From NCBI GenBank assembly GCA_028703535.1, contig JAQVMQ010000002.1, forward strand, positions 1 through 36,629: 36,629 bases of DNA, written 5' to 3'. This DNA comes from Candidatus Omnitrophota bacterium. Its GTDB lineage: Bacteria > Omnitrophota > Gorgyraeia > Duberdicusellales > 4484-171. Under the pieces are notes generated by a model. That model had not been told where the DNA came from. It saw only the letters and a program-made list of their open reading frames with translations, and did not search any database. Both the position numbers and the translations under genes were made by a program. This document shows, one piece after another, positions 1 through 36,629 of the stretch. Every line of letters begins with the position of its first letter. Position 1 is the stretch's first letter.

Positions 1-1
1 A

Positions 2-655
2 TTGTTTGTTGTCAAGACGGAGAAAGATGAATATAAGGCTAAGACTGTCGTTGTTGCTACGGGTAAGAGGTCAAGAGAGCTTGGGGATAAAGGAGAGAAT
101 AAGTTTAAGAATAAAGGTATTACCTATTGTGTTACTTGTGACGGACCGTTGTTCAAAAATAAAGAAGTATGTGTCGTAGGCGGAGGAAACTCTGCGCTTG
201 AGGGTATTATTGAATTGAGAAGATTGGCAAGTAAGGTCTATGTGGTGAATAGCGGATTGGAATTTACCGGGGATAAAGTTTTGATCGATAAAGTATATGG
301 ATTTGATAATGTCCGCATTTATCACGATGCGGCCATAGATGAAGTCTATGGAAGCGAGTATCTCGAGGGGATAAAGATCAGACATAACAATGAAAGTGTT
401 GATATAAAGGTAAAAGGACTTTTTGTTGAGATAGGGCTTGTACCTAATAGCGGTTTTTTGGATATAGTAAAAAAGAATGAGTTTAACGAGATTGTTGTAG
501 ACAAACATAATGGCACCGATATTGCCGGAATTTTTGCTGCCGGGGATGTTACTGATGTCCCGGAAAAACAGATAATAGTTGCTTGTGGCGAGGGTGCGAA
601 AGCCGCATTATCTGTTTTTAAATATTTATTTAGTAATAATAAATTAAGTTATTGA
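2..655 (+). CDS. Thioredoxin reductase / AhpF-like flavoprotein, 3' part (5' end outside window)
   Basis: This is the C-terminal two thirds of a pyridine nucleotide-disulfide reductase; the reading frame is open at the window edge, so the true start lies upstream. Visible residues 43-46 are the redox centre CVTC followed by DG, as in the TrxB/AhpF family. GGGNSA at 60-65 is the nucleotide-binding glycine motif, and the tail has the FAD-binding GIFAAGDV block followed by the QIIVACGEGAKAA helix. The basic HRR-type motif that gives NADPH preference in classical TrxB is absent; in its place is LEFTGDKVL, which resembles the AhpF/NADH-dependent branch. It would pass electrons from a reduced pyridine nucleotide to thioredoxin or a peroxiredoxin in the cytoplasm. 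The family call is secure; the partner and cofactor preference are inferred. Confidence 0.9.
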   Translation: MFVVKTEKDEYKAKTVVVATGKRSRELGDKGENKFKNKGITYCVTCDGPLFKNKEVCVVGGGNSALEGIIELRRLASKVYVVNSGLEFTGDKVLIDKVYGFDNVRIYHDAAIDEVYGSEYLEGIKIRHNNESVDIKVKGLFVEIGLVPNSGFLDIVKKNEFNEIVVDKHNGTDIAGIFAAGDVTDVPEKQIIVACGEGAKAALSVFKYLFSNNKLSY

Positions 656-772
656 ATAAGTTTTTTTGACGGAGATTTTTTTTGATTTTTGATTTTTATA
701 AGTTTTATAAAGGTTTTTTGTGGTTTCGTTGGCTTTGGTTTAGGGTACTTTTATTAAGGTTATTTCTTATGA

Positions 773-801
773 TTGACACCGTGTAGTAAAGGTGCTAAAA
801 T
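773..801 (+). promoter_or_regulatory. Sigma70-type promoter for the DUF4912/GH57 block
   Basis: A consensus -35 TTGACA at 773-778 and a -10 TAAAAT at 796-801 are separated by exactly 17 bases. Transcription would start near 808 and give a leader of about 28 bases before the ATG at 836, with AGGAG at 822-826. It sits at the 5' end of the glucan gene block, after a 180-base gap behind the reductase. The same -10 hexamer recurs in the promoter at 36033-36062. Confidence 0.7.
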
Positions 802-835
802 TATGTCCATTTTATATAATTAGGAGAAGACCAGA

Positions 836-1870
836 ATGTTTAAAAAACTTTTCGGGAAAAAAGTATATTCGGGTAATCAGTCAAAAAAATCTTTTTTATC
901 TAAACTTTTAACTAAATTTTTAAGTTGGCTTAAGAAAACTAAAAAAAACAGCCGAGTTGAATCAAGCTCTAATATCCCACAGGGTTCATTTAATAATATG
1001 CCTTCCCCTGAAGCGGCTAAATTTGATGTTGCAATGCCGACGCCGCAGAACGAAAAATTCTGCCAGACGGCTACGTATACTTTGCCGCACAAATATAATA
1101 GTGATAAGCTGGCGCTTCTTTCGCGCGATCCGTGGTGGCTGTTTTCATATTGGGATATTTCACATGAAAAGATTAATAGCGTTGTTTCGAAGTTGAAGGA
1201 TGACGACAACAATGGATTGCATTGGGTATTGCGCGTTTATGATGTTACCGGAGTTAAAGCCAATGACCCGTTCCATTCAAATAGTTTTTACGATATTGAC
1301 ATAAATTTTGATGCGGGCAGTTGGTATATAAATGTAAATAGACCTGAGCGTGATTGGATAATTGATATAGGTTTTAAGAATTACGCGGGCAAGTTTTTTC
1401 TTGTATTAAGATCCAATCTTATCAAGACGCCGTGTTTCGGAGTGTCGTCTGTCACTGACGAAGAATGGGTTATACCTGATGATGTATATATGCGTCTTTT
1501 TATGGGTGGCGCTTATAATATTGGTTTGAGCTCTGCCCAGATGCGTAAAAAAATAGAACAGGATTACAAAAATCAGTTGTCGTCACATATTTCTTCATGG
1601 GTTACAAGCGGAGGGGTTATACCTTCTCAAAAAGAAAAAGATGATTTTTTTCTTGAGACATGGACCGAAGTTATAGTTTACGGCCGTACGCATGCTGATG
1701 CGCATGTTACTTTAAGCGGTAAGAAAATACAGCTTAGGCCGGACGGTACTTTTTCTGTCCGCTATGCTTTGCCTGAAGGCAAATATAAATATGAGATAGA
1801 GGCGACATCTAAAAATGGTAAACATAAACGCCGTGAAGTTCCGGCCGTTAAGAGATATAAAAAGAAATAG
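836..1870 (+). CDS. DUF4912 domain protein
   Basis: A 344-residue protein whose central part matches DUF4912: RDPWWLFSYWDIS at 97-109 is the signature, with the domain running over roughly residues 85-195. Residues 1-40 are very lysine-rich, and 41-85 look disordered. The C-terminal part (about 270-344) has a short beta-rich segment (TEVIVYGRTHADAHVTLSGK and following) that reads like an immunoglobulin-like fold, ending in a basic tail. AGGAG lies 9 bases before the ATG. The stop is 8 bases before the GH57 branching enzyme, so the two are almost certainly co-transcribed. DUF4912 genes are commonly next to GH57 glucan enzymes, but the biochemical role of the domain is not established; a glucan-binding or scaffold role is only an inference. 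Confidence 0.85.
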   Translation: MFKKLFGKKVYSGNQSKKSFLSKLLTKFLSWLKKTKKNSRVESSSNIPQGSFNNMPSPEAAKFDVAMPTPQNEKFCQTATYTLPHKYNSDKLALLSRDPWWLFSYWDISHEKINSVVSKLKDDDNNGLHWVLRVYDVTGVKANDPFHSNSFYDIDINFDAGSWYINVNRPERDWIIDIGFKNYAGKFFLVLRSNLIKTPCFGVSSVTDEEWVIPDDVYMRLFMGGAYNIGLSSAQMRKKIEQDYKNQLSSHISSWVTSGGVIPSQKEKDDFFLETWTEVIVYGRTHADAHVTLSGKKIQLRPDGTFSVRYALPEGKYKYEIEATSKNGKHKRREVPAVKRYKKK

Positions 1871-1878
1871 AGAAAGTT

Positions 1879-3471
1879 ATGTCTGAAAAAGGTTATTTAT
1901 CTTTGGTTTTGCATGCGCATTTGCCGTTTGTGCGGCATCCTGAGTATGATGATTTTCTTGAAGAACGATGGTTTTTTGAGGCTATGGCAGAAACGTATAT
2001 GCCGATCTTAGAGATGCTTGAGGGGCTGGTTTCTGACAATGTTGACTTCTGTTTTACTATGAATATATCCCCATCGTTGTCTAATATGCTTGCCGATAGA
2101 TTATTGCAGGACAGATATGACAGATATCTTAAAAATATGGTTGAATTATGTGAAAAAGAGCTTGATCGTACAAGATTTGATGCACGATTTAATGCTGTGG
2201 CAAAGATGTATTATGATAGGTTTACGACTTTTAGACATAAATTTAATAGTATATATAACAGAAATCTTATCGCGCAGTTTAAGAAATTTCAGGATTTGGG
2301 GGTCTTGGAGATTATTACTTGCGGTGCGACACATGGCTTTCTCCCATTACTTGGCCCTATAAATCCTAAAGCGGCTAGGGCACAAATACATGTAGGTGCG
2401 GAGTCGTATCGGAAATTTTTTGGCCGGAATCCGGTTGGCATATGGCTTCCTGAATGTGGATATTATGACGGAGTAGCCAAATATTTAAAAGAAGAAGGTA
2501 TCAGATATTTTCTTTTGGAAACACACGGTGTTTCTTTTTCACGGCCGAGGCCTAAGTATGGTATATATTCCGGATATTATACACGCGAGCATGTAGCTGT
2601 TTTTGGGCGTGATATGGAATCTTCTAAGAGCGTATGGTCGTCGGTTGAAGGCTATCCAGGTGATTACAACTATCGTGAATATTATAGGGATGTCGGGTTT
2701 GATCTTGAGTATGATTATATTAAACCTTACATATCTTCGTGCGGGACTCGTATATTTACAGGTATAAAATATTATAAGATTACAGGTACGGGTACGCATA
2801 AGGAACCGTACGATCAAGTCGCGGCGACACGTAAAGCTGCCGACCATGCGGGTAATTTTATGTTTAATCGTACTAAGCAGATAGAGCATATAGCGGGATA
2901 TATGGATAGAAAGCCTATTGTAATAGCCCCTTATGATGCTGAACTTTACGGGCATTGGTGGTTTGAAGGTGTGCAGTGGCTGAATTATCTTATACGTAAA
3001 TCATGTTATGATCAAAATGTATATAAATTAACTACACCATCAAGATATTTAAATGAGTATCCGAGGAACCAGGTTATTTCTCCGTCACCGTCAAGTTGGG
3101 GATATAAAGGGTATTATGAATTTTGGCTTAATGGTGATAACGATTGGATCTATAAACATTTACACAATGCGCAAAGTAAGATGGAATCTTTTTATGAAAG
3201 ATATGGCGTATACGGTGGGATGAAGACGCGCATTCTTAACCAGATGTCCAGAGAGTTATTGTTGGCTCAATCAAGTGATTGGCCGTTTATTATGAAGACG
3301 GGGACTTTTACTGAATATGCCAAGAAAAGGCTTATAACACACCTAGAAAGATTTCATTCGTTAGCTGATTTTCTTGAGAAAGATTTTGTTAATATTGAAT
3401 TGCTTGAAGATATAGAAAGCAAGGATAATATTTTCCCAGAACTTACCACAATGATGTATCAATCTAAATAG
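1879..3471 (+). CDS. GH57 1,4-alpha-glucan branching enzyme
   Basis: A 530-residue GH57 enzyme with the usual length and architecture of GH57 branching enzymes (catalytic barrel, then a helical DUF1957-type C-terminal domain). LVLHAHLPFVRHPEYDDFLE at the N-terminus is the family's first conserved region. The catalytic nucleophile is E192 in GIWLPECGYY and the acid/base is D353 in YDAELYGHWW, close to their positions in characterised archaeal and Thermus enzymes. It would create alpha-1,6 branches in glycogen in the cytoplasm. It follows the DUF4912 gene by 8 bases and is followed by a second GH57 enzyme of a different subfamily, giving a glycogen-building and remodelling pair. The ATG at 1879 is preceded by a purine-rich GAGAAAG. 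Confidence 0.92.
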   Translation: MSEKGYLSLVLHAHLPFVRHPEYDDFLEERWFFEAMAETYMPILEMLEGLVSDNVDFCFTMNISPSLSNMLADRLLQDRYDRYLKNMVELCEKELDRTRFDARFNAVAKMYYDRFTTFRHKFNSIYNRNLIAQFKKFQDLGVLEIITCGATHGFLPLLGPINPKAARAQIHVGAESYRKFFGRNPVGIWLPECGYYDGVAKYLKEEGIRYFLLETHGVSFSRPRPKYGIYSGYYTREHVAVFGRDMESSKSVWSSVEGYPGDYNYREYYRDVGFDLEYDYIKPYISSCGTRIFTGIKYYKITGTGTHKEPYDQVAATRKAADHAGNFMFNRTKQIEHIAGYMDRKPIVIAPYDAELYGHWWFEGVQWLNYLIRKSCYDQNVYKLTTPSRYLNEYPRNQVISPSPSSWGYKGYYEFWLNGDNDWIYKHLHNAQSKMESFYERYGVYGGMKTRILNQMSRELLLAQSSDWPFIMKTGTFTEYAKKRLITHLERFHSLADFLEKDFVNIELLEDIESKDNIFPELTTMMYQSK

Positions 3472-3532
3472 AAATAGCTACGCCTTATATGCTTTTTATT
3501 ATTAGTCTATTGCCAATGGTTGATAGCTATTT
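3472..3532 (+). terminator. Possible terminator hairpin after branching enzyme
   Basis: AAATAGCTA at 3472-3480 begins one base after the branching-enzyme stop codon and is perfectly complementary to TAGCTATTT at 3524-3532; a T-rich run (TTTATTTTTG) follows. The 43-base loop is long, so the call is tentative. The next gene is about 145 bases further on. Confidence 0.35.
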
Positions 3533-3677
3533 TTATTTTTGTTTCATCTGAGTAGATTATTATAAATAAGATTCAATAAAATGACAGGGAAACAATTTTT
3601 GGTAATGCCTAATGGCTAAATAAATGTTGTTATAGCAAAAAAAAATAGTAGAATGGTTGCGTTGGGAAGGTAAAAAA

Positions 3678-5708
3678 ATGGGTAAAGTATATTTTATTTT
3701 TGGTGTCCACAACCATCAGCCTGTCGGCAATTTTGACCATGTGTTTAAATATGCTTATGACAGGACGTACTATCCTTTTCTAAAAATAATCGAAAAATTT
3801 CCTAAAATAAAATTTTGTCTGCATAATTCCGGGCCTTTATGTGATTGGATAATGGACAACGAGCCTGAATATGTGGAGATAGTTAAGAAGTTGGTCGAGA
3901 GAGGGCAGGTTGAAATTATAAGCGGTGGATATTATGAGCCGATATTGCCGCTAATTTCGGATAAGGATAAGAACGCGCAGATATCTAAGATGAACGATTT
4001 CATTAAAACACAGTTTGATAGTGTGCCTAAAGGGATATGGATAGCTGAGCGTGTATGGGAGCAATACTTGGCAGGTGTAATTAACCGTAATAATCTTGAA
4101 TATACGTTTTTGGATGATGCTCATTTTAGGTTTGCGGGGTATAGCGAAGATGAATTTTTTAATTATTATCTTACCGAAGATGCAGGCAGTGCTGTTAAGA
4201 TCTTTCCTATAAGCAAAACGTTGCGGTATAAAATACCTTTTGCTAAAGCATATGAATCTATAGAAATTCTAAAGAGTTTTAAACGGCCTGATCAAGATAT
4301 TTTGGTAACGTTATTTGATGACGGCGAAAAATTCGGGTTATGGCCTAATACGTACGAATGGGTCTATGAGAAAAAATGGCTTGAAGATTTTCTAAAACGT
4401 TTATCCGATTGTTCTGATATTGAAACTATATTGCCCAAAGATGCTAAAGACAAGTTTAAATCGGAAGGGATAATATATTTTCAATCTTCATCTTATCAAG
4501 AGATGACAGAATGGGTGCTTGAGCCGGGAGTTTTTAAACAATATATTGATACTAAGAACTTTTTAATGTCGCATGGCATGGGGTATCAGGCTGAAAATTT
4601 GGTTAAAGGCGGGGTGTTTAGAAATTTTTATCGTAAATATAAACGTCTTAATTATATGCATAAGCGTATGTTAGATTTGAGTAAAGAATTAGCTGAAAAA
4701 TGCGATCCGGTTAGAGATAAGAATATTTTGGATTTTTGCTATAAAGCTCAAACTAATTGTGGGTATTGGCATGGAGTCTTTGGAGGGTTTTATTTATCGC
4801 ATATACGCAGTGCTGTTTATGAAAATCTTATAAAAGCTGAGAATTTGTTCGATGAAAAGTATAAAAAAACTGAATCGGTTGATATTAAGGATATAGATTT
4901 AGATGGGTTAGATGAAGTTATTGTTAAAAATAATGCTATGCGGGTGTGCACATCCGCCAGGGGAGGAACTATACTTGAGCTTAGTCTCCGTCATCCGGAG
5001 ATGAATCTGGTCAATACTATAACAAGGCAGCGGGAATCTTACCATGATAAGATAAAAGATGATGTGAGCTCACATGACGAGCATGCTTCCATCCATGATA
5101 TAGTTATTCAGAAAGAGAAAGGTTTGGATAAATATCTTATTTATGATAATCATGAACGTGTTTGTGCTGTTGATAATTTTTTAAAAAAAGACTTGGATGT
5201 TCAGATGTATAATAGACAGGATGGAGTATACCCTTTAAGTAATTATATTTATGATTTTTCAGTTAACAAAGGTAAAGGTAAGACTGAGATCGAATATGCG
5301 CTTAAAGATTCTTTTGATAAAAAGATAACGATATGCAAGAATAAAGGTGTAACTTTAGATTATGTTTTTAAAAAAATAGATGTTTTTGAGCGCGAAAACT
5401 TTGGTGTAGAATTTAATTTGTCATTTCTGTCTTTGAAAGATGTTTTTTATTGTAAGGCTGATTCACGGACTGTTTTGGAAAAGCCCATGTTTTTAAAAGA
5501 TATTGACAACGTTCATTTAGAGGATTTGCATGCCGGATTGATATGCCGTTTTGATTTTTCGGGCGGAGATGTTATTATGATGCCTGTATATACAGTTACG
5601 TCTTCGGAGTCAGGGTTTGAGCGGTCGTATCAGCAGGTGGCGGTTATGTTTGTTAAGAAAGATAGTAACGCGCATTTTAATATTAATTTAAATATATCTC
5701 AAAGGTAA
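3678..5708 (+). CDS. GH57 4-alpha-glucanotransferase / alpha-amylase type enzyme
   Basis: A 676-residue member of the GH57 4-alpha-glucanotransferase/alpha-amylase subfamily (catalytic domain followed by DUF1925- and DUF1926-type beta domains). GVHNHQPVGNFDHVF is the first conserved region. The nucleophile is E124 in GIWIAERVWE, and the second catalytic acid is in the DDGEKFG motif (D214/D215). It would transfer or cleave alpha-1,4-glucan segments. The start is taken at ATG 3678, because GGGAAGG at 3664-3670 lies 7 bases upstream; an in-frame TTG at 3657 would add seven residues not seen in the family. A 206-base gap separates it from the branching enzyme, so it may have its own promoter. Which reaction dominates cannot be read from sequence. 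Confidence 0.9.
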   Translation: MGKVYFIFGVHNHQPVGNFDHVFKYAYDRTYYPFLKIIEKFPKIKFCLHNSGPLCDWIMDNEPEYVEIVKKLVERGQVEIISGGYYEPILPLISDKDKNAQISKMNDFIKTQFDSVPKGIWIAERVWEQYLAGVINRNNLEYTFLDDAHFRFAGYSEDEFFNYYLTEDAGSAVKIFPISKTLRYKIPFAKAYESIEILKSFKRPDQDILVTLFDDGEKFGLWPNTYEWVYEKKWLEDFLKRLSDCSDIETILPKDAKDKFKSEGIIYFQSSSYQEMTEWVLEPGVFKQYIDTKNFLMSHGMGYQAENLVKGGVFRNFYRKYKRLNYMHKRMLDLSKELAEKCDPVRDKNILDFCYKAQTNCGYWHGVFGGFYLSHIRSAVYENLIKAENLFDEKYKKTESVDIKDIDLDGLDEVIVKNNAMRVCTSARGGTILELSLRHPEMNLVNTITRQRESYHDKIKDDVSSHDEHASIHDIVIQKEKGLDKYLIYDNHERVCAVDNFLKKDLDVQMYNRQDGVYPLSNYIYDFSVNKGKGKTEIEYALKDSFDKKITICKNKGVTLDYVFKKIDVFERENFGVEFNLSFLSLKDVFYCKADSRTVLEKPMFLKDIDNVHLEDLHAGLICRFDFSGGDVIMMPVYTVTSSESGFERSYQQVAVMFVKKDSNAHFNINLNISQR

Positions 5709-5735
5709 TATTATTGTTTTAAAGGGGAGGGGATT

Positions 5736-6038
5736 ATGGCGGTGAAGAAAACAGTAAAAAAGGCAAAATCTAAAGTAGCTGATAAGGCTAAACCAAAGAC
5801 TGCAGGAAAAGCAAATTCTTGTAAGACTAAGACATCTTCTGATAAAAAATGTTTGTCGGGTTGTGCGGCTTCTGCGGCTAAGAAAACAAGGAAGATCTCA
5901 CTTACTCCGGAGAATGTGCAGAAATATATAAGCGAAAGAGCTTACTATATTTGGGAAGAGTGGGGCTGTCCTGATGGTGCGCATGAAGCCAGTTGGGCTC
6001 AGGCTGAGAAAGAATTTCATGATAAATTTGCTGTCTAA
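5736..6038 (+). CDS. Small DUF2934 protein with histone-H1-like basic tail
   Basis: A 100-residue protein in two parts. Residues 1-55 are Lys/Ala/Thr-rich with repeated KKA, KAK and KPK units and resemble the tails of bacterial histone H1-like proteins. Residues 60-98 contain the DUF2934 pattern (IS.RAYYIWE..G.P.G...W..AE.E). Two cysteines (KKCLSGCA) sit in the tail. AAAGGGGAGGGG directly before the ATG is an unusually strong ribosome binding site, suggesting high expression. DUF2934 has no known biochemical function; the tail suggests nucleic-acid or polyanion binding. It lies between a GH57 and a GH1 gene but need not be functionally linked. Confidence 0.8.
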   Translation: MAVKKTVKKAKSKVADKAKPKTAGKANSCKTKTSSDKKCLSGCAASAAKKTRKISLTPENVQKYISERAYYIWEEWGCPDGAHEASWAQAEKEFHDKFAV

Positions 6039-6165
6039 GTATCGGTTTGTTTGAGCGCGCATTGCCGCAGTTTAATTGTAAATTCCGGGTTATTGTTATT
6101 AGAGTGACATAGCCTGCTTGATCATTAATATATTTTTCGTTGACTAGAGGTATTTGGCCAGCTTT

Positions 6166-7380
6166 ATGGAAGTGAATTTTACAAAAAATTTTTTGTGGGG
6201 TGCGGCGACATCGGCATATCAATATGAAGGTGGGAATTTCAATACTGATTGGGCACAATGGGAAAAAGAAAATATATTAGATGAGTGCGGGTGGGCGTGC
6301 AACCATTATGAGACCTTTCGTCATGATTTTGATCTTGCCAAAAAATTGAATCTTAATTCTCTTCGTATATCTATTGAATGGGCACGAATATGCCCTGAAC
6401 GTGAAAAAATAAATTTCGGTGAAATAAAACATTACAAATGTGTGATTAAAGAGCTTCGTAAACGCGGGCTTGAGCCGATTGTGACTTTACATCATTTTAC
6501 TAATCCAGTCTGGTTTTCTCGTTCCGGTGGGTGGCTTAATAAAAAAAATATTGATAAGTTTGTCGAATATGCGTTGCTTATGGTGCGTGAGCTTAATGCC
6601 GATGTTACGTGGTGGATAGTCTTTAATGAGCCAATGGTTTTTCTTTATAATGGTTTTATTGAAGGAATATGGCCGCCTGGTATTAAATCTTTGAAAAGTG
6701 CCAATAAAGCTCTGGATAATGTGTTGGCAGCTTATAAAATTATTTATAATGAGATAAAAAATATTTATAGAAAGATACATAAAAACTCGATGGTTTCAGT
6801 TGCTAAACATATGGTGATATTTAAACCGTGCGAAAGGGGTGTTAAATGGCTTAATGCTGTTTCGGCAGGTTTGAGAGATAAATTATTTAATTATTATTTT
6901 TTAGATAAAATAATAGAAGATAATTGTTTGGATTATGTAGCGATTAATTATTACAGGCAGCAGTTTATAACGTTTAAAGGTTTTTTAGGAGCTGAGTGCG
7001 AGGGGGGCAAGCATCATATGGTACGCAAGAATGCTATGGGGTGGTATGTTTATCCGCATGGCTTGTATGAAATAATTTCCGAGATTAAACGCTATAATCT
7101 TCCGATAATGATAACCGAGAACGGTACTGCGGAAGAGGACCAGCAATATTATATCGAGACGTTGTTAGAACATATGCGTGCCTTGGCAATGGCAGTTTCT
7201 GAGGGGGCGGATGTAAGAGGCTATATGTATTGGTCTTTACTGGATAATTTTGAGTGGGATAAAGGGTTTTCTAAAAGATTTGGGCTTATAAAAGTGAATT
7301 ATAATGATATGAAACGCACTATACGTGAGTCAGGTAAGATTTATTCTTCAATTTGTGCGGATAATAAAATATGCTTGTAA
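6166..7380 (+). CDS. GH1 family beta-glycosidase
   Basis: A 404-residue GH1 (beta-glucosidase family) enzyme. NFLWGAATSAYQYEGG is the family N-terminal signature; the acid/base is E155 in VFNEP and the nucleophile is E318 in ITENG, with WSLLDNFEW near the C-terminus. Slightly shorter than the usual 440-460 residues, with the loss mainly between the two catalytic motifs. It would hydrolyse beta-linked glucosides or related sugars, probably in the cytoplasm as there is no signal peptide. ATG 6166 is chosen because it gives the standard GH1 N-terminus; an in-frame TTG at 6154 is closer to an AGAGG at 6146-6150, so the start is not certain. The 3' end overlaps the patatin gene by 10 bases, implying co-transcription. 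Confidence 0.9.
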   Translation: MEVNFTKNFLWGAATSAYQYEGGNFNTDWAQWEKENILDECGWACNHYETFRHDFDLAKKLNLNSLRISIEWARICPEREKINFGEIKHYKCVIKELRKRGLEPIVTLHHFTNPVWFSRSGGWLNKKNIDKFVEYALLMVRELNADVTWWIVFNEPMVFLYNGFIEGIWPPGIKSLKSANKALDNVLAAYKIIYNEIKNIYRKIHKNSMVSVAKHMVIFKPCERGVKWLNAVSAGLRDKLFNYYFLDKIIEDNCLDYVAINYYRQQFITFKGFLGAECEGGKHHMVRKNAMGWYVYPHGLYEIISEIKRYNLPIMITENGTAEEDQQYYIETLLEHMRALAMAVSEGADVRGYMYWSLLDNFEWDKGFSKRFGLIKVNYNDMKRTIRESGKIYSSICADNKICL

Positions 7381-9233
7381 AGGAAATCGCTAATAGACTT
7401 AAAACAGTTGTCCCGTTCTGTTCTTTTAAAAGAAGACAGTTGATGTCTTTTGCCGCCATAAGTGAGGTTAAGGATTATTCTACAGGTGAAACGGTTTATT
7501 CTGAAGGTGATAAGCCTGATTATTTTTATCTTATACTGAAAGGACGCGCAGTTGCTGTTACTAATATTGACGGGCAGGAGAAGCAAATCGAATGTATTAA
7601 GCGCGGTGTGGCGTTTGGTATAATCTCTGTTCTTACGGATGATGTGCATTCAGTGACGATAAAGACAATTGAAGATTCGCTGATATTGCGGGTTGAAAAG
7701 GCGCTGTTTAAGGATTTTATAAGGAAATACCCCGAAATATTACTTGCTTTCACTAAGATACTTTCAAGTCGTGTAAAAAAACGCAGTCATCCTAAAGAGA
7801 TATTTCAAAGTACTAGAGTCGGTATCTGTGACTTTTCTGATAGCGGTAGTTATGCTTTTGATTTGTCAGCTAAACTTAAAAAAAATACCGGGCGGAAAGT
7901 TATATATGTCGAATTTTTTACGGATAGCTGTGGCGAAAATAATAAAAATATACAGGGTGTCAGAGTGTTGGCACTTTCGGATTTTTTAGATGAGGAATGG
8001 AGAAATTGGCTAAAATCCGAGGAAGTTGATTTGTTAAGAGTACGGATAGACAGTGAAAGAAATTTTGCGGCGCTATTTAACTCATTATCTGAAAGCTATC
8101 ATTATATAGTAACCACAGTTGAGCCTGAGGTATGTGAAAAGTATGCTTCTTCTTTAGGGAAGTTTATGCATTATATACATTTTTTTCTACCGTTGGATAA
8201 GAAAACTGTATATGACAATATGCGAAGCATGAATAAAGTCAAGGTAACGCTTAGGTCCAGAGTGGACAAGGTCAAAATGATAGTTTCTGACTGTGGTAAA
8301 GCTAATATAAGGGTTACCGAGCGGCGTAAAAACATCCCTTTTCCGGTAAGGATAATGCTGCCGGCAGAAAAAAATTCAAATTATTGGCGGGCAATAGACG
8401 CATTATGCCGTGAAATAAGTAATTTATCTATAGGTGTAGCGTTGGGCAGTGGCGCTGCGTACGGGTATTCTCATATAGGCGTAATAAAAGAGCTTGATGC
8501 TCAGGGTGTAGCTGTTGATCTTATATCAGGGACAAGCATGGGCGCGTTAATTGCCGCACTTTGGGCGGCTGGATATCCTTTGGAAAAAATCAGAGAATGT
8601 GCTATTGAGTTCGGTGCTGTTATAAGTAAATATCCGTTATGGCAATTGGCTATTCCTTTTAAAGGGATATTAAAAGCGCATCGATTAGAGAAGCTTCTTA
8701 AGAATATTTTTGGCGAACTTACATTTTATGAATTAAAGTATCCGCTTAGAGTAGTTGCTTTTAATTTTTTAAAACGGGAGATACGGATTTTTGATAGCGG
8801 GCTTGTATATAAGGCCGTAGCCGCAAGTTGTGCTATGCCAGCTATTTTTGAGCCTATAAAAATTGATGGACAAATGTTTTTTGATGGTGGGATACTAAGC
8901 CCTTTACCGATATATCCGCTTATTGAGGCCGGTATAAACAGAATTATAGCGGTTAATATAACGCCATCACGAGAAGAAATGTCTAAAGAGTATAAACGCA
9001 GAAGAAAATTATCTATTTTTGATTTTATTTTTGGCAGCATAGAAACAATGCAGCAGGAGTTTATCAATCATGAATTACGTATGGCAGATATAATTATTCA
9101 TCCTGATCTTAGCGGGCTTGGCTGGATGGAATTTAATAAGGCCGATGAGTTTATTTTGCGTGGCGAGAAGGCAATAAGAAAACAGATAGCCGGTATAAAA
9201 AGTACATGTACTACTGGGAGTATGCAAGTATGA
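7371..9233 (+). CDS. Cyclic-nucleotide-binding patatin-like phospholipase
   Basis: A 620-residue protein of the NTE/RssA-like patatin class. Residues about 15-135 are a cNMP-binding (CAP-effector) domain (YFYLILKGRA... IIS.L..D...). Residues about 354-560 are a patatin domain: oxyanion glycines GSGAAYG at 359-365, nucleophile S389 in GTSMG, and D505 in FFDGG, forming the Ser-Asp dyad. Between them (about 148-320) is an extra alpha/beta domain that resembles a degenerate MinD-type fold without a Walker A lysine. It would hydrolyse phospholipids or lysophospholipids at the inner membrane, perhaps gated by a nucleotide ligand. The 10-base overlap with the GH1 gene suggests translational coupling. 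Confidence 0.88.
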   Translation: MLVKEIANRLKTVVPFCSFKRRQLMSFAAISEVKDYSTGETVYSEGDKPDYFYLILKGRAVAVTNIDGQEKQIECIKRGVAFGIISVLTDDVHSVTIKTIEDSLILRVEKALFKDFIRKYPEILLAFTKILSSRVKKRSHPKEIFQSTRVGICDFSDSGSYAFDLSAKLKKNTGRKVIYVEFFTDSCGENNKNIQGVRVLALSDFLDEEWRNWLKSEEVDLLRVRIDSERNFAALFNSLSESYHYIVTTVEPEVCEKYASSLGKFMHYIHFFLPLDKKTVYDNMRSMNKVKVTLRSRVDKVKMIVSDCGKANIRVTERRKNIPFPVRIMLPAEKNSNYWRAIDALCREISNLSIGVALGSGAAYGYSHIGVIKELDAQGVAVDLISGTSMGALIAALWAAGYPLEKIRECAIEFGAVISKYPLWQLAIPFKGILKAHRLEKLLKNIFGELTFYELKYPLRVVAFNFLKREIRIFDSGLVYKAVAASCAMPAIFEPIKIDGQMFFDGGILSPLPIYPLIEAGINRIIAVNITPSREEMSKEYKRRRKLSIFDFIFGSIETMQQEFINHELRMADIIIHPDLSGLGWMEFNKADEFILRGEKAIRKQIAGIKSTCTTGSMQV

Positions 9234-9285
9234 CCCATAAAAAGCTGATAATTAATATCCTATAGTTAGCTTTACTTGTTATGTT

Positions 9286-9316
9286 TTGGCTTAGCTTTAT
9301 TGAGAAGCTAAGCCAA
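9286..9316. terminator. Perfect 12-bp hairpin between convergent genes
   Basis: TTGGCTTAGCTT at 9286-9297 pairs perfectly with AAGCTAAGCCAA at 9305-9316 around a 7-base loop. It lies between the convergent patatin (+) and ParA-CBM (-) genes. There is no clean T-run on either side, so termination may be Rho-dependent or bidirectional and weak; the position is what supports the call. Confidence 0.5.
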
Positions 9317-9419
9317 TCAATCGAAGAATCTTAATAACAAATATTTAATATTTGGACCGGATTTGACATTTTCCGTTCCGTTTAACTACTCTCTTTTAAT
9401 GGTTTTCACTGATGACTAG

Positions 9420-10448
9420 TTATTGTACTGTCAGTAGTGAATTTTTTCCGCCGTAAGAATCGTTTTCTATGACTTTGTTGTGCGGATCAGTGAACCATTC
9501 ATTGCCGCTTAGGAATTTGTATCTGTATACACCTTTAGATAAAGGTAATGTTATTGTCCAGATATCTTCGCCTAATTTCATTAATTTATATTGTTCGTTT
9601 TTTTGCCAGTTATTAAAATCACCGACAAGATAGACTTCATCGTTATGCTTTGCCTTAATTGAAAATTGTGTCCATGTCTTGCCCATGGTTAACTTGGATA
9701 TTTCATCGGCAAGTGCCTGGAAATCTTGCGCGCCGTTTGATGCCGGCTTGTGTGTGAAGATATCTTTACCATATGAAGCGGCTTCACGTAAATGAATATT
9801 TTTTCTTATGGAAGTTTTTAACAACGAGCTTCCTAATATTCGGCCTGTCCGCATAGCAAATTCTCTTGAGAAACGCGAACGCAGATCAATTTGATTGAAT
9901 ATATAAAGAGGTGTCGGGGCGCTGCCTTTAAACTCTCTTACCATTATCAAAATATTTTTAAGCATCTCAACGCCGTTTAGTGAGAAATTACATAACTGTA
10001 ATGGGCTTAGCGCGTATGTGCTTACGACTAACGCGTTAATTGTTAAAAGCCCTAAATTAGGCGGACAGTCGATAATTATATTGTCAAAATTATGTATTTT
10101 ATTAATTTTATTTATAAGGATAGACAATGCCTGTAATTTATTTTTATTGTTGTTAAGTAAATGTTCTGTAGCGGCAAGCCCAATAGATGAGGGTATTATA
10201 TGTAGATTTTCGTTTAGTTTGACTGTAATGTCCTTTTCCGGTAAGGGCTGATCGTTTATTGTTTTTTCAAGCAAAGCCGTTATAGAAATACCTGATTTGT
10301 TACCTAAAGCACTTGTGGCATGGCCTTGCGGATCAAGGTCGATCAATAGAACGTTAGATTTCTTTCTACTAAGAGCGGCTGCCAGGTTGATTGAAGTTAT
10401 AGTTTTGCCGCATCCTCCTTTTTGGTTTACTACGGAAATTATTTTCAT
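9420..10448 (-). CDS. ParA/Soj-type ATPase fused to a CBM48/AMPK1 glycogen-binding domain
   Basis: A 342-residue fusion. Residues about 1-250 are a ParA/MinD-family ATPase: deviant Walker A KGGCGKT at 10-16 with the signature lysine, the LLIDLDPQGHATSALG switch region, and Walker B IIIDCPPNLG. The last roughly 85 residues are a carbohydrate-binding module of the CBM48/AMPK1-beta type: VYLVGDFNNWQ, YRYKFL, WFTDPHN and a final NSLLTV strand, with the aromatic residues that bind alpha-glucan. ATG at 10448 is preferred over 10454: GGAGG ends 7 bases upstream, and the ATG overlaps the TGA of the preceding gene as ATGA. Plain ParA proteins segregate DNA or position cell components by ATP-driven surface patterning. 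With a glucan-binding tail and glycogen enzymes close by, positioning or inheritance of glycogen granules is a reasonable inference, not shown. Confidence 0.88.
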   Translation of the reverse strand: MKIISVVNQKGGCGKTITSINLAAALSRKKSNVLLIDLDPQGHATSALGNKSGISITALLEKTINDQPLPEKDITVKLNENLHIIPSSIGLAATEHLLNNNKNKLQALSILINKINKIHNFDNIIIDCPPNLGLLTINALVVSTYALSPLQLCNFSLNGVEMLKNILIMVREFKGSAPTPLYIFNQIDLRSRFSREFAMRTGRILGSSLLKTSIRKNIHLREAASYGKDIFTHKPASNGAQDFQALADEISKLTMGKTWTQFSIKAKHNDEVYLVGDFNNWQKNEQYKLMKLGEDIWTITLPLSKGVYRYKFLSGNEWFTDPHNKVIENDSYGGKNSLLTVQ

Positions 10449-11152
10449 TTCCATTCCTCCTTTACAAGAATTAAATCTTTAATTACTATAACGGGTTCTT
10501 CTGTATTTTTTTTGAATTTACTTGGTATGATGGTGTTTTTATCATATGAAAATAAAAGTTTTAGCTGTGTTATTCTGTATGGGTTTGTTCTGCCAAGGTC
10601 TGTTTTGTCTAGAGATATCGGTATTTCCTGATATTGTTCTTTTGAATTTGCAGGTATGCCTATTTTAATAGGCTTTAAGGAATTAGAGAAAAAGTTTTGG
10701 TCTTTTACTATAAGAGCTATGTTGAGAGGAGCTTTATCGATATTTTTTATGCACAGGAAAAGTTTGTTAGACGCGAGATTGACAGGATGGGAAAAATTAA
10801 AAACGGCACCTATTTCTTTATCTTGTCTTAAAGGAAGATAAAACGGGATTTTATTCGCGTTTTTGTCTTTTGATAAATTTATTGTGTTTATTGTTGATAG
10901 GTTTTCTTTTGCTGTTAGAGATATGTTGCTGCGGTATAATTTAAAGGCTTTTCTCGGCAGTAATACAAGCTGATATTTTGATACGACAAAAATTAAAATG
11001 AAAAATAATATAACTGCGGGGATAAACTTTTTTCGTTTTTTTGTTTGCGGTTTTGTTTTTTGCTGTTCGCCGGAGTTAACAAAAAAAGTGTCTTTTAGCC
11101 TGTTATAATCGTTTTTTTCTTTAGGTAACACGGTTCTCATTATAACTTTCAT
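10445..11152 (-). CDS. Single-pass membrane protein of unknown function
   Basis: A 235-residue protein I do not recognise. Residues 1-42 are cytoplasmic and strongly basic (KTKPQTKKRKK), 43-65 form one clear transmembrane segment, and 66-235 are a beta-strand-rich domain expected outside the membrane (N-in topology from the positive-inside rule). Its TGA overlaps the ATG of the ParA-CBM gene (ATGA), so the two are very likely translationally coupled and may work together, for example as membrane anchor and ATPase; that is inference. The start is uncertain: ATG 11152 lacks a clear Shine-Dalgarno sequence, while ATG 11140 (four residues shorter) has GAAAG 5 bases upstream. Confidence 0.75.
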   Translation of the reverse strand: MKVIMRTVLPKEKNDYNRLKDTFFVNSGEQQKTKPQTKKRKKFIPAVILFFILIFVVSKYQLVLLPRKAFKLYRSNISLTAKENLSTINTINLSKDKNANKIPFYLPLRQDKEIGAVFNFSHPVNLASNKLFLCIKNIDKAPLNIALIVKDQNFFSNSLKPIKIGIPANSKEQYQEIPISLDKTDLGRTNPYRITQLKLLFSYDKNTIIPSKFKKNTEEPVIVIKDLILVKEEWK

Positions 11153-11243
11153 TACATATATAATATCAGTCTTTATATAAAAAGCAATAACAACAAAGGT
11201 TGAGCGTAAGTGCCAGTATGAACAAAAGATATCAGCATAAAGA

Positions 11244-12017
11244 TTATATTGTTTTGTTTATTTTGTTGCCGAAGATTAGCCAGCCTGTATGGCAAGGCAT
11301 TCTTTGTTCAGGACGTGTTTTGCCTTCGCGTACAAGTATCTTTCGTAGTTGTATTTCCATGCTTTCAATATTTGTAAATCCGATTTCTTGCATCTTGAAT
11401 ACGGTTTTGGTTAACTGTTCAAAAGTAGGGCAGATGGATGACATTCTGCATCCGGGTTTTAAAGCTTTGTACGCAGGTTTTATCAAATCCCATGGGCTGC
11501 CTATATCTATCATTACGAAATCTACGTTTTCTTCATCAAAGGTTAGCTCTTCGGTCATTTCTCTAAGCTTTATGGTTACGGGTTCGTTAAGCCCATTTTT
11601 TAATAAATTTTTCTCTGTATTTTTGGCAAAATCTTCATTTCTTTCGTAACTTATAACTTTACCTGTCGGGCCGACAAAATTAGCCAAGGCAGTTGTTAAT
11701 GCGCCGCTTCCCACGCCGGATTCTATGACTGTTGCGCCGGGGAAGATGTTGGAGTACATGATTATTATCCCTATATCTTTCGGATAGATTATTTGTGTTT
11801 TACGGTGGACTTTCATTACCTTGTCATATAATGACGGTTGCAATATGTAAAAAATCTCATCTTTATTTGTTGTTACTGTATCACCGAAATTTTTTGTTTT
11901 AAGGTCGGAAAAATTTATGAAACCCTTGTCGGTATGGAATTTATCGTTGCCAATAGGTATCAGATATTTATGACGTTCGTCTTGATATAGTAAAATTAAG
12001 GTGTTTTCAGATAACAT
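11244..12017 (-). CDS. trmI: tRNA (adenine-58-N1)-methyltransferase
   Basis: A 257-residue TrmI/GCD14-family methyltransferase that makes m1A58 in the T-loop of tRNA using S-adenosylmethionine. The N-terminal small beta domain contains the family's QPSLYDKVMKVHRKTQIIYPKD segment before the Rossmann fold; the SAM motif is VIESGVGSGALT at 97-108, and FVMIDIGSPWD is the acidic catalytic block. The C-terminus ends with the RPEQRMPCHTGWLIFGNK segment typical of the family. The usual length is about 255-280, so it is complete. It is transcribed away from phosphoglycerate mutase, across a 104-base divergent intergenic region. Confidence 0.92.
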   Translation of the reverse strand: MLSENTLILLYQDERHKYLIPIGNDKFHTDKGFINFSDLKTKNFGDTVTTNKDEIFYILQPSLYDKVMKVHRKTQIIYPKDIGIIIMYSNIFPGATVIESGVGSGALTTALANFVGPTGKVISYERNEDFAKNTEKNLLKNGLNEPVTIKLREMTEELTFDEENVDFVMIDIGSPWDLIKPAYKALKPGCRMSSICPTFEQLTKTVFKMQEIGFTNIESMEIQLRKILVREGKTRPEQRMPCHTGWLIFGNKINKTI

Positions 12018-12121
12018 AGCGCTATATTACCATTTTAAAAAATTCTTGCAAGCGGAAAGCCTTTATTATAAACTTATATCAATTTATAAAGGGAATTATA
12101 TATCAATCTGGAAGAGTTAAT

Positions 12122-13315
12122 ATGAAATATGTGGTTATTGTTCCGGACGGGGCAGCAGACTACCCTTTGGAGCAGCTTAACGGTAAGACCCCGTTTGAAG
12201 TGGCTGATATGCCTAATTTGGATAAACTTATGCGTAGCGGAGTTGTCGGGCGTGTCCGCACAGTTCCGCGTGGCTATCCGGCGTCAAGTGATGTGGCTAA
12301 TTTATCACTTTTAGGATACAATCCTAAGCAATATTACAGTGGACGTGCGCCCATGGAAGCGGCGAACCTTGGCATTGAACTGGGAGACGATGATTTAGCG
12401 ATAAGATGTAATTTAGTCACTGAAGCGCAGGATAAATTATTGGATTATAGTGCCGGACATATAACGACTAAAGAAGCCGATATTCTGATTAAGTATCTCG
12501 ACGATAAGCTGGGTACGGATGATATACGTTTTTATACGGGTAAAAGTTATAGGCATTTATTGGTCATACGTAATGCAGGAAAGTTTAAACTGGATAAACT
12601 TAAATGCTTTGCGCCGCATGATATTATGGGCGGGCTGATTAATAAATATTTACCTAAAGGCGATAAAACCAAGATATTAGAAACTTTAATGATGAAGTCA
12701 CGCGAATTGTTAAGTACTCATGAGGTTAATAAGGTGCGTGTAGATTTAGGTGAAAGTCCGGCTAATATGGTCTGGTTTTGGGGTGCCGGGCATAAACCCA
12801 GGATGCCGTTGTTTAAAAATAAATATGGCATTAACGGATCTGTGGTTTCGGCGGTAGATCTTATAAACGGATTGGGTAAGATTATAGGGCTTGATGTATT
12901 AGATGTTAAGGGCGCGACGGGATATTATGATACTAACTATAGAGGTAAAGCAGAGGCCGCGCTTAATTCTCTGAAAGAGAATGATTTTACTTTTATACAT
13001 GTAGAGGCGACAGATGAAGCAGGACATAATCAGGACTTGCGCATGAAAATTATCTGTCTTGAACGTATAGACAAGCTTATTATAGGGCCTGTTATGGAAA
13101 GATTGGCGGGCGTTGAACATAAGATAATGGTTGTGCCTGACCATCCGACGCCGGTTGATTTACGGACACATACGGATGAGCCGGTGCCTTTTGTTGTTTC
13201 ACAGAAAGATGCACTTTCTGCCGATTCCGGTAGGTTTTGCGAAAGGGCAGGAGTTAATTCGGAATTGTATTTTGATAATGGTGAAGAGTTGATGAGTTTT
13301 TTTCTTAGTAAATAA
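12122..13315 (+). CDS. apgM: 2,3-bisphosphoglycerate-independent phosphoglycerate mutase, archaeal type
   Basis: A 397-residue ApgM-type mutase of the alkaline-phosphatase superfamily, converting 3-phosphoglycerate to 2-phosphoglycerate with two bound metal ions. VPDGAADYP (metal-binding D9), GYPASSDVANLSLLGYNP with the active-site serine at 55-56, TDEAGHNQD and DHPTPVDLRTHTDEPVP are all in place. GGAAGAG precedes the ATG. It heads a run of plus-strand genes with gaps of 2-44 bases or overlaps down to 23113, and is followed by aspartokinase 19 bases later. ApgM genes next to lysine/threonine-pathway genes are common in anaerobes that use this mutase form. Confidence 0.93.
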   Translation: MKYVVIVPDGAADYPLEQLNGKTPFEVADMPNLDKLMRSGVVGRVRTVPRGYPASSDVANLSLLGYNPKQYYSGRAPMEAANLGIELGDDDLAIRCNLVTEAQDKLLDYSAGHITTKEADILIKYLDDKLGTDDIRFYTGKSYRHLLVIRNAGKFKLDKLKCFAPHDIMGGLINKYLPKGDKTKILETLMMKSRELLSTHEVNKVRVDLGESPANMVWFWGAGHKPRMPLFKNKYGINGSVVSAVDLINGLGKIIGLDVLDVKGATGYYDTNYRGKAEAALNSLKENDFTFIHVEATDEAGHNQDLRMKIICLERIDKLIIGPVMERLAGVEHKIMVVPDHPTPVDLRTHTDEPVPFVVSQKDALSADSGRFCERAGVNSELYFDNGEELMSFFLSK

Positions 13316-13334
13316 AAATCGAAGAGGGATAATA

Positions 13335-14579
13335 ATGGCAAAAAAGAAACTTATTGTTCAAAAATACGGCGGCAGTTCTGTGGGGAATGTTGATAAGCTT
13401 AAGAATGTTGCCGATAGGGTAGCCGCATGCGCAAAAGAAGGCAATAACGTTGTTGTAGTAGTATCTGCTATGGGTGATACTACGGATGAGTTGATAGAGT
13501 TGGCAGAGCAAATCAATGCATATCCATCGGAACGTGAGATGGATATGCTAGTTTCGACAGGTGAGCAGATATCTTCGTCTTTGCTTGCTATGGCGCTACA
13601 TAGAAAAGATTACGACGCGATATCTCTTACAGGTTTGCAGGTAGGGATTCTGACTGACAAATATCATACCAAAGCTAAAATACTAAGGATTGAAACAAAG
13701 CGTATAAAGAAAGAATTGAATAAAAATAAGATTGTTATTGTCGCGGGATATCAAGGCATAACAGATGAGATGGAGATTACTACTTTAGGGCGCGGCGGCT
13801 CGGATTTAAGTGCTGTAGCGTTGGCGGTTGCGCTTAAAGCAGATGTTTGTGAAATATATACGGATGTTGATGGAATATATACAGCGGATCCCAGGATTAT
13901 AACGGATGCGCGGAAAATTGAATGCATAGCGTTTGATGAAATGCTTGAACTTGCGGCCAACGGTGCACAGGTTATACAAACGCGTGCGGTGGAGGTCGCT
14001 AAGAAATATAATCTTCCGTTGCATGTGCGTTCCAGTTTCGAAAAAAAGGAGGGGACTATAATTATGAATAAAAATGCTAATATTGAAGACCCTTTAGTGT
14101 CTGGGGTAGCTTTGACCGAAGATGAAGCTAAAGTGACACTTTGTAATGTGTCTGATACGCCCGGGATTGCGGCTAAAGTTTTCAACGAATTGGCTAATGA
14201 AAATATAAATATTGATATGATAGTGCAGAATGTCAGTAGATTAAAGACTACGGATATATCTTTTACTGTTTTGAAAAGTTCATTGCGTAATGCGGTAAAA
14301 AAATCAATGGAGCTGGCTAAGAAGATAGGTAGCGGGGAAGTTATTGTTGATGAAGATATAGCTAAAATATCAGTAGTAGGGGTGGGCATGAAGTCCCATT
14401 CTGGAGTTGCTGCAAGATGTTTTTCTTTGCTGGCTAAGAATAAAATAAATATTGAGATGATTTCGACATCCGAGATAAGTATCTCATGTGTATTGAAAAA
14501 ATCTGAAGGTAAAAAAGCATTGAAGGTGCTGCATGCCGGGTTCGAATTAGAATCTAAAAAGGGGAGTAATAAAAAGTGA
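13335..14579 (+). CDS. lysC: Aspartate kinase
   Basis: A 414-residue monofunctional aspartokinase that phosphorylates L-aspartate, the entry into lysine, threonine and methionine synthesis. KYGGSS at 10-15 is the ATP/aspartate motif, and TTLGRGGSDLSA is the second catalytic block. Two ACT domains follow from about 265 to 405, the usual feedback sites for lysine or threonine. GAGGGAT lies just before the ATG. Its TGA overlaps the GTG start of citramalate synthase (GTGA), so the two are translationally coupled. Confidence 0.95.
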   Translation: MAKKKLIVQKYGGSSVGNVDKLKNVADRVAACAKEGNNVVVVVSAMGDTTDELIELAEQINAYPSEREMDMLVSTGEQISSSLLAMALHRKDYDAISLTGLQVGILTDKYHTKAKILRIETKRIKKELNKNKIVIVAGYQGITDEMEITTLGRGGSDLSAVALAVALKADVCEIYTDVDGIYTADPRIITDARKIECIAFDEMLELAANGAQVIQTRAVEVAKKYNLPLHVRSSFEKKEGTIIMNKNANIEDPLVSGVALTEDEAKVTLCNVSDTPGIAAKVFNELANENINIDMIVQNVSRLKTTDISFTVLKSSLRNAVKKSMELAKKIGSGEVIVDEDIAKISVVGVGMKSHSGVAARCFSLLAKNKINIEMISTSEISISCVLKKSEGKKALKVLHAGFELESKKGSNKK

Positions 14580-16162
14580 AAGATAAAGTATATCTTTATG
14601 ATACGACATTGCGTGACGGCTCACAGGCCGAAGGGGTCTCTTATTCATTGCGCGATAAGGTGATGATTGTTGAGCGACTTGATGATTTCGGGATACATTT
14701 TATTGAGGGCGGCTGGCCGTACGGTAATCTTAAAGATATAGAATTATTTGAATATTTTAAAAAAAATAAATTAAAAAATTCTCAGTTAGTGGCATTCGGT
14801 TCTACAATGCATTCGTCAAGTATGCCGGGTAAAGATGAAAATCTTAATAGTTTGCTTAAAGCTGAAACGGAGTATATAACGATATTCGGCAAAAGTTGGG
14901 ATTTGCATGTTAAGGAAGTCCTGCGCATAAAATTAGATGAAAATGTACGGATAATAAGCGAAAGTATTAAATATTTGGCTAAGCGCGGCCGTAAAGTTTT
15001 TTATGATGCTGAACATTTTTTTGACGGTTATAAAAATAATAAACAATATGCTTTAGCTGCGGTGCGTGCCGCTTTGGATGCCGGTGCTCAACTTGTGGTT
15101 TTTTGTGATACAAATGGTGGAACAACCACTAACGAGGTTGATTCTATTCTGACTGATGCTGTGGCGGAACTTGGCATAAAGGAGTTTGGCATGCATTGTC
15201 ATAATGATTTGGGTTTGGCAGTGTCCAATTCTATCTCGTGTGTGGGACGTGGCTGTACACATATACAAGGCACGATAAACGGTATAGGCGAAAGATGCGG
15301 AAACGCTGACCTTGTGCCTATAATGGGTATCTTACAATTTAAGATGGGTATAGCGCTTATACCTTCCAAGAAGATAGGAGATTTAACAAAACTGTCGTAT
15401 TTTGTAAGTGAGATAAGCAATATGATCCAAAAAGATAATTCACCTTTCATAGGTAGAAGCGCGTTTGCTCATAAAGCAGGTGTGCATATTGACGCGGTCA
15501 TAAAGAATCCTTTGGCGTATGAGCATATAGACCCTGTTTTGGTTGGAAATAAGAGGCGTTTTCTAGTTTCTGAACAGTCGGGAAAGTCTACGCTGGTAGA
15601 TAAAGCAAAAGAATTGGATTATGATCTGGACAAGAAATCGCCTAAAACAATAGCTTTGCATAAAGCGTTGCAGCTTAAAGAACAGAAAGGTTATCAATTT
15701 GAAGCAGCTGAAGGCTCGTTTAAGTTATTGTTACATAAGACATTTAAAAAATATAAAAGTTTTTTTGAACTTCAGGGTTTTAGGGTTATTATAGAAAAAG
15801 ATGATAAAGATAATCTTATCTCTGAGGCGACTATTAAACTTAAGGTTGATGGTAACTTTGAACACACAGCTGCATTAGGAGACGGGCCGGTCAATGCGTT
15901 GGATAATGCGCTTAGGAAAGCGCTTGTTAAGTTTTATCCGGTATTGAGTGAGATGCATCTTACGGATTTTAAGGTTCGTGTGCTGGATGCCAAAAGCGGA
16001 ACAGAAGCTAAGGTACGGGTCTTTATTGAGTCCCAGGATAAAGATGAAAGTTGGGTGACTATAGGGGTCTCTGAGAACATAATCGAAGCGTGTTGGCAGG
16101 CTTTGGTCGATTCTGTGGAATATAAAATATTGAAAGCTAAGAAATCGGGGCGTTTAAAATAA
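14576..16162 (+). CDS. cimA: (R)-citramalate synthase
   Basis: A 528-residue enzyme of the LeuA/HMGL-like family, condensing pyruvate and acetyl-CoA to citramalate, the threonine-independent route to isoleucine. LYDTTLRDGSQAEGVSYS at the N-terminus, DTNGG, and HCHNDLGLAVSNS are the catalytic and metal-binding motifs; the SQAEG variant and length match citramalate synthase rather than isopropylmalate synthase. The C-terminal 130 residues are the LeuA-type allosteric domain, expected to sense isoleucine. The start is GTG inside the aspartokinase stop (GTGA). Confidence 0.92.
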   Translation: MKDKVYLYDTTLRDGSQAEGVSYSLRDKVMIVERLDDFGIHFIEGGWPYGNLKDIELFEYFKKNKLKNSQLVAFGSTMHSSSMPGKDENLNSLLKAETEYITIFGKSWDLHVKEVLRIKLDENVRIISESIKYLAKRGRKVFYDAEHFFDGYKNNKQYALAAVRAALDAGAQLVVFCDTNGGTTTNEVDSILTDAVAELGIKEFGMHCHNDLGLAVSNSISCVGRGCTHIQGTINGIGERCGNADLVPIMGILQFKMGIALIPSKKIGDLTKLSYFVSEISNMIQKDNSPFIGRSAFAHKAGVHIDAVIKNPLAYEHIDPVLVGNKRRFLVSEQSGKSTLVDKAKELDYDLDKKSPKTIALHKALQLKEQKGYQFEAAEGSFKLLLHKTFKKYKSFFELQGFRVIIEKDDKDNLISEATIKLKVDGNFEHTAALGDGPVNALDNALRKALVKFYPVLSEMHLTDFKVRVLDAKSGTEAKVRVFIESQDKDESWVTIGVSENIIEACWQALVDSVEYKILKAKKSGRLK

Positions 16163-16180
16163 TTTTGCTATAGGACGAGT

Positions 16181-16738
16181 ATGCCAAAAGAGATTGAGAC
16201 TAAATTTAAAATAAAAGATGTTGCTGCTTTTAAGATAAAGCTTCAAGAACTTGGGGCGAAGTTTGTTGAACAGCGGTTTGAGGCTGACGTTTATTATTCC
16301 CCGGCTGTGCAGGGTTTATTTAACGGAACTGTAAGGGTGCGCTCTTTGGATAAAGGCGGAGAGTTTACTATTAAGTATAATTCTGGCGGCAGCGACAAGA
16401 CTTTTAAAGTTAGGCAGGAACTGCAGGTTAAAGTAGACGATACAAAAATATTGGCTGATATGATTAGGACTTTAGGGTATACCGAACGTTTCCGAAAAGA
16501 AAAAAAACGTATGTTATATTCCTATGAGGATGCTGTCATTGCGATTGATATATTGCCGTATATCGGCAGTTATGTCGAAATAGAGGCGGAGCAGACAAAG
16601 ATAAAAAAGTTATCTGAAAAATTGGGGCTTGATATAAAGAAAGCTATACCGGATACTTATATGGATCTGTTTTCGTTGTATAAAGTGCTTCATAATGTTA
16701 ATGATATGGATCTGGTTTTTCCGAAAAATGAAAGGTAA
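16181..16738 (+). CDS. CYTH domain protein (class IV adenylate cyclase / triphosphatase family)
   Basis: A 185-residue CYTH protein. The diagnostic ExExK is at residues 4-8 (EIETK), and alternating charged beta strands (VRVRSLDKG, FTIKYNSG, AIDILPYIGSYVEIEAE) form the triphosphate tunnel. Family members either cyclise ATP (CyaB) or hydrolyse inorganic or thiamine triphosphate, and sequence alone does not decide. AGGACGAG precedes the ATG, and the gene ends 2 bases before the HPr-kinase-like gene. If it were a cyclase, the cNMP-binding patatin at 7371 would be an obvious local target; this is speculative. Confidence 0.85.
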   Translation: MPKEIETKFKIKDVAAFKIKLQELGAKFVEQRFEADVYYSPAVQGLFNGTVRVRSLDKGGEFTIKYNSGGSDKTFKVRQELQVKVDDTKILADMIRTLGYTERFRKEKKRMLYSYEDAVIAIDILPYIGSYVEIEAEQTKIKKLSEKLGLDIKKAIPDTYMDLFSLYKVLHNVNDMDLVFPKNER

Positions 16739-16740
16739 TA

Positions 16741-17787
16741 ATGTTTGATTTTTGCATATCTGTGGCTGATAAGAAAATAGTGTTTAATTGTGATTCACAA
16801 TTTTTGGATTATGATGCTTCCGAATCAAAAGAATTTTCTGAACATCTATGCGAGTGCGAATCTCCGGATCTTTGTTTTAATATTGAATATGGTAATGTCC
16901 CCCAATTCCGGAATAAAGAAATTTTATTCTCTGTTGATAATAGTTGGTTTTTATGTAAATGGGACGGGAAGTTTCTTTTGGAATATGTCGATAGGACTTT
17001 GCCGGGCAGGACGGAACGGGTAGGTGTTATAGATGAGGATCTTACAAATGGGACCATCTATATTAATCATGAAAAAACAGAAAAAGAAAAAGAATTGGCA
17101 AAGCAACTATGTGATAATATGCCTGATGGCATGGTGAGTAAACGGGAAAAAAGAGCGGAGAAAAAAACTGGTACGGTTAAAAAAAACGGCAATAAGATAA
17201 AGAAGAAAAAAACGCCTTTGGATTTAGGAAGGTCTGTTATGGCAGAGCTTAAGGCTAATTTTTTTCAGGCTTTTTTAGTGGAATATGTTGTGCGTAAACG
17301 TATGGGGTTTATTGCGCATTGTGCCACTGTCACTAAAGATGGCAAAACATATATTTTTATGGGCCAATCCGGGGCAGGGAAGAGCACTATAGCTGAGTTG
17401 TTTATCGATATATGCGGTGCTAGAGTATATAATGATGACCGGGCGGTGCTGAACGTAGAAAATGATAAGGTAATTTTTTATAATCTTCCATGGACAGGCA
17501 CACTTACAAATAAATGTTTAAAAGGGCAGGGGGATGGTTCTGAATTATGCGGGATATTTTTCATCTCGCATTCAAAGTCCAATGTCCTGAATAAAACAGG
17601 TAAAATAGAAGCGATAACTAAGATTTTTAAAAATAGCTTTCCGGTTTTTTGGAATAAAAAAGATGTTAATTATATTTTTTCTGTTTGTGAAAAGATAGCA
17701 AAAACAGTTCCATGTTATGATCTCGGATTTGTGAATGATAAGAATATTGTTAATTTTTTGAGAGATAACAAATGTGTGGATATTTAA
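16741..17787 (+). CDS. HPr-kinase-like P-loop protein of a PqqD/radical SAM cluster
   Basis: A 348-residue protein with an HprK/PEP-carboxykinase-like C-terminal half. GFIAHCATV at 189-197 corresponds to the conserved histidine strand, GQSGAGKST at 208-216 is Walker A, and ARVYNDDRAVL is the acidic metal-binding strand of these kinases. The N-terminal half has no match I know, and residues about 135-160 are a lysine-rich linker. Homologues often sit beside PqqD and radical SAM genes; related HprK-like enzymes phosphorylate a C-terminal serine of some lasso peptides (the PadeK/ThcoK group). The substrate here is unknown. AAAGG precedes the ATG; spacing is 2 bases from the CYTH gene and 14 bases to the PqqD gene. 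Confidence 0.8.
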   Translation: MFDFCISVADKKIVFNCDSQFLDYDASESKEFSEHLCECESPDLCFNIEYGNVPQFRNKEILFSVDNSWFLCKWDGKFLLEYVDRTLPGRTERVGVIDEDLTNGTIYINHEKTEKEKELAKQLCDNMPDGMVSKREKRAEKKTGTVKKNGNKIKKKKTPLDLGRSVMAELKANFFQAFLVEYVVRKRMGFIAHCATVTKDGKTYIFMGQSGAGKSTIAELFIDICGARVYNDDRAVLNVENDKVIFYNLPWTGTLTNKCLKGQGDGSELCGIFFISHSKSNVLNKTGKIEAITKIFKNSFPVFWNKKDVNYIFSVCEKIAKTVPCYDLGFVNDKNIVNFLRDNKCVDI

Positions 17788-17801
17788 AATAAGGAGAAGA
17801 T

Positions 17802-18089
17802 ATGGTTGACAAGAATAAGATCTATTCAAAGAATAAAGACATTGTAACACGGGAAATAGACGATGAACTGATACTTATGCCGATATATAAAACAAATTCA
17901 GAAATAAATAAGATGTATACACTAAACGAGACAGCGGCATTTATGTGGGATAAGATAGATGGTAAAAATACGGTATCGGAAATTATTAATATGTTAATTG
18001 GTAGATATGAAGGCGTGAATGAGGAAGAACTGTCTGCGGATTTCCAAGAGTTCATTGCTGACATGAAAAGTATAAAAGCTATTGTATAG
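17802..18089 (+). CDS. PqqD family peptide-recognition protein (RRE)
   Basis: A 95-residue PqqD-like protein. The pattern (DIVTREIDDELILM..., YTLNETAAFMWDKIDG, EII.ML..RY) is that of the winged-helix RiPP recognition element that binds leader peptides and presents them to radical SAM enzymes. The ribosome binding site AAGGAGAAG is strong. It is placed between the HPr-kinase-like gene and three SPASM radical SAM genes. A 14-bp hairpin overlaps its stop codon. Free-standing PqqD proteins act as chaperones for the peptide, so a peptide substrate is expected somewhere in the genome; see the candidate at 36113. Confidence 0.88.
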   Translation: MVDKNKIYSKNKDIVTREIDDELILMPIYKTNSEINKMYTLNETAAFMWDKIDGKNTVSEIINMLIGRYEGVNEEELSADFQEFIADMKSIKAIV

Positions 18090-18099
18090 CTTTTATACT
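18069..18099 (+). promoter_or_regulatory. 14-bp perfect hairpin over the pqqD-like stop codon
   Basis: AGTATAAAAGCTAT at 18069-18082 pairs completely with ATAGCTTTTATACT at 18086-18099, leaving a three-base loop. It covers the last codons and the TAG (18087-18089) of the PqqD gene, 35 bases before the first radical SAM start. No T-run follows, so a simple intrinsic terminator is unlikely; an RNA-processing, stability or attenuation element that changes the PqqD-to-maturase ratio is plausible. Confidence 0.6.
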
Positions 18100-18133
18100 A
18101 TGTCTTGCTGTCTGACCGGGTTTTTAAATTTAT

Positions 18134-19198
18134 ATGATAATTCAGCGTAAATATAAAGAGTTCGCGAAAGAATTGGATAAAAAAAAATCCGGTGTTTTTC
18201 CAGTAAGCGCGCAGGTAGAGCTCACTTATAGATGCCCTTTTGATTGTATACATTGTTATTCTAAGAATATCCATCAGAGAGAATTAACTACAGAGCAATG
18301 GAAAAAGATATTTGACGAATTGTTTTCGGCAGGGACAATTTATCTTACTATTACAGGTGGTGATCCCTTTGTTCGTGATGATTTTTGGGATTTATACAGC
18401 TATGTTAAGGCTAAGGGTTTTCTTGTTACGTTGTTTTCTAGCGGATATTTATTTGATGATGAAGTTATTGCCGGGTTAAAAAAGAATCTGCCTGTTTTGG
18501 TCGAGATAACTTTAAATTCTTTAAAATGTGATAAATTTGACAAAATATCGGGTGTGCCCGGCTCATTTGTCCAAGTTAAAGAGAATATAGAAAATTGTAT
18601 CAATAACAATATCCCTTTAGTTTTGAAAACTATTGGTATGACGGAAAATAAAGATGAGATATTGGATATAAAAGAATATGTTTGCTCGTTACTTGGCCCA
18701 GGTAAATTCAAATTTGATTCGTTTCTTATCCCTAGATTGGATGGTGATACGGGAGTGTGTAAATATAGATTAAATGCAGAGGATATCGCTGATATAGAAA
18801 ATAGCGACCCTGATATGCTTGCACAGCGGCAAAAAGAGTTTGCAGAGCATAAAAATTTAATGCGTGATAGTGTATATAAATACCATTGTAATTCGTGGTT
18901 TAGGCAGGCCTATATTACGCCGTCGGGATATTTGAGATTTTGCCATCTAAGCGATAAGTTTTCTTATGATCTCAAGGAATATAAATTTGCTGATGTTTTT
19001 TACGGCAGAGTGGCTGAGATATTGGAGCAAAAGCATGAACAAAATTTCAAATGTTTAGAATGTGAACTTAAGGAGTTTTGTAATTATTGCCCTGCCCGGG
19101 CGTTTTTAGAAACAGGCTCAGAGGAAAAACCGGTTGAGTATTATTGCGAGTTAGCACTTACCCGTAAGGAACGGCATGAAAAGATTAAAAATCTATAA
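18134..19198 (+). CDS. SPASM radical SAM peptide maturase 1
   Basis: A 354-residue radical SAM enzyme. C34, C38 and C41 in YRCPFDCIHCYS bind the SAM-cleaving 4Fe-4S cluster, TGGDPFVRDDF is the SAM-binding strand, and the C-terminal SPASM region has C-rich blocks (LRFCHL, KCLECELKEFCNYCPARAFL, YYCELA) for auxiliary clusters. Such enzymes with a PqqD partner make thioether, carbon-carbon or epimerised linkages in peptides. No convincing Shine-Dalgarno precedes the ATG, in contrast to the PqqD gene. It follows the PqqD stop by 44 bases and is the first of three tandem paralogues. Confidence 0.88.
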   Translation: MIIQRKYKEFAKELDKKKSGVFPVSAQVELTYRCPFDCIHCYSKNIHQRELTTEQWKKIFDELFSAGTIYLTITGGDPFVRDDFWDLYSYVKAKGFLVTLFSSGYLFDDEVIAGLKKNLPVLVEITLNSLKCDKFDKISGVPGSFVQVKENIENCINNNIPLVLKTIGMTENKDEILDIKEYVCSLLGPGKFKFDSFLIPRLDGDTGVCKYRLNAEDIADIENSDPDMLAQRQKEFAEHKNLMRDSVYKYHCNSWFRQAYITPSGYLRFCHLSDKFSYDLKEYKFADVFYGRVAEILEQKHEQNFKCLECELKEFCNYCPARAFLETGSEEKPVEYYCELALTRKERHEKIKNL

Positions 19199-19216
19199 CA
19201 AATTAATCGATACATT

Positions 19217-20344
19217 ATGGCTATAAAAAAAAGTAAGTTAAGTGATTTTATGCGTGGTGTTTATGAAAAAACACGAGGCAGGAAGATTCCGCTGCGTGCC
19301 ATGCTTGAGCTTACATATAAATGTAATCATAAATGTCTGTATTGCTATAATCCTGCCGGAGAAATAGATAAAGAAGAACTTTCTACAAAACAATGGTTTG
19401 GCGTTTTAGATGAGTTAGCTGTTCTGGGTACTTTATCTGTTGCGTTTACAGGCGGCGAGGTTCTTTTGCGTCCGGATATAACGGAAATATGCTTGTATGC
19501 CAGAAAAAAAGGATTTAAAGTTATCCTTATGACTAACGGATCGCTTATAACAGAAGAAGTTGCCGATAGATTGATAAAGATGGGTATCGCGCGTTTTGAA
19601 ATATCTTTTTTAGGCGCGAGCAAAGAAAGTTTCGACAGCATCTCACAGGTCTCCGGGAGTTTTGATAAAGTAGTTAATGCTCTAAAAGTGCTTAAGGCAC
19701 GGGGCGTAATACCTCAACTTAAGACCTGCGTAACGAATGTTAATATTAACGAAATAACAAAAATATGTGAATTCGCAAAAGCACTTGATGTTTCATTTAG
19801 TTATTCGCCGCTTGTTATCCCAAAACTGGATTTAGATAATGGACCGAATAAATTCAGGATAGGTCCTGCAGAATTTCTGGATATTAAGAGGAAAGTCAAA
19901 GATGCGCTTGCGTTTGATGATAAGCCTTTATCAGAAAAGAAGATTAAAAGAATAAAAGAAATGAATAAAAAGCGTCAGGAACGGCCTGGCTTTTGGGAGC
20001 GTGAAAGATTGTTCAATTGTATGGCGGGCAGTTCAGGAATATTTATAAATCCTTATGGGGAAATGAAAGTATGCATGACAGTGCCTGATCCAAGTTTTAA
20101 TGTTTTACAGTTCGGAGTCATGGGCGCTTGGCGTAAGTGCGTGGAGTTCGCCGATCAACTTAAGGCGCCGAAGGATTGGCAATGTTATGAATGTGAAGTA
20201 AGAGATTGGTGCTCATGGTGTCCGGGGAGAGGATATCTTAATACGGGGAATATATTTGGCTGTCCATCGTATTTTAAAGAACTTGCGCAAGAACGATATG
20301 AGCGGTATAAGAAAAATAAGGCTAAGAAAAAGAATAAAGAATAA
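19217..20344 (+). CDS. SPASM radical SAM peptide maturase 2
   Basis: A 375-residue paralogue of its neighbours. The radical SAM cluster cysteines are C36, C40 and C43 in YKCNHKCLYCYN; FTGGEVLLRPDI is the SAM-binding strand. Its SPASM domain (FINPYGEMKVCMTV, WQCYECEVRDWCSWCPGRGY, GCPSYF) is complete. It differs from copies 1 and 3 in having CYN instead of CYS after the cluster and GGE instead of GGD, and in a lysine-rich segment before the SPASM domain and at the C-terminus, so it probably does not simply duplicate their reaction. The gap to the previous gene is 18 bases; no clear ribosome binding site is seen. Confidence 0.88.
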   Translation: MAIKKSKLSDFMRGVYEKTRGRKIPLRAMLELTYKCNHKCLYCYNPAGEIDKEELSTKQWFGVLDELAVLGTLSVAFTGGEVLLRPDITEICLYARKKGFKVILMTNGSLITEEVADRLIKMGIARFEISFLGASKESFDSISQVSGSFDKVVNALKVLKARGVIPQLKTCVTNVNINEITKICEFAKALDVSFSYSPLVIPKLDLDNGPNKFRIGPAEFLDIKRKVKDALAFDDKPLSEKKIKRIKEMNKKRQERPGFWERERLFNCMAGSSGIFINPYGEMKVCMTVPDPSFNVLQFGVMGAWRKCVEFADQLKAPKDWQCYECEVRDWCSWCPGRGYLNTGNIFGCPSYFKELAQERYERYKKNKAKKKNKE

Positions 20345-20349
20345 ATATT

Positions 20350-21444
20350 ATGGCAATACATTCTAGAGAATATAAAAATTGGTCCGCGGATGTACATCAA
20401 AAGTTTTCGGATAAGCCTATAGTAATGCAGATGGAAATTACATATCAATGTCCGATACGTTGTCTTCATTGTTATTCGGACTGTTATAATAACAAAGAGT
20501 ATGCTAAAAACGAACTTTCAACGGAAGAAATAAAGTTGATTATGGATAAAATCTATGCGGCAGGATGTATGTGGTTTACTTTTACGGGCGGTGACCCGAT
20601 GATACGAAAAGATTTTATTGAATTATATGATTATGCTAAAGATAAAGGGTTTATAGTTTCGGTTATGACAAGTCTTACCGCGTTGACTGATGATATTTTA
20701 TGCAAATTATCTAAAAAACCTCCATTTTCTATTGAGATGACTCTTAATGGTGTGACCAGAGAAACTTATGAAAAAATATCACAGGTTAAAGGGTCGTTTG
20801 ACCGTGCGATTAACGGAATAAATAGTGTAATAAAAGCCGGTTTACCGATAAAAGTTAAGACACTTATCTCAAAAAATAATCAGCATGAGGTAGAAGATAT
20901 ATCAGATTATTTGGAAAAGTTGGGATTGAAATTTTCTCCCAGCACATCGATATTTGCAAGATTAAATGGTGACAATGAGCCTTGTAAATATCGCTTGCCG
21001 GTCGATGATGTATTGAAGTATGATTTTTCTGAGGATGATTGTGAGTTGGCATCGTCCGTAGATGTCGATGATAAGACGCGGGCATATGATGGGATGGACC
21101 GTGTTTCAGGAAGTTTTTATCGTTGCGCAGTGGGATCATGGCAATGGCATATTAATCCTATTGGCCGGCTAAATATATGTTCTTGTGTTCGTGACGTGGA
21201 CTATGATATTTTGAATGGTAATGTGCTTGACGGCGTAAAATATTTAAGAGATTATGTAAAAAATAAAAAGTTTTCTTCAGCTGGTAGATGCGGCGATTGT
21301 AAGCTATGGCATATTTGCGGAAGTTGCCCGGGTAAAGCAAAGCTTGAGCTTGGCGATGAGTGTGGTGCGGTAGATTATTTTTGTGAATTGGCTAAAAAGA
21401 AGAATGTTATTTTAAATCATTATAAATCTGTAATTAAAGAATAA
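20350..21444 (+). CDS. SPASM radical SAM peptide maturase 3
   Basis: A 364-residue radical SAM enzyme, most similar in its N-terminus to copy 1. Cluster cysteines are C34, C38 and C41 in YQCPIRCLHCYS; FTGGDPMIRKDF is the SAM strand. The C-terminal SPASM region contains YRCAVGSWQWHINPIGRLNI, RCGDCKLWHICGSCPGKA and YFCELA. Starting only 5 bases after copy 2 and without a clear Shine-Dalgarno, it is presumably translated by re-initiation. With the PqqD and HPr-kinase-like genes it completes a five-gene set that looks like a RiPP maturation cassette without an adjacent precursor. Confidence 0.88.
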   Translation: MAIHSREYKNWSADVHQKFSDKPIVMQMEITYQCPIRCLHCYSDCYNNKEYAKNELSTEEIKLIMDKIYAAGCMWFTFTGGDPMIRKDFIELYDYAKDKGFIVSVMTSLTALTDDILCKLSKKPPFSIEMTLNGVTRETYEKISQVKGSFDRAINGINSVIKAGLPIKVKTLISKNNQHEVEDISDYLEKLGLKFSPSTSIFARLNGDNEPCKYRLPVDDVLKYDFSEDDCELASSVDVDDKTRAYDGMDRVSGSFYRCAVGSWQWHINPIGRLNICSCVRDVDYDILNGNVLDGVKYLRDYVKNKKFSSAGRCGDCKLWHICGSCPGKAKLELGDECGAVDYFCELAKKKNVILNHYKSVIKE

Positions 21445-21472
21445 TTTATTTTTCTGAAAGGAGTTTTATTAT

Positions 21473-23113
21473 ATGTCAAAAAAAGTTATGGTTATAGGGC
21501 TTGACGGAGCGACCTTAGATATAATCCTGCCGTTAATTGAAAAAGGCAAATTACCTAATTTGGCTAAGATAATCGATACAGGTGCTTATGCTCCGCTTAA
21601 GAGTGTTATGCCGCCTATTACACCTTGCGCGTGGACAAGCTCTGTCACAGGTAAAGACCCCTCCAAACATGGTGTTTTTGATTTTTCACAAATGGAAGAT
21701 GACCCTAGAAATCTTAAGAGTACGAACAGGACTTTTGTGAAATCTAAATATCTATGGAAATTATTAACTGAACGAGGCAAGAAAAGTATAGTTGTGGATG
21801 TGCCTTTGACTTATCCGCCCGAAGATATAAATGGGTTAATGATCTCACGGGTTATGGCGCCTGGCGGGAAAAACTGCACGTATCCGAAAAAGTTATATAA
21901 TGAGCTGAAAAAAAAGGGGTATATAAAAGGAATTGATAAGAAGAAAATCGGCGATGAGCATGGCGCAGACGCAGCGAATAAAGAAGAGATAAAGGAGAAA
22001 AAGCCCGAAAGACGCAAATTGACCAAAAAAGAGATGGCTAAGGCTATTAAAGAACGGACACAGAAAGCTTTTGAGCATATGTGCGAAGAGATAGAATCTA
22101 ATGTTAAATTAGCGCGGTGGCTTTTAACAAAAAAAGAATGGGATTTTTTTATGATGGTTTTTATGGCTACCGATCATGCCGGACATTCGTTTTGGCATGA
22201 TCAGGCTAAAGTTAAAAAGATATATGAAAAAGTTGATGAAGCGATAGGCGAATTGTTTGATGTCGTGGGCGAAGATGTAATAAAGTTTTTATGGTCAGAT
22301 CATGGATTTACAGGTTTGCCTTATTCTTTCAATATCAATGAATGGTTGTATGACAGAGGTTTATTGCGTAAAACTCTTGATATTGTCGGTGAAGAAAGTA
22401 TGACTTTATTGAAAGCTTTTATTAAAAGCAAAGATAAAGATAATAAAAAGCTTAGTAATTTTAGATATCAGATTGTTACAGATTTTTTGAAGAGCAAAGC
22501 ATATTTACAGTCCGGGACGGTGTATGGTGTTCGGATCAACCTTAAGGGCCGTGATAAGACGGGTGTGGTTGATGAGGCTGAGTATGAAGAATTACGTAAT
22601 AAGCTTATACGAGATATGAAAAAATTGGTACATCCTTTGACAAATAAAAAGGTTTTTGAAAAAGTTTGGAAAAAAGAAGAAGTATATTCTATGGGCGTGA
22701 CGGATGCTGTGGCTGCGCCTGATATATTTTTTCTGCCGACGGATATGGATGTAATGATTAAAGGGCAGTTTAAACAAACGCAAAAAATTTTCTCAAAAAG
22801 TGCTAAAGGATATGGGTTTCATCATTATTACGGGGTCTTTTTCGCGCATGGCGAAGGTATAAAAAATACGAAAATTAAGAACGCAGATCTTATCGATATG
22901 ATGCCTACAGTATTGCATGTTATGGGTGAAGCTGTGCCGGAAGATTGTGACGGTAAAGTTTTAACCGCGATTTTTGAAAAAAAATCTGATTTTTATAACA
23001 GGGTTATAGAATATTCGGCTTCGAGTCAAATAGAAACTGAAGAATCTGTTTATTCTGCTGATGAAGAAGCTCAGATAAAGCAAAGGCTTGAAGATCTGGG
23101 GTATATAGAATAA
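21473..23113 (+). CDS. AlkP-superfamily phosphodiesterase/nucleotide pyrophosphatase-like hydrolase
   Basis: A 546-residue type I phosphodiesterase family protein. VIGLDGATLDII is the first metal site, PPITPCAWTSSVTGKDPSKH the segment with the nucleophile, ATDHAGHSFWH and SDHGF further metal ligands. A charged Lys/Glu insertion spans about residues 145-200. No signal peptide, so it acts in the cytoplasm. AAAGGAG precedes the ATG. It follows the three radical SAM genes by 28 bases in the same operon; hydrolases of this type occur beside PqqD/radical SAM sets in other bacteria. Possible jobs are removal of a nucleotide, phosphate or sugar-phosphate group; the substrate is unknown. Confidence 0.85.
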   Translation: MSKKVMVIGLDGATLDIILPLIEKGKLPNLAKIIDTGAYAPLKSVMPPITPCAWTSSVTGKDPSKHGVFDFSQMEDDPRNLKSTNRTFVKSKYLWKLLTERGKKSIVVDVPLTYPPEDINGLMISRVMAPGGKNCTYPKKLYNELKKKGYIKGIDKKKIGDEHGADAANKEEIKEKKPERRKLTKKEMAKAIKERTQKAFEHMCEEIESNVKLARWLLTKKEWDFFMMVFMATDHAGHSFWHDQAKVKKIYEKVDEAIGELFDVVGEDVIKFLWSDHGFTGLPYSFNINEWLYDRGLLRKTLDIVGEESMTLLKAFIKSKDKDNKKLSNFRYQIVTDFLKSKAYLQSGTVYGVRINLKGRDKTGVVDEAEYEELRNKLIRDMKKLVHPLTNKKVFEKVWKKEEVYSMGVTDAVAAPDIFFLPTDMDVMIKGQFKQTQKIFSKSAKGYGFHHYYGVFFAHGEGIKNTKIKNADLIDMMPTVLHVMGEAVPEDCDGKVLTAIFEKKSDFYNRVIEYSASSQIETEESVYSADEEAQIKQRLEDLGYIE

Positions 23114-23131
23114 AGGCCTGTTTGTCGAGGA

Positions 23132-23156
23132 TTATGCTTTATTGTTTTTAGCATAA
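23132..23156 (+). terminator. Weak hairpin at end of RiPP-like operon
   Basis: TTATGCT at 23132-23138 is complementary to AGCATAA at 23150-23156 and is followed by an A/T-rich stretch. The stem is short and the loop 11 bases, but it lies just after the last gene of the long operon and before a new promoter. Confidence 0.3.
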
Positions 23157-23163
23157 AATAGTT

Positions 23164-23193
23164 TTATTGAATAACGGTATATTTTGTTATAAT
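23164..23193 (+). promoter_or_regulatory. Promoter with perfect -10 immediately before a start codon
   Basis: TATAAT at 23188-23193 is a perfect -10; the -35 is poor (TTATTG at 23164 with an 18-base spacer, or TTGAAT at 23167 with 15). The predicted start site falls at about 23200, one base before the ATG at 23201, and no Shine-Dalgarno is present, so the message may be leaderless. Confidence 0.45.
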
Positions 23194-23200
23194 ATTTTTC

Positions 23201-24892
23201 ATGAAAAAATTATTTTTTACTTCTCTAATAATTATATTTTCAGCCATTTGTGCGTTTGCGCAGGATGAATTGCTAATAGAGAGTGCTTATAATGTAAATG
23301 AGACCGCTGCGCCGGTAGTTTTGGCTGATGTAAAAGGCGTAGTATATATTACAGGTATAGGCTGTAGCAATTGTGCTATTGTAGATCCTTTTTTATTTTC
23401 TTCATATATGCCGTTACATCGTGATGTGGCGCTAGTTGAATATGAGATTTACCGTGACAAAGATTACAACGCATCTTCTGCGGAAGCCTATTTCAAGAAC
23501 TATATAGACGGTAATGTACGAGTGCCGGTCCTGATATTTGAAAAAAATAAAATTGCAATCGGACGTACAGAGATTCTGGATATTATTAATACGGGCTTTG
23601 AGGATGATGCAAAAGCCTGTCCTTTGCCTGACGGCAGAATGGTTGGTATGGATAAGCTGGATTTTTCGGAATTTAGCGGGAAAATAAAAGTATTCTTTAG
23701 AGACAGATTATTGTATTTTGATACTTCCGGCGCGGATAATGAATTAATAAAAAAACTTTTATATTCCGGGAATTTGCAACAGACCTTAGAAACTATTTCT
23801 TATCAGCAGGACGATAATAAAGAGGTGGCTATTTCCAGAGGCAGGATGGTTTATCCTTATGCCGTGAAGATTGGCGATATGGAGCTTAAATGGGGTAAAA
23901 GTAAGATTTATACCAACTATCTTGAATTTATACCTAAAAAACAAACACCTGCTAATGCGGGGTTGCCTTATAAGAGTAAATTTTGGGGGATAGCTACAAG
24001 TGTATTGTTTTTTATTACTGTTCTTTTTTCTGTTTTTCTTTATAAAATTTGGAAAATCCCGGGGCGGATAGCCGACTGGACGTTAGTTTTGTTAGCGGTA
24101 TTATTTATTTCCTCTTTTGTGTTATTCGCGTTGTCTGTTCCCGGCAGTTTATTGAAGGATATAGGCTATAGCATGCCGTTACCGATTTTTACTTTATGCA
24201 TAGCTCTTGTTGATGGGGTAAATCCATGTAATTTGTTCGTGTTAACTTTTCTTTTAGCTATGCTGGTATCTGTTTCGGATAAACGCGAAAAGATATATAC
24301 TATCGGTTTTCTTTTTGTTATTGTTGTGTTTTTTATTTATTTTCTTTTTATGATGGCATGGCTGGCTACTTTTAAGATTTTTGGGTTTATAGGTATTTTA
24401 CGTAAACTTATAGCAGTATTAGCTATAATAGCAGGTATCATTAATTGTAAAGAGCTCTTATTTTTTCGCAAAGGCGTGACTTTAATGGTCCAGGATAAAC
24501 ATAAAGGTCCGCTTTTTAGACGTGTAGGCGCGATGAAACATATAATACAAAACGGGTCGTGGCCGGTAATAGTTTTTTCTTCTATGACTTTGGCCGCGTT
24601 TGCGTCGTTTGTCGAGCTTCCTTGCACGGCAGGTTTTCCTATGATATATGTAAAAATCCTGGCGGATAAGTTCAGTATTAATTCAGCGGGATATTTATCA
24701 TACATATTACTTTATAATTTTATATATGTTATGCCTTTGATTTTTATAGTAAGTTTGTTTGGTTGGACTTTTCGGGCAAAACAGATAAGCCAGCGTCAGA
24801 TAGAGATAATAAAATTTTTTGGCGGATTAATAATGATATTACTCGGCATATTGCTTTTGGTAAATCCTGTACTTTTAGGTGTCGGGGTATAA
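23201..24892 (+). CDS. Secreted thioredoxin-like domain fused to a CcdA/DsbD-type membrane transporter
   Basis: A 563-residue membrane protein. Residues 1-20 are a signal peptide ending AFA-Q. An exported thioredoxin-like domain follows with CSNC at 55-58 after a VVYITGIG strand and a cis-proline-like RVPVLIF. From about 260 onward there are roughly eight hydrophobic segments; C343 in DGVNPCNL and C475 in ELPCTAGFP are the paired intramembrane cysteines of the CcdA/DsbD family. It would carry reducing power from cytoplasmic thioredoxin across the membrane to its own periplasmic CxxC domain, the order being reversed relative to DsbD, whose thioredoxin domain is C-terminal. The reductase at 2-655 is a possible electron source. 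Substrates (cytochrome c, secreted cysteine-rich proteins or peptides) are not indicated by sequence. Confidence 0.85.
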   Translation: MKKLFFTSLIIIFSAICAFAQDELLIESAYNVNETAAPVVLADVKGVVYITGIGCSNCAIVDPFLFSSYMPLHRDVALVEYEIYRDKDYNASSAEAYFKNYIDGNVRVPVLIFEKNKIAIGRTEILDIINTGFEDDAKACPLPDGRMVGMDKLDFSEFSGKIKVFFRDRLLYFDTSGADNELIKKLLYSGNLQQTLETISYQQDDNKEVAISRGRMVYPYAVKIGDMELKWGKSKIYTNYLEFIPKKQTPANAGLPYKSKFWGIATSVLFFITVLFSVFLYKIWKIPGRIADWTLVLLAVLFISSFVLFALSVPGSLLKDIGYSMPLPIFTLCIALVDGVNPCNLFVLTFLLAMLVSVSDKREKIYTIGFLFVIVVFFIYFLFMMAWLATFKIFGFIGILRKLIAVLAIIAGIINCKELLFFRKGVTLMVQDKHKGPLFRRVGAMKHIIQNGSWPVIVFSSMTLAAFASFVELPCTAGFPMIYVKILADKFSINSAGYLSYILLYNFIYVMPLIFIVSLFGWTFRAKQISQRQIEIIKFFGGLIMILLGILLLVNPVLLGVGV

Positions 24893-25027
24893 AAGAAGCT
24901 GTTAGACGTTAGCTAGTAGCACAAAAGATGAAACCTAGTGATTATCCGTGATGGTCAACCTGGTATTTATTTGAACCGGCAGTTGAGAGTTCAAGGCTAA
25001 TACTGTTTGTTTCCAAAGGAAAAATAA

Positions 25028-25045
25028 ATGGAAAAAACAAAATGA
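25028..25045 (+). CDS. Possible five-codon leader ORF (MEKTK)
   Basis: ATG-GAA-AAA-ACA-AAA-TGA lies just before the radical SAM gene; its TGA overlaps the downstream ATG at 25042 as ATGA. AAAGGA at 25015-25020 is placed 7 bases before this ATG and 21 before the main one, so ribosomes would load on the mini-ORF and re-initiate. Too short for any confidence as a peptide; it may only set translation of the next gene. Confidence 0.3.
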   Translation: MEKTK

Positions 25046-26310
25046 ATAAACATCTGCCTTTTTTACTTTTTTCTGATGAATCCGGGAAAATATATTCTCA
25101 TCCTTATTTGAAAGCGGCGGTACAGTCCGGTGCTGAATTCAAGGTTTGTGGATTGGATGAGTATATTAATGCGCCGCTTGGTACTAATTTTTTTTATTTA
25201 CCGAATATATATCCGGTCGGATATGATCCTTTATCCGGCTGTTTTGAAACTCTTGAACATTATAAGGGTAAAAAAGTTTTTGCTGTTTCTTCGTTTTTCC
25301 CGCCGGCATATTTAAGACTTAATAATACGGCCGGTGTATATAATGCCGGAAGTTGTATCTTGCCTTTTTGGGCGTATACAGCGTGCGGCTATTACGGAGG
25401 TAATTTTAAGATCTCTGCTATGCGTATAGATAAACGGCGTCGTCAAAGTCCGAATTTTTATGATGATGATAAGGTCAGATCCGGGGTATCGTTGTTTTAT
25501 GAAAGAAATAGTAGGAATAGGTTATATGAACATTTAGCCAATTGTGCGCTTAATTATAATTGTTTAGCAGCTAAAAATATGTTTTTGAACCGATGGGAAG
25601 CACCGGTGCCAACAGCTCAAAGGTGTAACGCCCGCTGTATAGGTTGTATATCAAAGAATCAAAAAGATTTTCCATGCGCGCCGCATGGCCGTATATCTTT
25701 TCGGCCTACGGTATGTGAAATAGCTGAGCTTATGGAACATCATTTAGCTACTGCGCCGCAAGCTATAGTGAGTTTTGGGCAGGGTTGCGAGGGCGAGCCG
25801 TTGCTTGAAACAAAAAATATTGCGGCGGCAATTTCAACGGTTAGAAAAGGTGTTTTGCGCGGCACGATTAATATGAATACTAACGGCAGTTTACCGGAAA
25901 AGGTATCTCAGCTATGTGATGCCGGAATGGATTCTTTTAGAATAAGTTTAAATAGCACAAGAGAAAATATATATAAACTTTATTTCAGGCCGTATAGTTA
26001 TAAGTTTAAGGATGTAATTCGTTCAATAAATACGGCAAAACGTAAAAATAAATTTGTTTCAATAAATCTTTTTGTGTTCCCGGGCGTTACAGATAGTGAA
26101 GCGGAAGTTAAAAGTCTTCTTAAATTTATTGAGAATACAGGAATAGATATGATACAGTGGCGTAATTTGAATATTGATACTAAATTGTATATTGATCTGG
26201 TGAAAGAGAAAACGCCGGGAGTAGGTATAAAAACATTGGTTAAGTTGATAAAAGGAAAATTTCCAAAGCTTAAAAACGGATATTTTAATTTACCTAAAGA
26301 AGATTTTTAA
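25042..26310 (+). CDS. Radical SAM protein with unknown N-terminal domain
   Basis: A 422-residue radical SAM enzyme unlike the three tandem ones. The cluster cysteines C195, C199 and C202 (QRCNARCIGC) are preceded by about 190 residues with no recognised domain that include several cysteines (C36, C67, C105, C115). FGQGCEGEPLL replaces the usual GGEP strand, followed by MNTNGSLPEKV and SFRISLNS. There is no C-terminal SPASM region. Similar long-N-terminus radical SAM proteins are found in anaerobes, but no reaction is known to me. It has a 149-base upstream region with no feature I can name, apart from a mini-ORF overlapping its start. Confidence 0.8.
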   Translation: MNKHLPFLLFSDESGKIYSHPYLKAAVQSGAEFKVCGLDEYINAPLGTNFFYLPNIYPVGYDPLSGCFETLEHYKGKKVFAVSSFFPPAYLRLNNTAGVYNAGSCILPFWAYTACGYYGGNFKISAMRIDKRRRQSPNFYDDDKVRSGVSLFYERNSRNRLYEHLANCALNYNCLAAKNMFLNRWEAPVPTAQRCNARCIGCISKNQKDFPCAPHGRISFRPTVCEIAELMEHHLATAPQAIVSFGQGCEGEPLLETKNIAAAISTVRKGVLRGTINMNTNGSLPEKVSQLCDAGMDSFRISLNSTRENIYKLYFRPYSYKFKDVIRSINTAKRKNKFVSINLFVFPGVTDSEAEVKSLLKFIENTGIDMIQWRNLNIDTKLYIDLVKEKTPGVGIKTLVKLIKGKFPKLKNGYFNLPKEDF

Positions 26311-26358
26311 AGTAGCTAGCACCCGTTTCGGACAGGAGTTAGGTATAGGCAAATTAGT

Positions 26359-26387
26359 TTGACTTAAATATGTAATTAATATATATT
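26359..26387 (+). promoter_or_regulatory. Promoter for the small coiled-coil protein/biotin ligase pair
   Basis: TTGACT at 26359-26364 and TATATT at 26382-26387 are 17 bases apart. Transcription would start near 26394, giving a leader of about 57 bases with a strong AAAGGAGG before ATG 26451. Confidence 0.55.
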
Positions 26388-26450
26388 ATAAGGATTTATA
26401 AAGTGTAAAAATTAAGATTTACAGCTTCGGGCTGGTAAAAGGAGGTATTT

Positions 26451-26609
26451 ATGTTTGATATGAGTAAATTAGGAGATATGGCAAAACTTGCAGGCGAGGC
26501 TAAGAAAATACAGAAAGAACAGAATAAGGTGCAGATCGAGCAAATAGATCTTTTGCGCAGGATTTCCAGGCAATTGGAAGAAGTTATAACTTTACTCAAG
26601 GCTAAATAA
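26451..26609 (+). CDS. Small 52-residue helical protein
   Basis: A short protein starting MFDMSKLGDMAKLAGEAKKI and continuing as one amphipathic, highly charged helix rich in Gln, Glu, Lys and Leu, ending TLLKAK. AAAGGAGG is 5 bases before the ATG, an excellent ribosome binding site. The N-terminal pattern recalls the first helix of YbaB/EbfC nucleoid proteins, but the rest of that fold is missing, so only a coiled-coil protein can be claimed. It ends 3 bases before the biotin ligase gene and is co-transcribed with it. Confidence 0.75.
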   Translation: MFDMSKLGDMAKLAGEAKKIQKEQNKVQIEQIDLLRRISRQLEEVITLLKAK

Positions 26610-26612
26610 TTA

Positions 26613-27350
26613 ATGAAAGAGTTTTTTAAAGAGATTATCTGGCTTAAAGAGGTTACGTCGACGCAGGATTATATTAAAAAACTTGCATTAGAAGGCGCAG
26701 AGTCCGGGACGATAGCTGTGGCAGCGGTACAGACTGTAGCGCGTGGCAGATTTGAGAAATCATGGCGTGCACCGTTAGGTGGACTATATTTTTCTTTTTT
26801 GTTAAGACCTGATAAGGTCGAAGCCAGTTATTTGGGCTGGCTTCCTTTAGTCTGGGGGCTTGCTGCCAGTAAATTTGTTGAAAAGTTTTCCGGAGTCGAG
26901 GCCAAACTGAAATGGCCTAACGATGTGTATGTCAATGATAAAAAACTTGCCGGTATATTATGTGAAAGTCAGTTTTTAGGCGATAAGCTGGATTTTGTTG
27001 TCAGCGGTATGGGTATAAATATAGATGCCGATGCGGATAGTTTGCCTGAAAATGCAGTTAATTTGAGGCATCTAATTGATGATGAGATTGATATTAAGGC
27101 TTTTTTAAATCTATTTTTACCATATATTTACCATTATTATGATGAATATATGCGTCATGGCAGTAAATATATTAAAAATGAAATATCTAAAATAGATTAT
27201 CTGGCAAAGAAAAAAGTTATTGTCAATTCGCAAGGTGAAATATTATTAGGGATTGCCGATGGAGTTGATGATAACGGAAGGTTAATCCTTGATTCTCCGG
27301 AAGTGGGCCGGCTTTCTTTTTCGTCAGCAGAGATAAGCCTGGCGGTCTAA
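26613..27350 (+). CDS. birA: Biotin--[acetyl-CoA-carboxylase] ligase
   Basis: A 245-residue biotin protein ligase that activates biotin with ATP and attaches it to carboxylase BCCP domains. STQDYIKK, RGRFEKSW (the biotinyl-AMP loop), KWPNDVYVNDKKLAGIL with the catalytic lysine, and FVVSGMGINI are conserved. There is no N-terminal helix-turn-helix, so it is the monofunctional class and cannot repress biotin genes. A weak AAGG precedes the ATG; it is 3 bases behind the small coiled-coil gene. Confidence 0.92.
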   Translation: MKEFFKEIIWLKEVTSTQDYIKKLALEGAESGTIAVAAVQTVARGRFEKSWRAPLGGLYFSFLLRPDKVEASYLGWLPLVWGLAASKFVEKFSGVEAKLKWPNDVYVNDKKLAGILCESQFLGDKLDFVVSGMGINIDADADSLPENAVNLRHLIDDEIDIKAFLNLFLPYIYHYYDEYMRHGSKYIKNEISKIDYLAKKKVIVNSQGEILLGIADGVDDNGRLILDSPEVGRLSFSSAEISLAV

Positions 27351-27441
27351 ATAGGGCTTTTGGGTGCTTTCGAGTTTCCCCTTATATTCGCAATATACTG
27401 TGCCGCAATAAGTTATGAATTTATTTTTTATAGCAACTGAT

Positions 27442-27469
27442 TTGCTTTTTATTTAAATGTTGGTATAAT
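27442..27469 (+). promoter_or_regulatory. Promoter for 5-formyl-THF cyclo-ligase
   Basis: TATAAT at 27464-27469 is a perfect -10, with TTGCTT at 27442-27447 as -35 and a 16-base spacer. The start site would be near 27476. This supports translation from ATG 27490 (GAGG at 27480-27483) after a very short leader, or a leaderless start at ATG 27478. Confidence 0.55.
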
Positions 27470-27489
27470 AGATAGACATGAGGAATGTA

Positions 27490-28062
27490 ATGACTACCAA
27501 AAAAGAGATACTTAGGAAAAAATTATTAGCGAAGCTTTTGCTTTTGACTAATCAGGAAATAAAAAGGAGGAGTAAATATGTCGAAAAGATTTTATCGGAA
27601 TTACCTATATATAGAAAAGCAAAATGTATTATGGCGTTTTTCCCGTTAAAGGGAGAAGTTAATCTTTTGGGGATGTTTAGGAAGGATAAAATTAAGCAGT
27701 TTTGCTTTCCGGTTATGGATATTGCAAAAAAGGGCTTGTCGGTATTTAAAGTCTCTGATATCGACAGTGATTTTCTGGCAGGACCATATGGCGTTATGGA
27801 ACCGGATAAAGATAAGACTGAAGAAATTAAGTTAGAGCAAATAGATCTTATAATTGTTCCCGGTTTGGCATTTGATGCTAACCGTAATCGTTTGGGCAGA
27901 GGGGCTGGTTATTATGACCGCTTTTTGTCACATATAAATAGATCAACTCAAACTACGATAGGGGTTGGATATGATTTTCAACTTCTTGAAGACCTTCCGA
28001 CACATTCTCCTTTTGATTTGCCTGTAGATATTGTCGTTACCGAGACCAGGATAGTCGGTTAA
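27490..28062 (+). CDS. 5-formyltetrahydrofolate cyclo-ligase
   Basis: A 190-residue cyclo-ligase (MTHFS family) that converts 5-formyl-THF to 5,10-methenyl-THF using ATP. AFFPLKGEVN and PGLAFDANRNRLGRGAGYYDRF (phosphate-binding glycines) are the two signatures. ATG 27490 has GAGG 6 bases upstream; an in-frame ATG at 27478 adds four residues and would lie two bases from the predicted transcription start. It is followed by RNase Y after 62 bases; this gene order is common. Confidence 0.9.
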   Translation: MTTKKEILRKKLLAKLLLLTNQEIKRRSKYVEKILSELPIYRKAKCIMAFFPLKGEVNLLGMFRKDKIKQFCFPVMDIAKKGLSVFKVSDIDSDFLAGPYGVMEPDKDKTEEIKLEQIDLIIVPGLAFDANRNRLGRGAGYYDRFLSHINRSTQTTIGVGYDFQLLEDLPTHSPFDLPVDIVVTETRIVG

Positions 28063-28124
28063 TGATATCTTTAGGTTAATTGTATTGTAACAAAATAGGG
28101 TAGAGTTCTCAAAAGGAGGATATT

Positions 28125-29675
28125 ATGGATTTTATTTTTATTATAGTAGGTGTGCTTGCCGGCATTTGCATAGGCTGGTGGCTTGCCGATATGATTAAGT
28201 CCGGCAAAAGTAAAAAGCTTAAGGACGAAGCTGAACGTTTAATAAAAGATGCGCAGGCCAAATCTGACGATATTTTACGTAAGGCAGATCTTGACGGTAA
28301 AGAACTTCTTTATAAATTACGTGTTGATTTTGAGAAGCAGAATACTTCTAAAAAAGAAGAGCTTGCTCAAATTGAAAAACGGCTTATGCAGAGAGAAGAG
28401 AATTTGGAAAAGCGCCTTGCTTTTATAGAGAATAAAGAAAAGGAAATCGCCAGGAAAGAAAATTCTATAAATCAAAAAAATCAACATTTAGATAAGCAGA
28501 ATGAAAAATATAAAGAATTGATAAATGAAGAAAAAGATAAACTTGAAAAGATCTCGTCTTTGACGCCGCAGGAAGCAAGAGATTTGCTTCTTAAACGTTA
28601 TGAAGAAGAATTGCGTACGGAAAAAGCTAAGATGATACGTCAAATGGAAGAGCAGGTTCAGGAGGATTCTGAGGTTAAGGCTCGTGAGATTGTTTCTCTT
28701 GCGATTCAGCGCTGTGCTGTTGAACATACAACTGAAACAACTGTTAGCGTTGTTCCGTTACCGAGTGACGAGATTAAAGGGCGTATAATCGGCCGAGAAG
28801 GACGGAATATACGCGCGTTTGAAATGACGACAGGTGTTGATTTGGTAATAGATGATACGCCGGAAGCAGTTACTTTATCAGGGTTCGATCCCGTACGCCG
28901 TGAAGTAGCAAGATTGTCTCTTGAAAAATTAGTTAATGACGGGCGTATACATCCTGCCAGAATTGAAGAGGTGGTTAATAAGACTAAACAGGAGTTTGAT
29001 AAAAAACTTATTGAAGAGGGAAAAGCTGCCGCTTTTGAGATAGGCATACATAATATACATCCTGAGATACAGAAGTTGTTGGGTAAGTTAAGGTATCGGA
29101 CAAGTTTCGGACAAAACGCTTTACAGCATTCTAAAGAAGTCGCGGCAATTATGGGTGTGCTTGCTGCTGAAGTCGGGGTTGATTCACAATTAGCTAAACG
29201 AGCCGGGTTATTGCATGATCTGGGTAAGTCTATTGATCATCAGGTTGAAGGTACGCATGCTCAGATAGGTGCGGACCTTTTGCGGAAATATGGAGAAAAC
29301 CAGATAGTGATTAATTCAGCATTAGCGCATCATGAAGAAGAAGAATTTCAATCTTTAATTGCCCAGCTTACAATGATAGCTGATGCTATTTCTGCTTCAC
29401 GGCCCGGTGCCAGACGTGAAACCCTGGACACTTATGTTAAACGTTTAAAACAGTTAGAGACTTTGGCTAATTCTTTTGAAGGAGTTGATAAGAGTTATGC
29501 TATCCAGGCTGGTCGTGAAGTAAGGGTTATTGTACAGCCGGTGAAAGTCAAAGATGAAGAGATAGCATGTCTTGCGCATGATATTAAGAAAAAAATTGAG
29601 GAAGAAATGGATTATCCGGGTAATATTAAAGTTACTATTATTCGTGAAACCAGAGCAGTTGATTACGCTAAATAA
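28125..29675 (+). CDS. rny: Ribonuclease Y
   Basis: A 516-residue membrane-anchored endoribonuclease that starts mRNA decay. Residues 3-21 are a single transmembrane helix; 28-185 are a long charged coiled coil; the KH domain (IKGRIIGREGRNIRAFE, 217-233) binds RNA; the HD domain carries H364-D365 in LLHDLGKSID, the metal site. The length matches the family (about 510-520). AAAGGAGG precedes the ATG. It is followed 19 bases later by YmdB, the classic partner order. Confidence 0.96.
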   Translation: MDFIFIIVGVLAGICIGWWLADMIKSGKSKKLKDEAERLIKDAQAKSDDILRKADLDGKELLYKLRVDFEKQNTSKKEELAQIEKRLMQREENLEKRLAFIENKEKEIARKENSINQKNQHLDKQNEKYKELINEEKDKLEKISSLTPQEARDLLLKRYEEELRTEKAKMIRQMEEQVQEDSEVKAREIVSLAIQRCAVEHTTETTVSVVPLPSDEIKGRIIGREGRNIRAFEMTTGVDLVIDDTPEAVTLSGFDPVRREVARLSLEKLVNDGRIHPARIEEVVNKTKQEFDKKLIEEGKAAAFEIGIHNIHPEIQKLLGKLRYRTSFGQNALQHSKEVAAIMGVLAAEVGVDSQLAKRAGLLHDLGKSIDHQVEGTHAQIGADLLRKYGENQIVINSALAHHEEEEFQSLIAQLTMIADAISASRPGARRETLDTYVKRLKQLETLANSFEGVDKSYAIQAGREVRVIVQPVKVKDEEIACLAHDIKKKIEEEMDYPGNIKVTIIRETRAVDYAK

Positions 29676-29694
29676 TTGATAGGCGGATTATGTT

Positions 29695-30468
29695 ATGAAA
29701 ATTTTAGTCATAGGTGATATAGTAGGGCGGCCCGGGCGTGATTTTTTAAGGAATAATGCTTTAAAGATCAAGAGGGATCTTGCTATAGATTTCTTTGTCG
29801 CTAATGGTGAGAATTCCGCGGGCGGATCGGGAATAACGCTTGATACGGCTAAAGATCTTTTTGAGGCGGGTATAGATGTGGTAACATCCGGTGATCATGT
29901 TTTTAAGAAAAAAGAGATTAAAGAAGTTTTTAGTAAATATAGCGTTATAAGGCCGTTAAACTATGGCAGACAGGTTTTAGGGCAAGGGTATATAATTAAA
30001 CAGGCCGGTGATAGTAAAGTTGCTGTGATAAATCTTTTAGGCAGAGTTTTTATGCAGCCTGCGGATTGTCCATTTAACGCTGTTATGTCTGTTCTTGAAG
30101 ATATTAAAAAGTGCGCTAAAATTATTATTGTAGATTTTCATGCGGAAGCGACTTCTGAAAAAGTTGCGATGGGTTATTTTTTAGCGGATAAAGTTACGGC
30201 AGTTTTAGGTACGCATACGCATATTCCGACGGCCGATGAAAGAATAATTAACGGTACTACGGCATATATTACAGATCTTGGTATGACCGGTAGTTTTGAT
30301 TCTGTTTTAGGGCGTGAAAAGGCTAATGTTATAGAAAAATTTGTTACTAATATGCCGGTGAAATTTAATTTGTCTCAGAATGACGTTCGTATGCAGGGTG
30401 TAGTAATAGACGCTGATGAAACGACGGGGCATGCGGTTTCGGTAAGAAGGGTAGAGATAAAAGGATAA
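29695..30468 (+). CDS. ymdB: YmdB family metallophosphodiesterase
   Basis: A 257-residue calcineurin-like enzyme that hydrolyses 2',3'- and 3',5'-cyclic nucleotides in characterised members. MKILVIGDIVGRPGR (first metal aspartate D8), NGENSAGGSG, DFHAEATSEK and GTHTHIPTAD supply the di-metal ligands. It directly follows RNase Y, whose products may end in cyclic phosphates, and links RNA turnover with signalling in Bacillus. Confidence 0.93.
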   Translation: MKILVIGDIVGRPGRDFLRNNALKIKRDLAIDFFVANGENSAGGSGITLDTAKDLFEAGIDVVTSGDHVFKKKEIKEVFSKYSVIRPLNYGRQVLGQGYIIKQAGDSKVAVINLLGRVFMQPADCPFNAVMSVLEDIKKCAKIIIVDFHAEATSEKVAMGYFLADKVTAVLGTHTHIPTADERIINGTTAYITDLGMTGSFDSVLGREKANVIEKFVTNMPVKFNLSQNDVRMQGVVIDADETTGHAVSVRRVEIKG

Positions 30469-30503
30469 AAGTTTGAATATCATGGTTTAACCAAGGGGGT
30501 CAT

Positions 30504-30857
30504 ATGGATCATGCTAATGCGGAAAAGAGACGCTTTATAAGAGCTAATTTTCCTTGTAAAATTACAATTAATACTCCGAAAAAACATTTAATAACAACAC
30601 ATACCGAAAATATAGGGGCCGGAGGCGTAAGGGTATTGGTTGAAGAGGAAATGGCTATTTCATCATTAGTGGAACTTGAAGTCTCTTTACCTAAACAAGC
30701 GATAGCTTGTAAGGGCCGCGTTGTATGGAATATAAAGAAAAACAGTTCTTATGCCGAGCAGATATCTTTATTTGACGTAGGTGTCGAATTTTTCGAAATC
30801 AATCAGATAGATAAAGATATAGTAGATGCTTTTGTTAAAAGCATAGTTGTTAAATAG
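30504..30857 (+). CDS. PilZ domain protein with altered second c-di-GMP motif
   Basis: A 117-residue single-domain PilZ protein. The RxxxR motif is present (RRFIR at about 9-13), but the second motif, usually [DN]xSxxG, is NIGAGG, with glycine in place of the serine. The remaining beta-barrel strands (VELEVSLP, CKGRVVWNI, FDVGVEFFEI) are intact. c-di-GMP binding is therefore likely but not certain. AAGGGGG precedes the ATG. It sits 35 bases after YmdB and 6 bases before DXS. Confidence 0.85.
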   Translation: MDHANAEKRRFIRANFPCKITINTPKKHLITTHTENIGAGGVRVLVEEEMAISSLVELEVSLPKQAIACKGRVVWNIKKNSSYAEQISLFDVGVEFFEINQIDKDIVDAFVKSIVVK

Positions 30858-30863
30858 AAATAG

Positions 30864-32720
30864 ATGAGTTTAAATAAAATAAATTTTCCTGCAGATCTTA
30901 AAAAACTTCCAATAAAGGATCTAAAGACATTAGCCGCTCAGATACGCGAGATGATTGTTGATGTCGTATCCGAAAGAGGCGGGCATTTGGCTTCATCTTT
31001 GGGCGCTGTTGAGCTTTGCGTGGCACTTCATTATTCTTTGAACGCGCCGGAAGATAGTATACTTTTTGATGTAGGGCATCAGGCTTATGCGCATAAAATC
31101 CTTACCGGCAGAAAAGATATTTTTAATTCTTTAAGGACTTATAATGGGTTAAGCGGTTTCCCGAACTGTGAGGAATCAGTGTATGACACATATACTTCAG
31201 GACATGCGTCAACTGCTGTTTCATGGGCGCAGGGTATAGCGGAAGCCAAAAAGATTAAAGGAGATAAGAGCAAAACTGTAGCGGTTATAGGCGACGGTTC
31301 TTTAACCGGAGGGATGTGTTTTGAGGCGCTTAATAATTGCGGACATTGCCAGTCCGATGTTTTGATTATTTATAATCATAATGAGATGAGTATTTCACCG
31401 TCTGTCGGTGCTTTAAGCAGTTACATGACAAAGTTTCTTTCTGCGCCTATATATAACAGAGTAAAGACCGAGTTTGATAAGTTTATTAAGAACCTGCCTT
31501 TTGGGTCGAGTCTTGCTAAACATGCGGGGAAGTTTGAAGAGGCGATGAAAGGTCTGCTTGTGCCTGGTATATTTTTTGAAGAACTAGGGTTTAGGTATTT
31601 TGGGCCTATTGATGGGCATGATATGGATATGCTTATAAAAACACTTAAAAATATTTCTGTTTTAGGCGGGCCTAAAGTTTTGCATATTGTTACTAAAAAA
31701 GGCAAAGGGCATAATTTGGCTGAGATTAACCCTGAAGATTTTCATAGCGCGTCGGCTGAAAATAAAAGAGATAATGACACGGCAAAAAAGATAACGTTTA
31801 GTGAAGTTTTCGGGCAGGCGCTACTTGATTTGGGTAAACGTGATGAAAGAGTTGTCGCGATAACGGCAGCTATGCCGAAAGCTACCGGATTAGATAAATT
31901 TAAAGAAGCTTTTCCTGATAAGTTTTATGACGTTGGTATTGCCGAAGGGCATGCTGTTGGGTTTGCCTCAGGACTTGCAAAACAGGGATTTAGGCCTGTT
32001 GTTGCTATATATTCAACGTTTCTTCAGCGTGCTTTTGACCAGATTATCCATGATGTTGCACTGCAGAATTGTCCGGTTATATTTGTGCTTGATAGAAGCG
32101 GTCTTGTGGGTGCAGATGGCCCGACACATCATGGTGTATTTGATATAAGCTATTTAAGGTTAGTGCCGAATATGGTGTGTATGGCGCCTAAAGATAAGAT
32201 CGAACTTACGGCTATGCTTGATTTTGCCGTTACACTTGATTGTCCTGTCAGCATACGATATCCGCGTGACAATGCGTATACTATATCTGAAAGTAAAAAA
32301 ATAATGCTTGGTAAGTCAGAAGTTTTATGTGTAGGGGCTAATGTATGTATATTAGCTATAGGGTCAATGGTTAAAGTTGCCAAGAATGCGGCTGAAATGT
32401 TAAATAAAAAGAATATAAATGTTTCGGTTATTAATGCCAGATTTATTAAACCGTTAGATGATAGTATGTTGACAGAAATTGTTAAAACACATTCTGTGCT
32501 CATAATCTTAGAAGAAAACAGTGTGATAGGCGGTTTTGGGAGCGCAGTGATGGAATTTTATGAAAGTAAAGGACTGCTTGATCAAATCACGGTTGTTCGA
32601 AAAGGCATTCCGGATAAATTTATACCGGCAGGGTCAAGAGAAAAACTGTTTGATTTTTGTGGTATAGATTCCGAGTCAGTTGCTGATACTGTTTCGGATT
32701 TGTATTTAACAATAAAATGA
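30864..32720 (+). CDS. dxs: 1-deoxy-D-xylulose-5-phosphate synthase
   Basis: A 618-residue thiamine-diphosphate enzyme, the first step of the MEP isoprenoid pathway, condensing pyruvate and glyceraldehyde 3-phosphate. HQAYAHKILTGR, SGHASTAVSWAQG, the cofactor motif GDGSLTGGMCFEALNNCG and EGHAVGFASGLA (glutamate that activates the cofactor) are conserved, and the length equals the family norm of about 620. The ATG lies close behind the PilZ stop with only weak ribosome-binding signal. The glutamyl-tRNA synthetase gene follows 7 bases later. Confidence 0.94.
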   Translation: MSLNKINFPADLKKLPIKDLKTLAAQIREMIVDVVSERGGHLASSLGAVELCVALHYSLNAPEDSILFDVGHQAYAHKILTGRKDIFNSLRTYNGLSGFPNCEESVYDTYTSGHASTAVSWAQGIAEAKKIKGDKSKTVAVIGDGSLTGGMCFEALNNCGHCQSDVLIIYNHNEMSISPSVGALSSYMTKFLSAPIYNRVKTEFDKFIKNLPFGSSLAKHAGKFEEAMKGLLVPGIFFEELGFRYFGPIDGHDMDMLIKTLKNISVLGGPKVLHIVTKKGKGHNLAEINPEDFHSASAENKRDNDTAKKITFSEVFGQALLDLGKRDERVVAITAAMPKATGLDKFKEAFPDKFYDVGIAEGHAVGFASGLAKQGFRPVVAIYSTFLQRAFDQIIHDVALQNCPVIFVLDRSGLVGADGPTHHGVFDISYLRLVPNMVCMAPKDKIELTAMLDFAVTLDCPVSIRYPRDNAYTISESKKIMLGKSEVLCVGANVCILAIGSMVKVAKNAAEMLNKKNINVSVINARFIKPLDDSMLTEIVKTHSVLIILEENSVIGGFGSAVMEFYESKGLLDQITVVRKGIPDKFIPAGSREKLFDFCGIDSESVADTVSDLYLTIK

Positions 32721-32727
32721 GGTAAAA

Positions 32728-34020
32728 ATGTCAAAAGTAAGATTTGCACCTTCACCGACGGGGTATTTACATATAGGCGGCGCGCGGACTTGTCTTTTTG
32801 CATGGTTATATGCGCGTCATACAGCTAAAGGGTTTGTATTACGGATAGAAGACACTGATATGGTACGTTCTAAAAAGGAATATCTCCAAGAGATACTTGA
32901 AAGTCTCCAATGGCTTGGGCTTGATTGGGATGATATAGAATATCAATCTGAAAGGTTTGATATATATCGTGATTATGCGAATAAATTGATAGAACAGGGT
33001 AAGGCGTATAAAAAGGATGGTGCCGTTTTTATAAAGTATGATGTGCAGGAAGTAAGAATAAACGATCTTATTCGTGGTGAGATAGTGTTTCAGGAGCTTC
33101 CTAAACAAGAGGATGTAATAATTAAAAGTGATGGATCGCCTACCTATAATTTCTGTTGTGTTATTGACGATTCATTGATGGATATTGATCCCGTGGTGCG
33201 TGGTGAGGATCATATATCCAATACGCCGAAGCAAATTTTAATGTATAGAGCTATGGATTTTAAGGTTCCATCGTTTGCGCATTTACCGTTAATTATGGCT
33301 GAAGGCGGGGGGCGTATGTCTAAACGTTTTGGAGCTACGGCAATAAGCGAATACCGTAAATTAGGATATTTACCCGAAGCCATTGTTAATTATTTATTAT
33401 TGCTTGGCTGGTCGCCGGGTGATGATAGAGAAATATTTTCTTTAAAGGAAGCAAGTGAGTTATTTGATATAAAGCGTATTAATAAAACATCAGCGGCTTT
33501 TTCTTTTGATAAACTCAATTGGATAAATGGTGAGTATATACGCAAAATGAGTTTAGATGAGCTTTGTGAAAGGCTGCTTTCTTTTTATGCGGCTGATAAT
33601 CCAGAATTTCATGACTGTCCAATGGATTATTTTAAAAGAGTTGTTGAGCTTTTTCATGTTAGACTTGTGACCTTATCTGAGTTTATGGATAAATCAAGAT
33701 TTTGTTTTTGTGATGATTTTGTGTATAATAATAATGCGGCGGAAGTGTTAGATAATAAGTTATCAAAAGAAATCACTCTGCTTATCGCGCGGTTAAAAGA
33801 TTTAACTGTTTTTGACAAGGCTTTGGTTGAAACTGTCTTTAGACAGGTTGTGGATGAGGCGGGTATAAAAACTAAATTTTTAGTACATCCTGTGCGGGTT
33901 GCTCTTACAGGAGATAAGATAGGCCCGGGATTGTTTGAGATGATGGAAGTGCTAGGAAAGGAAAAAGTCCTTGATAGATTAACCAGACTTTTGAAATATT
34001 GGGAGGTAAAGAATGTTTAG
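32728..34020 (+). CDS. gltX: Glutamyl-tRNA synthetase
   Basis: A 430-residue class I aminoacyl-tRNA synthetase. RFAPSPTGYLHIGGAR is the HIGH region, DTDMVRSKKEY follows, GEDHISNTPKQ contacts the tRNA end, and GRMSKRFGA is the KMSKS loop. It is shorter than typical GltX (about 465-490): the C-terminal anticodon-binding helical domain is compact. It probably charges tRNA-Glu, with tRNA-Gln charging possible if GatCAB is present. Its stop overlaps the start of a small lipoprotein gene by 8 bases. Confidence 0.93.
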   Translation: MSKVRFAPSPTGYLHIGGARTCLFAWLYARHTAKGFVLRIEDTDMVRSKKEYLQEILESLQWLGLDWDDIEYQSERFDIYRDYANKLIEQGKAYKKDGAVFIKYDVQEVRINDLIRGEIVFQELPKQEDVIIKSDGSPTYNFCCVIDDSLMDIDPVVRGEDHISNTPKQILMYRAMDFKVPSFAHLPLIMAEGGGRMSKRFGATAISEYRKLGYLPEAIVNYLLLLGWSPGDDREIFSLKEASELFDIKRINKTSAAFSFDKLNWINGEYIRKMSLDELCERLLSFYAADNPEFHDCPMDYFKRVVELFHVRLVTLSEFMDKSRFCFCDDFVYNNNAAEVLDNKLSKEITLLIARLKDLTVFDKALVETVFRQVVDEAGIKTKFLVHPVRVALTGDKIGPGLFEMMEVLGKEKVLDRLTRLLKYWEVKNV

Positions 34021-34186
34021 AGAGTATTTGAAATTTTATTTTTTAGCAGGTTTAGTTTTGATTTGTGGATGTAATACTTTAAAAGGGACGGCTAAAGGTT
34101 TTTCTGAGGGGATTAAGCAAGATGTGCAGATATCCGGATCATCTATAATGAAAGCTGATAAGTGGTTTCAAGAACATTATTGGTAA
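34013..34186 (+). CDS. Tiny entericidin-like lipoprotein
   Basis: A 57-residue protein beginning MFREYLKFYFLAGLVLICGC; ICGC fits a lipobox, so cleavage before the second cysteine (residue 21) and lipidation are expected, leaving a 37-residue mature peptide starting CNTLKGTAKGFSEGIKQDVQ. This N-terminus resembles entericidin-type envelope lipoproteins. GGGAGG at 34001-34006 is 6 bases before the ATG. The start lies inside the gltX stop region (8-base overlap), implying coupling. Confidence 0.7.
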   Translation: MFREYLKFYFLAGLVLICGCNTLKGTAKGFSEGIKQDVQISGSSIMKADKWFQEHYW

Positions 34187-34219
34187 TAAAATAAATTGAA
34201 TTTATAGGGGGTGTGTACG

Positions 34220-34648
34220 ATGAAAGTGAGTGAGTTAATGTCAAAAAGGGTTATTACTGTTACACAAGACATGTCATTAAGGCAGGTCGGAGATATATTA
34301 CGAGATGATAGGGTCAGTGGATTGCCGGTTGTAAGCGGTGATAATACTTTGGTAGGTATTATTACTTTAACCGATATGCTGCGTTTGCTGGATCGTATTT
34401 ATAAATGGAAAGAAATTGAAGGAACCGGAAGCAGCGATGGGTTAAGTACTATGTTTGAAGAGGAAAAGAAAAAAGCCAAGGTTGCCGATTTTATGACGCG
34501 TGATGTTTTTACATTAAATGAAGACGATAATGTCGAAGATATAATGCATTTAATGTTTGCTAAGCAGGTGCACACTTTGCCTGTATTAAAAGACGGGAAA
34601 CTAGTTGGGATAGTAGGCAAACGCGATCTTATTCATGCCTGTTTTTAG
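34220..34648 (+). CDS. Two-CBS-domain protein
   Basis: A 142-residue Bateman module and nothing else. The first CBS repeat begins MKVSELMSKRVITVTQDMSL and ends at VGIITLTDMLRLL; the second begins VADFMTRDVFTLNEDDNV and ends LVGIVGKRDLIHACF. Such stand-alone proteins bind adenine nucleotides and sense energy state. ATG 34220 is chosen because GGGGG at 34207-34211 is 8 bases upstream. It follows the lipoprotein gene by 33 bases and ends the plus-strand gene run. Confidence 0.9.
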   Translation: MKVSELMSKRVITVTQDMSLRQVGDILRDDRVSGLPVVSGDNTLVGIITLTDMLRLLDRIYKWKEIEGTGSSDGLSTMFEEEKKKAKVADFMTRDVFTLNEDDNVEDIMHLMFAKQVHTLPVLKDGKLVGIVGKRDLIHACF

Positions 34649-34847
34649 TATTTGGCTGTTATTTTTTAACCAAACACCAAATTTTTAAAAACAAAAAAAA
34701 TCAGACTTTTTATTTTTAAAATAAAAATTAATCCGATATGAAACTGCTCTAATATATTTTTTAGAATATATAGTAAAGAAATATGAATTATTCAGTTTAG
34801 GCTGAAGCACGGGTATTTCCCGGCAGTTAATTTTGGTTATAATGAAG

Positions 34848-35108
34848 TTATTTATATATTTGTTTTCTGTGGTCTATTCTTAAAACAATAATTAAAATTT
34901 CTTTTTCAGATATCTTATATATAACTCTATAATTTCCCCAACGATATCTCCAATATCCGTTAAATTCACCTTTTAATGCTTTGCCCAAATTTTTTGGATC
35001 TTGCGCAAGATATTTCTCTATTCTGTTTAATAATTTTTTAATTGTAATTTTATTGAGGGATTTTAAATCTTTTTCAACTTGACTGAGATAAAGAACATCA
35101 TATGCCAA
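34848..35108 (-). CDS. RelE/ParE-family toxin
   Basis: An 86-residue RelE-like mRNA interferase or ParE-like toxin. LSQVEKDLKSLNK, LGKALKGEFNGYWRYRWGNY and RVIYKI are the family segments, and the C-terminal LRIDHRKQIY is the usual end. The start is a TTG at 35108 with AGGA 6 bases upstream, giving the common MAY N-terminus; no ATG is available in frame nearby. It overlaps the antitoxin by 11 bases in the usual antitoxin-first order. Confidence 0.88.
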   Translation of the reverse strand: MAYDVLYLSQVEKDLKSLNKITIKKLLNRIEKYLAQDPKNLGKALKGEFNGYWRYRWGNYRVIYKISEKEILIIVLRIDHRKQIYK

Positions 35109-35316
35109 GATTTTTCCTTAATTCTTTGCTTGTTATTATTTTGGACTTAGGGTCATTGAAACGGTCTTTTGCTATTTGTGCGTCAGCATATTCCTCAAAA
35201 TAGTGAGTCAGGGCTGCAGTAATATAGAATTTTTCGGTACGGTTAGTGTTTTTAGCAAGTTTAGCCAGTTTATCTGTTAATTCTGTGGGTAATCTGAAAG
35301 ATTTTAAAGTTGACAT
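35098..35316 (-). CDS. Ribbon-helix-helix antitoxin
   Basis: A 72-residue antitoxin. MSTLKSFRLPTELTDKLAKL starts with the DNA-binding beta strand of a ribbon-helix-helix fold, and the C-terminal part (IAKDRFNDPKSKIITSKELR) would wrap the toxin. ATG 35316 is chosen over an upstream in-frame start because AGGAGA is 4 bases before it and the protein then begins exactly with the RHH strand. It is expected to repress its own promoter at 35361-35389. Confidence 0.85.
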   Translation of the reverse strand: MSTLKSFRLPTELTDKLAKLAKNTNRTEKFYITAALTHYFEEYADAQIAKDRFNDPKSKIITSKELRKNLGI

Positions 35317-35360
35317 ATTTTCTCCTATTATAGTTTGTTGTATCCTTCTAATGTGATACA

Positions 35361-35389
35361 AGTATAACATATGTATACATGTATTACAA
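35361..35389 (-). promoter_or_regulatory. Toxin-antitoxin promoter with operator palindrome in its spacer
   Basis: On the minus strand TTGTAA (35389-35384) and TATACT (35366-35361) are spaced by 17 bases. The spacer contains the perfect palindrome ATGTATACAT at 35371-35380, flanked by related GTAT/ATAC half-sites. This is the expected place for ribbon-helix-helix dimers to bind and block RNA polymerase. Confidence 0.7.
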
Positions 35390-35430
35390 GATTGAATTTA
35401 GTTTTTTATTAGGGGAAATTATATATCTGT

Positions 35431-35459
35431 GCTAATTAAATATACTCTATTTAATTAGC
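35431..35459. repeat. Perfect 12-bp inverted repeat
   Basis: GCTAATTAAATA at 35431-35442 pairs fully with TATTTAATTAGC at 35448-35459 around the loop TACTC. Confidence 0.8.
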
Positions 35460-35611
35460 TGTTTGGGTATTTTTGAAGGTTGATAAAAGGAATCGGGTGG
35501 AAATAAAAATATTTCTATTTTTAGGTATTAATTTTGACAAATTTATAAGTTTTCAAACATGAGAGTCATTTATTGTCTTTTGAACAATAGAACAATTGAA
35601 TATTAGACCGC

Positions 35612-35639
35612 AATTGAGCATATGCTCTATTGCTCAATT
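35612..35639. repeat. 9-bp inverted repeat in an ATTGAGCA-type repeat patch
   Basis: AATTGAGCA at 35612-35620 and TGCTCAATT at 35631-35639 are exact complements. The surroundings (35581-35640) contain further variants of the same unit (GAACAATAG, AACAATTGAA, GCTCTATTGCTC), as if built from short degenerate repeats. Confidence 0.7.
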
Positions 35640-35646
35640 ATTCGGG

Positions 35647-35669
35647 TTTTTTCGCTTTTGGCGAAAAAA
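35647..35669. terminator. Bidirectional terminator-like hairpin
   Basis: TTTTTTCGC at 35647-35655 and GCGAAAAAA at 35661-35669 form a 9-bp stem with a 5-base loop (TTTTG). The T/A runs at both ends would give a U-tract in either direction. Confidence 0.5.
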
Positions 35670-35760
35670 ACTGCTTATATAGGTCTTGTACGAATTATAT
35701 TGCCGAATCAGATACACGCAAGTAAAAAGAAGAATTTATAATATGATCCGGCTGCGATTC

Positions 35761-35791
35761 AGCATTGCAGGTTTAATAAGCCTGCAATGCT
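35761..35791. repeat. Perfect 11-bp inverted repeat, GC-richer
   Basis: AGCATTGCAGG at 35761-35771 and CCTGCAATGCT at 35781-35791 pair completely, and two or three inner bases can also pair. No T-run follows. It may be a palindromic interspersed repeat or the end of a decayed mobile element. Confidence 0.7.
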
Positions 35792-36032
35792 TCCCTGCGT
35801 CCTCTCCCTCGCAAAAATATAAACGAATAAGAAAGAAAATATTATTTTTTCTTTGTTTCTCGGAAATACGCGGGATTTTACCGCTGTAGAATCCTGAAAG
35901 AAATTGAAGGGTCGAAAAATTTTTTATTTAATTCTGGATTCCCTCCGATTCTTCTAATGGGGAAGTATAATGGGTTTTAGCAAAGAGATTTATGGTACAT
36001 AAGAAGTGTGTAGGAATAATGCAAAAGCGGGC

Positions 36033-36062
36033 TTGACAGAGTCGGGGGGGGGGGGATAAAAT
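36033..36062 (+). promoter_or_regulatory. Promoter with a G12 homopolymer in the spacer
   Basis: Consensus -35 TTGACA at 36033-36038 and -10 TAAAAT at 36057-36062 are separated by 18 bases, of which twelve (36044-36055) are consecutive G. The start site would be near 36069, about 44 bases before the ATG of the RiPP-precursor-like ORF. The 17-base version of the same hexamers is seen at 773-801. Slippage in the G-tract would change spacing and promoter strength, the standard mechanism of phase-variable promoters. Confidence 0.55.
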
Positions 36063-36112
36063 ACAAATGAGTAGTAAGCAGTAAGGAATAAGAAGAAAAA
36101 AGTGAAGTTGAG

Positions 36113-36352
36113 ATGAGAAAGAAAACCGGACACCATAATTTAAATAATAGCCGGTCCCGAGAGCGAAGCGCATCGGGAAAGACAATCAAACAAAACTGGT
36201 CAAAACCCGAACTAACAAAAATAAAGCTCAACCCGGAACAGGCGGTATTGAGTTGCTGCGCCCAGACTGAGCGTGGTCAGATAATCAATAGTTTTAACCA
36301 GTGCTCGTACTATTGCGGGTCGGGAGGGGGGGTCGCTGGCGTGAGCAGTTAG
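36113..36352 (+). CDS. Candidate RiPP precursor peptide (KPEL...PEQAVL...CC)
   Basis: A 79-residue ORF. Residues 1-25 are basic and Ser/Arg-rich; 29-46 read WSKPELTKIKLNPEQAVL, a compact amphipathic block of the type found in leaders recognised by PqqD-like proteins. The tail 47-79 has C48-C49, C64 and C68, then GSGGGVAGVSS: a Cys/Gly-rich core with a C-terminal serine. The body of the peptide is cysteine-, glycine- and asparagine-rich in a way not expected from random AT-rich DNA, and codon choice (CCC, CTC, CCG, CTA) is more GC-rich than neighbouring genes. The ribosome binding site is weak (GAAG 5 bases before the ATG). There is no maturase next to it; the PqqD and radical SAM genes at 17802-21444 are the likely partners. 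Function is inferred from pattern alone. Confidence 0.6.
   Translation: MRKKTGHHNLNNSRSRERSASGKTIKQNWSKPELTKIKLNPEQAVLSCCAQTERGQIINSFNQCSYYCGSGGGVAGVSS
36155..36178. repeat. Inverted repeat inside the precursor-like ORF
   Basis: TCCCGA at 36155-36160 and TCGGGA at 36173-36178 flank a GAAGCG-containing loop. The arm-loop composition is like small palindromic repeats scattered in many uncultivated bacterial genomes; it encodes residues 15-22 of the ORF (SRERSASG) and may have been inserted into the leader. Confidence 0.55.
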
Positions 36353-36360
36353 CAGTCCTT

Positions 36361-36383
36361 TCCCGTTCATTTTATTTACGGGA
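36361..36383 (+). terminator. Hairpin just after the precursor-like ORF
   Basis: TCCCGT at 36361-36366 and ACGGGA at 36378-36383 form a 6-bp stem 9 bases after the stop codon. There is no strong T-run behind it. The remaining sequence to the window end (to 36629) has no supported gene, only short hairpins (TCAGCC/GGCTGA near 36430; CCGGTT/AACCGG at 36564-36585). Confidence 0.35.
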
Positions 36384-36629
36384 CCAGCTTTATCTTTAAC
36401 ATTAAGGTTACTGGTTTTTCATTTTCCTCCAGAGGCGGATCAGCCTTTGGCTGAGGCAATTTGGAGTTCTCCTACGCTAAATGAATAGCTTCGTAGAATA
36501 AAATTTGGAGCTTTGATACTTTGGTATTTGGAAAATCTTCAAAATATTTTTTCCTCAACGATGCCGGTTGTTCAAGGATAACCGGAACAGAGGGAAAAGA
36601 TAAAGGACACTGCCTGTTGACATGAAATT

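Follow-up and report, generated by a model that had tools for sequence, protein, structure and literature searches.

The ORF at positions 36113–36352 of the window (i.e., the whole 36,629-nucleotide stretch of DNA from a Candidatus Omnitrophota bacterium) appears to belong to a RiPP family with at least 63 precursor genes dispersed over the genome. The explanation held with considerable confidence is that these precursors and the maturation set of the same window form a single radical-SAM RiPP family, in which one enzyme set would modify many dispersed cores and a kinase would act on their terminal serine. The family is apparently undescribed in the databases and literature searched. The preliminary description had recognized the precursor-like ORF, but missed its more than 60 paralogues, the near-invariant C-terminal serine, the HprK-type kinase and the CYTH-domain partner.

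The ORF runs on the forward strand from an ATG at 36113 to a TAG stop ending at 36352, and encodes 79 amino acids (MRKKTGHHNLNNSRSRERSASGKTIKQNWSKPELTKIKLNPEQAVLSCCAQTERGQIINSFNQCSYYCGSGGGVAGVSS); it was assigned to family A from the reading frame itself, its paralogues, and selection and profile evidence. The motifs previously reported, i.e., WSKPELTKIKLNPEQAVL, SCC, QCSYYC and GSGGG, were all present, and the setting was gene-poor as described. The leader peptide (KQNWSKPELTKIKLNPEQAVL) falls at approximately residues 27–47 (QNWSKPELTKIKLNPEQAVLS), its conserved part starting near residue 27, and is followed by a core extending from Cys48-Cys49 to the C-terminal Ser79. Most of the N-terminal extension that precedes the leader coincides with a dispersed repeat (about 36126–36183), 87–90% identical to copies in L028, L037 and L038; since its first 25 or so codons overlap this repeat, the extension was considered atypical. 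The gene lies past the last conserved gene, encoding a CBS-domain protein (34211–34648), and a ParE-type toxin pair on the reverse strand (34848–35108 and 35098–35370; PF05016, 5e-12) found just before it; the small overlapping gene upstream of the toxin is probably its antitoxin. A run of about 10 G occurs at approximately 36043–36052, some 60 bases 5' of the start codon, and a run of 7 G within the core; these are possible slippage or assembly-sensitive tracts. The peptide matched no Pfam or NCBIfam family, and comparison of the precursors with both collections gave nothing credible, the best values (0.012 and 0.046) coming from single members only.

Although the copy at 36113 stands alone, the label 'orphan' that it had been given did not hold for the family, which is huge. 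The host genome (1.41 Mb in 90 contigs, about 90% complete) contained 61 places matched by the peptide, 49 of them with E < 1e-4, well beyond what chance would give. Profile searches of the stretches fetched around these matches identified at least 63 precursor ORFs (E <= 1e-3) across 29 contigs. The recurring leader was WxKPExTKIKLNPEQAVLSCC, common to two subfamilies. Subfamily A (about 47 members) followed the pattern W-x-K-P-E-I-T-[RK]-[IV]-K-L-N-P-E-Q-A-V-L-S-C-C-D-x3-[RK]-...-Q-C-...-C-...-S, with Arg or Lys five residues after the CC in all 46 aligned members, while subfamily B (about 12) followed Y-x-K-P-K-I-x2-I-E-L-D-x2-Q-A-[IV]-L-x2-C-...-G-G-x-Y-F-...-C-...-C-...-S. Among 46 family-A members, the leader codons had a pS of 0.78 and a pN of 0.20 (pN/pS 0.26), against 0.72 and 0.62, respectively, for the 12 codons after the CC. 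Synonymous change in the leader is saturated. The leader is under protein-level constraint, and the hypervariable core is nearly free except for its cysteines, the Arg/Lys and the last serine; hence, this was not the DNA repeat without synonymous bias that the preliminary description had named as its refutation. The genes thus displayed the hallmarks of RiPP precursors, being short and having a conserved leader and a variable core, and genome comparison supports the precursor identity that had been inferred, the modification itself being a prediction from sequence. The plasmid collection yielded no match by tblastn, while none of 10 pattern matches among viral contigs was confirmed, and so there was no sign of phage carriage.

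The maturation set had been placed at 16741–21444 with no precursor next to it; domain matches showed that the set is real, and no precursor adjoins it in this genome. All of its genes are on the forward strand, in the order CYTH-HprK-PqqD-rSAM1-rSAM2-rSAM3. The first encodes a CYTH-domain protein (16181–16738; PF01928, 8.5e-17) with an ExExK motif, EIETK. CYTH enzymes have triphosphates as substrates, and it was therefore speculated, with low confidence, that this protein trims or uses polyphosphorylated serine. It is followed by the HprK-fold kinase homologue (16741–17787) and by a PqqD family protein, the putative leader-binding RRE (17802–18089; PF05402, 1.9e-16), which is the only confident PqqD copy in the genome. 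Three radical SAM maturases complete the set, at 18134–19198 (CPFDCIHC), 19217–20344 (CNHKCLYC) and 20350–21444 (CPIRCLHC). Each matched PF04055 at 1.5e-20 or better and carried CxxxCxxC together with a C-terminal cysteine pattern of SPASM type, comprising the SPASM cysteine set in the first and SPASM-like spacing in the others, although PF13186 was detected for the first alone. A type I phosphodiesterase (21473–23113, forward strand; PF01663), a homologue of which occurs within the G005 cluster, may be an accessory component, an assignment made with low confidence. Another radical SAM protein (25042–26310), with a MoaA-like region and CNARCIGC, lies outside the set and has no cysteines of SPASM type. 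A C39 peptidase exporter, a candidate for the leader-removal step, was found in neither the own genome nor G005. With at least 63 dispersed genes sharing a leader and a single enzyme set in the genome, one set probably modifies all of them.

The pairing of ORF and set had been inferred previously; it was supported by the single confident PqqD, by co-occurrence and by operon adjacency in relatives. Among 117 close relatives, PqqD was present in all 18 precursor-bearing genomes but in 48/117 overall (p about 1e-8). In a phylum sample of 285 genomes, 42 bore precursors; an HprK homologue was detected in 39 of these and in 36 of the 243 others (p about 1e-23), while PqqD was detected in 39/42 and 62/243 (p about 4e-17). 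Co-occurrence was what the preliminary description had suggested looking for; the p values are indicative only because the genomes are related. Three precursor-bearing genomes gave no HprK (G038, G224 and G240) and three no PqqD (G169, G224 and G240); contig ends cut the loci of G038 and G240, and G224 had one precursor, ending in serine, with no set detected.

Precursors were observed beside the enzymes in several genera. The typical operon was PqqD-precursor-rSAM1-rSAM2-HprK-rSAM3 (L119, L120 and L132; variants in L130, L131 and L139), and in G005 (L110) six precursors flank an HprK-phosphodiesterase-PqqD-CYTH-rSAM3 block. Homologues of the set enzymes also accompanied precursors in Saganbacteria (L012 and L016) and WOR-3 (L009), with no HprK seen on the short WOR-3 contig. 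The CYTH gene, which in the window lies directly upstream of the kinase gene, also has retained counterparts in G291, G005 and Saganbacteria L016. G291, from another family of the same class, had 105 precursor matches (E <= 0.01) of subfamily B, with one PqqD match and one HprK match, ordered CYTH-HprK-PqqD-rSAM1 and 44–56% identical to the window's proteins. Precursors therefore both co-occur and co-localize with modifying enzymes and an RRE, as expected of a RiPP. Locus L150 (1–6279) has an open frame of about 2,090 amino acids that ends just before a precursor; it showed radical SAM similarity (E about 1e-9) and no Pfam hit.

PqqD and SPASM enzymes are also the toolkit for PQQ and mycofactocin, and the models for both were among the matches of this set, which would suit the manufacture of one cofactor-like product from one precursor, all other copies being relics. 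No PQQ or mycofactocin family reached its cut-off, however, and the two genomes with about 60 and 105 differing cores have one set each, making such an origin extremely improbable.

How the leader might be recognized was suggested by natural fusions of PqqD and precursor in a single frame (L020, L133, L138 and several in G020). In G020 the PqqD-like domain and the precursor shared one reading frame (L123, L125 and L143) or had overlapping frames (L124); these joined genes have long charged linkers with RERERE-type repeats, and the PqqD profile match spans the first half only. A model of the L020 fusion, built from six sequences and good only in the best of five models, placed a low-confidence linker before the leader segment 131–140 (pLDDT about 89), with a strand at 137–142 (EIAKVK). 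Its best PDB matches were TbiB1-TbiA leader complexes (TM 0.84 by target), and the model fits docking of the leader as an added strand, in the manner of lasso RRE-leader complexes.

Among paralogues with 94–97% identical leader DNA, core identity was 0.47–0.51, compared with 0.49 for shuffled cores. Across pairs, it took no more than two to three codons from SCC for identity to sink to background (0.92 to 0.31), leader identity being in part the criterion of selection. In the close pair L021/L023, the near-identical block comprised the 5' region and leader, and ended at the SCC-Asp codons. Searches for DNA relatives gave 2 hits for core sequences and 189 for their upstream regions. Ordinary point mutation fails to account for this break in identity; recombination, gene conversion of the leader or cassette replacement could be responsible. 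It is possible, but doubtful, that in addition to this putative new radical-SAM RiPP family with its C-terminal serine kinase, the genome has machinery by which entire cores are swapped at a constant point after the leader; this would make it a natural combinatorial library of peptides with active exchange of cores.

Dispersed repeats flank several of the precursor copies, and four are cut short right at the leader-core junction. At L022:5404–5511, L024:5836–5937, L021:8879–8974 and L030:1360–1503, four different leaders break off at or close to the same codon (EQAV), where a stop and a common repeat-like sequence, TTAGTCGATAGT..., follow. There were 9 matches to Y1 transposases in the genome, one being beside a precursor on C81, where the transposase gene directly adjoins a subfamily-B member (L140). 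Such observations would be expected if most copies were mobile or repeat-borne sequence (REP-like elements with Y1 transposases) in which a coding leader merely happened to be included, and only a minority were functional. Against this, leader pN/pS is low, 59 intact copies retain both the core cysteines and the terminal serine, and precursors elsewhere lie within ordinary operons. Dispersal by exact repeats was rejected since no 14-mer had 12 or more copies. A predominantly mobile or repeat-borne origin was consequently judged very unlikely.

The last residue of the core was almost invariant. Serine was terminal in 58 of 59 intact precursors from the own genome, 72 of 73 from G291 and 14 of 17 from G005; in other Omnitrophota it was terminal in 31/34, with threonine in the remaining 3/34. 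Serine accounts for 8–13% of residues within cores. The terminal serine was encoded by both codon families (AGY 43, TCN 12), and so is not only a DNA signal; nonetheless, AGY made up 43/55 of terminal serine codons and 58/168 of those in the core, and due to this excess part of the 3'-end conservation may operate at the DNA level. According to a review of lasso peptides (PMC9266682), PadeK phosphorylates the C-terminal serine of the precursor, which is extremely conserved wherever the kinase gene occurs, and His-Lys-Asp-Asp residues are imperative in PadeK and ThcoK; ThcoK and SyanK can attach as many as four phosphates. Both features of these kinases, i.e., the four residues and a substrate with a conserved C-terminal serine, were found here. 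Of the equivalent positions in 20 HprK-like proteins from the loci, His193, Lys214 (Walker A) and Asp232 were present in 20/20 and Asp233 in 17/20. The modelled window protein (pLDDT 74.6) matched the folds of PEP carboxykinase and HPr(Ser) kinase/phosphatase. Phosphorylation of the last serine is likely to be the most economical function for this protein, given the terminal serine, the catalytic residues, the predicted fold and the lasso precedent.

The sequence homology of the window protein to known kinases was weak: TIGR04352 scored 29 bits, far under the cut-off, and a PDB sequence search returned mainly P-loop matches to ABC transporters. Kinase activity is a prediction from sequence and fold, and the terminal SS or PS dipeptide and T-rich DNA past the stop suggest an additional 3' constraint. 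Hence, the precursors and maturases might be correctly paired while the HprK-fold protein has a different role, either acting on the leader or some other residue or being a regulator; the terminal serine would then serve as a protease or export signal. This was thought rather unlikely, given that His-Lys-Asp-Asp is conserved among HprK-like proteins, that the exceptional ends in other Omnitrophota are threonine, likewise a hydroxyl residue, and that lasso peptides provide an exact precedent for a C-terminal serine kinase (PMC9266682).

Under the preferred explanation, in which the kinase does act on the terminal serine, PqqD (17802) would bind the conserved leader as a beta strand and deliver the peptide to rSAM1, rSAM2 and rSAM3. 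These enzymes would crosslink or otherwise modify the cysteine-containing core, thioether links being the most likely guess, and the HprK-fold protein would phosphorylate the almost invariant C-terminal serine; leader removal and export would presumably follow. One chromosomal enzyme set would in this manner act on a large library of differing cores. The scheme predicts a defined modification, a C-terminal phosphoserine, for which a test would need just two genes, while the PqqD-precursor fusions offer natural material for structural work.

Four known systems were compared. Paeninodin-type lasso peptides (PadeK/ThcoK) share the HprK-type kinase with His-Lys-Asp-Asp, the conserved C-terminal serine and a stand-alone PqqD-like RRE, but the present system has radical SAM enzymes and cysteine-bearing cores, and its genome lacks the B2 protease family. 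A lasso peptide was rejected, the B2 leader peptidase (PF13471) being absent from G000 (the own genome), G005, G291 and 5 of 6 other genomes. Ranthipeptides and sactipeptides are alike in having SPASM radical SAM enzymes that act on cysteine-bearing cores; unlike these, the window set falls below every family cut-off and has a separate PqqD and kinase, and thioether chemistry here is conjectural. The SynChlorMet cassette (NCBIfam) combines the HprK-related ScmC, the PqqD-related ScmD and the SPASM radical SAM proteins ScmE and ScmF, and was among the best NCBIfam matches. It differs from the window set, which has three radical SAM enzymes and a CYTH partner, and its curated cut-offs were not reached (ScmC 25.8/125, ScmD 35.3/100, and neither ScmE nor ScmF above 72.6/400 bits); the family would supply a precursor set for an enzyme grouping that resembles it. 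Literature searches, with subscription papers and most preprints outside their scope, found no paper on SynChlorMet and none combining Omnitrophica, radical SAM and peptide; of the papers listed that treat precursor peptides together with radical SAM enzymes and PqqD, none mentioned HprK. These absences are weak evidence.

A parallel in organization was seen with the prochlorosins and synechococsins (ProcM and SyncM), which have 29 ProcA and 79 SyncA precursors (PMC10783134). There too, one promiscuous enzyme in a small genome is combined with scattered precursors having a conserved leader and variable core. Those are lanthipeptides with Nif11 leaders and a LanM enzyme, whereas here PqqD, three radical SAM enzymes and an HprK-fold kinase are associated with an unrelated short leader and a terminal serine; the precursors had no Pfam or NCBIfam match, and the enzymes of the set, to which the comparison with LanM was confined, were of radical SAM type. 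With 60–105 natural substrates to one set, the system would provide a ready test of substrate tolerance in these enzymes, and would be a radical-SAM counterpart of the prochlorosins in the small-genome, uncultured Omnitrophota.
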